Shown: positions 1 through 64,000 of the stretch, piece after piece
Layout of the letters: each line of letters begins with the position of its first letter
How positions within the stretch are numbered: the stretch's first letter is position 1
Assembly (NCBI GenBank): GCA_902790905.1
Contig: CADATO010000002.1
Span: 1-64,000, forward strand
From: an uncultured Eubacteriales bacterium
GTDB lineage: Bacteria > Bacillota > Clostridia > Peptostreptococcales > Anaerovoracaceae
Length of the DNA: 64,000 nucleotides
Reading direction: 5' to 3'
Translations under genes and position numbers: made by a program
The notes under the pieces: generated by a model
Seen by the model: the letters and a program-made list of their open reading frames with translations, nothing else
Databases searched by the model: none
Told to the model about the DNA's origin: nothing

Positions 1-96
1 GCTGTAAATGTTGAAATTCCAACGATTTATCCGGTTGTTAATGAGAAAAGCCCCGGCTTGGCGGATCGCCAAGTCCAGGACTTTGTCTACAGTCTG

Positions 97-128
97 ACCC
101 TGCAGTTGCCTGCAGGGTTTTATTGTTG
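97..128 (+). terminator. Rho-independent terminator of a transcript entering from the left
   Basis: A 9-bp perfect stem (97-105 with 110-118, loop TTGC) is followed by TTTTATTGTT on the + strand. The T-rich tail is on the rightward side, so it best ends a rightward gene lying off the left edge, convergent with hutH. Read leftward the hairpin has no T tract. Another perfect hairpin (57-73, CTTGGCG-GAT-CGCCAAG) lies just before it and may help end the hutH transcript. I could not assign positions 1-96 to a gene. Confidence 0.6.
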
Positions 129-143
129 CGGGAAGGGAGTTCT

Positions 144-1763
144 TTATTCGCTCTTCTTGCCGAATTCGTCTCTGAACTGCTCCCATGCGTTGTTCTCGAG
201 CATCTCGGGCATGTACTCGTCGATCAGATCGAGCAGATCCTTGCGGCGGATGAAGGCCTCAGCCTTGCGAATATCCGGCCACAGTTCTCTGTCCACTTCG
301 TAGAAGGGGATCTCTCTGCGGAACATGTTGTAGACATGCTGATGGAACGGGCTGAGTTTCTGGCCGTGCGTGTTCAGGCGCTTGCGGATGTCAATCGCCT
401 GGCAGGCAGTGAGCAGTTCCAGTGCGAGGACGGACAGCGTGTTTTGGACGATGTCGCGTGCCTTTCTGGCTGCCGTCGTACCCATGGAGACGATATCTTC
501 CTGGTTGGCCGAGGAAGGAATCGAGTCAACGGATGCCGGATGTGCCAGAACTTTGTTCTCAGAAACCATGGAAGCCGCTGCGTACTGCACGATCATGTAG
601 CCGGAGTTGACGCCGGGCTCTGTGGTCAGGAACGGTGTCAGGCCGTTGGAGAGGGCCGGGTTGACCATGCGCTCGATGCGGCGCTCGGAGATGTTGGCGA
701 TCTCGGAGCAGGCGATGCCCAGAAGGTCGAACGGGATCGCCATCGGCTCGCCGTGGAAGTTGCCGCCGGAGATGACGGCTTCATCGTCCGGGAAGATCAG
801 CGGGTTGTCTGTGACTGCATTGATCTCGATGTCGACTTTGTGGATGACGAACTGCAGTGCGTCGCGGACAGCGCCGTGAATCTGCGGGATGCAGCGGAGT
901 GCATACGCATCCTGGACACGGTCCTGCTGGCAGTTGTCGAGGATCTCGGAGCCTTCGAGCAGCATACGCATATTGTCTGCAACGAGGATCTGGCCCTTGT
1001 GGCCTCTGGCCTCGTGGATACGCGGGTCAAATGCATTGCGCAGACCGGTCAGCCCTTCGAAGGTCATGGAAGCAATGACGTCGGCCATTTCTGCTGCGCA
1101 GATGGAGTCGTACAGTGCCAGTGCGCCGCAGGATGTCATCGCGCAGGTGCCGTTGGTCATGCCAAGGCCTTCCTTGCAGACCAGCGTATCAACGGTCTTG
1201 ATGCCGGCGCGCTTCATTGCCTCTGCGCCGGGCAGCACTTCGCCCTGGTATTTGGCTTCGCCAAGACCGAGGATCGGCAGTGTCATGTGCGCGAGCGGGG
1301 CGAGGTCGCCGGAGGAGCCGAGCGAGCCTTTTTCAGGAATCACCGGCAGAACGTTCTTGTTGAGCATCTCGACCATGATCTCCGCGAGCAGCGGACGGAC
1401 GCCGGAGAAACCGACCAGCAGGTTGTTGACTCTGAGCAGCAGGATGCCGCGGACGATTTCATCTGCGTACGGTTCGCCGCAGGCGGTGCAGTGGCTCAGG
1501 ATCAGGTTGGTGGAGAGCTGGTTGGACATCTCTTCCGGGACAGCGACCTTCTGGAAGTCGCCGAAACCGGTCGTGATCCCGTAGGTCGGCTTGCCGGATT
1601 TCTGAATCTTTTCAGTCAGTTCTCTGGATTTCTGCATGCGTTCCAGTGCTTCCGGTGCGATCTTGACAGGAGCATGAAAACGTGCAGCTGCGATGAACTC
1701 TTCAAAGACCAGGCTGCGGCCGTCGAGCGTGACCTCTTTGATGTTAGACGGATTGTATTTCAT
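144..1763 (-). CDS. hutH: Histidine ammonia-lyase
   Basis: HutH deaminates L-histidine to trans-urocanate and ammonia in the cytoplasm, the first step of histidine catabolism. The 539 residues match the family length. The substrate-side tyrosine motif (YGITTGFG, from Tyr61) and the GDLAPLAH segment after the electrophilic MIO cofactor site are present. The residues expected to cyclise to MIO read Ser150-Ser151-Gly152 instead of the textbook Ala-Ser-Gly. The start is preceded by AAGGAGG with about 8 nt spacing. It is the last gene of a leftward hutU-hutI-hutH operon, 24 nt after hutI. Assignment is firm; the effect of the Ser substitution is unknown. Confidence 0.96.
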   Translation of the reverse strand: MKYNPSNIKEVTLDGRSLVFEEFIAAARFHAPVKIAPEALERMQKSRELTEKIQKSGKPTYGITTGFGDFQKVAVPEEMSNQLSTNLILSHCTACGEPYADEIVRGILLLRVNNLLVGFSGVRPLLAEIMVEMLNKNVLPVIPEKGSLGSSGDLAPLAHMTLPILGLGEAKYQGEVLPGAEAMKRAGIKTVDTLVCKEGLGMTNGTCAMTSCGALALYDSICAAEMADVIASMTFEGLTGLRNAFDPRIHEARGHKGQILVADNMRMLLEGSEILDNCQQDRVQDAYALRCIPQIHGAVRDALQFVIHKVDIEINAVTDNPLIFPDDEAVISGGNFHGEPMAIPFDLLGIACSEIANISERRIERMVNPALSNGLTPFLTTEPGVNSGYMIVQYAAASMVSENKVLAHPASVDSIPSSANQEDIVSMGTTAARKARDIVQNTLSVLALELLTACQAIDIRKRLNTHGQKLSPFHQHVYNMFRREIPFYEVDRELWPDIRKAEAFIRRKDLLDLIDEYMPEMLENNAWEQFRDEFGKKSE

Positions 1764-1787
1764 ACTTGGGCCTCCTTATGAATGCGC

Positions 1788-3029
1788 TTAGTGATGCACA
1801 ATGTTCCCATTTTTGATAACTGTATTGACCAGGTTGCTGCCCATGCGGTAGCCGAGGTAGTCGAGGTCCGGTGCATTCCACAGGACAAGATCCGCCTGCT
1901 TGCCCGGTTCGACAGAACCAGCTTTTTCAGCAAGTCCGATGGCTGCTGCCGCATTGAGTGTGACGGCGGTCAGCATTTCCTCCGGCGTCATCCGGTATTT
2001 CAGGCAGGCGAGGTTCATGACCAGCTGGATATTCAGGCTCGGGCAGGAGCCCGGGTTGAAGTCCGTTGCAGCGGCGACGGGGACGCCGGCTTCGATCATG
2101 TCTCTTGCTGGTGCATAGGTCGCGCCGAGATAGAAGGAGGTCGCTGGCAGCAGGCAGGCGATGGTGCCGCCTTCTGCGAGCGCCTTGATGCCGGACGGCT
2201 GGCAGACGATCAGATGCTCTGCGGAGATCGCTTTGACATCCGCTGTCAGTTCGCTGCCGCCGATGGCTTCGATCTCATCTGCGTGGATCTTCGGAATGAG
2301 GCCGTGCTTTTTCCCGGCCTCGAGGATGACGCGGCTTTCTTCCGCTGTGAAAACGCCTTTTTCACAGAAGACGTCGCAGTAGTCGGCGAGGCCTTCGGCT
2401 GCGACTTCCGGGATCATCTCTTCGCAGAGGAAACGGATGTATCCTTCTCTGTCATCTTTATAGTCTTCCGGCAGGGCATGAGCGCCGAGGAATGTCGAGC
2501 GCACATCCATGCAGTGCTCCCGGCCGAGCCGGCGGATGACGCGGAGCTGTTTCAGTTCGGTCTCGCGGTCGAGTCCATAGCCGCTCTTGGCTTCCATACT
2601 GGTGATGCCGAGGGTCAGCATTTCGTCCAGCGCTTCTTTGGCTTTCTGATAGAGCGATTCCTCGGTGGCCTCACGGGTTGCCCTTACGGTGGACAGGATG
2701 CCGCCGCCGCCCGCCAGGATATCCAGATATGTGGCGCCGTGGAGCTTGAGCCCCAGCTCGTTCTGCCGCCAGCCGCCGAAGATGAGGTGCGTGTGCGCAT
2801 CGACCAGGCCGGGGGTGACGAGTTTGCCGCCCGCATCGATCAAGGAGAGGTCTTCCTGCGGGATCTGCTGCCAGCTGTCGCCGGTGCCGGTCTGCTTGAT
2901 GAGGCCGTCTTCCGCGAGGATCCAGGCATTGTTCTGCAGCAGGATCTGTCCCTGGGCAGGCCCTGCTTTGGCGGCGCTCCCGGTGGGGGTCGCAAGCAGG
3001 CCGATATTGTGGATCAGTAGTCTGTTCAT
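1788..3029 (-). CDS. hutI: Imidazolonepropionase
   Basis: HutI hydrolyses 4-imidazolone-5-propionate to N-formimino-L-glutamate, the third step of histidine breakdown. The 413-residue protein has the amidohydrolase fold: an N-terminal beta segment, the metal-binding DAHTHLIFGG motif at about residues 77-86, later His residues in KIHADE and SAEHL contexts, and the ATDFNPGS segment with the conserved Asp near residue 318. It starts 9 nt after the hutU stop with a GAGGACC-type ribosome site, so it is translated from the same leftward message as hutU and hutH. Confidence 0.96.
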   Translation of the reverse strand: MNRLLIHNIGLLATPTGSAAKAGPAQGQILLQNNAWILAEDGLIKQTGTGDSWQQIPQEDLSLIDAGGKLVTPGLVDAHTHLIFGGWRQNELGLKLHGATYLDILAGGGGILSTVRATREATEESLYQKAKEALDEMLTLGITSMEAKSGYGLDRETELKQLRVIRRLGREHCMDVRSTFLGAHALPEDYKDDREGYIRFLCEEMIPEVAAEGLADYCDVFCEKGVFTAEESRVILEAGKKHGLIPKIHADEIEAIGGSELTADVKAISAEHLIVCQPSGIKALAEGGTIACLLPATSFYLGATYAPARDMIEAGVPVAAATDFNPGSCPSLNIQLVMNLACLKYRMTPEEMLTAVTLNAAAAIGLAEKAGSVEPGKQADLVLWNAPDLDYLGYRMGSNLVNTVIKNGNIVHH

Positions 3030-3038
3030 GGCAGGTCC

Positions 3039-5051
3039 TCAGTCTTTTTTCAGCGCTTTTTCGACCAGTGCATCATCTGCGACATAGGGCAGGGTGATGT
3101 GGTCTTTGCCTTCGTACATCTTGTTGTATTCAGCTGCCACTTCCATGGCGTGTTCGTTGCGCGCCCAGTTGCGGCGGGAAACGCCGACCATGGTATCCCA
3201 GGGCATTGCCATCTTGAGGATCTCGTCGACGCGGTCGGAGCCGTCGAGCACCATGCCGAAACCGCCGTTGATGGCATTGCCGATGCCGGTGCCGCCGCCG
3301 TTGTGCAGGGCGATGTAGCTCATGCCGCGCGCCGCGTTGCCTGCGAAGCACTGGGTTGCCATCTCCGCCATGATGTTGGAACCATCCTTGATGTTGGATG
3401 TCTCACGGAACGGTGCATCGGTACCGCCGGTGTCGTGGTGGTCACGGCCGAGGATGACCGGACCGATCTCGCCTTTGCGGACCATGTCGTTGAACTTCAG
3501 CGCGATGTTCATGCGGCCCATCGCATCCTGATAGAGGATACGGCACTGGGTGCCGACGACGAGCTTGTTCTTCTTTGCGTCACGGACCCAGACGTAGTTG
3601 TCGTAGTCCTGGTAACGTCTGTTGTGGGCGAGGATGTATTCCGCAGCGGCAGCGTCTGTCTTGTCCAGATCTTCCGGGTTGCGGGACAGGCAGCACCAGC
3701 GGAACGGGCCGTAGCCGTAGTCGAAGAGGCAGGGGCCGAGGATGTCTTCCACGTAGGACGGGAAGATGAAGCCGTCCAGGTCGTTCTCGCCGTTCTTGCA
3801 GATGCTCTTGACGCCTGTGTCGTAGACAGCCTTCAGGAAGCTGTTGCCGTAGTCGAAGAAATAGGTGCCTTTTTCGTGGAACTTGCAGATCATCTCATAG
3901 TGATGCTGCAGGGTCTTGTCAACCAGCTCATGGAATCGCTCAGGATCCTCTGCCAGCATCTCGGTGCGCTGCTCGAAGGTCAGTCCCTGCGGGCAGTAGC
4001 CGCCGTCGTAGGGGACGTGGCAGGAAGTCTGGTCACTCATCAGGTCGACGTGGACATCCTTCTCATACAGGTACTCGAGCAGATCGACGATGTTGCCGTG
4101 ATAGGCGACAGCACAGGGGGTGCCTGCTTTCTGATGCTCCTGCGCGATGGCCAGGGCTTCTTCGGCGGAGTCCGTTCTGTGGGAGACCCAGCCCTGCGTG
4201 TATCTCGTTTCGATACGGGAGTCGTCGACTTCCGCGATGATCGAGGCGGCGCCTGCGATCTCGGCAGCTTTGCCCTGCGCACCGCTCATGCCGCCAAGAC
4301 CGGCGGAGATGAAGAGTTTGCCTGCGAGGTTGCCGTCGTTGGGGATGCCCAGCTTGAGGCGGCCTGCATTGAGCAGGGTGTTGAAGGTGCCGTGGACGAT
4401 GCCCTGCGGTCCGATGTACATCCAGCCGCCCGCGGTCATCTGGCCGTAGTTGGCGACGCCCAGCGCTGCAACGCGGTTGAAGTTCGCCTGGTCATCAAAT
4501 GTACCGACCATCAGGCCGTTGGTGATGATGACGCGCGGCGCCAGTCTGTGCGAATGGAACAGCCCGAGCGGGTGACCGGACATAACCACAAGCGTCTGGT
4601 CGTTCTGCATGACTTCCAGGTACTTCTTGATCAGACGGTACTGCATCCAGTTCTGGCAGACCTGGCCGGTCTCACCGTAAGTTGTCAGCTCATAGGGGTA
4701 CAGGGCGACATCAAAGTCCAGATTGTTGTCGATCATGACCTGGATGGCCTTGCCCTCGATGCAGGCGCCTTTGTATTCGTCGATCGGTTTGCCGTAGAGC
4801 TTGCCTTCCGGGCGGAAGCGGTATCCGTAGATCCGGCCGTGCTCTTCAAGTTCCTGCGCGAATTCTGCAGCCATCTGTTCGTGGTGATCCGGATGGATGT
4901 AGCGCAATGCGTTCTTGATAGCAAGCGCCTTGTCTGCTTCACTTAGTTTGGATTCTCTTTTCGGTGCTCTGCGGTACCCATCCTCCATCTTCGGATAGGC
5001 AGGCAGTTCATAGTCAAGTTTGATAGTCATAGCGTCCATGTATTCATTCAT
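3039..5051 (-). CDS. hutU: Urocanate hydratase
   Basis: Urocanate hydratase adds water to urocanate to give 4-imidazolone-5-propionate, using tightly bound NAD+ as an electrophile. The 670-residue protein contains the glycine-rich SAGLGGMSGAQGKA segment of the nucleotide-binding domain and the GRDHHDTGGTDAPFRET active-site region. The frame stays open 41 codons further upstream, but that extension would translate through the two palindromic operators. I chose the ATG at 5051 because a GAGGTG ribosome site precedes it and family similarity starts there. It is the first gene of the leftward hut operon. Confidence 0.95.
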   Translation of the reverse strand: MNEYMDAMTIKLDYELPAYPKMEDGYRRAPKRESKLSEADKALAIKNALRYIHPDHHEQMAAEFAQELEEHGRIYGYRFRPEGKLYGKPIDEYKGACIEGKAIQVMIDNNLDFDVALYPYELTTYGETGQVCQNWMQYRLIKKYLEVMQNDQTLVVMSGHPLGLFHSHRLAPRVIITNGLMVGTFDDQANFNRVAALGVANYGQMTAGGWMYIGPQGIVHGTFNTLLNAGRLKLGIPNDGNLAGKLFISAGLGGMSGAQGKAAEIAGAASIIAEVDDSRIETRYTQGWVSHRTDSAEEALAIAQEHQKAGTPCAVAYHGNIVDLLEYLYEKDVHVDLMSDQTSCHVPYDGGYCPQGLTFEQRTEMLAEDPERFHELVDKTLQHHYEMICKFHEKGTYFFDYGNSFLKAVYDTGVKSICKNGENDLDGFIFPSYVEDILGPCLFDYGYGPFRWCCLSRNPEDLDKTDAAAAEYILAHNRRYQDYDNYVWVRDAKKNKLVVGTQCRILYQDAMGRMNIALKFNDMVRKGEIGPVILGRDHHDTGGTDAPFRETSNIKDGSNIMAEMATQCFAGNAARGMSYIALHNGGGTGIGNAINGGFGMVLDGSDRVDEILKMAMPWDTMVGVSRRNWARNEHAMEVAAEYNKMYEGKDHITLPYVADDALVEKALKKD

Positions 5052-5097
5052 AATCGCACCTCGTTCAAATAATGCGTCAGAATTATTTAACAAATCT

Positions 5098-5127
5098 ATT
5101 TTACCACAGAACGTGGGCTTTGTTTCA
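5098..5127 (-). promoter_or_regulatory. Predicted hutU operon promoter
   Basis: Read leftward, TGGTAAAAT (5106-5098) is an extended -10 box. The -35 region is poor (GAAACA with 17-bp spacing) and lies inside the first palindrome (5122-5138). A weak -35 covered by an operator suggests regulation at this point, possibly with an activator, but the transcription start (about 5091) is only predicted. Confidence 0.45.
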
Positions 5128-5160
5128 CACCATGAAACTTTTTGTTTCACACCATGAAAC
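5122..5160. promoter_or_regulatory. Two tandem identical palindromic operators between hutU and ftcD
   Basis: GTTTCACACCATGAAAC occurs twice, at 5122-5138 and 5144-5160. Each copy is an inverted repeat (GTTTCA-N5-TGAAAC). They start 22 bp apart, about two helical turns, so two dimers could bind the same DNA face. They sit between the divergent histidine-catabolic transcripts, and the second copy lies about 60 bp from each predicted transcription start. No regulator gene is adjacent, and the site does not match a motif I can name with confidence. Confidence 0.75.
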
Positions 5161-5178
5161 TTTTTTTGCTTCATACGG

Positions 5179-5206
5179 TGTACAAAGGCGACTTAGATGA
5201 TATGAT
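5179..5206 (+). promoter_or_regulatory. Predicted ftcD promoter
   Basis: TGTACA (5179-5184, four of six consensus bases) and TATGAT (5201-5206) are separated by 16 bp, upstream of the ftcD ribosome site. The -10 box is good and the -35 mediocre, which fits control by the palindromes at 5122-5160. Confidence 0.45.
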
Positions 5207-5281
5207 GGGTGAGAACCGTGACCTGACGGATCCGCAGAGCGATTCCCCGGATCCATAGTTAATAAAAAGAGGAGTAACATC

Positions 5282-6196
5282 ATGGCTAAACTTATCGAAT
5301 GTATCCCCAATTTCAGCGTCAGCAAAGAGCGCGAACCTGAAAAGTATCAGGCGCTCGTGGACCTGGCGCAGTCCATGCCCGGCTGCACGCTGTTTGATGC
5401 GCAGACAGACGGTAACCATAACAGAAGTGTATTCACACTGATCGGCAGCCCGGAGGGCATCGAAAATGCTGCCTTTGAGCTGACCAAAAAAGCGGCCGAA
5501 CTGATTGACATGAATAAACACGAAGGCCAGCATCCGCGCATGGGTGCAACGGACGTCATGCCGTTCGTTCCGCAGAGCAGAGACGTCACACTGGAAGAGT
5601 GTGTTGCGCTGTCCAAGCGCGTTGCAAAACGGATCTGGGACGAGCTCCAGATCCCGTCGTTCCTGTATGAAGACTCCGCGACAAGACCGGAGCGCCGCAA
5701 CCTGGCGAAGTGCCGCAAGGGCCAGTTTGAAGGAATGCCGGAAAAACTGCTCCAGGAAGAGTGGGCACCTGATTTCGGCGAAAGAAAGATCCATCCGACT
5801 GCAGGCATCATGGCGATCGGCGCCCGCATGCCGCTGGTAGCGTTCAACGTCAATCTGGACACAGATGATCTGGAGATCGCGAACAGCATCGCCAAGGCGA
5901 TCCGTGGCTCCTCCGGCGGCTTCAAGTACTGCAAGGCGATCGGCGTTATGCTCGAGGAGAGAAACATCGCGCAGGTATCCATGAACATGGTCAACTATGA
6001 AGGGACACCGCTTTACTACGCTTATGAGATGATCCGTGCACTGGCTGACCGCTACGGGGTTAAGATCATCGGCAGTGAGGTCGTCGGGCTGACACCTGCA
6101 AAGGCGCTGATCGACTGCGCGGAATACTACCTGAAGATCGAGAACTTCAGCTGCCATGATCAGGTCATCGAATACCACCTGATCGACATGAAATAA
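5282..6196 (+). CDS. ftcD: Glutamate formimidoyltransferase
   Basis: This enzyme transfers the formimino group of N-formimino-L-glutamate (the HutI product) to tetrahydrofolate, releasing glutamate. The 304-residue protein corresponds to the stand-alone N-terminal half of eukaryotic FTCD: it opens with LIECIPNFSVSKEREPEKY and carries the HPRMGATDVMPFVP segment around residues 82-95. An AGAGGAGT ribosome site precedes the ATG. It is followed after 48 nt by the matching cyclodeaminase, so two cytosolic proteins do what one fused protein does in animals. Divergent from hutU, it completes the pathway. Confidence 0.95.
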   Translation: MAKLIECIPNFSVSKEREPEKYQALVDLAQSMPGCTLFDAQTDGNHNRSVFTLIGSPEGIENAAFELTKKAAELIDMNKHEGQHPRMGATDVMPFVPQSRDVTLEECVALSKRVAKRIWDELQIPSFLYEDSATRPERRNLAKCRKGQFEGMPEKLLQEEWAPDFGERKIHPTAGIMAIGARMPLVAFNVNLDTDDLEIANSIAKAIRGSSGGFKYCKAIGVMLEERNIAQVSMNMVNYEGTPLYYAYEMIRALADRYGVKIIGSEVVGLTPAKALIDCAEYYLKIENFSCHDQVIEYHLIDMK

Positions 6197-6244
6197 GACC
6201 TGTATATAATGAACTCTTCTGAAGAGGGAAAGGGAGATGGCAGC

Positions 6245-6877
6245 ATGGCAGAAAAACTGATTGAGTATGATGTAAAGAAATTTGCGGATGTGATGGCCTC
6301 CGATGCACCGGCACCGGGCGGCGGCTCCGCTTCGGCACTGGCAGGAGCACTTGGCAGCGCGCTGGTGTCTATGGTCTGTGCACTGACACAGGGGCGTGAA
6401 AAGTACAAAGAATATGAAGAAGAAACCGCTGCTGTGATGGCTGCCGCACAGACTTTAAAAGACCAGCTTCTGGAAGCAGTCGATTCGGACACAGATGCGT
6501 TCAATGCAGTCAGCGCTGCATTCGGGATGCCCAAATCGACCGACGAGGAAAAAGCCGCCCGCAGCAAGGCGATCCAGGAGGGGATGATCCTTTGCATCGA
6601 ATCGCCGCTGGCGATGATGCATAAGAGTCTGGATGTGCTGCAACTGGCGCAGCGCGTGGCTGCTGGTTTTAACACTTCCAGCGCCAGCGACCTTGGTGTC
6701 GGTGTGCTGCTCGTCAAGGCAGGCCTTCACGGGGCATGGCTGAATGTCAAAATCAATCTGGGCAGCTTGAAAGACAAAGAGAAGGCAGTTGCCTATGAAG
6801 AGGAGGCGAAGGGCATTCTGCAGGAAGCATCTGCGCTCGCAGACAGCCTTTACGAAAAGATCGAAGAAATGCTCTAA
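6245..6877 (+). CDS. fchA: Formiminotetrahydrofolate cyclodeaminase
   Basis: FchA converts 5-formimino-THF to 5,10-methenyl-THF and ammonia, delivering the histidine-derived one-carbon unit to folate metabolism. The 210 residues are the size of the stand-alone cyclodeaminase family, are mostly helical, and carry the hallmark SDAPAPGGGSASALAGALG loop near residues 18-36. The frame is open 12 codons upstream (from 6209), but GGGAGATGG lies just before the ATG at 6245 and similarity begins there. It is co-transcribed with ftcD. Confidence 0.93.
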   Translation: MAEKLIEYDVKKFADVMASDAPAPGGGSASALAGALGSALVSMVCALTQGREKYKEYEEETAAVMAAAQTLKDQLLEAVDSDTDAFNAVSAAFGMPKSTDEEKAARSKAIQEGMILCIESPLAMMHKSLDVLQLAQRVAAGFNTSSASDLGVGVLLVKAGLHGAWLNVKINLGSLKDKEKAVAYEEEAKGILQEASALADSLYEKIEEML

Positions 6878-6966
6878 GCGCAAACGCGCTAAGATTTGCG
6901 CAGCTGCACATCAACTGATGAAACACACAAGGAAAAGGAGACCTTCTGAAAAGGTCTCCTTTTTTG
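6878..6966 (+). terminator. Terminator after ftcD-fchA, probably bidirectional
   Basis: A 12- to 13-bp stem (6933-6945 with 6951-6963, loop CTGAA) runs into a T tract around 6959-6965. The complement also ends in TTTT, so it can serve the leftward aminotransferase gene ending at 7018. A separate hairpin (GCGCAAA 6878-6884 with TTTGCGC 6895-6901) starts right after the fchA stop. Confidence 0.85.
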
Positions 6967-7017
6967 TTACCGTATCATAGTTATTCCGGAAGCTGTCATT
7001 AGTTTTGGCCGGATGGC

Positions 7018-8214
7018 TTATTCGCCCAGTTCCTCTTTCAGTACGCGGCCCATGATCTGGCATGCTTCTTCGATGACTTCCTTCGAAGGTGTCGAGTAGC
7101 AGATGCGGAACGCGCTGCCGGGGTAGTTCTCCGGATCGGCGGAGAAACCGAAGGAGGGGACAACGCCGACGTTGGCTTCCATCAGTTTGTGCCAGACTTT
7201 GTCCAGGTCGAGTGTTTCGGGCACTTTCAGCCACAGGAACAGACCGCCCTTGGGCTCGATCGGCTCGCAGGAAGCGGGCAGGTACTTTTTGATGCATTCC
7301 ATCATCCAGGCAGCTTTTTCTTTGTAGAAGGCACCGACATCCTTGCAGTGCGCGTCGATATCGTTGTGCTGCATATAGCCCGCAACGGTCAGCATGACCG
7401 GAACGGACTGCACGCCCGCATTGCCCTGGGACATCTCGAGGAAGGGACGCAGGTCCTTGTTGACCACGAAGAAGCCAATGCGCATGCCGGAACTGACGAT
7501 TTTGGACAGCGATGCTGCATAGACAACGCGGCCATCGGTGTCGTATTTTTTGATCTCTTTCAGGTAGTTGCCGTCAAAGCTCAGACGCGAATACGGATCG
7601 TCTTCGTAGATCATGAAGTCGTACTTCTGCGCCAGCTTGTAGACAGCTTCTCTCTTATACTCCGGCAGTGTGATGCCGGTCGGATTGTTAAAGGAGGGGC
7701 ACAGATAAAGGAATTTAACCTTCTCGCCGTACTCCTGGATTGTCTTCTCAAGGGCTTCCAGATTGATGCCGTCGTCATCCATCTCGACGCCGACCAGTTT
7801 GGCGCCGACCATGCGGGCGGCATTCTGGATGCCGGGGTATGCAAACATCTCCGACAGGATGACATCACCTTCATCACAGAAGGTGTTCGCCATATTGTCC
7901 ATGCCGTGGCCGCTGCCGGGCAGGATCTCGATCGCGTTGTTCTCCATATCAAAACCGCGGGCGATCATCCATTTGCGAATTTCTTCGATGCATTCATCCA
8001 TACCTGGATAGGGGCCGTAAGCAAGCGCCTTCTTACCATCATATTTGTACATGTCCGCGCTGGACTTTGCGATCTCGTCGAGCGGAAAGGTGTCCGCGGA
8101 AGGTTCGCCGATGGACAAGTCGAGGAATTCGGGGTGGTCGCATGCATACATGAAGATCTGACGGATCACGGTCGGGTGGGCCGTTCTCAGCTGTTTCGCC
8201 AATTTATATTCCAT
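7018..8214 (-). CDS. PLP-dependent aminotransferase, class I/II (2-aminoadipate transaminase-like)
   Basis: The 398-residue fold-type-I aminotransferase should exchange amino groups between an amino acid and a 2-oxoacid in the cytoplasm. Visible motifs are LSIGEPSADTFP near the N terminus, CPSFNNPTG in the middle (Asn contacting the pyridoxal), YEDDPYSRL (the Asp pairing with the ring nitrogen) and the Schiff-base lysine in SLSKIVSSGMRIGF. It resembles the LysN/2-aminoadipate or MocR-catalytic-domain group but has no N-terminal winged helix. AAAGGAACAGG precedes the start. It diverges from a 2-oxoacid:ferredoxin oxidoreductase operon, so it may supply that enzyme's oxoacid. Substrate is not resolved. 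Confidence 0.85.
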   Translation of the reverse strand: MEYKLAKQLRTAHPTVIRQIFMYACDHPEFLDLSIGEPSADTFPLDEIAKSSADMYKYDGKKALAYGPYPGMDECIEEIRKWMIARGFDMENNAIEILPGSGHGMDNMANTFCDEGDVILSEMFAYPGIQNAARMVGAKLVGVEMDDDGINLEALEKTIQEYGEKVKFLYLCPSFNNPTGITLPEYKREAVYKLAQKYDFMIYEDDPYSRLSFDGNYLKEIKKYDTDGRVVYAASLSKIVSSGMRIGFFVVNKDLRPFLEMSQGNAGVQSVPVMLTVAGYMQHNDIDAHCKDVGAFYKEKAAWMMECIKKYLPASCEPIEPKGGLFLWLKVPETLDLDKVWHKLMEANVGVVPSFGFSADPENYPGSAFRICYSTPSKEVIEEACQIMGRVLKEELGE

Positions 8215-8295
8215 GTTTGAAACCTGTTCCTTTCTTAAAGCATGATCCGGATGGAGTGATAAGGATCATTGGGATCACGGTGTCGATACACCTTT

Positions 8296-8325
8296 ATAAT
8301 ATAGTTGGAATTTGTTCTCTGTCAA
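8296..8325 (-). promoter_or_regulatory. Predicted aminotransferase promoter
   Basis: Read leftward: TTGACA (8325-8320), 18-bp spacer, TATTAT (8301-8296). The -35 is a perfect consensus. The inverted repeat at 8279-8292 lies in the initially transcribed region and could be an operator. Confidence 0.6.
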
Positions 8326-8395
8326 TGGAAATGGAATATTGTATAATGTATATTTTATTTTTTATATTTAACATCAGGTATTTCATACAAAACAA

Positions 8396-8424
8396 TTGAC
8401 AGAAAAACTGTGTAATTCTAAAAT
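8396..8424 (+). promoter_or_regulatory. Predicted kor operon promoter
   Basis: TTGACA (8396-8401), 17-bp spacer, TAAAAT (8419-8424), in an AT-rich region. A weak CodY-like 15-mer overlaps the -35 (8394-8408, 11 of 15 matches to AATTTTCWGAAAATT); it is too degenerate to call a site but would fit an amino-acid-linked operon in a codY-bearing genome. Confidence 0.7.
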
Positions 8425-8538
8425 TAAAGCGAAAAATGTCGATCCGAAGGAGTGAAAAAGGAGCGGCATTGCAAGCGGTGCGATACCGTCCGTTACAGCT
8501 GGTTGGATAATAATCAACTTGTTTTGAAAGGAGCAGAA

Positions 8539-8748
8539 ATGGTTCAAATCGACTATGCACATGACAGGTGCAAAGGTTGTCATTACTGCATTGATGTATG
8601 CCCGAAAAAGGTTATCTCGCTGAGCGGGGAACTCAATGACAAGGGATACGAGACAGTTAAGTTTGATACATCCGGATGCATCGCATGCGGGTCCTGCTAT
8701 ACAGTGTGCCCGGATTATGCGATCACGGTGATCAAGAAGGAGGGATAG
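8539..8748 (+). CDS. korD: 2-oxoacid:ferredoxin oxidoreductase, ferredoxin-like delta subunit
   Basis: A 69-residue dicluster ferredoxin with two CxxCxxCxxxC motifs (CKGCHYCIDVCP and CIACGSCYTVCP), each binding a [4Fe-4S] cluster. It passes electrons from the TPP-containing subunit to free ferredoxin. The frame continues upstream to a GTG at 8452, but that start has a badly spaced ribosome site, whereas GAAAGGAG precedes the ATG at 8539 and ferredoxin similarity starts there. It is the first gene of a tight korD-korA-korB-korC operon. Confidence 0.93.
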   Translation: MVQIDYAHDRCKGCHYCIDVCPKKVISLSGELNDKGYETVKFDTSGCIACGSCYTVCPDYAITVIKKEG

Positions 8749-8752
8749 AGCG

Positions 8753-9835
8753 ATGGCAGACAATCAGGTTATCATGAAGGGCAATGAAGCCATGGCCGAA
8801 GCTGCGATCCGCTCCGGCTGCAGACTGTTCAGCGGCTATCCGATTACTCCGCAGACAGAGATTCTAGAATACATGGCATGGAGAATGCCCGAAGTTGGCG
8901 GCACGATCGTACAGACTGAAGACGAGCTTTGCGGGATTTACATGCTGTTCGGTGCCAGCGCAGCAGGCGCCAGAACACTGTCCACTTCGGCAGGCCCCGG
9001 CTACTCGCTGTTCCAGGAAGGCATTTCCTACCTGGTCGGCTCGGATCTGCCGGCTGTTCTGGTAGACGTTACCCGTATCGGCAATGCGCTTGGCGATATC
9101 AGCCAGTCGCAGGGCGATTACGAACTGGTCACAAAGGGCAACGGCCACGGTGACACCATGGTCCCGGTCTTCACTCCGAACTCGGTCCAGGAGATCGTTG
9201 ACGACACGGTCATGGCCTACGACATGTCCGAGAAGTACAAGCACCCGGTCATCCTGCTGTATGATGCGGCGATCGGCCAGATGATGGAAGGCGTCACGCT
9301 TCCCGATATGCATGAGCATGACATCAACAAGTACGACTGGTCCGTCAAAGGCATCAAGAAGGGTGAACACGGCAGAAAGATCACTAACGTATCCTACTTC
9401 TGCGAGGATATGTATGTTGGTTATGAAAAGTATCTCCGCGACAAGTATGCGCAGATCACCGAGAATGAGCAGCGCTGGGAGAGCATCGGCGTAGAGGACG
9501 CGGAAGTCGTCACGATCGCTTACGGCATCTCCTCCAGAGTCTGCAAGGAAGCTGTCCTTCACGCAAGAGAGCAGGGCATCAAGCTCGGTCTGATCAGACC
9601 GAAGATGGTTGTGCCGTTCCCCGTGAAGGCATTCGATGAGATCGGTCCCAACTGCAAGGGCCTCATGGTCGTCGAGATGAGCATCAAGGGCCAGATGGTC
9701 AACGATGTAGCGCTCGCTTCCAGATGCAAGTACCCGATTTACGGATACCTGACATCCTATGAAGTTCCTGAAAGTGACAAGGTCATCGAGATCGCAAAAG
9801 ACATCCTTGCCGGCAACGCAAAGGAGGTGTTCTAA
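8753..9835 (+). CDS. korA: 2-oxoacid:ferredoxin oxidoreductase alpha subunit
   Basis: The 360-residue subunit holds the pyrimidine-binding transketolase-like domain and the C-terminal transketolase domain II of the enzyme that oxidatively decarboxylates a 2-oxoacid to its acyl-CoA with reduction of ferredoxin. Diagnostic segments are GNEAMAEAAIRSGC, GYPITPQTEILEYMA and STSAGPGYSLFQEGI. It starts 4 nt after korD and stops directly before the korB ATG. Subunit layout fits the 2-oxoglutarate (KOR) or branched-chain (VOR) types rather than pyruvate oxidoreductase; the true substrate cannot be fixed from sequence alone. Confidence 0.92.
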   Translation: MADNQVIMKGNEAMAEAAIRSGCRLFSGYPITPQTEILEYMAWRMPEVGGTIVQTEDELCGIYMLFGASAAGARTLSTSAGPGYSLFQEGISYLVGSDLPAVLVDVTRIGNALGDISQSQGDYELVTKGNGHGDTMVPVFTPNSVQEIVDDTVMAYDMSEKYKHPVILLYDAAIGQMMEGVTLPDMHEHDINKYDWSVKGIKKGEHGRKITNVSYFCEDMYVGYEKYLRDKYAQITENEQRWESIGVEDAEVVTIAYGISSRVCKEAVLHAREQGIKLGLIRPKMVVPFPVKAFDEIGPNCKGLMVVEMSIKGQMVNDVALASRCKYPIYGYLTSYEVPESDKVIEIAKDILAGNAKEVF

Positions 9836-10582
9836 ATGGCAGATAAGATCTTTACCGCTCCTGAAATGCTCAGAATGAGCGATCCGACCGGTTTCTGCCC
9901 CGGATGCGGGCATGGTACCGCAGGCAGACTGCAGTTTGAAGTACTGGACGAGATGGGCCTTCTGGAAGACTCCATCACGGTCTACGACGTAGCATGCGAC
10001 TCCCTTTATATGTGGGCGATTGATACGGACTGCGTCGGCGTCGCACACGGGCGCGCCATCGCGGCAGCGTGCGGTGTAAAGCGTACCCGTCCGAACAATC
10101 CGGTATGCGCATACGTCGGTGACGGTGCGACCTATTCGATCGGCATTCAGCATACCATCTGGGCGGCAGCCAGAAACGAGAACATTACCGTCATCGTCAT
10201 CAACAACGGTGTATTCGGTATGACAGGCGGCCAGATGGCACCGACCACACTGCTGGGCCAGAAAACCATCACGACACCTGCCGGCAGAAGCCGTGAGATG
10301 AACGGGCAGCCGCTCGATGTCGTCAAGCTGTTCACCGGCATGGATATCGCATACCTCGCAAGAGGCAGCCTGGACAGCGTTGCCAGCATCAACAAGACCA
10401 AGAAATATATCCGCAAGGCATTTGAGAAGCAGATGAACGGAGAGGGACTGAGCTTCGTTGAGATCCTTTCTCCGTGCCCCACCAACTGGGGACTCTCGCC
10501 GCAGGATTCTCTCAAGCGTATCAGAGAAGTTGTCGAGGATGTATATCCTTTGGGTGAGTTCATTGAAAGGGGCGTGAAGTAA
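9836..10582 (+). CDS. korB: 2-oxoacid:ferredoxin oxidoreductase beta subunit (TPP-binding)
   Basis: The 248-residue beta subunit binds thiamine diphosphate-Mg2+. The TPP motif runs from GDGATYSIG to VIVINNGVFGM (about residues 99-125), and FCPGCGHG near the N terminus provides Cys residues typical of the family. The following GGQMAPTT segment is usual for KOR and VOR enzymes. Its ATG directly follows the korA stop and the korA tail supplies AAGGAGG as ribosome site, indicating tight translational coupling. It works with KorA, KorC and KorD as one cytosolic complex. Confidence 0.92.
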   Translation: MADKIFTAPEMLRMSDPTGFCPGCGHGTAGRLQFEVLDEMGLLEDSITVYDVACDSLYMWAIDTDCVGVAHGRAIAAACGVKRTRPNNPVCAYVGDGATYSIGIQHTIWAAARNENITVIVINNGVFGMTGGQMAPTTLLGQKTITTPAGRSREMNGQPLDVVKLFTGMDIAYLARGSLDSVASINKTKKYIRKAFEKQMNGEGLSFVEILSPCPTNWGLSPQDSLKRIREVVEDVYPLGEFIERGVK

Positions 10583-10583
10583 T

Positions 10584-11129
10584 ATGTTGACTCAGATGGT
10601 TTGTGCAGGGTTTGGCGGCCAGGGCATCCTGACCACCGGGATCCTTATCGCGAATGGCGCATTCAACAGCGGCAAGCGCATCACCTGGTATCCGTCCTAC
10701 GGTTCGGAAATGCGCGGTGGCACCGCCAACTGCACCATCAAGATGACCGATGACGGCGAAGAGATCGCCAGCCCTTATGCGAAGGAACTCGATATCCTGC
10801 TCGGCATGAGCGCGCCGGCAATCGCCAAGTTCGTCGATCAGATCAAGCCCGGCGGCTGGCTGTTCGTCAACTCCTCCATCGTTGAGGAAAAGGAATACCG
10901 CGATGATATCCATGTCGTGAACGTTGACACCGTGGCACTGGCTGAGAAAGCGCAGAACCCGAAGGGCGGCAACATCGCGATGATCGGCGTCATCCTGAAG
11001 AAGACCGGCATCATCTCGGTCGATGCGTTCGAAGAATCGATCATCAAGTATTTCACAGAGCACGGTAAAGCAAAGTTCAACGAAGGCAATGTCCGCGCGC
11101 TGCGTGTTGGCTACGACAGTGTAGACTAG
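10584..11129 (+). CDS. korC: 2-oxoacid:ferredoxin oxidoreductase gamma subunit
   Basis: The 181-residue gamma subunit opens with the family signature GFGGQGILTTG and continues with YGSEMRGGTANCTIK around residues 40-54. This domain binds the CoA-side of the complex. It begins 1 nt after the korB stop and closes the four-gene operon. All four expected subunits are intact, so the enzyme should be functional. Confidence 0.92.
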   Translation: MLTQMVCAGFGGQGILTTGILIANGAFNSGKRITWYPSYGSEMRGGTANCTIKMTDDGEEIASPYAKELDILLGMSAPAIAKFVDQIKPGGWLFVNSSIVEEKEYRDDIHVVNVDTVALAEKAQNPKGGNIAMIGVILKKTGIISVDAFEESIIKYFTEHGKAKFNEGNVRALRVGYDSVD

Positions 11130-11159
11130 TTATTCAGCTGTTTCAAACTGGTTTCTTTA

Positions 11160-11186
11160 CTCCGTGCTGCCGTGCGCGGCACGGAG
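11160..11186. other. Stable hairpin between korC and the MFS carrier gene
   Basis: Outer stem CTCCGT/ACGGAG (11160-11165 and 11181-11186) encloses an inner stem GCCG-TGCG-CGGC. No T tract follows, so it is not a standard terminator. It may stabilise the upstream kor message or separate expression of the carrier. Function inferred only from position. Confidence 0.45.
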
Positions 11187-11237
11187 CGGAATCATAAAAC
11201 TTATCATTTCCCAATCATTATTATTGGAGGTGAAACA

Positions 11238-12497
11238 ATGCAATCTGAATCGAAAGTCAGAAAATACCTGGCCATCTTCGCGCTTGGCCTGGCCGGCGGC
11301 TCGATTTACTGCCTGCCGTACATCAAGTACATCCTGTACGATGCGCAGATCGCAGCCATGGACATTTCCAACACCCAGTCCGGTATGCTGATGACCATGT
11401 ATACCATCGGTAACATGATCCTGTACATCCCGGGCGGCATCCTGGCAGACAAGATTTCCCCGAAGAAGGGCATTACGGTTTCTCTGCTGGCGACCACTGT
11501 TGTAGGTCTGATCTATGCGTTCTTCCCAACGTATGTCATGGGTCTGCTCGCCTGGCTCGCATTCTCGTTCACATCTGCCTTTATTTTCTGGGCAGCACTG
11601 CTCAAGGCGGTCCGTCTGATCGGTACCGAAGAACAGCAGGGCTGGATCTACGGCTGCTACTACGCCTGCAACGGCATCACCGGTGCGCTGACCAACGCCA
11701 TCGCAATGAAAGCGTACGGCATGGCGGGCGGCGATGTGGTCCTCGGCTTCAAGTACGCCTGCATCGCAGCGGCGATCATCCCGGCCATCGCAGCCATCAT
11801 GCTGTGGTTCCTGCTCAAGGATGGACAGGGTGAAGAAGAACGCGTCGACGACGGACAGGGCAAGTTCAACTTCAGCGATGCGCTCAAGCTGATCAAGAAC
11901 CCGATCGTCTGGATCGTTTCGATCGTCGTCATGATCGGCTACGGCTTCTACACCGGCAGTTCCTGGTTCACACCGTACCTGACCGCTGTCAGAGGTGTCA
12001 CACCAGAAGACTCCGCGGCGATCTCCATCGTCCGCAACAACCTGCTGCTGCTTCTTGCTCCGGTAGGCGGTCTGATCGCAGACAAGCTCTTCCACTCCAC
12101 GACGAAGTGGCTGGCGACCGCGTTCGCACTGCTCGCAGTCTTCTACGTCGGCGCGATGATGCTGCCGGCCAGCATGAGCGGCACAGCAGCCGGTCTTTAC
12201 ACACTGCTTCCGGCAATCGTCGCTACCATGATGTACGGCGTCATCTGGTCCACCATGAACGAAGCGGGCATCCCGACCAAGATGGCAGCTACCGCGATCG
12301 GTATCGCCTCCATCATCGGCTACCTGCCCGACTCCATCTACAACCTGATCTTCGGCCAGTTCCTCGACAAGCAGGGCGATGCCGGCTACACCAGCATCTT
12401 CATCTTCTTCGTCGCCACGGCTGTGATCGGTGTCTTCCTGGCACTCGTTGTCGGCAAGATGGGCAAAAAGAACAAGGAAGCGCACGTCCTCGACTAA
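11238..12497 (+). CDS. Major facilitator superfamily transporter
   Basis: A 419-residue membrane protein with about twelve predicted transmembrane helices in two halves split by a charged loop (DGQGEEERVDDGQGK, near residue 195-210). The N-terminal half holds an MFS motif-A-like segment after TM2 (GGILADKISPKK). The frame is open 22 codons further up, but TTGGAGGTG precedes the ATG at 11238. It lies 108 nt after korC and may be read with it, which would suggest uptake or exchange of an amino-acid-derived organic acid. The substrate is unknown. Confidence 0.88.
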   Translation: MQSESKVRKYLAIFALGLAGGSIYCLPYIKYILYDAQIAAMDISNTQSGMLMTMYTIGNMILYIPGGILADKISPKKGITVSLLATTVVGLIYAFFPTYVMGLLAWLAFSFTSAFIFWAALLKAVRLIGTEEQQGWIYGCYYACNGITGALTNAIAMKAYGMAGGDVVLGFKYACIAAAIIPAIAAIMLWFLLKDGQGEEERVDDGQGKFNFSDALKLIKNPIVWIVSIVVMIGYGFYTGSSWFTPYLTAVRGVTPEDSAAISIVRNNLLLLLAPVGGLIADKLFHSTTKWLATAFALLAVFYVGAMMLPASMSGTAAGLYTLLPAIVATMMYGVIWSTMNEAGIPTKMAATAIGIASIIGYLPDSIYNLIFGQFLDKQGDAGYTSIFIFFVATAVIGVFLALVVGKMGKKNKEAHVLD

Positions 12498-12549
12498 TCG
12501 GTTCCTGATAAATGGAACAGAGGGCTGCATGAACTGAATTGCAAAACTG

Positions 12550-12585
12550 GAACACGGCGGCCGGTGCAGGCTGCCGTGTTCTGCT
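12550..12585 (+). terminator. Terminator after the MFS gene
   Basis: A 13-bp stem with one G-U pair (12550-12562 with 12569-12581, loop GGTGCA) is followed by a short pyrimidine run ending in TTT. The T tract is weak, so termination may be partial. Confidence 0.6.
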
Positions 12586-12655
12586 TTATACTGCACCGTG
12601 CAGCGGGTATACTACATATGAAATGAGAATGCTTCAGATGAGAGAAGGTGTTTCG

Positions 12656-13846
12656 ATGGAGAACAGAAACGAGAAAATAACGGCAGCGACGGAATCTCAT
12701 TTTGCGTCTGTCAAAGCAGTTTCCGCCTGGCTGACCGAGCACCCCGAGGTGAGCGGGGAGGAGAAAGAATCCAGTGCGTACATTATGCGATTCCTCGAAT
12801 CGCAAGGATATACCGTCACGGGCCCGTATGCCGGCATGCCGTATTCCTTCCTGGCTATAGAAACAGATAAGCTTGACTGGGAGGGGCCTAAAGCTGCGTT
12901 CCTCTGCGAGTATGATGCGCTCCCGGAAGTCGGCCATGCCTGCGGGCATTCTTACAGCTGCGGCATCAGTCTGCTCGGGGCGCTGGCGCTGCGGGAAGCA
13001 TACCCGGACCTGCCTGTCAGGATCGATCTTGTGGGCACACCCGGAGAAGAGTTCTGGGGCGGCAAGTGCGTCATGACGGACAACGGTGGATTTGACCCGT
13101 ACGAATATGCGGCGATGATCCATCTTTGCAATGAAGACCGTGCGGAGTTTGAGGTCAAGGCTTCCAATGACAGGTATTTTACATTCAAGGGCAAAGCAGC
13201 CCATGCGGCGGATGCGCCCGAACAGGGGCTCAATGCGCTGAATGCGGCGAGGCTGTTCATGGATGCGATGGACATGTGGCGTCAGCACATGGAGAAGGAC
13301 TGGATGTTCCACGGGATCGTAGACTACGGCGGAGCAGCGCCGAATGTCGTGCCGGAAGAAGTCCGGCTGGATTATTTCTACCGGGCCGATACACTGGACG
13401 GACTGTACAGGCTGAATGCGATCTCGGAGCGGTGTGCGGAAGGCGCGGCGCTTGCGACCGGCACAAAAGTCAGCTGGGAGCAGCGGTATCCGGATTATGG
13501 GGAAATCTATACGCCGGAAGAGGCGCATCAGCTGGTCGCAGAGATCTTGCGGGAAACAGGCCGCAATCCGGTCCCGCGCAAGGGCCCCGGCGGTTCCTCC
13601 GATGTCGGGAATGTCAGTCTGCGCATTCCGGTGTTCCATCCAATGCTGGACGTCACTGGGTATGATAAGTCGGTCACTATGCACGACAGAGCCTTTGAAG
13701 CGTGTCTGCACACGGAGAAGGCGGACAAGGTGCTGCGCGACGGCGCCTATGTGATGGCGGATCTGGCGCTTCGTCTGGCGGAAGAACCTGCACTTATCGA
13801 GCGGATTCGTAAGGATCATGCGGCTTACCGCGGAATCGCTCTCTGA
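12656..13846 (+). CDS. M20-family metallo-amidohydrolase (aminobenzoyl-glutamate/peptidase type)
   Basis: A 397-residue M20D amidohydrolase, expected to cleave amide bonds of N-acyl amino acids or p-aminobenzoyl-glutamate-like substrates with a dinuclear metal centre. Metal-binding segments are CEYDALPEVGHACGHSYSCG (about residues 84-103) and GTPGEEFWGG, followed by the lid domain with FKGKAAHAADAPEQG. The frame is open from 12539, but that would translate through the terminator at 12550-12581. The ATG at 12656 has AGAAGGTG upstream. It stands between two terminators and so is probably monocistronic. No signal peptide; exact substrate unknown. Confidence 0.86.
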   Translation: MENRNEKITAATESHFASVKAVSAWLTEHPEVSGEEKESSAYIMRFLESQGYTVTGPYAGMPYSFLAIETDKLDWEGPKAAFLCEYDALPEVGHACGHSYSCGISLLGALALREAYPDLPVRIDLVGTPGEEFWGGKCVMTDNGGFDPYEYAAMIHLCNEDRAEFEVKASNDRYFTFKGKAAHAADAPEQGLNALNAARLFMDAMDMWRQHMEKDWMFHGIVDYGGAAPNVVPEEVRLDYFYRADTLDGLYRLNAISERCAEGAALATGTKVSWEQRYPDYGEIYTPEEAHQLVAEILRETGRNPVPRKGPGGSSDVGNVSLRIPVFHPMLDVTGYDKSVTMHDRAFEACLHTEKADKVLRDGAYVMADLALRLAEEPALIERIRKDHAAYRGIAL

Positions 13847-13897
13847 TCCGCTGTCTGACCCTTATGGCAACGCCCGCAAAGAGTTGAAACTGCAAGG

Positions 13898-13939
13898 AAA
13901 GAGGGAAGAAAAAATCCAATTTTCTTCTCTCTTTTTTGT
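13898..13939 (+). terminator. Terminator after the M20 amidohydrolase gene
   Basis: A long A/T-rich stem (from about 13898 with matching bases ending about 13936; AAAGAGGGAAGAAAA against TTTTCTTCTCTCTTT with one G-U pair) ends in TTTTTT. A TATAAT at 13951-13956 just beyond may be the -10 of secG, although no good -35 is visible. Confidence 0.8.
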
Positions 13940-14018
13940 TGTATTGCGAATATAATTGTGCTAACATATATCAGTGCGATTTTATCGCGGATTATTTTAG
14001 CTATTAGGAGGCATACTC

Positions 14019-14252
14019 ATGAATACAGTTCTGATGGTACTGCTGGCCATCGCCAGCGTTGTTCTCATCGCTACGATCCTTCTGCAGGAAGGCAACAGCG
14101 CCGGTCTCTCCGGCAGCATCGCAGGCGGTGCAGAGCAGCTCTTCGGTAAGAAGAAGGCAAGAGGATATGAAGGCATCCTGAGCAAGACGGCGACCGTCTG
14201 CGCAGTCTTTTATGTTGTCCTCTCCCTCGTCCTCGTCGTACTGGAGAAATAA
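14019..14252 (+). CDS. secG: Preprotein translocase subunit SecG
   Basis: SecG is the small accessory subunit of the SecYEG channel. The 77 residues contain two membrane segments (about residues 4-22 and 53-73) joined by the conserved LLQEGNSAGLSGSIAGGAEQLFGKKKARG stretch, of which the LQEG and G-S-I-G-G-A pattern is diagnostic. TTAGGAGG precedes the ATG. It has a short AT-rich upstream region and lies 84 nt before the membrane pyrophosphatase gene; the usual RNase R partner follows after that gene. Confidence 0.93.
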   Translation: MNTVLMVLLAIASVVLIATILLQEGNSAGLSGSIAGGAEQLFGKKKARGYEGILSKTATVCAVFYVVLSLVLVVLEK

Positions 14253-14336
14253 AAGGTCAGTTACATTCTGCGGAGGCGCTGCGCCGCTGCAGGATGTCGC
14301 AATAATACTTATTTCTTTGCAAGGAGGTTTTTTAAC

Positions 14337-16367
14337 ATGCAAATGTCACTTGCTGTTCTGGCCCCCGTCGCTGCTGTGGTCGCGCTGATCGTTGCATTCG
14401 CGCTCACCAAATGGATCACAGGCCGTGATGCGGGCAATGACCGGATGAAGGAGATCTCCGGTTACATCCATGAAGGCGCGATGGCGTTCCTGACCAAGGA
14501 ATACCGCTTCATGGTCATCGTCGTCGTGGTGCTGGCTGTCCTGATCGCCGTTGCGATCTCTCCGCTGACAGCTGGTCTGTACGTCTTCGGTGCACTGCTG
14601 TCCGTCCTGGCCGGTTTCTTCGGTATGCAGGTCGCGACCAAGGGCAACGTCCGCACAGCTGCTGCAGCTGAAAAGGGCGGCATGGTCCAGGCACTGGCTG
14701 TTGCGTTCAGAAGCGGCGCGGTCATGGGTCTGTGTGTTGCAGGTCTCGGTCTTCTCGGTGTCGGCCTTGCGGTCGTTGCGATCGTCAGTGCGACCGGCGG
14801 CGAGCTGTCCACACTGGTCCAGTGCATCACCGGCTTCTCCCTCGGCGCTTCCTCGATGGCGCTGTTCGGCCGTGTCGGCGGTGGTATCTACACCAAAGCT
14901 GCTGACGTCGGTGCTGACCTTGTAGGTAAAGTCGAAGCAGGCATCCCGGAAGACGATCCGAGAAACCCGGCTGTTATCGCTGATAATGTCGGTGACAACG
15001 TCGGTGACGTTGCCGGCATGGGTTCCGACCTGTACGAATCCTACGTTGGTTCCATCATTTCCGCTATCACACTGGCGGCGATCGCTGCACTTCACGATGG
15101 CACCATCGTGGACGAAGGCACTGCGATCCTGTTCCCGCTCCTGATGGCTGCGATCGGCCTGGTCGCTTCCGTCATCGGTATCCTGCTCGTCAGAGGTAAG
15201 GAAGGCAGCAACCCGGCCAACGCTCTGAACATGGGTACCTACATCAGCAGCGCGATCGTTATCGTCGCCGTTCTCATCATGAGCAAGACCATGGTCGGCA
15301 GCTTTGACTGGGCGATCGCGATCATCGCGGGCCTGGTTGTCGGCGTCGCCATTGGTAAGATCACCGAAGTCTACACTTCCGGCGATTACAAACACGTCAA
15401 GAAGATTGCGGAACAGTCCCAGACCGGTTCTGCGACCACCATCATCAGCGGTATGGGCGTCGGCATGCAGTCCACTGTCTGGCCGATCCTGTTCATCTGC
15501 GTCGGTATCTACCTGGCCTTCCACTTCGCTGGTCTGTACGGTATCGCGCTTTCCGCTGTCGGTATGCTGTCCACCACCGGTATGACCGTTGCTGTTGACG
15601 CTTACGGTCCGGTTTCCGACAATGCCGGCGGTATCGCTGAGATGTCCGAACTTCCGGAAGATGTCCGTGAGATCACTGACAAACTCGACGCTGTCGGTAA
15701 CACCACCGCTGCGATCGGTAAAGGTTTTGCGATCGGTTCCGCTGCTCTGACAGCACTGGCTCTGTTCGCTTCCTATGTTACAGCGACAGGCATCGCGAAC
15801 GACGAACTGAGCATCATGCAGCCCATGGTCGTCATCGGTATCTTCATCGGCGCTATGCTGCCGTTCCTGTTCTCCGCTATGACGATGAACTCTGTCGGTA
15901 AAGCGGCGAACCAGATGATCGAAGAAGTCCGCCGTCAGTTCCGTGAGGATGCAGGCATCCTGGCCGGCACCAGCAAGCCGGACTACGCTGGCTGCGTCAG
16001 CATCTCCACCGGTGCTGCTCTGAAAGAAATGATCGCACCGGGCCTGCTGGCTATCATCGCTCCGCTGGCTGTCGGTTTCATCCTTGGACCTGAAGCACTC
16101 GGCGGCATGCTGGCTGGTTCCCTGGCTGCAGGCGTCCTGCTCGCGATCATGATGGCGAATGCAGGCGGCGCATGGGATAACGCTAAGAAATTCGTTGAAG
16201 AAGGCAACTACGGCGGCAAGGGCAGCGACACCCATAAGGCTACTGTCGTTGGTGACACCGTCGGCGATCCGTTCAAAGATACGTCCGGTCCTTCCATCAA
16301 CATCCTGATCAAGCTCATGACGATCGTGGCACTGGTCTTCGCACCGCTGTTCCACGGCTTCCTCTAA
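14337..16367 (+). CDS. hppA: Membrane-bound ion-translocating pyrophosphatase, K+-dependent type
   Basis: The enzyme hydrolyses pyrophosphate and pumps H+ and/or Na+ across the membrane. The 676 residues form about sixteen helices. The catalytic loop reads [16 protein letters not shown] followed by the [17 protein letters not shown] acidic cluster (about residues 183-236), and a second acidic motif lies at [15 protein letters not shown] near the C terminus. [10 protein letters not shown] carries Ala where K+-independent enzymes have Lys, which marks the K+-stimulated class. Codons favour GGT, GCT and GTC more than neighbours, as in highly expressed genes. AAGGAGG precedes the ATG. Pumped ion not decidable by eye. 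Confidence 0.94.
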
Positions 16368-16398
16368 AGAGAAGCGTCAGCTTGTAAGAACGAACAGA

Positions 16399-16433
16399 AG
16401 GGGATGCTCTCTCAGGAGGGCATCCCTTTTTTA
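16399..16433 (+). terminator. Terminator after hppA
   Basis: GGGATGC (16401-16407) pairs with GCATCCC (16420-16426), extended by inner TCTC/GAGG-like pairing, and runs into TTTTTT. The rnr ATG starts only about 10 nt beyond the T tract, so rnr may depend on read-through or a promoter inside the hppA end. Confidence 0.85.
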
Positions 16434-16443
16434 AGGAATCGCT

Positions 16444-18531
16444 ATGTCTAAGAGAAAAAGCAGCGCAGGCACTGCGCACAACAAGAGAAAAGGCGGCGGC
16501 AGGAAAAGCACCGCACAGAACAAACCGCGCAATGCGCAGCCGCGCAGAAGCACCGGCAGGAAGAATACCGGACGCAGATCCGGCCGCAGACCGAAGAACG
16601 CCGTGACGGCGGAGGGCATCCTCCGCAAGAACCGGCGCGGGTTTGGCTTTGTGGTCGTCGAAGGCGGCGAGGATATTTTCGTGGCTCAGCGCGATCTGGG
16701 CAGCGCCATGAGCGGTGACCTGGTCCTGGTGGAGCTCCGCAGCGCCGGCGCCCGCCGCGGCAAAGGTGCGCAGCGCGGCCCGGAAGGGGTGATCCGCAAA
16801 GTGATCGCACCGTGCGCGGATCCGCTTGTCTGCCGCTTTGAAAAAATCTCGGACTACGGCTTCGCGGTGCCTGTCGACAAGGCGCGCCGCGAAGATATCT
16901 ATATCGACCGGCAGCATACCGGCGGTGCACAGGACGGCGATCTGATCCTTGTGGAGATCGTCCGGAGGCCGTCGGATACGCACTGTGCGGAAGGGGCCGT
17001 GAAACAGATCGCCGCAAGGCATGATGAGCGAGGTGCGGATATCCGCGCGCTTGTGCTGCAAAAGGGCGTTCCGACCGCCTTTTCGGAAGAGGCGCTGACA
17101 GAGGCGGAAGAAGCTGCTGAGCGCGGCATCCTGCCGGAGGACCTCGCCGGCAGGCTCGACCTGCGGGAGGAGACGGTCTTTACGATCGACGGTCCCGACA
17201 GCAAGGACTTTGACGATGCGGTTTCCTGCCGGATGACTGAGGACGGGCACTATCTGCTCGGCGTGCATATCGCCGATGTTTCGCACTACGTCACAATGGA
17301 TAGCGCGCTGGAGCGGGAGGCATTTGCCCGCGGCAACAGCATCTATCTGGCGGACCAGGTGATCCCGATGCTGCCTGAGGCGCTGTCGAACAATCTGTGC
17401 AGCCTGAAGCCCGGAAAGGACCGCCTGACGCTCTCCTGCATCATGGAGATCGACAGCAGCGGGCGTGTTCTCCGGCACGAACTCGCTGAGAGCGTGATCC
17501 GTTCCGCGGAGCGGCTGGTCTATACGGATGTTTCGGAGCTGCTGGAAAACGAAGACCCCGCCCTGCAGGCGCGGTACGCGCATATCCTGCCGGACCTGCG
17601 GTGCATGCAGGACCTGTACCGGGTGCTGCACGCGGCATCTGAGGCGCGCGGCAGTCTTGATTTCGAATTATCTGAAGCCGCACTGACCATCGATGAAAAC
17701 GGCGTCTGCACCGACGTACAGCCGGCGGAGCGGCGCATCGCCAACCGGATCATCGAGGCCTTCATGATCAAGGCCAACGAGACCGTCGCTGCGCACTTTT
17801 GCATGGAGAAGGCGCCGTTCCTTTACCGCATCCACGAAACGCCGGATATCGAAGATCTGACGGCTTTGGACAGCTTCCTGGCCGGGTTCGGGCTCGGCCT
17901 CGGGGCGGGTGGCAGCAAGGTGACGCCAAAAAGCCTCTCTGCGCTGCTGGACAAAGTCAAAGACCGGCCCTACGGACCGGCGGTCTCTGCGGTCATCCTG
18001 CGCTCCATGCAGAAGGCGGCTTACGATCCTTCCTGCCTGGGGCATTTCGGACTGGCCTTGCAGTACTACACACATTTCACATCCCCGATCCGGCGGTATT
18101 GCGACCTGTTCATCCACCGCGTGATCAAGGCGTCGCTGCACGGACAGCTGGATGCGCTGACAGGGCGATTCTCTGAGGCTGCTGCACCTGCCGCAGAGCA
18201 GGCGAGCCGCTGCGAACGTATCGCCGTGGAACTGGAGCGGGATGTCGAGAAGATGAAAAAAGCGGAGTACATGGCGGCGCACCTCGGGGAGGAGTACAGC
18301 GGCACCGTCAGCGGGGTGACATCCTTCGGCATGTATGTCGAGCTCCCGAACACCGTTGAGGGGCTGGTGAGCCTTGGCAGCATGGAAGATGACTACTATG
18401 TTTTCGATGAATCGCACCGGCAGCTGTACGGACAGCGGCACGGACGGACATACCAGTTTGGCGACACAGTAAAAATCCGGGTGGCGGCCGCCTCCCCGGA
18501 AGACAGAGAAATCGATTTTGTGCTTGCCTGA
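16444..18531 (+). CDS. rnr: Ribonuclease R
   Basis: RNase R is a processive 3'-to-5' exoribonuclease that degrades structured RNA. In the 695-residue protein a cold-shock-type OB region (from about residue 55, ILRKNRRGFGFVVVEG) precedes the RNB catalytic domain, whose acidic motif DGPDSKDFDDAVS begins near residue 249, and an S1 domain occupies about residues 615-690. The first 55 residues are an unusual Lys/Arg/Ser/Gly-rich basic tail. The usual basic C-terminal tail is nearly absent. AAGGA precedes the ATG. In Firmicutes rnr commonly follows secG; here hppA is inserted between them. Confidence 0.94.
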   Translation: MSKRKSSAGTAHNKRKGGGRKSTAQNKPRNAQPRRSTGRKNTGRRSGRRPKNAVTAEGILRKNRRGFGFVVVEGGEDIFVAQRDLGSAMSGDLVLVELRSAGARRGKGAQRGPEGVIRKVIAPCADPLVCRFEKISDYGFAVPVDKARREDIYIDRQHTGGAQDGDLILVEIVRRPSDTHCAEGAVKQIAARHDERGADIRALVLQKGVPTAFSEEALTEAEEAAERGILPEDLAGRLDLREETVFTIDGPDSKDFDDAVSCRMTEDGHYLLGVHIADVSHYVTMDSALEREAFARGNSIYLADQVIPMLPEALSNNLCSLKPGKDRLTLSCIMEIDSSGRVLRHELAESVIRSAERLVYTDVSELLENEDPALQARYAHILPDLRCMQDLYRVLHAASEARGSLDFELSEAALTIDENGVCTDVQPAERRIANRIIEAFMIKANETVAAHFCMEKAPFLYRIHETPDIEDLTALDSFLAGFGLGLGAGGSKVTPKSLSALLDKVKDRPYGPAVSAVILRSMQKAAYDPSCLGHFGLALQYYTHFTSPIRRYCDLFIHRVIKASLHGQLDALTGRFSEAAAPAAEQASRCERIAVELERDVEKMKKAEYMAAHLGEEYSGTVSGVTSFGMYVELPNTVEGLVSLGSMEDDYYVFDESHRQLYGQRHGRTYQFGDTVKIRVAAASPEDREIDFVLA

Positions 18532-18554
18532 CAGTGCTGCAGCAGATGGGACAG

Positions 18555-20057
18555 CTACAGGCGTGTGCCCGCTTTGTCGGGATTCCAGAAGGACGGCATG
18601 AACAGGAAGAAGACCGTGTACATCTCCAGTCTGCCGACGATCATCAGGAACGCCATAAAGAGGCGAATCGGAGCCGAGAAGAGGGCGAACGTCCCGTATG
18701 CACCGACTGTCCCGAGATAGATCCCGGTCGTGGACATCAGCGAGAGGGCGGAGGTCATACTGACTTCAAGCCCCATACCGTCCATGGAGATGATCAGGGC
18801 GCTGCCGAGTGCAGTGAACAGATACAGTACGGTGAAGGTCGTGATCGCGCTGGTAGCGCGGACCGAAATGATCTGTCCGCCGGCTTTGATCGGCGAGACG
18901 AGGTTCGGATGGACATTCTTCTTGAAGCTGCGTGCGACAAGCTTGAAGATGACGATGAAGCGGACCATTTTCAGTCCGCCGGCAGTCGAAGAACCGCATC
19001 CGCCGACGATCAGCAGGAACAGGAAGACCATGGCGCAGATCGGCGGCCAGTGGACATAATCATCTAATACGTAACCTGTTGTAGTGATGAAGGCAACGGC
19101 CTGGAAAAACCCGTGCCTGAGGCAGTCGGTGAAGGTCGGATAGATGTTTGATACAGCAAGGCTGATGGTGACGACTGCGGTCGTGATCACCAGCACAGTG
19201 GCGTAAACCTTGATCTCAAGGTTTTTCTTGAGGTTGTCCCAGTCGCGTTTGAGCAGGGAGATGAACAGCACATAGTTCGTTGCTGACAGCAACGAGAAGA
19301 TCGACAGAACCATCTCGATGTAGGCACTGTGGTAGTAGGAAATCCCGGACGGGTGCAGGAACAGCCCGGACGTGGAGATGCTGCCCATTGTGTTGATGAG
19401 CGCTTCAAAAGGACTCATCTGCGGGCTGGCGACCAGGAACAGGAACTCCAGCACGGAGAGCGACAGGTACACAAAGTACAGCAGCTTTGCGATATCCTGT
19501 ACACGCGGCGCCAGTTTGGTCAGATCCGGCCCCGGCGCTTCCGTTGTCGCGAGTTTCTGCCCGCCGACGCCAAGAGACGGCAGCAGGATGATCATGAATA
19601 CCAGGATCCCCATGCCGCCCAGCCAGTGCGTCATGGCTTTCCACATCAGCAGCCCCTTGTACAGCAGGGAATCGACCAGTACGGTCGCCCCGGTCGTGGT
19701 GTAGCCGGAGACCGACTCAAAGAACGCGTCCAGGAAAGACGCCGTCTGATCGGACAGGTAGTAGGGAACAGCTCCGATCAGGGAGCAGATGATCCACGCC
19801 ATAAAGACCAGCAGATAGCAGTCTCTTGTTTTCAGGGTGCTCTTTTTTCTGGAGATGCCTCTGTGGCGCTCATCCAGCATGATATAGCCGCACAAGCCCA
19901 GAAACAGTGAGATCAGCATCGCTGTGACGATCGACGGGTAGACAGAAGTCTCATGATAATACGCCGCTGTGACCAGCGGGAAGACCATGGAGGCACCTGT
20001 GATCAGGAGCAGTATGGAGATGACGCGCGCAATCATGCGCAGATTGAAACCCATCAT
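18555..20057 (-). CDS. trkH: TrkH-family potassium uptake protein (second paralogue)
   Basis: TrkH/KtrB proteins form the K+-conducting membrane pore, gated by the cytosolic TrkA ring. The 500 residues give four membrane-pore-membrane repeats with selectivity-filter-like segments such as SVSGYTTTGATV, MGSISTSGLFL, ITTTGYVLDD and LMSTTGIYLG. It starts 13 nt after the upstream trkH stop and is the last gene of a leftward trkA-trkH-trkH operon, converging on rnr with 23 nt between the stop codons and no obvious terminator. Confidence 0.92.
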   Translation of the reverse strand: MMGFNLRMIARVISILLLITGASMVFPLVTAAYYHETSVYPSIVTAMLISLFLGLCGYIMLDERHRGISRKKSTLKTRDCYLLVFMAWIICSLIGAVPYYLSDQTASFLDAFFESVSGYTTTGATVLVDSLLYKGLLMWKAMTHWLGGMGILVFMIILLPSLGVGGQKLATTEAPGPDLTKLAPRVQDIAKLLYFVYLSLSVLEFLFLVASPQMSPFEALINTMGSISTSGLFLHPSGISYYHSAYIEMVLSIFSLLSATNYVLFISLLKRDWDNLKKNLEIKVYATVLVITTAVVTISLAVSNIYPTFTDCLRHGFFQAVAFITTTGYVLDDYVHWPPICAMVFLFLLIVGGCGSSTAGGLKMVRFIVIFKLVARSFKKNVHPNLVSPIKAGGQIISVRATSAITTFTVLYLFTALGSALIISMDGMGLEVSMTSALSLMSTTGIYLGTVGAYGTFALFSAPIRLFMAFLMIVGRLEMYTVFFLFMPSFWNPDKAGTRL

Positions 20058-20070
20058 TCCTCCTTACGCG

Positions 20071-21537
20071 TTAATAGCGGTATGGATTCCAGAACCGCCG
20101 GGAGAACAGGAGCATGATGGTGTACAGCTCCAGCCTGCCGGTGATCATGGTAAGGGACAGAAGATATTTGGAGAAAACTGAGAGCCCGCTGAAGTTGGCT
20201 GCGGGGCCCATTACTCCGAAAGCCGGTCCGACGTTGCCGAGGCAGGTCGCGGCAGTAGAGAGGCCATCGATCATGTTCAGCCCGTTCAGGATCGTCAGTG
20301 TGCTGCCGACGAGGAACATTACGCCCAGATACAGGAACAGATAGGACGTGATCGTGCTGATCGTCTCTGTCGGGATAATCCGGTTGTCGACCCGGATGTT
20401 GGTCAGTGCGTTGGGGTGCAGTTTGGAGCGTACATTGGCACGCAGCGCCTTGATCAGCACCAGCACGCGGATCACTTTAACGCCGCTGCTCGTGCTGCCG
20501 GAGCAGCCGCCGACAAAGAACAGCAGCAGAAGGATCATCTGGCAGAAGGTCGGCCACATGACGTAGTTGGATGTCGCAAAGCCGGATGTCGTCAGAAGGG
20601 AGGCAACCTGGAAGGACGAAATGCGAAGCGACGCCCAGAAGTCCGCCCCGTGTCCGACGGACATGCCGCAGGTGATCAGCAATGTCGACAGTCCGTAAAT
20701 CAGCAGGTACAGTTTGAATTCAGAATCCTGCAGGAATGCCTTCAGACCGGTCGTGACGACCAGGAAGAACAAGTTGAAGCTGGCGCCGGACAGCAGCATG
20801 AAGACGGTGATGACACTTTCTACGTAGAGGCTGTCGTAGTGGGCGATGCTGTCGTTCCAGATCGAGAATCCGCCTGTGCCGACCGTTCCGAAGGTGTTGA
20901 CGATCGCTTCATAAAAATTCATGCCGCCAAGCATCAGCAGGATCGTTTCGGCGACCGTGTAGCCGGCGTACATCAGATACAGAAATCTGGCGGTGTCGGA
21001 CATGCGTGCCGAGATTTTGGAGAAGACCGGACCGGGCGTTTCCGCGCGGGCGATGTTCTGGCCGCCGATGCCCATCTCCGGAAGAAGAGCGATGGTGAAC
21101 ACGAGGATCCCCATGCCGCCGATCCAATGCGCGAAAGAGCGCCAGAAGAGAATCGAGCGGGGCATGACTTCGATGTCCGTCAGGATCGTAGCGCCGGTCG
21201 TGGTGTAGCCGGAGCAGGATTCGAAGAAGGCGTCCGCGTAGTGCGGGATGGCGCCCGTCAGTACGAAGGGCACTGCCGAGACGGCTGAAACCAGCAGCCA
21301 GGAGATGGCAACCATCAGAAAACCGTCGCGCATCCGCATCTCCATGGCGGATTCCCGGACCGCAGAAAGGACCGCGATACCCACCGCAGTGGTGAAGATC
21401 CCCACGGAAAGAAAGACCCGCATGCAGACTGGCTCGTGGTAGACAACGGCTACCACGAAGGGCAGTAACATGAGCAGGCCCGTGATCGTAAGGATATCTC
21501 CCAGCGTACGGGTGATGGCACGGTAATTCAGATCCAT
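20071..21537 (-). CDS. trkH: TrkH-family potassium uptake protein (first paralogue)
   Basis: A 488-residue K+ pore-forming subunit of the same family as its downstream neighbour. Filter-like loops include SCSGYTTTGATIL, FGTVGTGGFSIW, LTTSGFATSN and TCLGNVGPAFG. The GTVGTGGF and GNVGPAFG loops look more canonical than those of the second copy, in which SISTSGLF and STTGIYLG replace them, so the two copies may differ in ion selectivity. It follows trkA by 3 nt and is translated leftward from the same message. Confidence 0.93.
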   Translation of the reverse strand: MDLNYRAITRTLGDILTITGLLMLLPFVVAVVYHEPVCMRVFLSVGIFTTAVGIAVLSAVRESAMEMRMRDGFLMVAISWLLVSAVSAVPFVLTGAIPHYADAFFESCSGYTTTGATILTDIEVMPRSILFWRSFAHWIGGMGILVFTIALLPEMGIGGQNIARAETPGPVFSKISARMSDTARFLYLMYAGYTVAETILLMLGGMNFYEAIVNTFGTVGTGGFSIWNDSIAHYDSLYVESVITVFMLLSGASFNLFFLVVTTGLKAFLQDSEFKLYLLIYGLSTLLITCGMSVGHGADFWASLRISSFQVASLLTTSGFATSNYVMWPTFCQMILLLLFFVGGCSGSTSSGVKVIRVLVLIKALRANVRSKLHPNALTNIRVDNRIIPTETISTITSYLFLYLGVMFLVGSTLTILNGLNMIDGLSTAATCLGNVGPAFGVMGPAANFSGLSVFSKYLLSLTMITGRLELYTIMLLFSRRFWNPYRY

Positions 21538-21540
21538 GCG

Positions 21541-22911
21541 TTACCTCAGAAAATCGATTTTTCCGCCTGTGCGCATCATGCGTTCCAGAGCAGGCACTTC
21601 GGTGAGCATGCTGATCATCAGCACGCGGTCATCGGCGCGCAGGACAAAATCCCCGTCGGGGATGATCAGATCGCTGCCGCGATGGATCGGTCCGATCAGA
21701 ACATCGTTCGGCAGTTTGAGGCTTTTGATGGCTTTGTTGACGATGTGCCGCATCTGTTCGGTGACGACGATCTCGATGATCTCCGCCTGCCCGTTGATGA
21801 GCTGGGAGGAGATAATCTTCTTGGATCCCTGGATCAGACGCATGATGTTGCCGACCGAAATATCGAGCGGGTTCAGCGCCATATCGACACCCATGTTGGA
21901 GACGAGGTCGGTATAGATGCCGCGGCTGACCTTGGCGATAACGTCGTTGATGCCGCGCCGCTTGGCCATCAGCGCCAGCAGCAGGTTATCCTCGTCAAAT
22001 CCCGTGCAGGTGACGAAGGCTTCCATTTCATCCAGGTTTTCTTCCTCCAGCAGGGAGATGTCTGTACCGTCTCCGTGGAGGACCATTACGTTCTCAAGAT
22101 GCTCTGCGATGTAATAGCAGCGTTCTTTGTTGCGTTCAATCACCTTGACGGAGAGCCCGGACTCGGCCAGGCGCTGGGACAGGAAGAAACCGGTCTTGCC
22201 ACCGCCGATGATCATGACTTTCTGAAGGTCTGTGTATTTGCCTTTTTCGTGGACCTTCGTGTCGAGCTCCATGATCGCGGTCTTTTCGCCCATGATATAG
22301 ACCGCATCATTGTGTTCGATCACGGTATCGCCGTGCGGGATCGTGATCTTGCCGTTGCGGGAGAGGGCGCCGACGATCATGTGCGGCAGCAGTTTGCGCG
22401 CATCCTTGATCATGTTGCCTTCAAGCCCAGGCAGACGGAACGCTCTGAACTCCAGGATCGCCGCCTTGCCGGTGGCGAAGATGCCGTTGCTGAGCGTGTA
22501 TTTTTCAACGATATATTTGTAGATTTCCTGTGTGACGGACATGTCCGGGTTGACCAGATAGTCGATGTCCATTGTGTCGCGGATGAAGTCGTACTGGTTG
22601 ACGTGCTCCGGGTCGCGGACACGGGCGATGACTTTGCTGCAGCCGAGCTTCTTGGCAAACGAGGCGATGACGATGTTTTTCTCGTCGCGATCTGTTGCCG
22701 CCAGCAGGTAATCAAACGTCGAGATGTGGATGCTCTTGAGCACCTTCACATCCTTGCCGTTGGCCGCGATGGTCATGACGTCCATCTGCGAGGATATTTT
22801 CTGAAGCGTATCTTCATTCTTGTCGATCAGGGTAATGGAATGGTCGCCGCCAAGGAGCGCATACGCTACCTTGAGGCCCAGTTTGCCTGCCCCGACGATT
22901 GCTACTTTCAT
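21541..22911 (-). CDS. trkA: Trk system potassium uptake regulator TrkA
   Basis: TrkA is the peripheral nucleotide-binding subunit that gates TrkH pores. The 456 residues hold two RCK units, each starting with a Rossmann loop: VAIVGAGKLGLKVAYAL at residue 3 and VMIIGGGKTGFFLSQRL near residue 232, each followed by a C-terminal RCK_C domain. This double arrangement is the classic TrkA rather than the single-domain KtrA. It is the first gene of the leftward operon, with trkH genes following at 3- and 13-nt gaps. Confidence 0.94.
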   Translation of the reverse strand: MKVAIVGAGKLGLKVAYALLGGDHSITLIDKNEDTLQKISSQMDVMTIAANGKDVKVLKSIHISTFDYLLAATDRDEKNIVIASFAKKLGCSKVIARVRDPEHVNQYDFIRDTMDIDYLVNPDMSVTQEIYKYIVEKYTLSNGIFATGKAAILEFRAFRLPGLEGNMIKDARKLLPHMIVGALSRNGKITIPHGDTVIEHNDAVYIMGEKTAIMELDTKVHEKGKYTDLQKVMIIGGGKTGFFLSQRLAESGLSVKVIERNKERCYYIAEHLENVMVLHGDGTDISLLEEENLDEMEAFVTCTGFDEDNLLLALMAKRRGINDVIAKVSRGIYTDLVSNMGVDMALNPLDISVGNIMRLIQGSKKIISSQLINGQAEIIEIVVTEQMRHIVNKAIKSLKLPNDVLIGPIHRGSDLIIPDGDFVLRADDRVLMISMLTEVPALERMMRTGGKIDFLR

Positions 22912-22977
22912 TCAGGTAACCGTCCTTTGTTTTTTACTCAGTTCTTTTGGGTCTTGATTTTCACTTAGCCATCAAAT

Positions 22978-23005
22978 ATTCTAACACTATCTATTGTTTT
23001 TTCAA
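22978..23005 (-). promoter_or_regulatory. Predicted trkA-trkH-trkH promoter
   Basis: Read leftward: TTGAAA (23005-23000), 16-bp spacer, TAGAAT (22983-22978). Predicted start about 22971, giving a roughly 60-nt leader before the trkA ATG. Confidence 0.6.
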
Positions 23006-23071
23006 CCCTTTCACGTGCTTCACGGTACGGCGGGGCAAAGGGCTGAAAAACAGGGCTGCGAAAGGAACATC

Positions 23072-23926
23072 ATGAGACCTGAAACAAACGACATCCGTAT
23101 GATTGCCCTGGACCTGGACGGCACGACGCTGGCCCCCGGTGGTCATCTGGCAGACAGAACAAAAAAGGCGCTGGAAGAAGCGTTGGAAAGCGGCATCGAG
23201 GTCGTCATCGCGACCGGCCGGTGCTTCATGTCCGTCCCGGCTGAAGTGCTCGGCATCAAGGGGCTGCGGTATGTGATCACCTCCAACGGCGCCAAGATCA
23301 GCGACCTTTCGGAGGGCGGCTTTATCTACAGCGACTGCATCAGAGCAGACGCGCTGCACCGCGTCATGGACATTCTGGAATCGCATCGGGATACCTACCG
23401 GTATGCGACCGAAGTCTTCATCGACGGCCGCGCCTATCTGGACCGCGCTGTCTATGAGGATGTCATGAATGAGAATACGCTCAACCGCAGTGTGGACTAC
23501 ATCCGCACCACGCGGAACCCGGTGGAGGATGTGATTGCCTTTGCCAGAGAGCATGCGGACAACGTGGAGAATATCAGTGTCGTATTTGTCGAGGAATCGC
23601 ACAGGCAGGCGATGAAACAGTCGCTGTCTTCTGTGGAAGGAACGACGTTCACGAACTCTTTCTCCTATAACTGGGAACTGGAAGGCGAGTCGACGGATAA
23701 AGGAAACGCTCTGCGCTGGCTGATGGAGAAGATCGGCATTACAAAAGAAGGGCTGATGGCCTGCGGGGACAGTCCGAACGACCTGACGATGATGCGGCTT
23801 GCGGCGCTGCCGGTCGCGGTGGGCAACGCGGAGCCGGAAGTGCAGGCGGAAGCCGTCCACGTGGCACCGTCCAATGCGGAAGACGGTGTTGCGCAGGCGA
23901 TCGAGCGGTTTGTGCTGCAAAGGTGA
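23072..23926 (+). CDS. HAD-superfamily hydrolase, Cof/YidA type
   Basis: A 284-residue HAD phosphatase with a Cof-type C2 cap, likely acting on small sugar or nucleotide phosphates in the cytoplasm. The nucleophile motif is ALDLDGTTL (about residues 13-21), motif II is ATGR near residue 48, and the C-terminal motif is MACGDSPNDLTMM around residue 228-240. The frame extends 26 codons upstream, but AAAGGAA precedes the ATG at 23072. It diverges from trkA and is followed by its own terminator, so it appears to be a single-gene unit. Substrate unknown. Confidence 0.88.
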   Translation: MRPETNDIRMIALDLDGTTLAPGGHLADRTKKALEEALESGIEVVIATGRCFMSVPAEVLGIKGLRYVITSNGAKISDLSEGGFIYSDCIRADALHRVMDILESHRDTYRYATEVFIDGRAYLDRAVYEDVMNENTLNRSVDYIRTTRNPVEDVIAFAREHADNVENISVVFVEESHRQAMKQSLSSVEGTTFTNSFSYNWELEGESTDKGNALRWLMEKIGITKEGLMACGDSPNDLTMMRLAALPVAVGNAEPEVQAEAVHVAPSNAEDGVAQAIERFVLQR

Positions 23927-23961
23927 TCCCCTGACAGAGCTGAAAGATAAATGAAAGAAAG

Positions 23962-23990
23962 AACGGCGCCCCTGAGGGGGCGCCGTTTTG
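23962..23990 (+). terminator. Terminator after the HAD hydrolase gene
   Basis: An 11-bp perfect GC-rich stem (23962-23972 with 23977-23987, loop TGAG) runs into TTTTG. Confidence 0.85.
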
Positions 23991-24157
23991 CCGTGCGTAT
24001 CCGCGTGTTCTATGATGGCAAGTCATTTGCATGATCGCATATTTCTAATTGACATAAATTGGTAAATAAAGTAAAATATGCATATTCAAAACAGGCGCAC
24101 AGCGATTCCTGGAAACGAACAACACGCCTGCAATGTGCTTATAAGAAAGGAAGAAAT

Positions 24158-24493
24158 ATGGAACGGAAGGAAATCGGGGCCTTCGGGGAAAAGGTCGCCG
24201 GGGAATGGCTTAAGAAAAACGGCTACGCGATCATTGAACGGAATTTCCGCTGCCGGGCAGGGGAGATCGACATCATTGCCTGCCGCGGCGGCACACTGGT
24301 ATTCACGGAGGTCAAGACGCGCACCGGTGATGCATTCGGCACGCCGGCGGAAGCGGTGGACCGCAGAAAGCAGCTCCATATGCGCCGGGCTGCCTCCTGG
24401 TATCTGCAGATGCACAGGATCCGCAGCACGCCGGTGCGTTTTGACGTCGTGGAAGTGCTGATCGATCACCTGAAGGGGGTGACGGAATGCTGA
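24158..24493 (+). CDS. yraN: YraN/UPF0102 nuclease-fold protein
   Basis: A 111-residue protein of the YraN (UPF0102) family, with the core GAFGEKVAGEWLKKNGYAI and the predicted endonuclease active-site pattern GEIDIIA...FTEVKTR (Asp and Glu-x-Lys as in Holliday-junction-resolvase-like folds). The biochemical role of the family is poorly defined. The frame is open from 24059, but AAAGGAAG precedes the ATG at 24158. It overlaps comM by 7 nt and begins the yraN-comM-dprA run, a usual Firmicutes order linked to DNA uptake and processing. Confidence 0.9.
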   Translation: MERKEIGAFGEKVAGEWLKKNGYAIIERNFRCRAGEIDIIACRGGTLVFTEVKTRTGDAFGTPAEAVDRRKQLHMRRAASWYLQMHRIRSTPVRFDVVEVLIDHLKGVTEC

Positions 24494-26001
24494 TCAGAGT
24501 GATGTCCGCGTCTCTTGCAGGTCTGTCCGGCGTGCCGGTGCATGTTGAGGTGGATATTCTCCGCGGGCTGCCCGGGTATCACATTGTCGGACTGGCGGGA
24601 ACGGCGATCAGAGAGTCGCAGCTCAGGATCCAGTCCGCCATGCGCAACACGCAGATCGAATACCCGCAGCGGAAGATCGCGGTCAATCTGGCGCCTGCCG
24701 GTACCCGAAAAGAAGGGACGCATTTCGATCTGCCGATCGCGGTCGGCATCGCTGCCGCATCCGGTGCGCTGCGCATGGATGGCTGGGAGGATGCGGCGTT
24801 TTTCGGTGAACTGTCGCTGGACGGACAGCTGATCGCCATCCGCGGAGCACTGCCGCTGGTGCTCTGCGCCAGAGAAAACGGTGTCCGGCGGGTGTTTGTG
24901 CCCGCCGCCAATGCGCAGGAAGTGGCGCTGGTCGATGATATCCGGATCATTCCCTGCCGGTCACTCGCGGAAGTCGTCACGGTGATGCGCGGCGCGGCGC
25001 TGCCGTCCATGCCTGCCAATGTGCCGGCGCAGCAGGAGCAGGCCTGCCCGGACTACGCGGATGTCAGGGGGCAGGAGGCGGCCAAACGGGCGCTTGTGAT
25101 CGCCGCCTGCGGGGCGCATGGTCTGCTGATGGTGGGAACGCCCGGCTGCGGCAAAAGCATGCTCGCGGAACGCATGGTCTCGATCCTGCCGCCCATGACA
25201 AAACAGGAACAGATGGAGGTCACCAAGATCTATTCGGTAGCAGGGCGGTTGGATGAGTCCATGCCGTGGGTGGAGCACCGGCCGTTCCGCAGCCCGCATC
25301 ATACGATTACCAAACAGGCCCTGCTCGGCGGGGGCGCCGTGCCGCGCCCCGGGGAATTCTCTCTGGCGCATTACGGGGTGCTGTTCCTCGATGAGCTCGG
25401 GGAGTTTGACAGCGATCTTTTAGACAGCCTGCGGCAGCCGCTGGAGGAGGACAAGGTGACGATCGTGCGCACCGGCGGGGCGGTCACATTCCCCGGCAAG
25501 GTGATCCTTACCGCAGCGTCCAATCCCTGCAAGTGCGGCCACCTTGGCGATCCGAAGAAAGCGTGCATCTGCACGCCGCAGGAACTCAGAAAGTACCGCA
25601 GCCGGCTGTCCGGCCCGTTCATGGAGCGGATCGATCTGCATCTTTCGGTGCCCCGCGTTGAATACGGCGAGGGGGAGAAGGGGCTGTCCTCTTCCGAGAT
25701 GCGCAAGCTGGTGATGCGCGGCAGGAGAGCGCAGGAGGCGCGGTTTGCCGGGACAGGGATCCTGTTCAACTCGCAGATCCCGGCGGCGCAGCTTGATCAG
25801 TACTGCCTGCTTGATCCGGAGGCGGATGCGCTGCTTAGGATGGCGGGCAGGCGGCTCGCATTGTCCATGCGGACATACCATAAGACGCTGCGGATCGCGC
25901 GGACCATCGCCGATATCGATGGCGCGGCGAGCATAGGCACGGCACAGATGGCGGAAGCGCTGCAGTACCGGCCGAAGGATGTAGAGGAAAGTGTGTACTG
26001 A
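24487..26001 (+). CDS. comM: YifB/ComM family Mg chelatase-like AAA+ ATPase
   Basis: ComM is a hexameric helicase that promotes branch migration during natural transformation in studied bacteria. The 504 residues contain an N-terminal S5/Lon-like domain, Walker A GTPGCGKSM near residue 217, Walker B VLFLDELGEF near residue 300, and a C-terminal Mg-chelatase domain. A four-Cys cluster (CKCGHLGDPKKACIC) lies near residue 345-360, as in other family members. It overlaps yraN and is followed by dprA after 14 nt. Confidence 0.93.
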   Translation: MLIRVMSASLAGLSGVPVHVEVDILRGLPGYHIVGLAGTAIRESQLRIQSAMRNTQIEYPQRKIAVNLAPAGTRKEGTHFDLPIAVGIAAASGALRMDGWEDAAFFGELSLDGQLIAIRGALPLVLCARENGVRRVFVPAANAQEVALVDDIRIIPCRSLAEVVTVMRGAALPSMPANVPAQQEQACPDYADVRGQEAAKRALVIAACGAHGLLMVGTPGCGKSMLAERMVSILPPMTKQEQMEVTKIYSVAGRLDESMPWVEHRPFRSPHHTITKQALLGGGAVPRPGEFSLAHYGVLFLDELGEFDSDLLDSLRQPLEEDKVTIVRTGGAVTFPGKVILTAASNPCKCGHLGDPKKACICTPQELRKYRSRLSGPFMERIDLHLSVPRVEYGEGEKGLSSSEMRKLVMRGRRAQEARFAGTGILFNSQIPAAQLDQYCLLDPEADALLRMAGRRLALSMRTYHKTLRIARTIADIDGAASIGTAQMAEALQYRPKDVEESVY

Positions 26002-26015
26002 CACAGGAGAGGGAT

Positions 26016-26876
26016 ATGGACAGCACAATACTCAAGATCAGCGATGCGCTGTATCCGCCGCTGCTCCGCGAGATCAAGAATCCGCCGCAGCTGCTGTACT
26101 GCGCGGGAGATCTTTCACTTCTGAAAACGCGGTGTGTGGCGGTGGTCGGGTCGCGGAAAATAACGGCATATGGTCGCCGGATAGCGGCCAAAGTGGCAGG
26201 GCGGCTTGCCGCCTGCGGGGTGACTGTTGTCAGCGGGATGGCGATTGGCATCGACGGGATCAGCCACCGCAGCGCCCTGGATGCGGGCGGCAAGACGATC
26301 GCGGTACTCGGCAACGGGCTGGATGTGATGTATCCGGCAGCCAACAGAGACCTGAAGAAAGATATTCTCCGGACAGGGCTGCTGCTCAGCGAATACCCGC
26401 CGGGGACGCGCGGAACGAAATTCACATTTCCGCAGCGCAACCGGATCATCAGCGGTCTGTCGGAGGCGACCGTCGTGATCGAGGCCGGCCTCAACAGCGG
26501 CTCCCTGATCACAGCGGCACTTGCGAATGAGCAGGGACGTCCGGTCTATGGTGTGCCCGGGAACATCGACAACGTCACCAGTCTGGGGGTCAATATGCTG
26601 ATCCGCGACGGGGCGCAGCCGCTGATCGCGGCGGATGATTTGCTGGCAGACCTGCAGGTCGACCGCAGCGCTGTCGTGCAGCAGGAACTGAAGTCGGTCA
26701 CGGGGGCAGAGGAGCAGCAGATCCTCGCGCTGCTGGCGCGCGGCAGTGAAGTGACCGTCGATCAGCTGGCGGCTATGACCGGCCTGACAGCGGGCCGCAT
26801 CAACGGACTTGTCAGTGTGCTCGAGATGAAAGGACTGGTCATGACGGCGCTGGGCAGAGTTTTTCTCGCCGTATGA
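26016..26876 (+). CDS. dprA: DNA-processing protein DprA
   Basis: DprA binds incoming single-stranded DNA and loads RecA during transformation. The 286 residues comprise the Rossmann core with VAVVGSRKITAYGRRIA, SGMAIGIDGISH and FPQRNRIISGLS, and a C-terminal winged-helix (DML1-like) domain from about residue 225. The N-terminal SAM-like domain found in longer (about 360-residue) homologues is missing, so this is a short form. RBS is GAGAGGG. With comM it hints at competence, but no uptake genes lie in the window. Confidence 0.93.
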   Translation: MDSTILKISDALYPPLLREIKNPPQLLYCAGDLSLLKTRCVAVVGSRKITAYGRRIAAKVAGRLAACGVTVVSGMAIGIDGISHRSALDAGGKTIAVLGNGLDVMYPAANRDLKKDILRTGLLLSEYPPGTRGTKFTFPQRNRIISGLSEATVVIEAGLNSGSLITAALANEQGRPVYGVPGNIDNVTSLGVNMLIRDGAQPLIAADDLLADLQVDRSAVVQQELKSVTGAEEQQILALLARGSEVTVDQLAAMTGLTAGRINGLVSVLEMKGLVMTALGRVFLAV

Positions 26877-26881
26877 AAAAG

Positions 26882-26909
26882 TTGCAAATTAAAAAAATAC
26901 GTGTATAAT
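26882..26909 (+). promoter_or_regulatory. Predicted topA promoter
   Basis: TTGCAA (26882-26887), 16-bp A-rich spacer, TATAAT (26904-26909). A second TATAAT follows at 26917-26922 and may define an alternative start. The surrounding AT-rich DNA contrasts with the coding sequence on both sides. Confidence 0.65.
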
Positions 26910-26974
26910 TCATTTTTATAATGTAGAAAGTTGGGGAAGACAGAGGATGTTTTCCCTGTTCATATGGAGGAAAC

Positions 26975-29068
26975 ATGGCGACAAAAGTGGGAAACAAAGC
27001 CGGCAGCAAGGGCAAAACTGCTGCGAAAAAGACACTGGTGATCGTCGAGTCGCCGTCCAAGGCGAAGACCATCAGCCGGTATCTTGGCAGCCGGTATAAA
27101 GTCGTGGCATCTGTCGGGCATGTGCGGGATCTGCCTAAGAGCAAGCTGGGGATCGATCTCGAGCAGGACTTTGAGCCGAACTATATCAATATCCGCGGCA
27201 AGGGGGATATCATCCGTGCGCTGAAGAAGGAAGCCTCTCTGGCGTCCAAAGTGTATCTGGCAACTGACCCGGACCGCGAAGGGGAAGCGATCTCCTGGCA
27301 TCTTGCGTATCTGCTGAACATCGATGCGGACACACCGTGCCGGATCGAGTTCCATGAGATCACAAAGAATGCAGTCAAAGAGGCGATCAAGAATCCGCGT
27401 ACCATCGACATGAAACTGGTCGATGCGCAGCAGGCACGCCGTGTGCTCGACCGTCTGGTCGGCTATCAGATCAGTCCGCTGCTGTGGCGTAAGATCCGCC
27501 GCGGTCTGTCCGCGGGGCGTGTACAGTCCGCAGCGCTCAAAATCATCTGCGACAGAGAAGAGGAGATCCGCGGGTTCGTTCCGGAAGAGTACTGGACCAT
27601 CACGGCGGATTTTGATGAAGGCGGTGTATTCACAGCGAAACTGGCCGCGAAGAACAACAAGAAGGTGACGGTCCGCAACCAGAAGGCGGCGGATGAGATC
27701 CTGGCGGCGCTCAAAGAAAGCGATTACACGGTAGGCGGCGTGGAGACGAAGACCAAGCAGCGCAAACCGCAGGCTCCCTTTACGACGAGCACCCTGCAGC
27801 AGGATGCTGCCAACAAACTGAACTTCAACACCAGAAAGACCATGCAGATCGCCCAGCAGCTTTATGAAGGCGTCAATATCAAGGGCGAGGGCACCATGGG
27901 TCTGGTGACCTATATCCGTACGGACTCCGTGAGGATCTCCGACGAGGCAAAGACGGCTGCGAAGAACTTTATCACGGAGCGTTACGGAGCCGCATACTGG
28001 CACAGCAACACCTATACTAATAAGAAGAAAGAAGTGCAGGACGCACACGAAGCGATCCGCCCGAGCCGGCCGGACCTGTCGCCGGAGGCGGTCAAAGAGT
28101 CTCTGACGAGCGATCAGTACAAGCTATACCGTCTGATCTGGAATCGCTTTACGGCCAGCCAGATGGCGCCGATGAAGTACGAAGCGCAGGGTGTGGACAT
28201 CCATAACGGCATCTATACGCTGCGCGCGACCGGAACACGGACGATCTTTGACGGCTTTACGAAAGTCTATGCGACAAAGAACGACGACGGTGAAGGATGG
28301 CTGCCGCCGCTTGCGGAAGGGCAGCACCTTGATGCGACCGGCGAGAATGCGGAACAGAACTTCACCCAGCCGCCGGCACGTTACACGGAAGCCTCCCTGG
28401 TCAAGGAACTGGAGGATAAGGATATCGGCCGTCCGAGTACGTATGCGCCGATCGTCAGCACGCTCGTGGACCGCAAATATATCAAGCGCGAGAAAAAGAC
28501 GCTGGTGCCGACAGAGCTCGGCGAGACGGTCAACGATATGATGAAAGAGTACTTCCATGATATTGTCGACAGCGGTTTCACGGCGAAGATGGAAGACCGT
28601 CTCGATGATGTGGAGACGGAAGGCATCGAGTGGAAGAGCGTCATCCGTGATTTCTACGGCGGGTTTGCCGAAGATCTCAAGGTTGCGGATGAAAAGATCG
28701 AGAAGGTTGTGGTAGAGGACACCCCGACGGATGAGATCTGTGAGCTGTGCGGCAAGCCGATGGTCATCCGCCATGGACGGTTTGGCGAGTTCCTTGCGTG
28801 CAGCGGGTTCCCGGACTGTAAGCATACCCGGCCGATCGTCAGGGAGGTTGGCGTCAACTGCCCGGTCTGCGGCAAGCCGATCGTGCAGCGCCGCTCCGCA
28901 AGAGGACGGGTCTTCTACGGCTGCAGCGGCTATCCGGACTGTCAGAATTCCTACTGGAAAAAGCCGTCCGGAAAGATGTGCCCGGACTGCGGCAGCATGC
29001 TCGTGGAGCAGCGTGCAGGTTCGGATAAACTGGAATGCTCCAATAAAGAGTGTAAATACAAAGAGTAG
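26975..29068 (+). CDS. topA: DNA topoisomerase I (type IA)
   Basis: TopA relaxes negative supercoils by a single-strand passage mechanism. The 697-residue protein starts with a Lys-rich tail, then the TOPRIM domain ([32 protein letters not shown]), the active-site Tyr in TYIRTDSVR (about residue 313), and three C-terminal Cys4 zinc ribbons (CELCGKP...CSGFPDC, CPVCGKP...CSGYPDC, CPDCGSM...CSNKEC). ATGGAGGAA precedes the ATG. It heads the topA-hslV-hslU-codY block. Confidence 0.96.
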
Positions 29069-29139
29069 CGTATCATCAGGAGATATGGAGTTCGGAAGTT
29101 ACCATCGATAAGAAAGAAGGGTCAACTAGGAGGTTACCA

Positions 29140-29676
29140 ATGGTACAATTCAGAGCAACTACGATCGTAACAGTGCGGCGCGGAGATGATGTCTGCATCG
29201 CCGGTGACGGTCAGGTGACGATGGGCGAAACGGCAATCATGAAGGCCGGCGCCAAGAAGGTCACCAAGATCTACAAGAATTCGGTGCTCGTCGGGTTTGC
29301 CGGCTCGGTCGCAGATGCGTTCGCGCTGCGCGAAAAGTTTGAAGCCAAGCTGGAGGAACACGGCGGCAATCTCAAGCGTGCTGCTGTCGCGCTGGCGCAG
29401 ATGTGGCGCTCGGACCGCGGGATGAGAAACCTGGAAGCGCTCATGCTCGTCGCAGACAAGGACGCTACGCTGCTGCTCTCCGGCAACGGCGAAGTCATCG
29501 AGCCGGATGAGGACTTTGTGGCGATCGGCTCCGGCGGCAACTACGCCTATGCAGCCGCCAATGCGCTGTATCATCATACGGATATGTCCGCAGAGGAGAT
29601 CTGCCGCGAAGCGCTCAAGATCGCTTCTTCGATCTGCGTTTACACCAACGATCACATCAGTGTGGAAAAACTGTAA
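29140..29676 (+). CDS. hslV: ATP-dependent protease peptidase subunit HslV
   Basis: HslV (ClpQ) is the proteasome-like peptidase of the HslUV two-ring protease. The 178 residues contain the threonine-protease start [24 protein letters not shown]. The likely nucleophile is the first Thr of TTIV at residue 7, so six residues (MVQFRA) would have to be removed, a longer leader than the single Met in E. coli HslV. TAGGAGG precedes the ATG. hslU follows after 12 nt. xerC, usually located between topA and hslV in Firmicutes, is absent. Confidence 0.95.
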
Positions 29677-29688
29677 GGAGGGCACGCC

Positions 29689-31128
29689 ATGGCAAATAAA
29701 CTGTATGAAATGACCCCCCGCGAGATCGTGGAGGAACTGGATAAATACATCATCGGCCAGGACGAGGCCAAAAAGTCGGTCGCCGTTGCGCTGCGCAACC
29801 GCTACCGCCGCAGCCGTCTGTCCGAGGAGATGCAGGAAGAGATCACCCCGAAGAACATCCTGATGATGGGTCCCACCGGTGTCGGTAAGACCGAGATCGC
29901 AAGACGTCTTGCGAAGCTGATGGATGCGCCGTTCGTCAAAGTAGAGGCGACCAAGTTCACGGAAGTAGGCTATGTCGGCCGCGATGTCGACAGCATGGTC
30001 CGCGACCTTGTCGAGGCGTCGATCCGCATCACCAAGCAGAGCCGCCTGGAAGAAAAGTACGCGGTCGCGGATGAGATCGCCGAGGAAAAGATCCTCGAGG
30101 CAATCGTGCCCGGCGGTCCGAAAAAGCCTGCCGACAAGCAGAACAGCCCGTTCGACTTCATCATGAACAGCGGCGGGTATAAGACGCAGAAGCAGCTCTA
30201 TGAAGAGGAGCAGGCGCGCAAGGAAGAAGAGGCGGCCCGCCAGAACGGCGAGGATGTCACGCTTGTGCGCGAGCAGGTCCGCCAGCAGCTGCGCGACGGC
30301 AAACTGGAAGACCAGTACATCGAGATCGAAGTGACCGATGCGCCGAAGGGCAACCAGCTGGATGTCGGCGAGGGCGGCATGGTCGCGATCGGCAACATCT
30401 TCGGCGACATGATGCCCAAGAAGACCAAGCGCAAGAAGGTCACAGTCCGCGAGGCGCGCAAGATCCTGCGTGAAGAGGAAGCGCAGAACCTGATCGACAT
30501 GGATCAGGTCGAAGAGGATGCGCTTCACAATGCGGAGCAGAACGGCATCATCTTCATCGATGAGATCGATAAGATCGCGTCGGGCAGCAGTTACAAGTCC
30601 GGCGCGGACGTGTCCAGAGAGGGTGTGCAGAGAGACATCCTGCCGATCGTCGAAGGCAGCGTTGTCAACACCAAGCATGGTCCGGTCAGAACGGATCACA
30701 TTCTGTTCATCGGCGCAGGCGCGTTCCATACGGCCAAGCCGACGGATCTGATCCCTGAACTGCAGGGACGTTTCCCGATCCGTGTCGAACTTCAGAACCT
30801 CACCGAAGAGACATTCCTCAAGATCCTGACCGTGCCCGAGAATGCGCTGACCAAGCAGCACAAGGCACTGCTCGAGACAGAAGGCGTCGAGATCGAGTTC
30901 ACCGACGATGCTGTGGCGGAGATCGCGCACATGGCGTATCTGATGAACGAGACGACCGAGAACATCGGTGCCAGACGTCTGCATACGATCCTCGAGAAGC
31001 TGCTCGAAGACATCTCCTTCAGCCTGCCGGATCCCGAGAAGGACAAGATCGTGATCGACCAGGAGTACGTCAAGGAGAAGTTCATCGAGAAGATCCAGGA
31101 GGAAGACCTCGAGAAATTCATCATCTAA
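29689..31128 (+). CDS. hslU: ATP-dependent protease ATPase subunit HslU
   Basis: HslU (ClpY) is the AAA+ unfoldase that feeds substrates into HslV. The 479 residues show Walker [10 protein letters not shown] near residue 63, the GYVGRDVDS pore-loop region (residues about 90-98), a long charged I-domain rich in Glu/Lys/Arg (about 150-260), Walker [12 protein letters not shown] near residue 285-295 and sensor-2 GARRLHT near residue 425. Ribosome site AAGGAGGG. A hairpin-plus-TTTT downstream of the gene separates it from codY. Confidence 0.96.
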
Positions 31129-31143
31129 CCTGCAAATCCAGCC

Positions 31144-31172
31144 TTGACACGGCTGCGTTTACGGAATATGAT
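31144..31172 (+). promoter_or_regulatory. Consensus promoter between hslU and codY (upstream)
   Basis: TTGACA (31144-31149), 17-bp spacer, TATGAT (31167-31172). Predicted transcription would start at the base of the hairpin at 31177-31206, so its transcript would meet a terminator-like structure at once. Confidence 0.6.
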
Positions 31173-31176
31173 AGGC

Positions 31177-31207
31177 AAGCCTGTTCCTGTATAGGGGACA
31201 GGCTTTT
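31177..31207 (+). terminator. Hairpin with T tract after hslU
   Basis: An 11-bp stem with one G-U pair (31177-31187 with 31195-31205, loop TGTATAG) ends in a short run of T. It may end the topA-hslVU message, attenuate transcripts from the promoter at 31144, or both. Confidence 0.65.
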
Positions 31208-31271
31208 CAATGTTCTAATATTTAAAAAAGTGTATATTGTTGGAATCCAACCAATTGTACACGCAGAGTAA

Positions 31272-31286
31272 ACTTTTCAAAAAAAT
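31272..31286. promoter_or_regulatory. Possible CodY box upstream of codY
   Basis: This 15-mer matches AATTTTCWGAAAATT at 12 of 15 positions (mismatches at positions 2, 9 and 14) and ends 11 bp before the -35 of the proximal codY promoter. CodY boxes tolerate such mismatches, and autoregulation of codY is known in other Firmicutes. AT-rich sequence gives chance matches, so this is only a candidate. Confidence 0.4.
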
Positions 31287-31297
31287 CAAAAATATTA

Positions 31298-31326
31298 TTG
31301 CCGAAGGCGCGATTCTTCTATATAAT
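31298..31326 (+). promoter_or_regulatory. Predicted proximal codY promoter
   Basis: TTGCCG (31298-31303), 17-bp spacer, perfect TATAAT (31321-31326). Predicted start about 31333, leaving a roughly 50-nt leader. Confidence 0.65.
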
Positions 31327-31383
31327 CATACCAACATAATGCGGGGGTATGGGGAAACTCGCCCGACAGATAAGGAGACAGGA

Positions 31384-32160
31384 ATGCAACAGGATGTATT
31401 GGCGAAAGTCAGAAAATTGAATTGGCTGCTTCAGGAATCGCCGAAAGGGAACTTCTCTTTTACGGATATCTGCATCGTTCTGCGTGAACTGACAGACAGC
31501 AATGTGTATATCGTTGATGTGAACGGCAAGGTGCTGGGCGTCGACCTCTCGGTGGTCGAGGACAGTTCGCTCGTGGAGCTCCCGGGCACCGGCGAGTTCG
31601 CCTTCCCGAAGAGTTACGGCGTCGAGCTGATGAAGCTGCAGTCGACAACACCCAACCTGCAGCATGAAGAACTGCTGAAGATCTTCAAGGATGACGAGGA
31701 TACCAAAGATAAGTATCATACATTTATCCCGATCCTCGGCGGCGGCAAAAGATGGGGCACTCTGATCCTTGCCCGTTATGAGCCGGAGTACAACGATGAG
31801 GACCTGGTGCTGGCGGAAGTCGGTGCGACGGTTGTCGGTCTCGAGATCCAGCGCGTCAAGACACTGGAGGCGGAAGAGGAGATCCGGCAGGAAGAGGTCG
31901 TCCGCATGGCGATCAGCACACTGTCGTATTCGGAACACGAAGCCGTGCACAAGATCTTTGAAGAGCTGGACGGCAGTGAGGGCATCCTGATCGCCAGCAA
32001 GGTGGCGGACCGTTCGCGCATCACCCGCTCGGTCATCGTCAACGCGCTCCGCAAGCTGGAGAGTGCCGGCGTCATCGAATCCAAGTCTCTGGGTATGAAG
32101 GGGACGCACATCAAGGTCCTGAACGAGAAGTTCTTTGAACAGCTTGGACTGGACAAATAA
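31384..32160 (+). CDS. codY: GTP- and branched-chain-amino-acid-sensing global repressor CodY
   Basis: CodY binds isoleucine-type amino acids and GTP and represses nutrient-stress genes in Firmicutes. The 258-residue protein has the N-terminal GAF domain (about residues 1-155), a linker helix, and a C-terminal winged helix-turn-helix with ASKVADRSRITRSVIVNALRKL and SLGMKGTHIKVLN (about residues 200-250). The frame is open from 31237, but AAGGAGACAGGA precedes the ATG at 31384 and MQQDVLAKVRKLN is the family start. It ends in its own terminator. Confidence 0.96.
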   Translation: MQQDVLAKVRKLNWLLQESPKGNFSFTDICIVLRELTDSNVYIVDVNGKVLGVDLSVVEDSSLVELPGTGEFAFPKSYGVELMKLQSTTPNLQHEELLKIFKDDEDTKDKYHTFIPILGGGKRWGTLILARYEPEYNDEDLVLAEVGATVVGLEIQRVKTLEAEEEIRQEEVVRMAISTLSYSEHEAVHKIFEELDGSEGILIASKVADRSRITRSVIVNALRKLESAGVIESKSLGMKGTHIKVLNEKFFEQLGLDK

Positions 32161-32183
32161 CGATGCATAACAGCAACTGATCT

Positions 32184-32218
32184 TTCCCCGAATCGCCGCA
32201 CAGCGGTTCGGGGAATTT
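32184..32218 (+). terminator. Terminator after codY
   Basis: A 13-bp stem (32184-32196 with 32203-32215, loop CGCACA) is followed by a short TTT. The weak T tract suggests possible leakage into hflX. Confidence 0.65.
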
Positions 32219-32232
32219 CGTATGGAATAAAG

Positions 32233-33531
32233 ATGATCGATTTCACTGAGAACAATGAAGTAAAACGGGAAGACCACTTCACGGCGATCCTGGTCGGTGC
32301 AGACCTGGGGCGGGAAGATACAGAGCGGTCGCTTGCCGAACTGGAAGCGCTTGCAGAAGCGGCCGGCGGCGAGACGGCCGGTATTGTCATGCAGAAGATG
32401 GAGCGTCCGCGTCCCGCGACCTATATCGGCAAGGGAAAGGTGGAGGAGGTCGCGCAGATGTGTGCGGCCGGGATGGCAGATACCGTCATCTTTGACGATG
32501 AACTCACCGGTGCGCAGATCCGCAATCTGGAGGAAGCTCTTGGCGTCCGCGTCATCGACCGCACGATCCTGATCCTCGATATCTTCGCGCGGCGCGCATC
32601 GTCCAAAGAGGGCAAACTGCAGGTCGAACTGGCGCAGCTGCAGTACCGCATGCCGCGTCTGCTCGGGTTTGGCCGCGCGCTGTCGCGTCTTGGCGGCGGC
32701 ATCGGCACCCGCGGACCCGGTGAGAAAAAACTGGAGACGGACCGCCGGCATATCCAGGCTCGGATCGATGATATCAGGGCCGAACTCGCCAGGGCGGAAA
32801 AGACGGCGGCGCTCAAGAGCAAACAGCGTCATAAGAACGAGATCCCGACGGTCGCCCTGGTCGGCTACACCAATGCGGGCAAGTCCGCGATCATGAACCG
32901 CCTGCTCGGCCTTGAGGGGCGGGATGAAAAAGAGGTCTTCTCGGAGAACATGCTCTTTGCGACGCTCGACGCCGAGCAGCGGAGCATCACCCCTGAGAAG
33001 GGGCGGGGCTTTATCTTGTCCGATACCGTCGGCTTTGTCAGCAAACTGCCGCACGATCTGATCAAGGCGTTCCACGCGACGCTGGAGGAAGCGGCGCAGG
33101 CGGATCTGCTCGTCCATGTGGTCGATGTGAGCGCACCGGACATGGAGCGCTGCATGGATGTGACGGAGCAGGTGCTGAAGGAGATCGGCGCGGGCGGCAA
33201 GCAGACGCTCATCGCCTACAATAAGGCAGATCTTCTGGTGGATGGTCTCGGCCCTGACGGCGAGCCGTTCCTGCCGGCAAGGGCGGGACTGCTGCTGTCC
33301 GCAAAGACGGGGGATGGCGCGGAAGAACTGCTGGAAGCGATTTTGAAACAGCTCTACGGCGACAGCCGCACCGTCACACTGCGCATTCCCTATGCGCGGG
33401 GCGACGTGCTGTCCTACGTCTGTGAAAAGGGCGTTGTCTCGTCCATGGAACACACCGCGGAGGGAACGGTCGTATGCGTGCAGCTGGCCGGGAAGGACTA
33501 TGACAGGGTGGCAGCCTATGATACTTTATAA
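32233..33531 (+). CDS. hflX: GTPase HflX
   Basis: HflX is a ribosome-associated GTPase that splits or rescues stalled 70S ribosomes under stress. The 432 residues have the N-terminal ligand-binding and coiled region (RPATYIGKGKVEEV; RLGGGIGTRGPGEKKLE from about residue 153), the G domain with VALVGYTNAGKSAIMN (about residues 208-223), DTVGF and NKAD motifs, and a C-terminal domain. The ribosome site is weak (GGAATAAAG). Its end overlaps the yigZ start by 14 nt, so the two are coupled. Confidence 0.94.
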   Translation: MIDFTENNEVKREDHFTAILVGADLGREDTERSLAELEALAEAAGGETAGIVMQKMERPRPATYIGKGKVEEVAQMCAAGMADTVIFDDELTGAQIRNLEEALGVRVIDRTILILDIFARRASSKEGKLQVELAQLQYRMPRLLGFGRALSRLGGGIGTRGPGEKKLETDRRHIQARIDDIRAELARAEKTAALKSKQRHKNEIPTVALVGYTNAGKSAIMNRLLGLEGRDEKEVFSENMLFATLDAEQRSITPEKGRGFILSDTVGFVSKLPHDLIKAFHATLEEAAQADLLVHVVDVSAPDMERCMDVTEQVLKEIGAGGKQTLIAYNKADLLVDGLGPDGEPFLPARAGLLLSAKTGDGAEELLEAILKQLYGDSRTVTLRIPYARGDVLSYVCEKGVVSSMEHTAEGTVVCVQLAGKDYDRVAAYDTL

Positions 33532-34135
33532 AACACTGCAAAAAGAAGTACACACTGAGCTGGTCATCGAGCGCTCCCGCTTTATCGCGCATGCGAAGCC
33601 CGTCGGCACAAGGGAAGAGGCGGAAGCCTATCTGGCGCAGATCCGCGAACGGTATAAAGATGCGACCCACAACGTGCCCGCGATGGTCATCGGTGACGGC
33701 ATGCAGATCCAGTGGGGCAGCGATGACGGAGAGCCGCAGGGGACGTCCGGCGCGCCGATGGTGCAGTATCTGGTCAAGGAGGGCATCACCAACGTGATCA
33801 TTGTCGTGACCAGGTATTTTGGCGGCATTAAGCTCGGGACAGGCGGCCTCGTGCGGGCATATACCAGCGCTGCCAGGCAGGCGGTCGAAGAGGCGGGGAT
33901 CCGTGAAGCCCGCGAGATGGTCCGGCTGACCGTGTCGTTTGCCTATCCGCATCTGGCGCTGATCGAACGGCTCCTTGCCGAGGAATCGCACATCACCGAG
34001 GACAAACAGTTCGCCGCAGATGTCACCCTTGTCATCTCTACTGAGAAGGAAAGGGAAGCGGATCTTCTGGAGCGTCTCAGGGGAATCACCAAAGGCGGCA
34101 TCGAAGTTGTATCTTCCGAGGAGTATGTCGGCTGA
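33518..34135 (+). CDS. yigZ: YigZ/IMPACT family protein
   Basis: A 205-residue member of the YigZ-IMPACT family. The N-terminal UPF0029 domain shows ERSRFIAHAKPV, AGMQ-like GDGMQIQWGSDDGEPQGTSG and the strongly conserved VVTRYFGGIKLGTGGLVRAYTSAA (about residues 92-115). A C-terminal alpha-beta domain follows. The bacterial role is not settled; eukaryotic IMPACT regulates GCN2. The true ATG at 33518 lies inside the hflX end; a longer frame from 33392 is a read-through of the overlap. Confidence 0.92.
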   Translation: MILYKTLQKEVHTELVIERSRFIAHAKPVGTREEAEAYLAQIRERYKDATHNVPAMVIGDGMQIQWGSDDGEPQGTSGAPMVQYLVKEGITNVIIVVTRYFGGIKLGTGGLVRAYTSAARQAVEEAGIREAREMVRLTVSFAYPHLALIERLLAEESHITEDKQFAADVTLVISTEKEREADLLERLRGITKGGIEVVSSEEYVG

Positions 34136-34253
34136 TCACGATTCAGTTCGCCGAAGGGTTTTGCTATGACAGCCGGCCATTGTGATTTCAACGTGTTGAG
34201 CGGGCAGGGACACAAGGCAGGAAAATAAATTCGAAAATCGGGTGAAAAACCCC

Positions 34254-34282
34254 TTGACAGTCAGGGGACTTTCCTGTATTAT
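34254..34282 (+). promoter_or_regulatory. Consensus promoter of the tRNA array
   Basis: Perfect TTGACA (34254-34259), 17-bp spacer, TATTAT (34277-34282), about 36 bp before the first tRNA. Near-consensus promoters are typical of stable RNA operons. Confidence 0.85.
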
Positions 34283-34318
34283 TCATAACTGTGCCGAGTA
34301 TGTCGGTAAGACCTACCG

Positions 34319-34394
34319 GGGCGCTTAGCTCAGCTGGGAGAGCACTTGCCTTACAAGCAAGGGGTCACAGGTTCGAGCCCTGTAGCGCCCACCA
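34319..34394 (+). tRNA. tRNA-Val (anticodon TAC)
   Basis: Seven-bp acceptor stem GGGCGCT/AGCGCCC, anticodon loop CTTACAA, T loop GTTCGAG, and encoded CCA end. First gene of the fifteen-tRNA array. Confidence 0.97.
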
Positions 34395-34414
34395 AAGGAG
34401 TGCGTTACATTTAC

Positions 34415-34491
34415 GGTCCGGTAGTTCAGTTGGTTAGAATGCCAGCCTGTCACGCTGGAGGTCACGGGTTCGAGCCCCGTTCGGATCGCCA
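34415..34491 (+). tRNA. tRNA-Asp (anticodon GTC)
   Basis: Acceptor GGTCCGG with TCGGATC (two G-U pairs), anticodon loop CTGTCAC, discriminator G and encoded CCA. Confidence 0.97.
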
Positions 34492-34516
34492 ATATTTCCC
34501 CCCGGTAGGGAAATGC

Positions 34517-34592
34517 GCTGGCATAGCTCAGTTGGTAGAGCAGCTGATTTGTAATCAGCAGGTCGGGGGTTCAAGTCCCTCTGCCAGCTCCA
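34517..34592 (+). tRNA. tRNA-Thr (anticodon TGT)
   Basis: Acceptor GCTGGCA/TGCCAGC, anticodon stem CTGAT/ATCAG around loop TTTGTAA, encoded CCA. Confidence 0.97.
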
Positions 34593-34623
34593 AAAAGTTC
34601 AAACCCCCATAAGGGTAACATAT

Positions 34624-34708
34624 GGAGGAGTGCCCGAGTGGCTAAAGGGGGCGGACTGTAAATCCGTTGGCTACGCCTACAGTGGTTCGAATCCACTCTC
34701 CTCCACCA
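34624..34708 (+). tRNA. tRNA-Tyr (anticodon GTA)
   Basis: An 85-nt class II tRNA: acceptor GGAGGAG/CTCCTCC, anticodon loop CTGTAAA, long variable arm (GGCTACGCC type), encoded CCA. Confidence 0.97.
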
Positions 34709-34717
34709 ATTAGATAT

Positions 34718-34792
34718 GCGGAAGTGGCTCAGGGGTAGAGCATCGCCTTGCCAAGGCGAGGGTCGCGAGTTCGAATCTCGTCTTCCGCTCCA
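34718..34792 (+). tRNA. tRNA-Gly (anticodon GCC)
   Basis: Acceptor GCGGAAG/CTTCCGC, anticodon stem TCGCC/GGCGA with loop TTGCCAA, encoded CCA. Confidence 0.97.
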
Positions 34793-34800
34793 ACGATTCT

Positions 34801-34822
34801 GGGAGCAATGAAAATTGCTCCC
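34801..34822. other. Hairpin between the two tRNA-Gly genes
   Basis: A perfect 9-bp stem capped by a GAAA tetraloop (34801-34809, 34814-34822). There is no T tract, so it is not a terminator. It sits in the 39-nt spacer of the precursor RNA and could guide processing. Confidence 0.6.
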
Positions 34823-34831
34823 AAACAATAT

Positions 34832-34905
<74 letters not shown>

Positions 34906-34960
34906 ACCGAATAAAGACAACTTCCCGCGCCAACCCGCTGGCGGAGTGCGTCAAAAATGC

Positions 34961-35037
34961 GGGCTCATAGCTCAGTTGGATAGAGCAACGGCCTTCTAAG
35001 CCGTGTGTCCGGGGTTCGAATCCCTGTGGGCTCGCCA
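34961..35037 (+). tRNA. tRNA-Arg (anticodon TCT)
   Basis: Acceptor GGGCTCA/TGGGCTC, anticodon stem CGGC.../...GCCG around loop CTTCTAA, discriminator G, encoded CCA. Reads AGA/AGG codons. Confidence 0.97.
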
Positions 35038-35055
35038 ATTTTTTTATCAAGGTGG

Positions 35056-35132
35056 TGGGGTGTGGCGAAGTTGGTTAACGCACCGGGTTTTGATCCCGGC
35101 ATTCGCAGGTTCGAGTCCTGCCACCTCAGCCA
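35056..35132 (+). tRNA. tRNA-Gln (anticodon TTG)
   Basis: Acceptor TGGGGTG/CACCTCA with U1-A72 as in bacterial glutamine tRNAs, anticodon stem CCGGG/CCCGG around loop TTTTGAT, encoded CCA. Confidence 0.96.
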
Positions 35133-35161
35133 TATTTTTTGCATTTATGGCAATATGATCT

Positions 35162-35237
35162 GACCCAATAGCTCAGTAGGCAGAGCACTTGACTTTTAAT
35201 CAAGGTGTCCCGAGTTCGAGCCTCGGTTGGGTCACCA
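35162..35237 (+). tRNA. tRNA-Lys (anticodon TTT)
   Basis: Acceptor GACCCAA/TTGGGTC, anticodon stem CTTGA/TCAAG around loop CTTTTAA, encoded CCA. Confidence 0.97.
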
Positions 35238-35268
35238 ATTTTTAAAAGCCAGAGGACAACTATTATGC

Positions 35269-35357
35269 GGAGAGATGTCCGAGTGGTTTAAGGAGCTGGT
35301 CTTGAAAACCAGTGACTCCGCAAGGGGCCGTGGGTTCGAATCCCACTCTCTCCGCCA
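35269..35357 (+). tRNA. tRNA-Ser (anticodon TGA)
   Basis: An 89-nt class II tRNA: acceptor GGAGAGA/TCTCTCC, anticodon stem CTGGT/ACCAG around CTTGAAA, long variable arm, discriminator G, encoded CCA. Confidence 0.97.
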
Positions 35358-35371
35358 ACTACATAGGATTT

Positions 35372-35462
35372 GGAGAAGTACTCAAGAGGCTGAAGAGGAC
35401 GGTTTGCTAAATCGTTAGGGTTCGCAAGGGCCGCATGGGTTCGAATCCCATCTTCTCCGCCA
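35372..35462 (+). tRNA. tRNA-Ser (anticodon GCT)
   Basis: A 91-nt class II tRNA: acceptor GGAGAAG/CTTCTCC, anticodon loop TTGCTAA, long variable arm, encoded CCA. Reads AGC/AGU. Confidence 0.96.
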
Positions 35463-35506
35463 TACTACATCCAGTTCCGACTGGCTGCAGTACCGACGAA
35501 TGATGC

Positions 35507-35582
35507 AGGGGTATAGCTCAGTTGGTAGAGCAGCGGTCTCCAAAACCGCGTGCCGTGGGTTCAAGTCCTACTGCCCCTGCCA
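35507..35582 (+). tRNA. tRNA-Trp (anticodon CCA)
   Basis: Acceptor AGGGGTA/TGCCCCT, anticodon stem GCGGT/ACCGC around CTCCAAA, discriminator G (a Trp identity element), encoded CCA. Confidence 0.97.
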
Positions 35583-35593
35583 ATCTTCTTCAT

Positions 35594-35670
35594 CGGAGTG
35601 TAGCGCAGTTTGGTAGCGCATCTGCTTTGGGAGCAGAGGGTCGCAGGTTCAAATCCTGTCACTCCGACCA
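35594..35670 (+). tRNA. tRNA-Pro (anticodon TGG)
   Basis: Acceptor CGGAGTG/CACTCCG, anticodon stem TCTGC/GCAGA around TTTGGGA, discriminator A, encoded CCA. Confidence 0.97.
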
Positions 35671-35693
35671 AAGCAACCGTGGTTGGCCAATGT

Positions 35694-35769
35694 GGGCCAT
35701 TAGCTCAGCGGTTAGAGCACCCGGCTCATAACCGGTCGGTCCCGGGTTCAAATCCCTGATGGCCCACCA
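35694..35769 (+). tRNA. tRNA with CAT anticodon, probably tRNA-Ile2 (lysidine-modified); elongator tRNA-Met is the alternative
   Basis: Acceptor GGGCCAT/ATGGCCC, anticodon loop CTCATAA, encoded CCA. Not an initiator, because position 1 pairs with 72. The consecutive C4-G69 and C5-G68 pairs and the overall resemblance (TTAGCTCAGNGGTTAGAGCA) to E. coli tRNA-Ile2 favour an isoleucine tRNA whose C34 becomes lysidine. A covariance-model test with a Met/Ile2 classifier would settle this. Confidence 0.7.
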
Positions 35770-35834
35770 TTTCTTATCCGGATGAAAAAAACGCTTGCGT
35801 TCTTCGGCCGGATATGCTAAAACAGAATAGTCCT

Positions 35835-35910
35835 GCTCAGATAGCTCAGTTGGTAGAGCAGGGGACTGAAAATCCCCGTGTCCTTGGTTCAATTCCGAGT
35901 CTGAGCACCA
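35835..35910 (+). tRNA. tRNA-Phe (anticodon GAA)
   Basis: Acceptor GCTCAGA/TCTGAGC, anticodon stem GGGGA/TCCCC around CTGAAAA, discriminator A, encoded CCA. Last gene of the array. Confidence 0.97.
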
Positions 35911-35926
35911 CTTACTACCAAGATAG

Positions 35927-35964
35927 CCTCATGCCAGCAATGCTCGTGGGGTTATTTTGTTTTT
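35927..35964 (+). terminator. Terminator of the tRNA array
   Basis: CCTCATG (35927-35933) pairs with CGTGGGG (35945-35951) using two G-U pairs, with an inner AGC/GCT pairing, and is followed by the T-rich TTATTTTGTTTTT. It lies 16 nt beyond tRNA-Phe. Confidence 0.75.
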
Positions 35965-36025
35965 ACGGACCGGATCGGGAAAGTCCCTGAAACCTATTGC
36001 TTGTGATCCTACAGGAGATACGACA

Positions 36026-36613
36026 ATGGCGCAGTTGTTTTATAAGTACAGTACGATGAACGCCGGCAAGTCCATCGAGCTTCTGAAAGTCGCTTATAAC
36101 TATGAAGAGCGCGGCAAGCGGGTCCTCTGCCTCACGCCGTCGGTGGATGACAGAAAGGGCGTCGGCCTGATCTCTTCGCGGGTCGGGCTCGAACGCGAGG
36201 CGATCCCGGTGGACGAGGACACCAATATTCTCAATCTCTTCCTGGAGGAGAACGAGCGGCATCCGGTCGACTGCGTGCTGATCGACGAGTGCCAGTTCCT
36301 CAAGAAGCACCACATCCTGGAGATGACGGAGATCGTGGACAGCTGCAACGTACCGGTCATGGCGTACGGCCTGAAGAACGACTTCCGCAACGAACTGTTC
36401 GAGGGCTCGTATTACCTGCTGGTCTACGCCGACAAGATCGAAGAGATCAAGACGATCTGCTGGTGCGGCCGCAAGGCGACGATGGTCGCCAGGATCGTGG
36501 ACGGCAAATTCGTCAAGGAAGGCCCGCAGATCGCGGTGGGCGGCATGGACATGTACATCCCGCTGTGCCGCAAGCACTACAACGACGGGCGCACCGGCCC
36601 GGACAAGGCATAA
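36026..36613 (+). CDS. tdk: Thymidine kinase
   Basis: Tdk phosphorylates thymidine to dTMP with ATP in the pyrimidine salvage pathway. The 195-residue type II enzyme has P-loop STMNAGKSIELL (about residues 10-21), Walker B VLIDECQFL (about 87-95), the lasso segment and zinc-binding Cys pairs (CWCGRKATM and the C-terminal C-x2-H type CRKHY). The frame is open 23 codons further up, but ACAGGAGA precedes the ATG at 36026. A single gene between the tRNA terminator and its own terminator. Confidence 0.95.
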   Translation: MAQLFYKYSTMNAGKSIELLKVAYNYEERGKRVLCLTPSVDDRKGVGLISSRVGLEREAIPVDEDTNILNLFLEENERHPVDCVLIDECQFLKKHHILEMTEIVDSCNVPVMAYGLKNDFRNELFEGSYYLLVYADKIEEIKTICWCGRKATMVARIVDGKFVKEGPQIAVGGMDMYIPLCRKHYNDGRTGPDKA

Positions 36614-36628
36614 AGCATAGAAGTACGA

Positions 36629-36657
36629 AAAAGACCGCTGCGAGGCGGTCTTTTGTT
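36629..36657 (+). terminator. Terminator between tdk and the radical SAM gene
   Basis: AAAGACCGC (36630-36638) pairs with GCGGTCTTT (36645-36653), loop TGCGAG, continuing into TTGTTTT. The complement also ends in T-rich sequence, so it may work for the convergent leftward gene. Confidence 0.85.
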
Positions 36658-36687
36658 TTCCGGCTGTCTTGCCTCCCGTATTGGAAT

Positions 36688-37695
36688 TTAAGGTGTTTCT
36701 CGGTCCATGCCCTGCCAGATATCCCGCGCTTCGAGTTCGCGCAGGATGGCGTTGGTGATGCTGCGTTTCTGGTATGCCCAGGGCGGGCTCAGCAAGGCGC
36801 CGTAGGGGACGTCGCCGGTCAGGCGGTGGATGGTCACTTCGGGCGGCACGAGTTTCAGGGCGTCGAGGACGAGACCGATATACTCCTCAGGCGTTTCAAA
36901 AGGCATATAGTCCGGCATCGTATCTGCGAGCTGCGAGCCTTTGACCACGTTGAGCATGTGGAACTTGAGCCCGAAGAGCGACTCGCGGCAGACGTACCGC
37001 ACGGAGTCGAGCATGTCTTTGCGCGATTCGCAGGGCAGCCCGAAGAGCAGATGCGTCACGGTGCGGATCCCGCGTTCTCTGAGCGCCTGCACGGCTGCAT
37101 CATAGACCTCGAGCGGATACCCGCGGTTGATGCGGTCACCGTGGATGGTCTGCAGGCCGAGTTCGACCCACAGGAAGGTCTTTTCATTGAGTTCCGACAG
37201 CAGCGCGAGTACATCTTCCGGCAGACAGTCAGGGCGGGTCGCGATGACGAGCCCGTCGATCCGGCCGGCTGGCAGCGCTCCGGGAAGCCCGGAAACCTGC
37301 TCATTGTATGAAAGCGCGGCTGTGTAAAGCGTGCGGAGCCGTTCCACCGGTGCGTAGGTGGAAGTGTAGTTCTGGAAGTAGGCGAGGAATCGCTCTGCCT
37401 CGGGCCACTTCTCCTGCAGCGCAGCGATCTTGCGCGCGATCCCCTCGATCGATGCTGCGGCATCGTCTGAAACAGAGACTGCGGATTCCCCGGAACCGGC
37501 CGGCGAGCAGAAGATGCAGCCGCCTGTTCCGCAGGTGCCGTCGCGGTTGGGGCACGTAAATCCGCCATCGAGCGGGAGCTTGATGGTCTTGCCTCCGAAA
37601 TGCGTCTCGAGCCAGGGCCCGATCATGTTGATGCGGGCTGCTTTTTTTGTGCCGTAGGACGGCGGAAATCCCTTGCTTTCAGTAGAGTTTTTCAT
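36688..37695 (-). CDS. Radical SAM protein, YhcC family (TIGR01212-like)
   Basis: A 335-residue radical SAM protein of the YhcC group, whose reaction is not established. The N terminus holds the iron-sulfur motif in the form GGFTCPNRDGTCGTGGCIFC (about residues 44-63), with the spacing CPNRDG...CIFC typical of the family. QNYTSTYAP, TRPDCLPEDVL and the ELGLQT...NRGYPLEVY segments follow. The frame continues far upstream, but that would run through queH; I chose the ATG at 37695. No good ribosome site precedes it, so the exact start is uncertain (an in-frame Met lies 22 codons on). Confidence 0.88.
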   Translation of the reverse strand: MKNSTESKGFPPSYGTKKAARINMIGPWLETHFGGKTIKLPLDGGFTCPNRDGTCGTGGCIFCSPAGSGESAVSVSDDAAASIEGIARKIAALQEKWPEAERFLAYFQNYTSTYAPVERLRTLYTAALSYNEQVSGLPGALPAGRIDGLVIATRPDCLPEDVLALLSELNEKTFLWVELGLQTIHGDRINRGYPLEVYDAAVQALRERGIRTVTHLLFGLPCESRKDMLDSVRYVCRESLFGLKFHMLNVVKGSQLADTMPDYMPFETPEEYIGLVLDALKLVPPEVTIHRLTGDVPYGALLSPPWAYQKRSITNAILRELEARDIWQGMDRETP

Positions 37696-37705
37696 AGGTG
37701 TATGG

Positions 37706-37715
37706 TATAATATTC
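37706..37715 (+). promoter_or_regulatory. Predicted queH -10 region
   Basis: ATGGTATAAT, with TATAAT at 37706-37711 approximately and a TG-n extension, lies about 35 bp before the queH ATG. No clear -35 is visible. The same AT-rich patch reads ATTATA on the other strand and may serve the divergent radical SAM gene. Confidence 0.45.
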
Positions 37716-37744
37716 CGCAGTTGTTGTGAAGAGGACCCGCGCTG

Positions 37745-38443
37745 ATGGAAGAAAAAAAGACATGTATAAAGGGCGCTCCCGGCGCCTGCATACTGAATAA
37801 CGATCCCGCGGAACAGGCGGAGGCATTTCTGGCGCCGCAGGACCGTGAGAAGGGGCTTGCGCGGCCGCAGATCCTGCTGCACAGCTGCTGCGGGCCATGC
37901 AGTACGGCCTGCATCGAACGGCTGCTCAGCGATTACGATATCACGGTGTACTACTACAACCCCTGTATCGACGATCCGGCAGAGTACGAAAAACGCAAGG
38001 CGACCCAGATGCAGTTCCTGCAGAAGTTCAACGAAGAGCCGGGATCGGCGGGCAGGGTATCTTTCATGGAAGCGCCGTATGATCCGGAGCGGTATCTGGA
38101 GGCTGTGAAGGGGCTCGAGAACGAACCGGAAGGCGGACGCCGCTGCAGTGTGTGCTTTCACATGCGCCTGCAGAAGACCGCGGAGACGGCAAGCATGCTT
38201 CACTACGACCTGTTCGGCACCACGCTGACGGTCAGCCCGCATAAGGACTACGACACGATCAGCGCCATCGGCAAGCGCCTCGGCGCGCTGTACGGGGTCA
38301 GCTACCTGGATGCCAATTTCAAAAAGAAAGACGGATTTAAACGCAGCATTGAGCTGTCGAAGAAATACGGACTTTACCGCCAGAACTATTGCGGCTGCCG
38401 CTTCTCCAAGTGGGACGGCTGCGATGATGAGGCGGAGAAATGA
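37745..38443 (+). CDS. queH: Epoxyqueuosine reductase QueH
   Basis: QueH catalyses the last step of queuosine synthesis in tRNA, reducing epoxyqueuosine, and replaces the unrelated cobalamin-dependent QueG in many anaerobes. The 232 residues contain the adjacent Cys pair in LLHSCCGPCSTACIE (about residues 42-56), YYYNPCIDDPAEYEKR, RRCSVCFHMRL and the C-terminal NYCGCRFSKW, giving the conserved Cys set that binds a [4Fe-4S] cluster and another metal. AGAGGA precedes the ATG. It points to local queuosine-modified tRNA, fitting the tRNA-Asp and tRNA-Tyr genes upstream, whose GTN anticodons are substrates. Confidence 0.93.
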   Translation: MEEKKTCIKGAPGACILNNDPAEQAEAFLAPQDREKGLARPQILLHSCCGPCSTACIERLLSDYDITVYYYNPCIDDPAEYEKRKATQMQFLQKFNEEPGSAGRVSFMEAPYDPERYLEAVKGLENEPEGGRRCSVCFHMRLQKTAETASMLHYDLFGTTLTVSPHKDYDTISAIGKRLGALYGVSYLDANFKKKDGFKRSIELSKKYGLYRQNYCGCRFSKWDGCDDEAEK

Positions 38444-38446
38444 TTG

Positions 38447-38459
38447 ACTAATAATTAGT
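38447..38459. promoter_or_regulatory. AT-rich palindrome upstream of asnA
   Basis: ACTAAT-A-ATTAGT, a perfect 6-bp inverted repeat with a one-base centre, begins just after the queH stop and overlaps a TTGACT (38444-38449) that could be a -35 box. No good -10 is found at standard spacing, so this is only a candidate operator. Confidence 0.4.
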
Positions 38460-38502
38460 TATTGTAAATGTGATAAGAGAGAAAAGAAGAAAGGAAAGAG
38501 AA

Positions 38503-39513
38503 ATGTCAAAACTGTTCATCCCCGAAGGGTATTCGCCGTTTCTGGACTACATGGAGTCGCAGCGTGCGATCAAAAAGATCAAGGACTACTTCCAGCAGGA
38601 GCTGGCTTATGGTCTCAACCTGCGCCGTGTATCCGCACCGCTGTTCGTCACACCTGAGAGTGGACTGAATGACAACCTGAACGGTGTGGAACGCACAGTC
38701 GACTTTACCATTCTGGATATGGATGAGGCAAACGCAGAGGTCGTGCAGTCTCTTGCCAAGTGGAAGCGCATGGCGATCGGCCGCTACGGGATCCGCCCGG
38801 GCCACGGCATTTACACGGACATGAACGCCATCCGCCGCGACGAGGAACTCGACAACCTGCATTCCATCTATGTCGACCAGTGGGACTGGGAAAAGGCGAT
38901 TACGAAAGAGGACCGCACAGAGGAGTACCTCAAAGCGACCGTAGAGCGCATCTATCTTTCCCTGAAAAACCTCAATGACTTCGTCAACAGACACTACTCC
39001 GAGATCCGCACGGAGCTGCCGAACGAGATCTTCTTCATCACGACGCAGGAACTCGAGGACATGTATCCGGACCTTACACCGAAGCAGAGAGAAGACGCGA
39101 TTACCGAAGAAAAGCGGGCTGTCTTCATCCAGAAGATCGGCGGTAAGCTGAAGTCCGGCGAGAAACACGACGGCCGTGCGGCGGACTACGACGACTGGGA
39201 ACTCAACGGCGACATCATCCTCTGGAACGATATCCTCGGCAGAGCGTTCGAGATCTCGTCCATGGGTATCCGCGTCGACGAGAACAGCATGCGCAGCCAG
39301 CTGATCGAGGCGGGGCAGGAATACAAGATGGAACTGCCGTTCCACAAGGCGATCCTGAACTGCGAACTGCCTTATACCATCGGCGGCGGCATCGGCCAGA
39401 GCCGTCTGTGCATGTACTTCCTGCGCAAGGCGCACATCGGCGAAGTGCAGGCATCCATCTGGCCGGACGATATGGTCAAAGAATGTGAAGAAGCAGGGAT
39501 CCTGCTTCTGTAG
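38503..39513 (+). CDS. asnA: Aspartate-ammonia ligase (asparagine synthetase A)
   Basis: AsnA makes asparagine from aspartate, ammonia and ATP, using free ammonia rather than glutamine. The 336-residue protein is close to family length and resembles class II aminoacyl-tRNA synthetases. Visible segments include [64 protein letters not shown] and the C-terminal [14 protein letters not shown] (motif 3-like). AAAGGAAAGAG precedes the ATG at 38503; an in-frame start at 38470 is less likely. Ammonia released by histidine breakdown in this organism would suit this enzyme. Confidence 0.95.
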
Positions 39514-39536
39514 GAAAGGAAACACACGAACGCACG

Positions 39537-41549
39537 ATGAAATACGTCAATGTCACGATCGACAATAAGAGCCATCTGACGGATGACCTCTATACGTATC
39601 GTTGTGCGTTCGATGACGTTCAGCCGGGCAGCCGCGTCCGCGTCGCATTCGGCAGGGGCAAGGCGCTGAAAGACGCGTATGTCTTCGATGTGATGGACGA
39701 GCTTCCTGCACCGGTGAAGGGACTGAAAGACGTCGCCGAACTGACGGAGGACGCACCGCTCGGCGAGGAGAGCATGGAGCTTGCGCGCTGGATGCACAGC
39801 CGGTACCTGTGCCGGTACATGGATGCCGTCAAGCTGCTTCTGCCGCCTGGCAAACCGTCTGCGCGCGGCAAGCGGCGGGATCCGCTGGCTAAGATCAGTG
39901 CGGAACCGCAGGTCATCGATGCGCTCACAGATGAGCAGCGCCGCGTGATCGCCAGGATGGGGCAGAGTATCGACAGCGACAGGCATGAACTGTTCCTGCT
40001 CAAAGGCGTCACCGGCAGCGGCAAGACGGAAGTCTATATGCAGCTGATCCAGAGGGTGGCGGCGCGCGGCAGGACAGCCATCATGCTGGTCCCGGAGATC
40101 TCGCTGACCAAGCAGATCATCGAGCGGTTTGCGGGCAGATTCGGCGCGGAGAACATCGCTGTTTTCCACAGCCGGCTGTCTGCCGGGGAGCGGCATGACG
40201 AGTGGCAGCGCGTACAGCGCGGGGAAGCGAAGATCGTGGTCGGCGCCCGGTCTGCAGTCTTTGCGCCGTTGACGAACGTCGGCATCGTGATCCTCGACGA
40301 GGAACACGAGTCGACCTACAAATCCGATATGTCGCCCAAGTACGATACGCTGGAGGTCGCGATCAAACGGACCAGACCTGTCGGCGGGATCGTCGTCATG
40401 GGCAGTGCCACGCCGTCCGTCGTCTCGTATGAGCGCAGCCGGCGCGGGATATTTACAAAACTCGAACTCAAAGAGCGTTATAACAAGGTGCAGCTGCCCC
40501 GCATGGACATCGTGGACATGCGGCCGGAACTGGCGGCAGGCAACACGTCGGTCATCAGCCGGCGCCTGCATGCAGCGATGCAGACGACGCTGGAAAAAGG
40601 GCAGCAGGTCATCCTGTTCATGAACCGCCGCGGCTACCAGACCTTCGTCTCGTGCCGTGCCTGCGGTCATGTGATGGAGTGCCCCAAGTGCGGGATCTCC
40701 CTCACATACCACAAGGGTGACCGGCAGCTGGTGTGTCACTACTGCGACCACCGGGAGCCGATGCCGGAGCGGTGTCCGTCCTGCGGCAGCCCGTATATCA
40801 AAGGATTCGGGACCGGCACGGAGAAGGTCGTGGAGACGATCGAAGAGCTGTTCCCCGGTGTGAAAGCCGCGCGGCTCGACCTCGACGCCATGAAGCGCAA
40901 AGGAACGCTTGAGAAGACGCTCGACGCCTTTGCGAACGGCGATACACAGGTGCTCGTCGGCACGCAGGTCGTCGCCAAGGGGCTCGACTACCGCAATGTC
41001 GGCCTGGTGGGGATCATCTCATGCGATGTACTGCTCAACATCCCGGACTACCGGGCGCCGGAACGGGCGTTCCAGCTGATCACACAGGCAGCCGGCAGAG
41101 CCGGGCGAGGCGATGAGCAGGGACAGGTCATCATCCAGACATATACCCCGTCGCATTACGCGGTGCAGGCGGCGGCCGCACAGGACTACGAAGCATTCTT
41201 CGAGAAGGAGATGGAGCGGCGCAGGCAGTATGGCTATCCGCCGTTTACAGATATCATCCAGGTGATGTTCGGCGGCCGGGACAAGCGCGCTCTTAAGGAA
41301 GCTGTCCGCAGCTGGCGGGCGCACCTGATCGATGCCGGCGCGTCGGCGGCGGACATCGTGGCGGCAGGCGGTATGGAATACGACCGCGCGGAGACGGAGT
41401 ACAGAGAGTACCTGCTGATCCGCAGCCTGCCGGAACACACCAACATGTACAGAAAACTCCTGATGGCTTTGCGGGAGCAGGACAGACAGGAAAGAAAAGC
41501 ATACAGTATCGTAGCGGACGTCAATCCCTACAGTCTATGGAGGTCTTAA
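39537..41549 (+). CDS. priA: Primosomal protein N' (replication restart helicase PriA)
   Basis: PriA recognises abandoned forks and reloads the replicative helicase. The 670 residues, shorter than the roughly 730-800 of many homologues, hold an N-terminal 3'-end binding domain (YVNVTIDNKSHLTDDLYTYR), Walker A GVTGSGKTEVYMQ near residue 160, the DEEH box ILDEEHESTYK near residue 255-263, a zinc-binding region with CRACG, CPKCG, CHYCD and CPSCG pairs (about residues 380-420) and helicase motifs V-VI. It opens a priA-def-fmt run. Confidence 0.95.
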   Translation: MKYVNVTIDNKSHLTDDLYTYRCAFDDVQPGSRVRVAFGRGKALKDAYVFDVMDELPAPVKGLKDVAELTEDAPLGEESMELARWMHSRYLCRYMDAVKLLLPPGKPSARGKRRDPLAKISAEPQVIDALTDEQRRVIARMGQSIDSDRHELFLLKGVTGSGKTEVYMQLIQRVAARGRTAIMLVPEISLTKQIIERFAGRFGAENIAVFHSRLSAGERHDEWQRVQRGEAKIVVGARSAVFAPLTNVGIVILDEEHESTYKSDMSPKYDTLEVAIKRTRPVGGIVVMGSATPSVVSYERSRRGIFTKLELKERYNKVQLPRMDIVDMRPELAAGNTSVISRRLHAAMQTTLEKGQQVILFMNRRGYQTFVSCRACGHVMECPKCGISLTYHKGDRQLVCHYCDHREPMPERCPSCGSPYIKGFGTGTEKVVETIEELFPGVKAARLDLDAMKRKGTLEKTLDAFANGDTQVLVGTQVVAKGLDYRNVGLVGIISCDVLLNIPDYRAPERAFQLITQAAGRAGRGDEQGQVIIQTYTPSHYAVQAAAAQDYEAFFEKEMERRRQYGYPPFTDIIQVMFGGRDKRALKEAVRSWRAHLIDAGASAADIVAAGGMEYDRAETEYREYLLIRSLPEHTNMYRKLLMALREQDRQERKAYSIVADVNPYSLWRS

Positions 41550-41550
41550 T

Positions 41551-42045
41551 ATGGCATTACGCAATATCGTCGTGGAAGGCGACGAGATCCTGACAAAGAA
41601 ATGCAGAGAGGTCGTGAAGTTCGACGACCGTCTGGCAGAACTGATCGATGATATGATCGAGACGATGCGCAACGCGGAAGGCGTTGGCATTGCTGCACCG
41701 CAGGTCGGTATCCTGCGGCAGGTCTGCGTCATCGAGCCGGAGCCGGGCTATGTGACCGAACTGATCAACCCGGTCATCATCGAGCAGGAAGGCGAACAGG
41801 AAGGCTATGAAGGCTGCCTCAGCGTGCCGGGCTATATCGGCTGCGTGAAGCGCCCGATGAAGATCAAAGTGCGTGCGCAGAATCGCACAGGCGGCCTCGA
41901 AACATTTGAATTCGAAGGATTTGATGCTGTAGCAGCCAGCCATGAGATGGACCACCTGAAGGGGATCCTCTACACGAGCAAGGCGACAGACATCCATAAA
42001 CCCGCACCGCCGGAAGAAGACGGCGCGGAAGAGGCGGATGAATAG
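41551..42045 (+). CDS. def: Peptide deformylase
   Basis: Def removes the formyl group from nascent N-termini. The 164 residues carry all three catalytic motifs: GVGIAAPQVG (about 45-54), EGCLSVPG (about 88-95, Cys metal ligand) and the HEMDHLKG metal site (about 132-139). TGGAGGTC precedes the ATG. Its start is 1 nt after the priA stop and fmt follows after 21 nt, so the pair that removes and adds formyl groups is co-transcribed. Confidence 0.96.
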   Translation: MALRNIVVEGDEILTKKCREVVKFDDRLAELIDDMIETMRNAEGVGIAAPQVGILRQVCVIEPEPGYVTELINPVIIEQEGEQEGYEGCLSVPGYIGCVKRPMKIKVRAQNRTGGLETFEFEGFDAVAASHEMDHLKGILYTSKATDIHKPAPPEEDGAEEADE

Positions 42046-42066
42046 AGAAAAGCAGGTGATTGCCGG

Positions 42067-42999
42067 ATGAAGATCGTTTTTATGGGGACCCCGGACTTTG
42101 CAGTCCCGGCGCTCAAAAAACTGGCGGCGGACGGGCATGAGATCGCACTGGTCGTAACCAAGCCGGATGCGATGAAAGGCCGCGGCAACAAAGTGCAGGC
42201 GTCTGCCGTGAAGGAATGTGCGCTGGCGCTTTCTCTTCCGGTATCGCAGCCTGAAAAAGTGAAGGGAAATACAGCATTCATCGAGCAGCTGCAGGCGCTG
42301 GCGCCGGATGCGGTCGTTGTGATCGCCTACGGTAAGATCCTGCCGAAGGAGATCCTCGAGATCCCGCTGCACGGCTGCCTCAATGTGCACGGATCGATCC
42401 TGCCGCGTCACCGCGGTGCGGCGCCGATCCAGTGGACCATTCTGGCAGGTGATGAAGAGGGCGGCGTTTCCATCATGCAGATGGACGAAGGCATGGACAC
42501 CGGCGATGTGCTCGCAGAGAGCAGAGTCCCGGTCGATGCACACAATGCTGAAGAACTGTTTGATATTCTCTCGGTGAAAGGCGCTGACCTGATTGCGGAG
42601 ACACTGGCGAAGATCGAGGCGGGGGAGCAGATCACTGCAGTCCCGCAGGAGGATGCCCTTGCGACCTATGCGCCAATGATCACGAAAAAGGACGGGCTGC
42701 TGGATTTTGGCCGGCCTGCAGCCGAACTGGAGCGCCGCGTAAGAGGCCTGTATCCCTGGCCGGGCACCTATACCTATCTGGATGGCCAGCCCTTTAAGAT
42801 CTGGACGGCCGGCCTGGCGGAGGGAACGCCCGGTGCGGCACCCGGCACCGTGCTGAGAGCGGACCGGGAAGGCATTCTGATCGCCTGCGGCGAAGGCGCA
42901 TTACTGGCAAAAGAAGTGCAGGCACCCGGCAAGAAGCGGATGGCTGCAGACGCCTATTTAAAAGGTCATTCCATTGAAAAGGGAACGGTTTTGGGATAA
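42067..42999 (+). CDS. fmt: Methionyl-tRNA formyltransferase
   Basis: Fmt formylates initiator Met-tRNA using 10-formyl-THF. The 310-residue protein opens with IVFMGTPDFAVPALKKL, has the catalytic-site NVHGSILPRHRGAAPIQW segment (about residues 106-124), the conserved Asp in GDEEGGVSIMQMDEGMDTGD, and a C-terminal OB-like domain. The ribosome site is CAGGTGATT. Folate one-carbon units produced by FchA could feed this step. Confidence 0.96.
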   Translation: MKIVFMGTPDFAVPALKKLAADGHEIALVVTKPDAMKGRGNKVQASAVKECALALSLPVSQPEKVKGNTAFIEQLQALAPDAVVVIAYGKILPKEILEIPLHGCLNVHGSILPRHRGAAPIQWTILAGDEEGGVSIMQMDEGMDTGDVLAESRVPVDAHNAEELFDILSVKGADLIAETLAKIEAGEQITAVPQEDALATYAPMITKKDGLLDFGRPAAELERRVRGLYPWPGTYTYLDGQPFKIWTAGLAEGTPGAAPGTVLRADREGILIACGEGALLAKEVQAPGKKRMAADAYLKGHSIEKGTVLG

Positions 43000-43039
43000 A
43001 ATAACTTGATAAGCACTTGTGCGAAAGCTGGAGGCGAAC

Positions 43040-43744
43040 ATGTACGGTTTTTACGATCCGACATATCTCGTACTGATCCCGGCGATCCTGTTCACCATGT
43101 GGGCGCAGGCAAAGCTGCGGTCTTCGTACGCAAAATACAGAACGCTCCCCAATCAGCGCCGCATCACCGGCGCCGAGGCGGCGAGATACCTGCTTGACCG
43201 GAACGGGCTGTCCAATATCCGGATCGAACGGGTGCAGGGTGTCCTGTCGGACCACTTTGATCCCAGAAATCAGGTGATCCGCCTTTCCGCGGACATCCAT
43301 GACGGCACCAGCATCGCTTCCGTGAGTGTGGCGGCACACGAGACGGGGCATGCGATGCAGTACGGGACGAACTATGCGCCGCTGCGATTCCGCAACGCGC
43401 TGGCAAGACCTGTGAGCGTCGTTTCCATGGCGAGCTGGCCGCTGCTGCTTGTCGGGATCATGCTGATCGCAATGGGCAGTTATGACTCCGGCAATCTGCT
43501 GTTCAACATCGGTGTGATCGCCTTTGCAGCGGTCGTGCTGTTCCACGGCATCACGCTGCCGGTTGAACTCGATGCGAGCAGACGCGCGGTGAAAGAACTG
43601 GAAGCCACCGGTCTGATCTACGAATCGGAAGCCCCCGCGGCGAGGAAGATGCTCACGGCGGCGGCTATGACATATGTCGCAGCGCTGGCAACAGCCCTGC
43701 TGCAGCTGGTCCGGATCCTGCTGATCCGGGGAGACAGGAGATAA
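43040..43744 (+). CDS. Zinc metallopeptidase, YugP family
   Basis: A 234-residue integral membrane protein of the YugP (DUF2268-like neutral zinc metallopeptidase) family. It shows an N-terminal membrane anchor, then VSVAAHETGHAMQYG (HExxH metal site near residues 98-102) and three further hydrophobic segments. The active-site side and natural substrates are unknown. GCTGGAGGC precedes the ATG at 43040; a GTG in frame 21 nt upstream is less likely. It sits between fmt and rsmB, a usual place for it in Firmicutes. Confidence 0.88.
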   Translation: MYGFYDPTYLVLIPAILFTMWAQAKLRSSYAKYRTLPNQRRITGAEAARYLLDRNGLSNIRIERVQGVLSDHFDPRNQVIRLSADIHDGTSIASVSVAAHETGHAMQYGTNYAPLRFRNALARPVSVVSMASWPLLLVGIMLIAMGSYDSGNLLFNIGVIAFAAVVLFHGITLPVELDASRRAVKELEATGLIYESEAPAARKMLTAAAMTYVAALATALLQLVRILLIRGDRR

Positions 43745-43745
43745 T

Positions 43746-45047
43746 ATGGACGCGAACAGAAAAACAGCCTATCACACACTGCTGGATATGGAGACGAAAA
43801 AGGCTTATTCCAATCTGGCGCTCAACCATCACATCCTGATCAACAAACCGGACGATCCGGCTTTTGTGCGTGAACTGGTCTACGGCGTACTGGAAAACAA
43901 GATGCTGCTTGACCATTACCTTGATCAGCTGATTCCGAAGGGGGTCAAGAGCACGCGCCATCAGGACCTGACGATCCTGCGCATGGGACTGTATCAGATC
44001 AGTTTTATGGATGCCGTTCCGGAATACGCGGCCGTCAATGAAAGCGTCGCGCTGGCCAAGCGGTACGCGCGCGGGCGCAGCGGGTTTGTTAACGGCGTTC
44101 TGCGCGGGTATATCAAGAACAAGGACTCGCTGGAACTGCCGGATAAGTCGGAAGATCTCGTTGAATACCTGTCCGTGCGGTATTCCTATGCGCCGTGGAT
44201 CGTGCAGCTGTGGCTGGACGCCTATGAAGATGCGGATTTCGTCGAATCGCTCCTTGCGGCCGGTAACGAAGCGCCGGACCTGACGCTCCGTCTGAACTGG
44301 CTGAAGGTCATGAAGAAGGACCTCATCCCGGCGCTCGAAGAACGCGGCTGCGAAGTCACGGAGGGCCGGTACAGCGCCAATGCGCTCCACGTCAAGGGTA
44401 GAGGCATTCTGGAGAGCGATCTGTATAAGAACGGTCTGTTCTCTGTGCAGGACGAAGCGTCCCAGCTGGTTGCATCGGTCCTCGCACCGGAACAGGGCGA
44501 CACCGTGATCGATGTCTGCGCGGCGCCAGGCGGCAAGACCATGGCGATCGCGGAGCGGATGAACAACCGCGGCAGGATCATCGCACAGGATATCTACAAG
44601 CGCAAGATCGCGCTGATCGAGCGGGAAGCCGCGCGGCTCGGCATCCGGATCGTTGAGACCAGGACATGGGACTCGACGCGTGTCGACTCGTCGCTTCTCG
44701 GCAAAGCGGACCGCGTCCTTGTGGATGCGCCATGCTCCGGCCTCGGCGTCGTGCGCCGCAAGCCGGAAATCAAATACAAAGCTTTCAATCAGGAGATGGC
44801 GATGCTGCCGCAAAAGCAGCAGGCCATCCTGCAGGCAGCATCAAAATATGTGAACGCAGGCGGCGTGCTCGTCTACAGCACCTGCACGATCAATCCGCAT
44901 GAGAATGAGGAGATCGTCAGTTCATTCCTGCGGAGTCATTCGAACTTCATGGTCGAGGAGACAAAGCAGCTGCTGCCGCATATTAACGGAACGGACGGCT
45001 TTTTCATCTGCCGGATGAGAAAGAGCGATTCCATAACCAATCAGTAA
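43746..45047 (+). CDS. rsmB: 16S rRNA (cytosine-967-C5)-methyltransferase
   Basis: RsmB methylates C967 of 16S rRNA. The 433-residue protein joins an N-terminal NusB-like RNA-binding domain (about residues 1-130) to a Rossmann methyltransferase domain with VIDVCAAPGGKTMAIAE (about residues 255-271), VLVDAPCSGLGVVRR (first catalytic Cys) and VYSTCTINPHENEEIV (second Cys). It begins 1 nt after the YugP gene stop. rlmN, which often follows in this cluster, is missing here. Confidence 0.95.
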   Translation: MDANRKTAYHTLLDMETKKAYSNLALNHHILINKPDDPAFVRELVYGVLENKMLLDHYLDQLIPKGVKSTRHQDLTILRMGLYQISFMDAVPEYAAVNESVALAKRYARGRSGFVNGVLRGYIKNKDSLELPDKSEDLVEYLSVRYSYAPWIVQLWLDAYEDADFVESLLAAGNEAPDLTLRLNWLKVMKKDLIPALEERGCEVTEGRYSANALHVKGRGILESDLYKNGLFSVQDEASQLVASVLAPEQGDTVIDVCAAPGGKTMAIAERMNNRGRIIAQDIYKRKIALIEREAARLGIRIVETRTWDSTRVDSSLLGKADRVLVDAPCSGLGVVRRKPEIKYKAFNQEMAMLPQKQQAILQAASKYVNAGGVLVYSTCTINPHENEEIVSSFLRSHSNFMVEETKQLLPHINGTDGFFICRMRKSDSITNQ

Positions 45048-45078
45048 GGCCGGTCAGGGACCGTGCCCCGGAGGAACT

Positions 45079-45828
45079 ATGTTAAGAGTCGGTTATAAGA
45101 GCGACAAGGGCAGAAACCGCGAACTCAATGAAGATGCCTGTGCAGTCGTTGCGGAGGAACGTCTTTTCATTGTAGCTGACGGCGTAGGCGGGAACAATGC
45201 CGGAGAGATCGCCAGCAGGACTGCAGTGGAGACCTGCCGTGATTTCATGAGCATCAACCATCTGGCCGGTGTCAGTGAACGGGATATCGGCGATCTGTTC
45301 GACGCATGCCTGGCCAGAGCGAACGACAGTGTGGTCGAGGCGGGCAGACAGCAGCCGGAGAACAGAGGAATGGCGACAACGCTCGTACTCTGTCATGTGC
45401 GGGAGGACAAAGCCTACTTTGCCAATGTCGGTGACAGCAGAGCCTATCTCTATGCGGACGGGCAGCTGCTGCAGATCACGGAAGATCATTCGTACGTCAA
45501 TGCGCTGATCCGCATGGGCGTACTCACTGAAGAAGAGGCACGGCATCACAAAAGAGGCCATGTCATCACCAAAGCGATCGGTGCTGAACTGACCGTGGAA
45601 GGTGATCAGTACGACGTCGAGATCCGGGAAGGAGATATCCTTCTGCTTTGTACAGACGGTCTTTACGGCGAACTGTCGAAGGAAGAAATCATTGCGATCC
45701 TGCAGGACGATCAGGACATGCAGGTACTGACAGAGCGGCTTGTGGACCGTGCCAATCAGCTTGGCGGACGGGACAATATCACCGCAATCACTGTGAAGGT
45801 CCAGGGAGGAAACCAGAATGAGCAGTAA
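45079..45828 (+). CDS. prpC: PP2C-type serine/threonine phosphatase
   Basis: This phosphatase reverses phosphorylation by the PASTA kinase encoded next. The 249 residues carry the metal-binding Asp residues of PP2C enzymes: KGRNRELNEDACAV near residue 10-23, VADGVGGNNAGE (about 34-45), FANVGDSRAYLY (about 113-124), LLCTDGLYGEL (about 190-200) and GGRDNITAITV near the C terminus. No membrane segment. It overlaps prkC by 11 nt, so the opposing enzymes are co-produced. Confidence 0.95.
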   Translation: MLRVGYKSDKGRNRELNEDACAVVAEERLFIVADGVGGNNAGEIASRTAVETCRDFMSINHLAGVSERDIGDLFDACLARANDSVVEAGRQQPENRGMATTLVLCHVREDKAYFANVGDSRAYLYADGQLLQITEDHSYVNALIRMGVLTEEEARHHKRGHVITKAIGAELTVEGDQYDVEIREGDILLLCTDGLYGELSKEEIIAILQDDQDMQVLTERLVDRANQLGGRDNITAITVKVQGGNQNEQ

Positions 45829-47713
45829 AGTCCTTGCGGGCCGGTATGAATTACTGGAAAAAATCGGCGACGGCGGCATGGCGGTCGTGTACCGCGCGAT
45901 GGATAAATTGCTGAGCCGGCACGTTGCTGTTAAGATCCTCAAGCCCCAGTTCACCGGGGATGAGAAGTTTATAGAGAATTTCCGCAAAGAATCGCACGCA
46001 GCGGCCAGACTGACCCACGCGAACATCGTCGGTGTTTATGATGTCGGCAAAGAGGGCAACATCAACTACATCGTCATGGAGCTGGTGAAGGGCAAAGCGC
46101 TGAGCGATATCATCAAGGAAGAAGGACCGCTGGATTACCGGCGCGTGATGGATCTGTCCAGACAGATCGCAAGCGGCCTGTCCGCGGCGCATAAAGCGGG
46201 CATCATCCACCGCGACGTCAAGCCGCACAACATCCTCGTCAATGAAGACGGGGTGGCGAAGATCGCGGACTTCGGCATCGCCAAGGCGGTCAGCGTCAAT
46301 ACGATCGTCGAGAACACCGAAGAGACGATCATCGGCTCCGTGCATTACTTCTCGCCGGAGCAGGCGCGCGGCGGTTTTGTAGACGAGCGTTCCGATCTGT
46401 ACTCGCTCGGCATCGTCATGTACGAAATGCTGACCGGCGATGTGCCGTTTGACGGCGACAATCCGGTCTCGATCGCGCTGATGCATATCAATGACCCGAT
46501 CGTACCGCCGTCCAAGATCGTGGACGGGATCCCGCCGGCACTCGAGAAGATCGTCATGAAGGCGACGGACAAGATCCAGATCAACCGCTATCAGACGGCG
46601 GAAGAACTGATTAAGGCGCTGGATGAAGTCGATCTTCTGGACAGTTTTGACCTCAACCACAGACCGAAGCGCGACACGCTCGTCGGCGGCGATCTGGATG
46701 GATTCTATGACCGTGAGGATGACCGCCGGAATGGTACGGGCGGCAAAGGCGGCAGCGACAAGACAAAGAAAAAGAGAGCGCTCATTATGATAGGCACGGC
46801 GGTGGCGCTGCTGGTGCTGCTGCTGGTCGTCGGTCTGGCAACCGGTAAATTCTCCAAGAAAGCGATCAAAGTGCCGGATCTCAGGGGCATGACCTATGAG
46901 CAGGCGGAAGAACAGCTGAAAGACCGCGGCCTTGAGATCAAAGAAGGCGACAAGGTCTTCAGTGATGAGTATGAGGCAGGGCTGATCACCGCCCAGGATC
47001 CAAAAGCAAAGGCAAAGGTGAAGCAGGGCACTGTCATCACGGTCGACATTTCGATGGGACCGTCGGAAGGGGCTGTTCCGTATCTTGTCGGTATGGACGA
47101 GGGCTCGGCGATCAAGGCCATCGAAGATGCCGGCTTTGAATACGGCGGTTCTACAGAGGAGACCAGTACGCAGCCTGCCGGACAGGTTCTGAGCCAGACA
47201 CCTGAGGCAGGGACAAAGGCGTCTCCGGGATCGGAGATCACACTCGTCGTCAGCAACGGAGAGGGCAAGCGCCAGGTGAACGTACCTGATCTGCGTGGTT
47301 TGACCGAGGAGGAAGCCCGTGCCAAACTGGAGAGCAATGGTCTGTACCTCGGCTCGGTATCCTACGAGATCAGCAAGACATACCCGAAAGGGCAGGTCAT
47401 CGATCAGCAGTATGCAGCCGGCAACAAGATCGATGTAGAAACTTCGGTCAACGTTGTCATCAGTACCGGTGCCTCTTCGACTATCACCTATTATGTTGAT
47501 TTTGAGGCGGCCAAGGAAGAAGTCTTCTATATGACCGTTACGGTGACGGATGATAACGGGACGCGCAATGTCATCGCCAACCAGCAGTGCGCAAAGGTTG
47601 ATGAAGGCATGAACGTTGAAATCACCGGCACCGGCAGCGGGAAGATCGTTGTGATCTTTGACAACGAGACGGTCTATGAACAGACTGTCGACTTTGCAGA
47701 AGGAGCAGTATGA
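45818..47713 (+). CDS. prkC: PASTA-domain serine/threonine protein kinase (PrkC/Stk1 family)
   Basis: A membrane receptor kinase that senses muropeptides or lipid II and phosphorylates division and wall proteins. The 631 residues show a kinase domain (about 10-268: GDGGMAVVY loop, catalytic Lys39, HRDVKPHN, DFGIAKA), a juxtamembrane charged stretch, one membrane helix (about 321-341), three PASTA repeats (starting near 351, 418 and 486) and a C-terminal beta domain (about 548-631). The DivIVA- and SepF-coding genes downstream encode the type of division proteins often linked to such kinases. Confidence 0.95.
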   Translation: MSSKVLAGRYELLEKIGDGGMAVVYRAMDKLLSRHVAVKILKPQFTGDEKFIENFRKESHAAARLTHANIVGVYDVGKEGNINYIVMELVKGKALSDIIKEEGPLDYRRVMDLSRQIASGLSAAHKAGIIHRDVKPHNILVNEDGVAKIADFGIAKAVSVNTIVENTEETIIGSVHYFSPEQARGGFVDERSDLYSLGIVMYEMLTGDVPFDGDNPVSIALMHINDPIVPPSKIVDGIPPALEKIVMKATDKIQINRYQTAEELIKALDEVDLLDSFDLNHRPKRDTLVGGDLDGFYDREDDRRNGTGGKGGSDKTKKKRALIMIGTAVALLVLLLVVGLATGKFSKKAIKVPDLRGMTYEQAEEQLKDRGLEIKEGDKVFSDEYEAGLITAQDPKAKAKVKQGTVITVDISMGPSEGAVPYLVGMDEGSAIKAIEDAGFEYGGSTEETSTQPAGQVLSQTPEAGTKASPGSEITLVVSNGEGKRQVNVPDLRGLTEEEARAKLESNGLYLGSVSYEISKTYPKGQVIDQQYAAGNKIDVETSVNVVISTGASSTITYYVDFEAAKEEVFYMTVTVTDDNGTRNVIANQQCAKVDEGMNVEITGTGSGKIVVIFDNETVYEQTVDFAEGAV

Positions 47714-48591
47714 TGCTCGATGGGCTGATCATCAGAGGCGTTGGCGGCTTCTACTACGTGGAGACAGAGAGCGGCGTATACCAGTGCCGGGCCAGAGGTC
47801 TGTTTAAAAAACAGGGCATCACGCCGATGGTCGGGGATCGCGTCGCCATCGATCTGACGGAGGAAGAGGAAGTAGAAGGGTATGTGACGGAGATCCATCC
47901 CCGCCGCAATTCCTTCATCCGGCCGCCGATCGCCAATGTGGACCTGCTGCTGGTCACGGCCGCATTCCGGCATCCTGCGCCCAATCTCCGCCTGATTGAC
48001 AGGTTTCTCGTGATGGCGCAGATGGCGGGGACCGAAGCGGTGATCTGCTTCAATAAAGCAGATCTGGCAGATGCAGCGCAGATCGAAGAGATGCAGCGTA
48101 TCTACGGCGACAGCTATGAGGTGCGATTCCTCAGCGCGAAGACCGGTGACGGGATCGATGCATTGGCAGAACGGGTTGCCGGGCTGCAGGTAGCACTGGC
48201 CGGACCGTCCGGTGTCGGCAAGTCAACGGTGCTCAATCACCTCTGCCGGGATGCTTCTGCGAAGACCGGTGAAGTGAGCCGCAAGACAAGGCGCGGCAGG
48301 CATACGACACGGCATGTAGAGATTTTTCCCATGGATCTTGGCGGCAAGGTATTCGACACGCCGGGATTTACATCGTTCGATATCCTGGAGGCCAGCGAAG
48401 AGGATCTGGCAGGATATTATCCGGAAATGCGTCCGTATCTCGGGCAGTGCAGGTTTGATAACTGCCGGCATATCAAAGAGCCGGACTGCATGGTCCGCAA
48501 AGCGGTAGAAGAAGGCACGATCAGCCGGGAACGGTATGCGTCCTATGTCACACAGATCGAGGAGATGCGGGCAAGAGTTCCGTATCTGTAA
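47710..48591 (+). CDS. rsgA: Ribosome small-subunit-dependent GTPase RsgA
   Basis: RsgA is a circularly permuted GTPase that checks 30S subunit maturation. In the 293-residue protein an N-terminal OB domain is followed by the permuted order of G motifs: NKAD (G4) comes first, then GPSGVGKST (G1, about residue 164-172) and DTPGF (G3). A C-terminal zinc site uses CRFDNCRHIKEPDC. The ATG at 47710 overlaps the prkC stop (ATGA); the next codon is also ATG. AGGAG is suitably placed. Confidence 0.95.
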   Translation: MMLDGLIIRGVGGFYYVETESGVYQCRARGLFKKQGITPMVGDRVAIDLTEEEEVEGYVTEIHPRRNSFIRPPIANVDLLLVTAAFRHPAPNLRLIDRFLVMAQMAGTEAVICFNKADLADAAQIEEMQRIYGDSYEVRFLSAKTGDGIDALAERVAGLQVALAGPSGVGKSTVLNHLCRDASAKTGEVSRKTRRGRHTTRHVEIFPMDLGGKVFDTPGFTSFDILEASEEDLAGYYPEMRPYLGQCRFDNCRHIKEPDCMVRKAVEEGTISRERYASYVTQIEEMRARVPYL

Positions 48592-48603
48592 GGAGGAAAG
48601 AAT

Positions 48604-49257
48604 ATGGCAAAACTGGCACCATCCATGCTGTCTGCAGATTTTTCAAGACTGGCGGACCAGGTGGAGGCCGTGGATCAGGCAGGCGCGGATTATCTGCACG
48701 TGGATGTCATGGACGGGCACTTTGTTCCGAATATCAGCTTTGGAGCGGACGTGATGAAGAGTCTGTGCGGAAAGATCCGGATGCCGTTTGACGTGCATCT
48801 CATGATCGAAGATCCGGACAAGTATGCGGCTTCGTTCGTGACAGACCAGACCGCCTTTATCACGGTGCATCTGGAGGCATGCCGTCACATCGACCGCACC
48901 CTGCATTACATCCATGATCTGGGGGTTGGCGCAGGGGTTTCGATCAATCCCGGCACACCTGTGCAGGCGCTTTCCGAAGTGCTGGATATTGCGGACCTCG
49001 TACTGGTGATGTCCGTAAACCCGGGATTTGGCGGGCAGAAGTTCATTCCTTCTTCTCTCAGGAAGATCCGGGAACTGGAACGGCTGAGAAAAGAAAACGG
49101 TTATACTTATCAGATAGAGATTGACGGCGGTGTCACGACCGCCAATGCTGCCAAGGTGAAAGCCGCCGGCACGGATATCCTGGTGGCAGGATCTGCTGTA
49201 TTCAAGGCGGAAGACCTTGCATCGCGTACGAAAGAGTTTCTGGCATTGATCAGATAG
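48604..49257 (+). CDS. rpe: Ribulose-phosphate 3-epimerase
   Basis: Rpe interconverts ribulose-5-phosphate and xylulose-5-phosphate in the pentose phosphate pathway. The 217 residues form a TIM barrel with the metal ligands and acid/base Asp in LHVDVMDGHFVPNISFG (about residues 31-47), VHLMIEDPD, VMSVNPGFGGQKF and EIDGGVTTANA. AAGGAGG precedes the ATG. Its place directly after rsgA is usual in Firmicutes. Confidence 0.96.
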   Translation: MAKLAPSMLSADFSRLADQVEAVDQAGADYLHVDVMDGHFVPNISFGADVMKSLCGKIRMPFDVHLMIEDPDKYAASFVTDQTAFITVHLEACRHIDRTLHYIHDLGVGAGVSINPGTPVQALSEVLDIADLVLVMSVNPGFGGQKFIPSSLRKIRELERLRKENGYTYQIEIDGGVTTANAAKVKAAGTDILVAGSAVFKAEDLASRTKEFLALIR

Positions 49258-49272
49258 CAGGGAGATAGCATT

Positions 49273-50826
49273 ATGAATGAAGAGAAGAGCTACTACTATG
49301 ATGATTATGACCGCGCTGCAGATGCCGGCATCTATGACGAATTCGAAGGGGCTTCAACCGGAAAACGCCGCAGTTCGTCCAATACGGGTAAAACACACAA
49401 AAAGAAGGTCAGACGCGTTAAGAAACAAAAGCAGAGCGGCCGCTCCGGTAATTCCGGGAAGCCTGTGAACAAGAAGAAAAGACGCATCAGAACAGCCATC
49501 ATTGTTCTTGTTTGCCTGGCATTGCTGGCTGCGTGCGGATACATTCTGGCAAAAAAATTCGTAAAAGATAAATTTGAACAAGTAGATCGTGTGGAAGTCG
49601 AAACAGAAGACTGGGGTATTGATCCAAGAGTTAAAGAGGAACTGAAGGATTATAAAAACATCGTTCTGCTGGGTGTAGACACCAGAGAAAGTGATGGGGA
49701 AACCGATGACAGCGGTGTACGGTCGGATGCGATCATCATCGTCACGATCAATAAGAAAACAAATGAGGTCACACTGACATCGGTACTCCGAGATTCCTAT
49801 CTTGATCTGGAAGAGGAAGGAAACCATATTATTGACAAGGTCACACATGCACATGCATACGGCGGCCCGGTTAATACAGTTCGAGCACTTAATCGGAATC
49901 TGGATCTGAACATTGACGATTTTGTACGGGTTGACTGGCGCAGTGTCGCTGAGATCACAGAGGCGATGGGCGGACTTGAGGTCACAGTTGACGAGAACGA
50001 GATTGATGAACTGAACAAGTATATTCCCAACACAAACGGCAATCTCAACATGAACGGAGAGCTTGTCTCAGATGTGGGAAAACAAACGCTGAACGGCGTG
50101 CAGATCGTAACTTATTGCCGAATCCGGAAAAATGACGGTGATGATCATCGCGCTGACAGAATGCGGGAAGTTATCGCTGCTGCTGTTGCTAAAGCAAAGA
50201 CGATGAAGCTGTCTGAGCTTAACAGTTTGATCAATCTTGGAATGAGCAAAATCAATACAAGTATGAGTTCCGATACTATGATGGATCTTGCTATGAACAT
50301 TACCAAGTACGGTGAACTGGGTAGTTTACGCTGGCCGTTTAATTTCGATGGGGCTATGATCCATGGCGTCTGGTATGATGCCCCGATCACGCTGAAGAGC
50401 AATGTTGTCGAACTGCATGAGAAATTATTCGGGCAAGTGGATTATCAGCCGACTGACAATGTCCTCATGATCAATGAAGAGGTCAAGATGGAAACGCAGT
50501 ATTACGGCGAAGAAGATATCGATTATGATCTGCTGCAGCGTTATCTCGATACTTTCGGCGGCGGACCGAATGCCGGGCAGAGTCTTAATACCGGCAATCC
50601 CGGGAATTCGGATTATACCGATGACAGCGGGAGTGACTACAGCGAGCCGTCATACAGCGACGACGGCAGCAGCGAAGAGGAGTACTATTCCGCGCCGGCA
50701 TCTGACGGCGGGGATGATTCCGGAGGGGGCTATACGGAGCCGGCGACAGAGCCTGCGCCTGCGCCTGAACCTGAGCCGGTAGAAGAGGATACGACGACGC
50801 CGGAAGGCGATGGCGACGGTCAGTAA
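49273..50826 (+). CDS. LCP-family (LytR-CpsA-Psr) cell-wall polymer ligase
   Basis: LCP proteins attach teichoic acids or polysaccharides to peptidoglycan on the outer face of the membrane. The 517 residues have a basic cytoplasmic tail of about 70 residues, one membrane helix (about 74-92), the LCP domain from about 128 (NIVLLGVDTRESDG; DAIIIVTINK; LTSVLRDSYLDL; GVQIVTYCRIRKNDGDDHRADRMREV with the catalytic Arg/Asp set), and a low-complexity Ser/Asp/Glu/Pro tail from about 430. Its middle uses more A/T-ending codons than its neighbours, which could mean acquisition or weaker codon selection. Confidence 0.92.
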   Translation: MNEEKSYYYDDYDRAADAGIYDEFEGASTGKRRSSSNTGKTHKKKVRRVKKQKQSGRSGNSGKPVNKKKRRIRTAIIVLVCLALLAACGYILAKKFVKDKFEQVDRVEVETEDWGIDPRVKEELKDYKNIVLLGVDTRESDGETDDSGVRSDAIIIVTINKKTNEVTLTSVLRDSYLDLEEEGNHIIDKVTHAHAYGGPVNTVRALNRNLDLNIDDFVRVDWRSVAEITEAMGGLEVTVDENEIDELNKYIPNTNGNLNMNGELVSDVGKQTLNGVQIVTYCRIRKNDGDDHRADRMREVIAAAVAKAKTMKLSELNSLINLGMSKINTSMSSDTMMDLAMNITKYGELGSLRWPFNFDGAMIHGVWYDAPITLKSNVVELHEKLFGQVDYQPTDNVLMINEEVKMETQYYGEEDIDYDLLQRYLDTFGGGPNAGQSLNTGNPGNSDYTDDSGSDYSEPSYSDDGSSEEEYYSAPASDGGDDSGGGYTEPATEPAPAPEPEPVEEDTTTPEGDGDGQ

Positions 50827-50869
50827 TAAAAACCGTCGCTGCGGCAGCGATGATGAAGAAAGGATAACT

Positions 50870-51940
50870 ATGTCTGATAAAAAGACGGTACTGGTACTGT
50901 TTGGCGGGATGAGCAGTGAGCATGAAGTGTCCCGTAGTTCCGCAGCCTCGATCCTGAGAAATATCGACCGGGACAGATACAACGTCCGCGTCATCGGGAT
51001 CACGAAAAAGGGTGCCTGGATCGAGACGGCGGCACCGCCGGAAATGATCGAAGACGGAACGTGGATCAACCGGATTAATAACCGGAATGCTTATATCTGT
51101 CCGGACAGACGCGTACACGGCATCCGTACGGAAAAGGGCAAAGATATCCGCATCGACTGTGTATTCTCCGTGCTGCACGGCAAATACGGCGAAGACGGTG
51201 CAATGCAGGGCCTCCTGGAACTGGCAGGGATCCCGTATGCCGGCTCAGGCGTATTGTCCTCTGCCTGCACGATGGATAAAGTCGTGAGCAAAGTTCTGGC
51301 AAACGAGGGCGGGATTCGCCAGGCGGAGTACTGTGTGCTCGACTGGTTTACATTCGCCACACAGGCGGCGCAGGAACTGCAGCGGGTCGAGGAAACACTC
51401 GGTGCCTATCCGTACTTTGTCAAGCCGGCCAATACAGGCAGCTCGGTCGGAGTCGCGAAAGTCCGTGACCGCAACGAACTGTTTGAAGGCATCAAGGAAG
51501 CGGCAAAATACGACGAGAAGATCCTGGTCGAGGAGTCGATCGTCGGCAGAGAACTGGAAGTGGCCGTGCTGGGTGACCGCCATCCGCATGCCTCTCCGGT
51601 AGGGGAAATCGTCGCCGCGGATGAGTTCTACTCTTACGAGGCCAAATACGGCGGGATGGGGTCTGTTGCGGAAGTGGCAGAAAACCTCTCCGAAGAAGTG
51701 GCGGACCGGATCCGCGAAACAGCGATCGAAGTTTACAAACTGCTTGGCTGCAGCGGCTATTCCCGGGTGGACTTCTTCCTGAAGGGGGAGGACGAGATCT
51801 ACTTCAACGAGATCAATTCGCTGCCCGGCTTTACCTCCATCAGCATGTACCCCAAACTCTGGGATGCAGCCGGCGTTCCGTACAGCGAACTCATCACCAG
51901 ACTCATCGAGAACGCAATGGATGAAGACAACAACAATTGA
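50870..51940 (+). CDS. ddl: D-alanine-D-alanine ligase
   Basis: Ddl joins two D-alanines for peptidoglycan precursor synthesis. The 356-residue ATP-grasp enzyme shows VLVLFGGMSSEHEVSRSSA at the N terminus, VFSVLHGKYGEDGAMQGLLEL (about 105-125), the ATP-binding FVKPANTGSSVGVAKV segment, and EINSLPGFTSISMYPKLW near the C terminus with the metal-binding Glu and Asn. The frame is open 20 codons upstream, but AAAGGATA precedes the ATG at 50870. It ends before a GC-rich palindromic element and a terminator. Confidence 0.95.
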   Translation: MSDKKTVLVLFGGMSSEHEVSRSSAASILRNIDRDRYNVRVIGITKKGAWIETAAPPEMIEDGTWINRINNRNAYICPDRRVHGIRTEKGKDIRIDCVFSVLHGKYGEDGAMQGLLELAGIPYAGSGVLSSACTMDKVVSKVLANEGGIRQAEYCVLDWFTFATQAAQELQRVEETLGAYPYFVKPANTGSSVGVAKVRDRNELFEGIKEAAKYDEKILVEESIVGRELEVAVLGDRHPHASPVGEIVAADEFYSYEAKYGGMGSVAEVAENLSEEVADRIRETAIEVYKLLGCSGYSRVDFFLKGEDEIYFNEINSLPGFTSISMYPKLWDAAGVPYSELITRLIENAMDEDNNN

Positions 51941-51959
51941 GTTGCAGGAATGCATATCG

Positions 51960-52042
51960 TGCATGCGGCGCACGCACAGTCTGCGGAGCGCAACGTTGCG
52001 AAGCACAGTGAGCGGAGCAGACTTGCGGGACAGCCGCATGCA
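51960..52042. repeat. GC-rich composite palindromic element between ddl and ylxM
   Basis: Three nested inverted repeats are visible: outer TGCATGCGGC (51960-51969) with GCCGCATGCA (52033-52042), middle AGTCTGC (51978-51984) with GCAGACT (52017-52023), and an internal CGCAACGTTGCG palindrome (51989-52000). It has no open reading frame. It resembles a dispersed extragenic palindrome more than a single binding site. Only one copy of this sequence is seen here. Confidence 0.55.
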
Positions 52043-52084
52043 GATAAGCAATCACTGTTGACTGACAGCGCATGCACTGATGCG

Positions 52085-52119
52085 AGGCTGACAAGGAAAA
52101 CTCCTTGACAGCCTTTTTT
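52085..52119 (+). terminator. Terminator after ddl
   Basis: A 13-bp stem with one mismatch (AGGCTGACAAGGA 52085-52097 with TCCTTGACAGCCT 52102-52114, loop AAAC) runs into TTTTTT. Its right arm also contains the -35 box of the ylxM promoter. Confidence 0.85.
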
Positions 52120-52133
52120 GTTTGTAGTAAGAT
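52105..52133 (+). promoter_or_regulatory. Predicted ylxM-ffh promoter overlapping the ddl terminator
   Basis: Perfect TTGACA (52105-52110), 17-bp spacer through the terminator T tract, TAAGAT (52128-52133). Spacing is ideal. The predicted start is about 52140. Confidence 0.65.
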
Positions 52134-52187
52134 GGTCTGCGTGACAAGGAAAAAGACTTTACACTTAACTTCCCGATGAGGTGGGAC

Positions 52188-52559
52188 GTGGATAAGTTCA
52201 CGAGGATCGGGTCGCTCTACGAATTCTACGGCGCACTGCTTTCCAAGCGCCAGAGAGAAGCGACCGCACTGTATTATGAAGAAAACTGCTCGCTGGCGGA
52301 GATCGCCGAAGAGTTCGGCATTTCGCGGCAGGGTGTATACGATGCGCTGCACAGTGCGGAGAAGGCACTGGAAGGATACGAGGAAAAACTCGGTCTGGTG
52401 CAGCGGTTTGAAGAGCAGGACGGAAAACTGGCAGGGATCCAGCAGGCGCTGCAGCAGATTATTGAAGCGGCCGGAAAGAGCGATTCCACGGCGGACACAA
52501 CTGCACTGACGGCTGTGCTGACACAGGTAACAGCGCTGCGGGAAGACGGAATGGAATAA
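52188..52559 (+). CDS. ylxM: YlxM family helix-turn-helix protein (SRP-associated)
   Basis: YlxM is a small DNA-binding-like protein encoded with ffh and thought to act in signal recognition particle assembly or regulation. The 123 residues show YGALLSKRQREATALYYEENCSLAEIAEEFGISRQGVYDAL, a sigma-70 region-4-like HTH (about residues 12-52, quoted in part), then a coiled-coil tail. I prefer the GTG at 52188, preceded by GAGGTGGG, over the ATG at 52176, which has no ribosome site; the latter adds four residues. It is 13 nt before ffh. Confidence 0.88.
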   Translation: MDKFTRIGSLYEFYGALLSKRQREATALYYEENCSLAEIAEEFGISRQGVYDALHSAEKALEGYEEKLGLVQRFEEQDGKLAGIQQALQQIIEAAGKSDSTADTTALTAVLTQVTALREDGME

Positions 52560-52572
52560 AGCGGAGGAAACC

Positions 52573-53901
52573 ATGGCTTTTGAGAGTCTTTCGGACAAAC
52601 TGAACGGCATTTTCAAAAACATGAAGAATAAAGGCTCCCTGACGGAGAAAGACATCGACGCCACGATGCGCGAGGTCAAGCTGGCGCTGCTGGAGGCGGA
52701 TGTCAACTTCAAAGTCGTCAAGGAGTTTGTCGCCAACGTCAAAGAAAAGGCGATGGGCGAGGATGTGCTGGCCAGCCTGACGCCCGATCAGCAGATCATC
52801 AAGATCGTTGACCGGGAACTCACCGAGATGATGGGCGGGGCCAACAGCAAACTGACCTATTCGCCGTCCGGCTTCACCACATTGCTGATGGTTGGTCTGC
52901 AGGGTACCGGTAAAACGACGACCTGCGGCAAACTGGCCAGGTGGCTGCAGTCGAACGGCAAGAAGCCGATGCTCTGCGCCTGCGACGTCTACAGACCCGC
53001 TGCGATCGACCAGCTCGAAGTGGTCGGGCAGAGTGTCAATACACCGGTCTTCACGATGCGGGAGACCAACGACCCGGTCAAGATCGCACTGGCAGCCAAG
53101 GAAGAAGCGATGAAGAAGGGCTACAACGTCCTCATCGTCGATACAGCCGGCCGTCTGGCAATCGATGAAGCGCTCATGCAGGAGCTGGCGGATATCAAAG
53201 CTGCCATCAAGCCGCATGAGATCCTGCTTGTCGTAGACGCCATGACCGGTCAGGATGCAGTCAACGCAGCCCAGGGCTTTAACGACAGGCTCGGCATCGA
53301 CGGCATCATCATGACAAAGATGGACGGCGACGGCCGCGGCGGTGCGGCGCTTTCCACGAAGAAGGTAACAGGCCGGCCGATCAAGTTCGTCGGTATGGGC
53401 GAGAAGATGGATGCCCTTGAGCCGTTCCATCCGGAGCGTATGGCGAGCCGGATCCTCGGCATGGGCGATGTCCTCTCCCTGATCGAGCAGGCTGAGAACC
53501 AGTATACAGAGGAAGAAGCGCGCAAACTGGAGCGCAAGATCCGCAAGAATGAATTCACGCTGGACGACTTCCTCGACCAGATGGGGCAGATCAAGAAGAT
53601 GGGCGGACTTTCCAAGCTCATCGGCATGCTCCCGGGACAGAACAGCAAAGCGATGAAGAACGTGGACCTGGAGAAGGGCGAGCGCGAATTCGTCGAGATG
53701 GAAGCGATCATCCGCTCCATGACAAAGGAGGAACGCCGCGACCCCGGCATTCTAAATGCGAGCCGCAGAAAGCGCATCTCCGCGGGCTGCGGGCTCCCCG
53801 TGAGCAAGATCAACAGCATGATCAAGAAGTATGAGCAGTCCAGGAAAATGATGAAGCAGTTCATGAAGCCCGGCGCCAAGCTGCCGCGGTTCCTGCAGTA
53901 A
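52573..53901 (+). CDS. ffh: Signal recognition particle protein Ffh
   Basis: Ffh binds signal sequences of nascent membrane proteins and docks with FtsY. The 442 residues have the N domain (1-90), G domain with GLQGTGKTTTCGKLA (about 105-119), DTAGRLAIDEALM and TKMDGDGRGGAALS, and a methionine-containing M domain (about 320-435) ending in the RNA-binding helix pair. AGCGGAGG precedes the ATG. The FtsY gene is not in this window, and the usual smc-ftsY genes upstream are replaced by ddl. Confidence 0.96.
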   Translation: MAFESLSDKLNGIFKNMKNKGSLTEKDIDATMREVKLALLEADVNFKVVKEFVANVKEKAMGEDVLASLTPDQQIIKIVDRELTEMMGGANSKLTYSPSGFTTLLMVGLQGTGKTTTCGKLARWLQSNGKKPMLCACDVYRPAAIDQLEVVGQSVNTPVFTMRETNDPVKIALAAKEEAMKKGYNVLIVDTAGRLAIDEALMQELADIKAAIKPHEILLVVDAMTGQDAVNAAQGFNDRLGIDGIIMTKMDGDGRGGAALSTKKVTGRPIKFVGMGEKMDALEPFHPERMASRILGMGDVLSLIEQAENQYTEEEARKLERKIRKNEFTLDDFLDQMGQIKKMGGLSKLIGMLPGQNSKAMKNVDLEKGEREFVEMEAIIRSMTKEERRDPGILNASRRKRISAGCGLPVSKINSMIKKYEQSRKMMKQFMKPGAKLPRFLQ

Positions 53902-53974
53902 CACAGCTGACAGCGCATTACGCGTGTAAATAACAATAATTAATATATAGTTAACTTAACGGAGGAAAACAAAA

Positions 53975-54217
53975 ATGGTTAAAATCAGACTGAAGAGAAT
54001 GGGTGCCAACAAGAAGCCTTTCTACAGAGTCGTCGTTGCTGACAGCCGCAAGGCCAGAGACGGCAGATTCATCGAGGAGATCGGTTACTTCGACCCGATG
54101 ACAGAGCCCGACACCATCAAGATCGATGAAGAAGCAGCTAAGAAATGGCTCGGTCAGGGTGCGCAGCCCACGGAAAGAGTCCGCAGCCTCTTCAAGAAGG
54201 TCGGCATCGTCGAATAA
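53975..54217 (+). CDS. rpsP: 30S ribosomal protein S16
   Basis: S16 binds 16S rRNA early in small-subunit assembly. The 80 residues match the family length and show [24 protein letters not shown] at the N terminus (partially quoted) and the [11 protein letters not shown] segment. ACGGAGG precedes the ATG. The 73-nt gap after ffh is AT-rich and could hold an extra promoter, though I see no clear boxes. khpA follows after 17 nt. Confidence 0.96.
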
Positions 54218-54234
54218 GAAAGCGGTGGTGACCA

Positions 54235-54465
54235 ATGAGCGAATTAGTGGAAGTCATCGCCAAAGCTCTGGTTACAAAACCCGATGAAGTTTCTGTCACT
54301 GAGGAAAAGGACGCAGGCACCACGGTGGTCACCCTTCGCGTAGCCGCGGAAGATATGGGGAAGATCATCGGCAAGCAGGGGCGTATCGCCAAGGCTCTGC
54401 GCACGGTGGTAAAGGCTGCATCGGTCAAGACCGGAGAAAAGGTCGTTGTAGAGATCGTACAGTAA
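54235..54465 (+). CDS. khpA: KH-domain RNA-binding protein KhpA
   Basis: KhpA (YlqC) is a small KH protein that binds RNA, often with KhpB, and influences cell division and sRNA action in Firmicutes. The 76 residues contain one KH domain with the GKIIGKQGRIAKALRTVVKAAS loop (the GxxG in GKQG, about residues 42-60). It lies between rpsP and rimM, the typical order. A strong hairpin with a T run follows it. Confidence 0.93.
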   Translation: MSELVEVIAKALVTKPDEVSVTEEKDAGTTVVTLRVAAEDMGKIIGKQGRIAKALRTVVKAASVKTGEKVVVEIVQ

Positions 54466-54470
54466 ACGGG

Positions 54471-54499
54471 GAGGCACATAGTCACTATGTGCCTCTTTT
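54471..54499 (+). terminator. Intra-operon terminator or attenuator between khpA and rimM
   Basis: A perfect 11-bp stem (54471-54481 with 54485-54495, loop TCA) is followed by TTTT. A second hairpin (GGACGG 54510-54515 with CCGTCC 54523-54528) lies just before the rimM ribosome site. It could lower rimM-trmD expression relative to rpsP-khpA. Confidence 0.7.
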
Positions 54500-54543
54500 G
54501 GAGCAGACGGGACGGCAGCAGACCGTCCGGGAGGCAGTAGACA

Positions 54544-55125
54544 ATGGAGCAGAAAGATCTGATCCTGCTCGGGCAGATCACAGGCGTGGTCGGTCTGAAA
54601 GGCGAACTGAAGATCTATAGTTATGCGCAGGACCCGTCGCGGTTCGGGATGCTGAAAATGCTGTATGTCGCCAGAAAAGCGGCCGGCTCTTTGGGTGCCG
54701 ATAAAGGCGGCGCGGCAAAGCACGGCAGCGCCGAGAGCCCCTCGATGGAAGAGGTGCAGGCACATGACGTCCTTGGCGCAAGGCTCAAGGGCAGTATCCC
54801 GATCGTCCGTCTGTCGGATGTGACCGACAGGGAGACCGCGGAATCGCTGCGTCTGCATTATGTGTACATGGATGCTGCAGAGCTGCCGAAACTGCCGGAA
54901 GGGGAGTATTACGTGCGGGAACTGCTCGGCGCTCCCGTAGAGACAGAATACGGTACGGTGATCGGCACGCTGCAGGATATCCGCACGGATATGCCGCAGA
55001 GGCTCTATGAAGTGCTGCGGCCGGACGGCAGGGTCTGCCTGATCCCGGGTGTGCCCGCCTTCATCCTGTCCAAAAGCCCGGACCGGATCGTTGTCCATGT
55101 GCCGGAGGGACTGATCGAACCATGA
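54544..55125 (+). CDS. rimM: Ribosome maturation factor RimM
   Basis: RimM helps mature the 30S head and binds ribosomal protein S19. The 193 residues start with LILLGQITGVVGLKGELKIYSY, and end with a PRC-barrel domain (LPEGEYYVRELLGAPVETEYG near residue 117). An extra Gly/Ala/Lys/Ser-rich insertion (about residues 45-72) between the two domains makes it longer than typical proteins of about 170 residues. GGGAGGC precedes the ATG. Its end overlaps trmD by 4 nt. Confidence 0.93.
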   Translation: MEQKDLILLGQITGVVGLKGELKIYSYAQDPSRFGMLKMLYVARKAAGSLGADKGGAAKHGSAESPSMEEVQAHDVLGARLKGSIPIVRLSDVTDRETAESLRLHYVYMDAAELPKLPEGEYYVRELLGAPVETEYGTVIGTLQDIRTDMPQRLYEVLRPDGRVCLIPGVPAFILSKSPDRIVVHVPEGLIEP

Positions 55126-55859
55126 AAATTGATATCCTGACCATCTTTCCGGAGATGTTCGCACCACTCAAAATGAGCATGCTGCAGCGGGCGGAGAACA
55201 AAGGCCTGCTCAGCATCGGGCTGCACGATGTGCGGGACTATTCTCTGGACAAGCATAAAAAGACAGATGAATATCCGTTCGGCGGCGGGCCCGGTCTGAT
55301 CATGACCTGCGACCCGGTTTTCCGCTGTCTGGAGGACATCGGCGCCGCCGGCAAACGGATCGTCTACATGTCCCCGAAAGGACGGATGCTCGACCAGGCG
55401 CTGGCGGAGGACTATGCAAAGGAAGAGGACCTTGTGATCCTGTGCGGGCATTACGAAGGCATCGACCAGCGGATCCTCGACGGCTGGCAGATGGAAGAAG
55501 TCTCTGTGGGGGACTACATTCTGACCGGCGGGGAGCCCGCCGCAATCGTGTTCGTCGATGCGGTGGCCAGGCTCATCCCCGGCGTGCTGGCGTCCAAAGA
55601 GGCCGCCTATGAGGAATCGATCTATTCCGGTCTGCTGGAGTCTCCGCAGTACACCAAACCGCGCGAATACCGCGGGATGGAGGTCCCGGAGGTCCTCCTG
55701 AACGGCAATCATAAAGCCATCCATCTCTGGCAGTTTGAACAGGCACTGCGGCTGACAAAGGAGCGGCGGCCGGACCTGTTCGAGAAGTTCATAAAGGAAG
55801 AACGGACACTGACCAAAGAGGAGAAAAGAATAGTGGATAATGTCCTGAAACTGTTGTAA
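55122..55859 (+). CDS. trmD: tRNA (guanine-37-N1)-methyltransferase
   Basis: TrmD methylates G37 of tRNAs that read CNN codons, preventing frameshifts. The 245-residue SPOUT enzyme begins with MKIDILTIFPEMF, holds the PFGGGPGLIM segment (about 47-56), the knotted SAM-binding region LCGHYEGIDQRI and SVGDYILTGGEPA (about 107-140), and the C-terminal helical domain. ATGA overlap with rimM shows translational coupling. rplS, the common next gene, is absent. Confidence 0.96.
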   Translation: MKIDILTIFPEMFAPLKMSMLQRAENKGLLSIGLHDVRDYSLDKHKKTDEYPFGGGPGLIMTCDPVFRCLEDIGAAGKRIVYMSPKGRMLDQALAEDYAKEEDLVILCGHYEGIDQRILDGWQMEEVSVGDYILTGGEPAAIVFVDAVARLIPGVLASKEAAYEESIYSGLLESPQYTKPREYRGMEVPEVLLNGNHKAIHLWQFEQALRLTKERRPDLFEKFIKEERTLTKEEKRIVDNVLKLL

Positions 55860-55878
55860 ACTGGTACTGGAGAAGACC

Positions 55879-56925
55879 ATGCCTAAGAAGAGAAAAAGGA
55901 CATTATTCGTATTCGCTCTGATCATCATCGTTTTATATATAGTCATCGGGGTCGTGCCTTCTTTGACAGGCGCCCTTGCCGGTACGGAACTGGTGGAATA
56001 CGGCAATCTGCAGTTGTCAGATGACACCACCTGCTATATCATCCGGGACGAGACAGTCTATACGGCATCAGAGTCCGGGACGATGGATCCGATTATCGAG
56101 GAAGGGACGCAGATCAAAAAAGGGACCGATCTTTTTGCATTTACTCCGTCCTACGAGGAGCCGGCGCCTGCCGAGGATGCGGAGGCATCGGACGGCGAGT
56201 CGGAAGAGGGGGTCGCAGATGAAGCTGCCGGATCCGAGTATGACAGACTGATCCGCACCGTGACCGTCAATATCGCACCGGACAGCGGCTTCGTCAGTCA
56301 GCGCAAAGGCGTGATTTCCTATCATGTCGACGGCTATGAAGACTATTTCGACTATGATGATCTGGATAAACTCTCCCGGGAGAACACAGAAGCGCTCGAT
56401 ATAGAGCCGATGGATATCAAACGCAAGACCTGCGTTGCAGGAGAGCCGATCTATAAGATCTCCAACAACAGCGTCTGGTACATCCTTTTCTGGGTCGACC
56501 AGGAAGCGATTTCCCGTTATGAGAACGGCAAAAAGATGACGGCCGTCCTCAACGGAGAGAACATCCCCGCGACCGTGAAGAGCATCCGCGAAGCGGACAA
56601 CGGCTGGCAGGTGGTCCTGGAGACCAACCGGTACTACAGCGGGTTTGCCGTTGACCGTGTCGTGGAGGGGACGGTCATTAATACCGATGTCAGCGGGCTG
56701 CTGGTCAGCAACCACTGTCTGACCAAAAGAGACGGTGTGGTCGGCGTGTATGTCAAAAACCGGACAGGCGATTACGAATTCACACCGGTGCAGGTCAAGA
56801 TCAGCAACGGCGAGCAGAGCGTACTGGCGGAAGGCCAGTTCCTCGACGCCGATGGCAATATTGTTGAAACACTGGAAATCTATGATGAAGTCCTGGCGGA
56901 TCCGAAAAGCCAGGAGGGAAAATAA
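55879..56925 (+). CDS. HlyD-like membrane-anchored protein in the division cluster
   Basis: A 348-residue protein with a short basic N terminus, one membrane helix (about residues 7-28) and a large extracytoplasmic part. The segment ESGTMDPIIEEGTQIKKGTDLF resembles the biotinyl-lipoyl-like half-motif of HlyD adaptors, and the later GTVINTDVSGLLVSN and beta-rich region fit this fold. An acidic linker (PAPAEDAEASDGESEEG) interrupts the first half. There is no ABC or MFS export partner nearby. The gene lies between trmD and yggS-sepF-divIVA, so a role in envelope or division is possible; the function is not known. Confidence 0.75.
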   Translation: MPKKRKRTLFVFALIIIVLYIVIGVVPSLTGALAGTELVEYGNLQLSDDTTCYIIRDETVYTASESGTMDPIIEEGTQIKKGTDLFAFTPSYEEPAPAEDAEASDGESEEGVADEAAGSEYDRLIRTVTVNIAPDSGFVSQRKGVISYHVDGYEDYFDYDDLDKLSRENTEALDIEPMDIKRKTCVAGEPIYKISNNSVWYILFWVDQEAISRYENGKKMTAVLNGENIPATVKSIREADNGWQVVLETNRYYSGFAVDRVVEGTVINTDVSGLLVSNHCLTKRDGVVGVYVKNRTGDYEFTPVQVKISNGEQSVLAEGQFLDADGNIVETLEIYDEVLADPKSQEGK

Positions 56926-56946
56926 ACGCAGCTGGGAGGCGATGAA

Positions 56947-57609
56947 GTGGAAGACATCAAAGGCAATCTGGCAGCCGTGCGGGCCAACATCCCGGAGGAT
57001 GTACTGCTCGTAGCGGTCACCAAAACGCACACACCGCAGGAAATCAATATCGCGATCGATGAAGGCGTAACGGACATCGGGGAGAACAAGGTACAGGAGA
57101 TCCTGGACAAGTACGACCATGTCAAGCCGGTGCGCTGGCACCTGATCGGTCATCTGCAGACCAATAAGGTGAAATACATCATCGATAAGGTCTGCCTGAT
57201 CCACAGTGTGGACAGCCTCAAGCTGGCAAAAGAGATCGACAAACGCGCGGCGCAGCATGATCTGACGATGGATATCCTGATCCAGGTCAATGCCGCCGAA
57301 GAAGAAAGCAAGTTCGGCATTACGACGGATGAGACAGAAGGGCTGATCCACGAGATCCTGGACACCTGCGAACACGTCCGCATCAAGGGGCTGATGTGCA
57401 TTGCCCCGATGGTGGATGATCCGGAAGATGCCAGACCGTTCTTCCGCGAAGTCAAAGAACAGTATGACAAGTTCGGCGCGATCGAGCACGAGCGGCTGGA
57501 CTTTCAGTATTTATCCATGGGTATGTCCCATGACTATCAGGCAGCTATCAAAGAAGGGGCCAACCTCGTCAGGGTCGGCAGCGCCATTTTCGGCACCCGT
57601 GTGTATTGA
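56947..57609 (+). CDS. yggS: YggS family pyridoxal phosphate-binding protein
   Basis: YggS (PLPBP) keeps pyridoxal phosphate homeostasis and has no known catalysis. The 220-residue TIM-barrel protein carries the PLP lysine in VLLVAVTKTHT (about residues 19-29), IGENKVQEIL, WHLIGHLQTNKVK (about 65-77), and SMGMSHDYQAAIKEGANLVRVGSAIFG near the C terminus (partly quoted). The GTG start has GGGAGG with 7-nt spacing; a nearby ATG at 56942 is out of frame. It precedes sepF as in most Firmicutes. Confidence 0.93.
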   Translation: MEDIKGNLAAVRANIPEDVLLVAVTKTHTPQEINIAIDEGVTDIGENKVQEILDKYDHVKPVRWHLIGHLQTNKVKYIIDKVCLIHSVDSLKLAKEIDKRAAQHDLTMDILIQVNAAEEESKFGITTDETEGLIHEILDTCEHVRIKGLMCIAPMVDDPEDARPFFREVKEQYDKFGAIEHERLDFQYLSMGMSHDYQAAIKEGANLVRVGSAIFGTRVY

Positions 57610-57624
57610 TCAAAGGAGGATCAA

Positions 57625-58101
57625 ATGGGAGTTTTAGATAAGTTCAAAGATCTGATCGGCATTGAGGAAATCGACGACGATATGCTGGAAGAAGAATTGG
57701 AAACGCAGGCACCGGTCGAAAGACGCAAGGTGGAGCCCCGCGCGACCTATACACGCAACACAGTGAGAGAGAAGGTGGTACCCATGGGTAACAGAGCTGC
57801 ATCCAGTGCATTCAAACTGATGGTCATCGAGCCGGAAGGGTTTGAAGAATGCCCCAAACTCGTTGACAGTCTGAAGAGCAGAAAACCGGTCATCATCAAT
57901 CTGGAGAAGATCGACAGCGACACAGCAAGAAAGATTTTCGACTTCCTGTCCGGCGCTACCTATGCGCTCAACGGCAATGTGCAGAAAGTCGCGAACAACA
58001 TCTTCATCTTCGCGCCGGAGAATGTGGACATCGCATCCACCAACGATGCTGCGCCGAAGGGGTTTGATTTTGGCAGCAGCCAGAAAGACGGCTGGAGGTA
58101 G
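57625..58101 (+). CDS. sepF: Cell division protein SepF
   Basis: SepF bundles FtsZ filaments and anchors them to the membrane. The 158 residues consist of an amphipathic N-terminal helix (MGVLDKFKDLIG), an acidic and basic linker (about 12-70), and the conserved C-terminal domain (FKLMVIEPEGFEECPKLVDSL to GATYALNGNVQKVANNIFIFAP, about 68-140, quoted in part). AAAGGAGG precedes the ATG. It is followed by divIVA after 3 nt. Confidence 0.94.
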   Translation: MGVLDKFKDLIGIEEIDDDMLEEELETQAPVERRKVEPRATYTRNTVREKVVPMGNRAASSAFKLMVIEPEGFEECPKLVDSLKSRKPVIINLEKIDSDTARKIFDFLSGATYALNGNVQKVANNIFIFAPENVDIASTNDAAPKGFDFGSSQKDGWR

Positions 58102-58104
58102 TTT

Positions 58105-58779
58105 ATGATCACGCCTTTTGATATCGAAAAGAAGGAATTCTCCAAAGGCGTCCGCGGCTACAACATCGAAGAAGTCGATGAGTTCCTTGATCAGATCATT
58201 GTTGACCTTGAAAAACTGATGAAAGAGAACCTGCGTCTTAAGACGGAGATCGCCACACTGGAGCAGGAGAACGAAAAGTTCAAAGGCTCCGAAGGGGAAG
58301 TTGTCAAGGTTCTTGAGCAAGCCAGAAGCCTGATGGGGGATATCTCCGCCAGTGCCGAAAAGCGTGCCGAGGTGCTGATGAAGAACGCGGAGCTGGATGC
58401 GGAGCTGACGGTCCGCGAAGCCAGAGACCGTGCAGAGCGTCTGAAGGAAGAGAACAAGACGCTCCAGAAGCGGTACATCGCATTCCGCGACCGCTATAAG
58501 AAGTATCTGGAGGAAGAACTCGACCGGTTCAACTCCATGGACGACGATCTCTTCCCGATGTTCGACGAAGGCAGACTCGAAGAACTCGTCAATGCCCCGA
58601 TCGGAACAAGGGCAACGGAAACAAGACCGGCGGAGGATGTTTCTGCGCAGCAGGCGGATGACGCGGGCCGCCATACACTGGTGGCAGGCGAACTGGACGA
58701 ACTCAAGGCATCGCCCGATCCGCAGGCGGGAGAGGACCGCAGAACGCTGATCATGGATCCTGCTTCGTTCGATAAATAG
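58105..58779 (+). CDS. divIVA: Cell division initiation protein DivIVA
   Basis: DivIVA senses negative membrane curvature and recruits proteins to poles and septa. The 224-residue protein opens with MITPFDIEKKEFSKGVRGYNIEEVDEFLDQI (partly quoted): membrane-binding domain with the FxKxxRGY-like pattern. A long coiled coil covers about residues 30-155, and a flexible acidic C-terminal tail follows. It is 3 nt after sepF. Such proteins are known targets of PASTA kinases in some Firmicutes, and prkC is encoded in this window. Confidence 0.94.
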   Translation: MITPFDIEKKEFSKGVRGYNIEEVDEFLDQIIVDLEKLMKENLRLKTEIATLEQENEKFKGSEGEVVKVLEQARSLMGDISASAEKRAEVLMKNAELDAELTVREARDRAERLKEENKTLQKRYIAFRDRYKKYLEEELDRFNSMDDDLFPMFDEGRLEELVNAPIGTRATETRPAEDVSAQQADDAGRHTLVAGELDELKASPDPQAGEDRRTLIMDPASFDK

Positions 58780-58793
58780 CGGCGAGGCGCGGT

Positions 58794-59249
58794 ATGTTGC
58801 TGTATATAGCAGTCATCGCAGGCGCTGTCGCACTGGATCAGCTGGTGAAATACCTGGTGGTCCACGGGATGGCGCTGGGCGAAAGCATCCCTGTTATCGA
58901 GGGCATTTTTCATATCACCCGCTATCACAATACCGGTGCAGCGTTCAGTTCTTTTGAGGGGCAGCGCCTGCTGCTCATTGCTATGCCGGTGGTGCTGATC
59001 GCCGTCGGTCTGGGATACATGATCACGCACAGGGACCAGAGCCGTATGCTGCTTGTGCCGATCGCCATGATCATAGGCGGCGGCATCGGCAACCTGATCG
59101 ACCGGATCGCGGCCGGGTATGTCGTGGACATGTTTGATTTCCGCGTCTTCCCGATCTTTAATGTTGCGGATTCGTTCGTCACGGTAGGCTGTATCCTGCT
59201 GTGCATCTATATCCTGTTTTTCTCGGAGCGCGATAAGAAGGGGAATTAA
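58794..59249 (+). CDS. lspA: Lipoprotein signal peptidase (signal peptidase II)
   Basis: LspA cleaves lipoprotein signal peptides after lipid modification. The 151 residues form four transmembrane helices. Conserved segments are the N-terminal DQLVKYLV, ITRYHNTGAAFS (about 41-52), GGGIGNLIDRIAAGYVVDMFDF (catalytic Asp residues in the NLIDR and FNVADS contexts), and PIFNVADSFVTVG. It follows divIVA after 14 nt and precedes rluD by 3 nt, the usual lspA-rluD pairing. Confidence 0.95.
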   Translation: MLLYIAVIAGAVALDQLVKYLVVHGMALGESIPVIEGIFHITRYHNTGAAFSSFEGQRLLLIAMPVVLIAVGLGYMITHRDQSRMLLVPIAMIIGGGIGNLIDRIAAGYVVDMFDFRVFPIFNVADSFVTVGCILLCIYILFFSERDKKGN

Positions 59250-59252
59250 CGT

Positions 59253-60188
59253 ATGCCGGCAGGGGAACGTCATCTGATAGAAATCACCAAAGACGAAGAG
59301 GGGGCAAGGCTCGATGCCGCCCTCTCTCTTGCATTGGCCGATACGTCCCGCAGCTATCTGCAGAAGCTGATCGCAGAAGGCAACGTGACGATCGACGGCG
59401 TCGTCTGCAAGGTCAAAAAAACACCGGTCAAAGCCGGTCAGCAGATCGAGGTGACCGTGCCGCCTGCAGTCAGTCTGTCGGTAGAGGCGGAGGATATTCC
59501 GCTCGATATCGTCTATGAGGATGATGATCTGCTCGTGGTCGACAAACCGCGCGGCATGGTGGTGCATCCCGCACCGGGCAATCCGTCCGGCACGCTGGTC
59601 AATGCGCTCCTCTGGCACTGCGGGGACAGTCTTTCCTCCATCAACGGCGTTGTCCGGCCGGGGATCGTGCACAGGATCGACAAGGATACCAGCGGCCTGC
59701 TGATGGTCGCCAAGACCGACAAGGCGCATCTGTCGCTGTCCGAACAGCTCGCTGCGCACACGATCACCAGGCGGTATCAGGCTGTTGTACTCAATAACTT
59801 TAAAGAGGACGAGGGGACAGTGGACGCGCCGATCGGCCGCGACGAAGGCATGCGCCTGCGGCAGGCGGTGACGGAAAAGCACGCGCGGCATGCGGTGACC
59901 CACTATAAAGTGCTGGAGCGCTTCGGGCGGTATACACTGATCGAAGCACGGCTCGAGACGGGAAGGACGCATCAGATCCGCGTCCATATGGCATACATCC
60001 ATCATCCTCTTCTGGGGGATGACCTGTACGGGCGGGGGAAGAATCCGTTCGGCGTGACAGGGCAGGTGCTGCATGCAGGGATCCTGGGATTTGTGCATCC
60101 GTCGACCGGGGAGTATATGGAGTTCAGATCTCCGCGGCCGGCCTATTTCGAGGACGTGCTTGCCAGACTGCGTGCACAGGCGCGCTGA
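59253..60188 (+). CDS. rluD: RluA-family ribosomal large-subunit pseudouridine synthase (RluD-like)
   Basis: This enzyme isomerises uridines to pseudouridine in 23S rRNA. The 311-residue protein has an S4 domain (about 16-80) and the catalytic domain with GIVHRIDKDTSGLLMVAK (about 137-154, containing the nucleophilic Asp), ETGRTHQIRVHMAYI and HPLLGDDLYG. AGGGGAAT overlaps the region before the ATG. The exact target uridines cannot be told from sequence; RluD is the best match of the RluA/C/D group. Confidence 0.93.
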   Translation: MPAGERHLIEITKDEEGARLDAALSLALADTSRSYLQKLIAEGNVTIDGVVCKVKKTPVKAGQQIEVTVPPAVSLSVEAEDIPLDIVYEDDDLLVVDKPRGMVVHPAPGNPSGTLVNALLWHCGDSLSSINGVVRPGIVHRIDKDTSGLLMVAKTDKAHLSLSEQLAAHTITRRYQAVVLNNFKEDEGTVDAPIGRDEGMRLRQAVTEKHARHAVTHYKVLERFGRYTLIEARLETGRTHQIRVHMAYIHHPLLGDDLYGRGKNPFGVTGQVLHAGILGFVHPSTGEYMEFRSPRPAYFEDVLARLRAQAR

Positions 60189-60233
60189 GGATGCGCGGCA
60201 GAACATAAAAACAGAATACGCATGAAAACGAGT

Positions 60234-60263
60234 ACGGCCGCGCCTTGTTGCGCGGCCGTTTAG
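60234..60263 (+). terminator. Terminator after rluD
   Basis: A 10-bp GC-rich stem (60234-60243 with 60250-60259, loop CTTGTT) followed by a short TTT. It ends the long ylxM-to-rluD run or its last unit. The 140 bp to the next gene show nothing else I can name. Confidence 0.7.
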
Positions 60264-60401
60264 GTCATACGGAGAGATCGCCTGGTTGGATTATTGACTG
60301 AAGCAGCAAGTCAGATAATGTACCACGATTGATGCAAGTGATAGTTGCCATTCTTGCAGCGGGCTGCCGGAAGGACGACCGCAAGGTCTGTCCCGTCCGG
60401 T

Positions 60402-60527
60402 TCATAAATACCTTTTGACCATGTAGCGTACGCATTCTTCGCAGATGTATCCGTTCTTGAACGGACGGACCATGTTGGTCCTGCTGCAGATCGTACAACG
60501 GATCGTTCTGATGTCGTTCTCTTTCAT
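60402..60527 (-). CDS. 41-residue zinc-ribbon protein
   Basis: A tiny protein with two CxxC pairs (CTIC and CEEC, 20 residues apart) typical of a zinc ribbon, ending in a basic RYMVKRYL tail. The frame is open 28 codons upstream, but the Met at 60527 starts the compact domain. The ribosome site is only a purine-rich AAGAGAAGAGAG. A leftward promoter-like sequence and a perfect palindrome lie upstream. The size and basic character suggest a nucleic-acid or ribosome-associated role, but that is a guess. It is downstream of rqcH on the same strand. Confidence 0.65.
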   Translation of the reverse strand: MKENDIRTIRCTICSRTNMVRPFKNGYICEECVRYMVKRYL

Positions 60528-60583
60528 CTCTCTTCTCTTTCCCGATCCTCCGCTGGCCCGATCTCTTAGATAAGGGTAAGGCC

Positions 60584-60634
60584 AGTATACTGCCTCCGGT
60601 GACGGGTGCAAGAGAGTGTGACGATACGGTCACA
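60584..60634 (-). promoter_or_regulatory. Predicted promoter with upstream palindrome for the zinc-ribbon gene
   Basis: Read leftward: TTGCAC, 16-bp spacer, TATACT (60589-60584). Immediately upstream lies a perfect inverted repeat TGTGAC-GATACG-GTCACA (60617-60634), centred near -48 of the predicted start. A second, shorter palindrome GTCATATGAC lies at 60650-60659. The half-sites resemble CRP/FNR-type TGTGA/TCACA, but the spacing is 8 instead of 6. Confidence 0.5.
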
Positions 60635-60676
60635 TAACGTGGCGAAAAGGTCATATGACACGGCGGAGCGGTAGTC

Positions 60677-62443
60677 CTACGGACGTTTCGGCTCGACGTA
60701 GACCGTGTGGTTGTCCGTAAAGATCACCATGCCGGGCTTGGCGCCGTTCGGTTTCTTGACGTACCGGACTTTTGTATAGTCCACGGGCACATTCTCCGAG
60801 CGGTTGCCTTTGCTGTGGAAGGCCGCGATCTGGGCAGCCTCGTAGATGCTCCGGTCATCCGGCTCTTTATTCCTGCAGAACAGGATGACGTGCGATCCGG
60901 GGATGTCCTTCGTATGGAACCACAGATCATTGCGCCCGGCGACCCGGAAGGTCAGGTAGTCGTTTTCTCTGTTGTTGCGGCCAGCCAGAATGTCAAGACC
61001 GCTGCTGCTCTTATACACGAAGGGCTGCGGCTTTTCTTTTTTGCCTTTGCCGGGTGCTTTGCTCTGCTTTCTGCGGCGGACAAATCCGGTCTCGATGAGT
61101 TCCTCTTTGAGCGCTGCCAGTTCACTGACTTCCTGCGCGCGTTCCGCCAGATCGGCGACGGACTCCAGATAGGCGATGTCCTTGTCGGTCTCTTCAAGCC
61201 GGATCTGCTTTTCCTTGAGCGCCACCTTGGACTTGCTGTATTTCTTAAAGTAGAGCTGCGCGTTCTTCGCGGGGGCGTAGCGGATGTCCAGCGGGATGGT
61301 GAGCGGCTCGTTATTATAATAGTTGGTGACCGTCACCTCGGGGTCCCCGGTCCGGAAGGCGTGCAGGTTGGCGGTGAGGAGTTCTCCGTACAGGCGGAAT
61401 CGCTCCCCGTCCTTTGCTTCTTCCAGATCCTCCAGGATGCGCTGCTTCTTAAGACGCGCCTTTTTCAGTGCCGCATTGACTGCCTTTGTGACATCTGCGG
61501 AGCGCTGACGGACGCGGTTGGAGGCGTCGCGGTGCGCGTAGTACCACGCAGCTGCTTCGCTGGCGGTATCAAACCTGCGGCATTCGTACCGTCCCTCGTA
61601 CTGGAGAACGGGAAGGACGTGAAAGTCCGCCGGTGTCCCGTCTTCTTTCATATAGACGCAGGGGGCGGGGCCGCTTAAGGAATGGCTGTGCGCAGCCTCT
61701 GCGATGATGCGGGTATTCATGTCTGCAAGCCGTGCAGCGATGCGCTGTGCATAGGCGATTCTTCCTTCCGGATCTTCCTCCCAGTCTGCGGGCAGTTGCG
61801 CATCGAGCAGTAGTTCGCGCGCCATGAGCGGCGACAGCCCCTGGATATGCGATACCAGCACATCCGACGGTTCGCGCTCGGAGAGCAGCGGCCAGGATGC
61901 GATCTCTTCCGCTGTGACTTTGTCAAACGGGACCTTGCCGCCATCAGGCGGATACTCATACGGGAAGCCGGGCAGGATCTGCCGGTCGCGGTTCACATCG
62001 ATCGAGACGCGCTTGACGGCGTCCAGGATCTTGCCGGTCCTGTCATCCACGAGCAGGATGTTGCTGTGCCGGCCCATGATCTCCACGATCAGACGCCTGG
62101 TGCTCTTGACCCCCAGCTCATCGAAGGACTCTGCCGCGATTTCCAGAATACGTTCGCAGTCTTTCTGAACCACTTCGAGGAGCACGCCGCCCTGCATATG
62201 CTTTCTGAGCAGCATGCAGAAGGCGGACGGGGAAGGGGGATTGGTGTACTCTTCTTCCGATATATAGGCACCGCAATGACTGCCCGCGCAGGACAGGTAC
62301 AGTTTGTATCTGCCTTCCCGGGTCCTGACGACCAGTACGATTTCCTCCCGTTCCGGCTGGTAGATCTTCTCGATCTTGCCGCGCGAGAGCCGTTCATTCA
62401 GTTCGTGAGCGATGGCCCTGGTGACCATTCCGTCGTAAGCCAT
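60677..62443 (-). CDS. rqcH: Ribosome quality control protein RqcH (NFACT family)
   Basis: RqcH binds 50S subunits carrying stalled nascent chains and adds C-terminal alanine tails as a degradation signal. The 588 residues have the NFACT-N domain starting MAYDGMVTRAIAHELNERL, with GKIEKIYQPEREEIVLVVR, a central coiled coil (about 270-430), and the NFACT-R domain (FVYKSSSGLDILAGRNNREND; DLWFHTKDIPGSHVIL, from about 480). A continuous frame extends to 63211, but that part is antisense to yicC; AAAAGGAGAAG precedes the true ATG at 62443. Confidence 0.95.
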   Translation of the reverse strand: MAYDGMVTRAIAHELNERLSRGKIEKIYQPEREEIVLVVRTREGRYKLYLSCAGSHCGAYISEEEYTNPPSPSAFCMLLRKHMQGGVLLEVVQKDCERILEIAAESFDELGVKSTRRLIVEIMGRHSNILLVDDRTGKILDAVKRVSIDVNRDRQILPGFPYEYPPDGGKVPFDKVTAEEIASWPLLSEREPSDVLVSHIQGLSPLMARELLLDAQLPADWEEDPEGRIAYAQRIAARLADMNTRIIAEAAHSHSLSGPAPCVYMKEDGTPADFHVLPVLQYEGRYECRRFDTASEAAAWYYAHRDASNRVRQRSADVTKAVNAALKKARLKKQRILEDLEEAKDGERFRLYGELLTANLHAFRTGDPEVTVTNYYNNEPLTIPLDIRYAPAKNAQLYFKKYSKSKVALKEKQIRLEETDKDIAYLESVADLAERAQEVSELAALKEELIETGFVRRRKQSKAPGKGKKEKPQPFVYKSSSGLDILAGRNNRENDYLTFRVAGRNDLWFHTKDIPGSHVILFCRNKEPDDRSIYEAAQIAAFHSKGNRSENVPVDYTKVRYVKKPNGAKPGMVIFTDNHTVYVEPKRP

Positions 62444-62464
62444 TTGAGTCTTCTCCTTTTCCGG

Positions 62465-62473
62465 TGCTATAAT
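62465..62473 (+). promoter_or_regulatory. Extended -10 promoter for yicC
   Basis: TGCTATAAT (62465-62473) is a perfect extended -10 box in the 75-bp gap between the divergent rqcH and yicC genes. No clear -35 is needed or seen. Confidence 0.6.
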
Positions 62474-62518
62474 AAAAACAAGTTTATCATAGAAAACACC
62501 AGAAGAGGGAGAAAACGT

Positions 62519-63403
62519 ATGATAAAAAGCATGACAGGTTTTGGGCGCGGGGAGTACCGGGATGAGAAACGCAGCGTCGTCTGTGAAGTCAAATCGGTCA
62601 ATCACCGCTATCTTGATGTGAACATCAAAATGCCGCGGCGCTATATCTTCGCCGAGGACGCCGTCCGCCGCACCGTCAAGGATATGATCCGGCGCGGCAA
62701 GGTGGAGGTCGGCTTCCAGGTCGAGACATTCACCGACGACGATGTGCAGGTAGACTTCAACGAAGCGCTCGCCAAGAAGTATCAGTACGGCCTTTCCGCC
62801 CTGGCGGAGAAGCTCGGCAGGAGCAGCGAGGCGGTCAGCATCGAGTATCTGGCGTCGCTGCCGGATGTGATGACCGTTGTCCCGCGTACAGGCGATGAAG
62901 AGGAGATGACCGCTGCGATGGTGAAGGCTGCCGCGGAAGCGCTCAGCGCCCACGCGAAGATGCGGGAGATCGAGGGCGCCAAACTGGCGGAAGATCTGAT
63001 CGCGCGCGGGGATGCCGTGCTCGGTATGGTCGATGTCATCGAAGCGCGCGGCCCGGAGATGGCGAAGGAATACGTCGACAGAATGCGCCAGCGGATCCAC
63101 GAGCTGCTGGACGGGCAGGCGGAGATCCCGGAAGAGAGGATCGCACTCGAGGCGGCCATGTTTGCCGACAAGAGCAACATCACCGAGGAGATCGTGCGTC
63201 TGCGCAGCCATGTGTCGCAGCTCGGGCAGATCCTGCGTTCCGAAAATCCGGAAGGCAAGAAGCTGGACTTCCTGATCCAGGAGATGAACCGCGAAGCGAA
63301 CACGATCGGCTCCAAGGCGAACGATCTGGCGATTACGTCCAAAATGCTCGACATCAAGAACGAAGTGGAGAAGATCCGCGAACAGGTACAGAATATCGAA
63401 TAG
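62519..63403 (+). CDS. yicC: YicC family endoribonuclease
   Basis: YicC-family proteins (YloC in B. subtilis) are endoribonucleases acting on some small RNAs and mRNAs. The 294 residues start with the family hallmark MIKSMTGFGRGEY and continue with EVKSVNHRYLDVNIKMPR. The C-terminal DUF1732 part contains EIVRLRSHVSQLGQIL and KKLDFLIQEMNREANTIGSKAND. GAGGGAG precedes the ATG at 62519. It precedes gmk, the usual order (yicC-gmk-rpoZ), but here a 136-bp inverted-repeat element separates them. Confidence 0.95.
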   Translation: MIKSMTGFGRGEYRDEKRSVVCEVKSVNHRYLDVNIKMPRRYIFAEDAVRRTVKDMIRRGKVEVGFQVETFTDDDVQVDFNEALAKKYQYGLSALAEKLGRSSEAVSIEYLASLPDVMTVVPRTGDEEEMTAAMVKAAAEALSAHAKMREIEGAKLAEDLIARGDAVLGMVDVIEARGPEMAKEYVDRMRQRIHELLDGQAEIPEERIALEAAMFADKSNITEEIVRLRSHVSQLGQILRSENPEGKKLDFLIQEMNREANTIGSKANDLAITSKMLDIKNEVEKIREQVQNIE

Positions 63404-63413
63404 AGAATATCAA

Positions 63414-63549
63414 TGCGGAAGGGTGTTCTATCCGGGACACGCTTTCGCTAATGCTCGCTCGCAGCGGTACTAAGCTCTGCCTGCGCGGCGCTTGGCAGTC
63501 GCTAAGTGCCGGCGGCTCGCAATTGTCCCGCATAGAACACCCTTCCGCA
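63414..63549. repeat. 136-bp inverted-repeat element between yicC and gmk
   Basis: Terminal 26-bp arms (63414-63439 and 63524-63549) are reverse complements with a single mismatch. The roughly 84-bp interior is GC-rich, rich in GCTCGC-like words and itself partly self-complementary (AGCG...AAGC against GCGCTT...CGCT). There is no reading frame or T tract. The layout fits a miniature inverted-repeat element or a large extragenic palindrome; I see only one copy in this window. Confidence 0.75.
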
Positions 63550-63633
63550 CAAGTTTTTCTCTACAGACATTGAAATAGACAGATTGCTGTGTTAAAATAT
63601 TATTTCGCAAGATAGCGCACACAGGGAGAGAAC

Positions 63634-64000
63634 ATGAAGCAGGGCAGACTCATCGTCATATCCGGACCTTCCGGAACAGGAAAAGGTTCGATCATCAAAA
63701 AGGTGATGGAGCGGTGGCCTGCAGCGGAGTTCTCGATCTCCATGACGACCCGCGGCAAGCGGGAAGGCGAGGAGCACGGCGTTCACTACTACTTCGCGAC
63801 ACGCGAGGAGTTTGAGGCAACGATCGAAGACGGCGGATTCCTCGAATGGGCGGACGTGTTCGGCAACTACTACGGCACGCCGAAAGCTCCTGTGGAAAAA
63901 CGGCTCGCAGAGGGTGCTGACATCATTCTGGACATCGACATCCAGGGCGCCATGAATGTACGCAAGGCCATGCCCGGAGCTGTTCTGATCTTCATCCTGC
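63634..64000 (+). CDS. gmk: Guanylate kinase, cut by the right edge
   Basis: Gmk phosphorylates GMP to GDP. The first 122 codons are present: P-loop VISGPSGTGKGSII (about residues 7-20), SMTTRGKREGEEHGVHYYF (GMP-binding Arg and Tyr, about 36-54), FLEWADVFGNYYGTP (about 70-84) and DIILDIDIQGAMNVRK. CAGGGAGAG precedes the ATG at 63634. The reading frame is intact to the end of the window; its C-terminal third lies beyond. Confidence 0.95.
   Translation, partial: MKQGRLIVISGPSGTGKGSIIKKVMERWPAAEFSISMTTRGKREGEEHGVHYYFATREEFEATIEDGGFLEWADVFGNYYGTPKAPVEKRLAEGADIILDIDIQGAMNVRKAMPGAVLIFIL

Follow-up and report, generated by a model that had tools for sequence, protein, structure and literature searches.

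Twin palindromes in the spacer between two divergent operons of a hut cluster probably switch both operons. The palindrome GTTTCACACCATGAAAC is present in two identical copies at positions 5122-5138 and 5144-5160 of the window (the whole 64-kb stretch of DNA that was analysed), within the 230-bp spacer that divides hutU-hutI-hutH from the divergent ftcD-fchA. Each copy reads GTTTCA-CACCA-TGAAAC, with a gap of 5 bp (TTTTT) between the copies and a centre-to-centre distance of 22 bp. A preliminary description of this DNA had reported two identical GTTTCA-N5-TGAAAC copies 22 bp apart between the operons, and both the sequence and the coordinates proved to be exact. The half-sites of the array alternate at 11-bp steps, so that the two inner ones make up a further perfect dyad of inverse orientation, TGAAAC-TTTTT-GTTTCA (5133..5149). 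Tandem Repeats Finder identified the region enclosing both copies (5119..5165) as a perfect 22-bp tandem duplication (period 22, 2.1 copies, 100 % match), which received the top score in the window. A possible degenerate third copy, GCTTCATACGGTGTACA (5168..5184), matches at 8/12 arm positions and is located over the -35 element of ftcD, where it would give the region symmetry. This match is not significant and was given little weight, because an equally good one was found in 12 % of the shuffles.

The minus-strand genes hutH (histidine ammonia-lyase, 144..1763), hutI (imidazolonepropionase, 1788..3029) and hutU (urocanate hydratase, 3039..5051) and the plus-strand gene ftcD (glutamate formimidoyltransferase, 5282..6196) all scored above the NCBIfam equivalog cut-off. 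The last gene of the plus-strand operon (6209..6877) is fchA-like (formimidoyl-THF cyclodeaminase / methenyl-THF cyclohydrolase); its product matches FchA with 191.8 bits, which is under the cut-off of 275, and Pfam FTCD_C well above the cut-off. The hut and ftc genes are followed by an aminotransferase gene and a three-gene 2-oxoacid:ferredoxin oxidoreductase (7018-11129), which would suit the fermentation of glutamate derived from histidine.

Promoters and transcription starts in the spacer are predictions throughout. The hutU promoter on the minus strand (5098..5126) is predicted as GAAACA-17-TAAAAT with a start near 5091, and the ftcD promoter on the plus strand (5179..5206) as TGTACA-16-TATGAT with a TG before the -10 element and a start near 5213. 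The centre of copy 1 falls at -39 from the predicted hutU start and at -83 from that of ftcD, and the centre of copy 2 falls at -61 from both. The earlier placement of copy 1 over a weak hutU -35 therefore holds for the predicted promoter, and the distance of about 60 bp between copy 2 and both predicted starts can be refined to 61 bp from its centre to each. The predicted ftcD leader also contains an inverted repeat, GGATCCG...CGGATCC (5228-5254), and folding of this leader was no better than that of shuffled sequences.

To judge the role of chance, we searched the 2.0-Mb genome and shuffled the spacer. Exact matches are confined to the two spacer copies, with ~0.06 expected genome-wide from base composition. 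The motif is thus not found at random positions over the genome, an outcome that the preliminary description had regarded as speaking against its proposal. Places with one mismatch number four elsewhere in the genome, three within coding sequence and one extending into a gene start, which rules out a genome-wide regulon; one of them (C19) has a weak match to LysR at a distance of 400 bp, which was discarded since the site lies within coding sequence. In dinucleotide shuffles of the 230-bp spacer, some palindrome with 6-bp arms and a spacer of 3-8 bp arose in 29 % and one with a spacer of exactly 5 bp in 6 %, and an identical twin palindrome was obtained in 0/3000. Further twin palindromes are absent from the 64-kb window. 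Hence, the duplication exceeds chance, whereas a lone palindrome of such size does not.

The idea that the motif marks hut genes in relatives was not borne out. None of the 109 fetched hut loci (1.5 Mb) contains the exact site, and the only four places with one mismatch are single and scattered. In six loci (L048, L051, L052, L053, L056 and L058) ftcD is likewise divergent from hutU, with spacers of ~200-370 bp and no intervening gene, and these spacers contain no palindrome. Searches for the full twin array gave no hit in 393 further genomes of the order (up to 3 mismatches allowed), none of them from the window's genus, or in 390 genomes of the class (up to 2 mismatches); the two sets overlap by ~20 genomes and together comprise ~760. 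Absence upstream of hut genes in relatives, named beforehand as an argument against the proposal, was thus found for the homologous loci, in a sample without a second genome of the same genus. Within the family, 42 of 198 genomes have an exact match, with roughly 56 matches in all. About two thirds of the 30 matches that were read lie within open reading frames and none adjoins recognisable hut genes, and the motif was rejected as a family-wide hut marker. The plasmids scanned gave no match, and a literature search for the motif string found none.

A search for a regulator in the genome covered several families. In the window, the two operons neither enclose nor directly adjoin a regulator gene, the contig starting 143 bases past the hutH stop, and none was recognised among the reading frames listed after hutH in three loci of the same gene order (L064, L068 and L074). 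The statement that HutC is not encoded agrees with the lack of a UTRA (HutC-type) match in the genome, which is 97 % complete; the same search gave matches in 8 of 14 control genomes. Ten LysR-family genes were found well over the cut-off, together with one weaker match. None of the ten is an ortholog of the hut-linked LysR described below (best ~28 % identity over the full length), and none carries the motif in its promoter. Among XRE-type genes (18 HTH_3 matches in the genome), the motif was found before none of 17, the reading frames having been picked automatically so that a few may be wrong; the best front reached 9/12 arm positions, as in random stretches. An XRE-cupin regulator suggested by L136 was rejected, as it has no close counterpart in the genome. 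One gene of the HisR/YerC family is present and located among unrelated genes. A co-occurring regulator gene, which the preliminary description had proposed to look for, was not found in these searches, and the motif defines no histidine regulon. Taken together, the interpretation given in that description is partly supported, namely in the promoter placement, the lack of a linked regulator gene, the lack of a UTRA gene in the genome and the restriction of the site to a single place.

A closer look at the homologues of hutU suggests that the hut cluster (window 1-6877) was probably acquired horizontally. Among named genomes, the closest hutU homologues are mostly from Oscillospirales, with up to 90 % identity, versus 63-70 % to the genome's own family. 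The topA gene on the same contig shows the reverse, with 57-66 % identity to family members and 51-57 % to most other families of the order (61 % to one of them), and it is this opposite affinity on which the inferred transfer is based. Misbinning of the contig was rejected because of the family affinity of topA and a composition that agrees with the other contigs of the genome.

In the Oscillospirales, the hut loci carry what appears to be a conserved LysR-type switch. Of 16 loci examined, 14 have a dyad resembling ATAC-N7-GTAT whose centre is at exactly -65 from the predicted hutU start (L040-L044, L046, L047, L049, L054, L060, L087, L106, L109 and L116), and L070 has such a dyad at -66. Two of the loci (L054 and L116) contain a second dyad at -43, which is 22 bp closer to the predicted hutU start. 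A LysR-family gene is divergent from hutU and adjoins it in L041, L043, L054, L060 and L116, with the assignment confirmed by Pfam for L041 and L043; the reading frames listed beside hutU in L040 and L046 do not resemble LysR. The DNA covered by regulators of the LysR type usually spans 50-60 bp and comprises a recognition site with T-N11-A, often around -65, as well as an activation site around -35 (PMC8407307), and the dyad at -65 in the Oscillospirales loci putatively represents this usual layout. This by-product, a conserved putative LysR-type hut switch at a constant -65, is perhaps more useful than the array itself. Both the ATAC-N7-GTAT dyad and the divergent lysR gene are missing from the window. 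Other hut loci contain a different regulator gene: in L063, an HMM-checked gene of the YerC/TrpR family (HisR-like; 8288-8632, minus strand) adjoins hutH/hutU, and stretches similar to it are found upstream of hutU in L065, L067, L075, L076, L084 and L095.

That the array is a protein-binding twin operator, be it LysR-like or repressor-like, is rather likely. Our preferred form of this reading, held tentatively, is a twin operator specific to this lineage, to which a dimeric regulator encoded elsewhere in the genome would bind, with a layout that is most LysR-like. Evidence for an operator comes from the perfect dyads 22 bp apart at a single place in the genome, from their centres relative to both predicted starts and from the weak hutU -35. 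Each copy also holds a symmetric T-N11-A, although this is a loose criterion, and a LysR-like form is further favoured by the dyads and divergent lysR genes of the Oscillospirales hut loci and by the ten or more LysR-family proteins that the genome encodes. Against an operator, the motif is found at hut genes in no other genome examined, and both promoters and starts are predicted; against a LysR-like one, the window has no linked lysR gene, the ten LysR genes of the genome include no ortholog of the hut-linked LysR and none with the motif in its promoter, and the half-sites differ from ATAC-N7-GTAT. As the palindromes occur at one spot only, they point to no particular regulator.

According to the proposed mechanism, two neighbouring dimers would occupy the same DNA face at a distance of two helical turns. 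From -61, copy 2 could serve both divergent promoters, and a regulator on copy 1, over the poor hutU -35, would contact RNA polymerase when an intermediate of the histidine pathway is present. The analysis established the sequence of the array, its uniqueness, its place relative to the predicted promoters and a LysR-type layout in homologous hut loci; that any protein binds, to which family it belongs, what induces it and whether it activates or represses are inferences. A further-reaching scenario, in which the hut cluster lost its LysR switch after acquisition from another order and a new twin operator recruits a host regulator of a family new to histidine catabolism, appears improbable. If the array is indeed an operator, it would be a compact example of a horizontally acquired catabolic cluster that was rewired to host regulation. 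The finding is real, but modest and fairly ordinary, and the array is unique to one genome.

Instead of an activator, the array could serve a repressor of another family (e.g. of the XRE/Cro, IclR or DeoR type). The protein on copy 1 would then deny RNA polymerase access to the hutU -35 until released by an inducer, and copy 2 would add cooperativity. We consider this unlikely, although it is the most serious of the alternatives. The position of copy 1 over the predicted hutU -35 and the 18 HTH_3 matches in the genome are in agreement with it, and two sites elsewhere point to XRE-type proteins. One, on a virus-derived contig (L171, 12389-12427), is a pair of GTTTCA-N5-TGAAAC dyads that are likewise spaced by 22 bp; it has the same 24 arm bases with different spacers and is located 60 bp upstream of an XRE-type gene. 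The other is in a genome of the same family (G112), where the identical 17-mer precedes the gene of an XRE-cupin regulator. However, this second match may be due to chance among the roughly 56 family matches, the XRE-cupin gene has no close counterpart in the genome, and the motif precedes none of the XRE genes examined.

The viral array was accompanied by a few other observations. The 26 bases GTTTCATATTATGAAACATTTTGTTT are identical between positions 12389-12414 of L171, the viral contig, and positions 1501-1526 of L133, where the site is bacterial, intergenic and from the same family. A scan of viral contigs for three half-sites yielded coding matches in L172 and L175 one site before small phage genes that is shared by L173 and L174, and a match of ambiguous setting in L176; these matches gave no pointer to a regulator.

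It is also conceivable, though again unlikely and slightly more so than a repressor site, that the array has no function and arose when a 17-bp palindrome, present by chance in the AT-rich spacer, was copied once by replication slippage between T-runs. The frequencies in shuffled spacers given above (6 % for the same arms and spacer length, 29 % for a comparable palindrome) are in line with such an origin. The copies are identical even in the CACCA spacer and the flanking T-run, as expected of a recent duplication, and the array was found neither in the other genomes searched nor in homologous hut spacers. Such duplications are rare, however, with no other twin in the 64-kb window and 0/3000 in the shuffles, and both period and position suit the promoter geometry of the two operons.

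The two remaining readings, an RNA element and a target of a known histidine regulator, are highly improbable even if taken jointly. Hairpins with U-runs that act as a terminator or leader structure would fit the folding of the duplicated region, which is more stable than that of shuffled sequences (z ~ -2.8 on the plus strand; the minus-strand fold took in downstream sequence). This reading is very doubtful, as neither transcript would include the array according to the predicted starts, the terminator scan detected no terminator-like site, Rfam gave no match in 4900-5400, and a gain in stability of this kind is expected from any duplicated palindrome. Least probable of all is a site for the Gram-positive histidine regulator HisR (TrpR/YerC family) or for HutC: although the genome holds one HisR/YerC-family gene, homologous loci (e.g. 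L063) have a YerC/TrpR-type gene adjoining hut, and a paralog of hisR has been described next to hutH and hisT in Oscillibacter (PMC9413887), the published site differs in half-site and symmetry, the gene in this genome sits with unrelated genes, and a UTRA/HutC gene is lacking.

We finally compared the array with known systems. An operon controlled by HutC would call for a GntR/UTRA-type HutC in the genome, which has none. HisR operators share with the window a palindrome at histidine-related genes and the presence of a HisR-family gene. The Firmicutes HisR site, cacTTTAnnnnnnTAAAgtg, is an even-centred 20-bp dyad, and its published targets are histidine biosynthesis and transport (PMC9413887); the GTTTCA-N5-TGAAAC of the window is in contrast odd-centred, and the hut spacer contains no near-match to the HisR pattern. 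The viral array of L171 resembles the window in all four half-sites, the 22-bp spacing and the position upstream of a start codon. It differs in its viral origin, in spacers that vary between its copies, and in an XRE-type gene downstream with no hut genes seen, whereas the genes flanking the array in the window are hutU and ftcD and not, as in XRE-type operators, an XRE gene directly downstream.

The closest likeness is to LysR-type divergent promoters (PMC8407307). Here, the promoter region between the divergent catabolic operons of the window contains two dyads 22 bp apart, and a symmetric T-N11-A is present in both. The dyads are centred at -61 and -39 from the predicted start, compared with the dyad near -65 of the class, and copy 1, which overlaps the weak predicted -35, corresponds to a second site two to three turns away. 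Unlike in these systems, both sites are identical in sequence and no cognate lysR gene is adjacent and divergent, and since no such gene could be tied to the array, we did not file it as a LysR-type promoter. The differences from the putative Oscillospirales switch (L041, L043, L054 and L116) concern the half-sites (ATAC-N7-GTAT versus GTTTCA-N5-TGAAAC), the position (-65 versus -61, the window dyads being 4 bp closer to the start) and the lysR gene divergent from hutU, which is present in the Oscillospirales loci checked and lacking in the window. Common to both are homologous hutU and ftcD genes and a dyad upstream of hutU, and in L054 and L116 the two dyads have the same 22-bp spacing as in the window.
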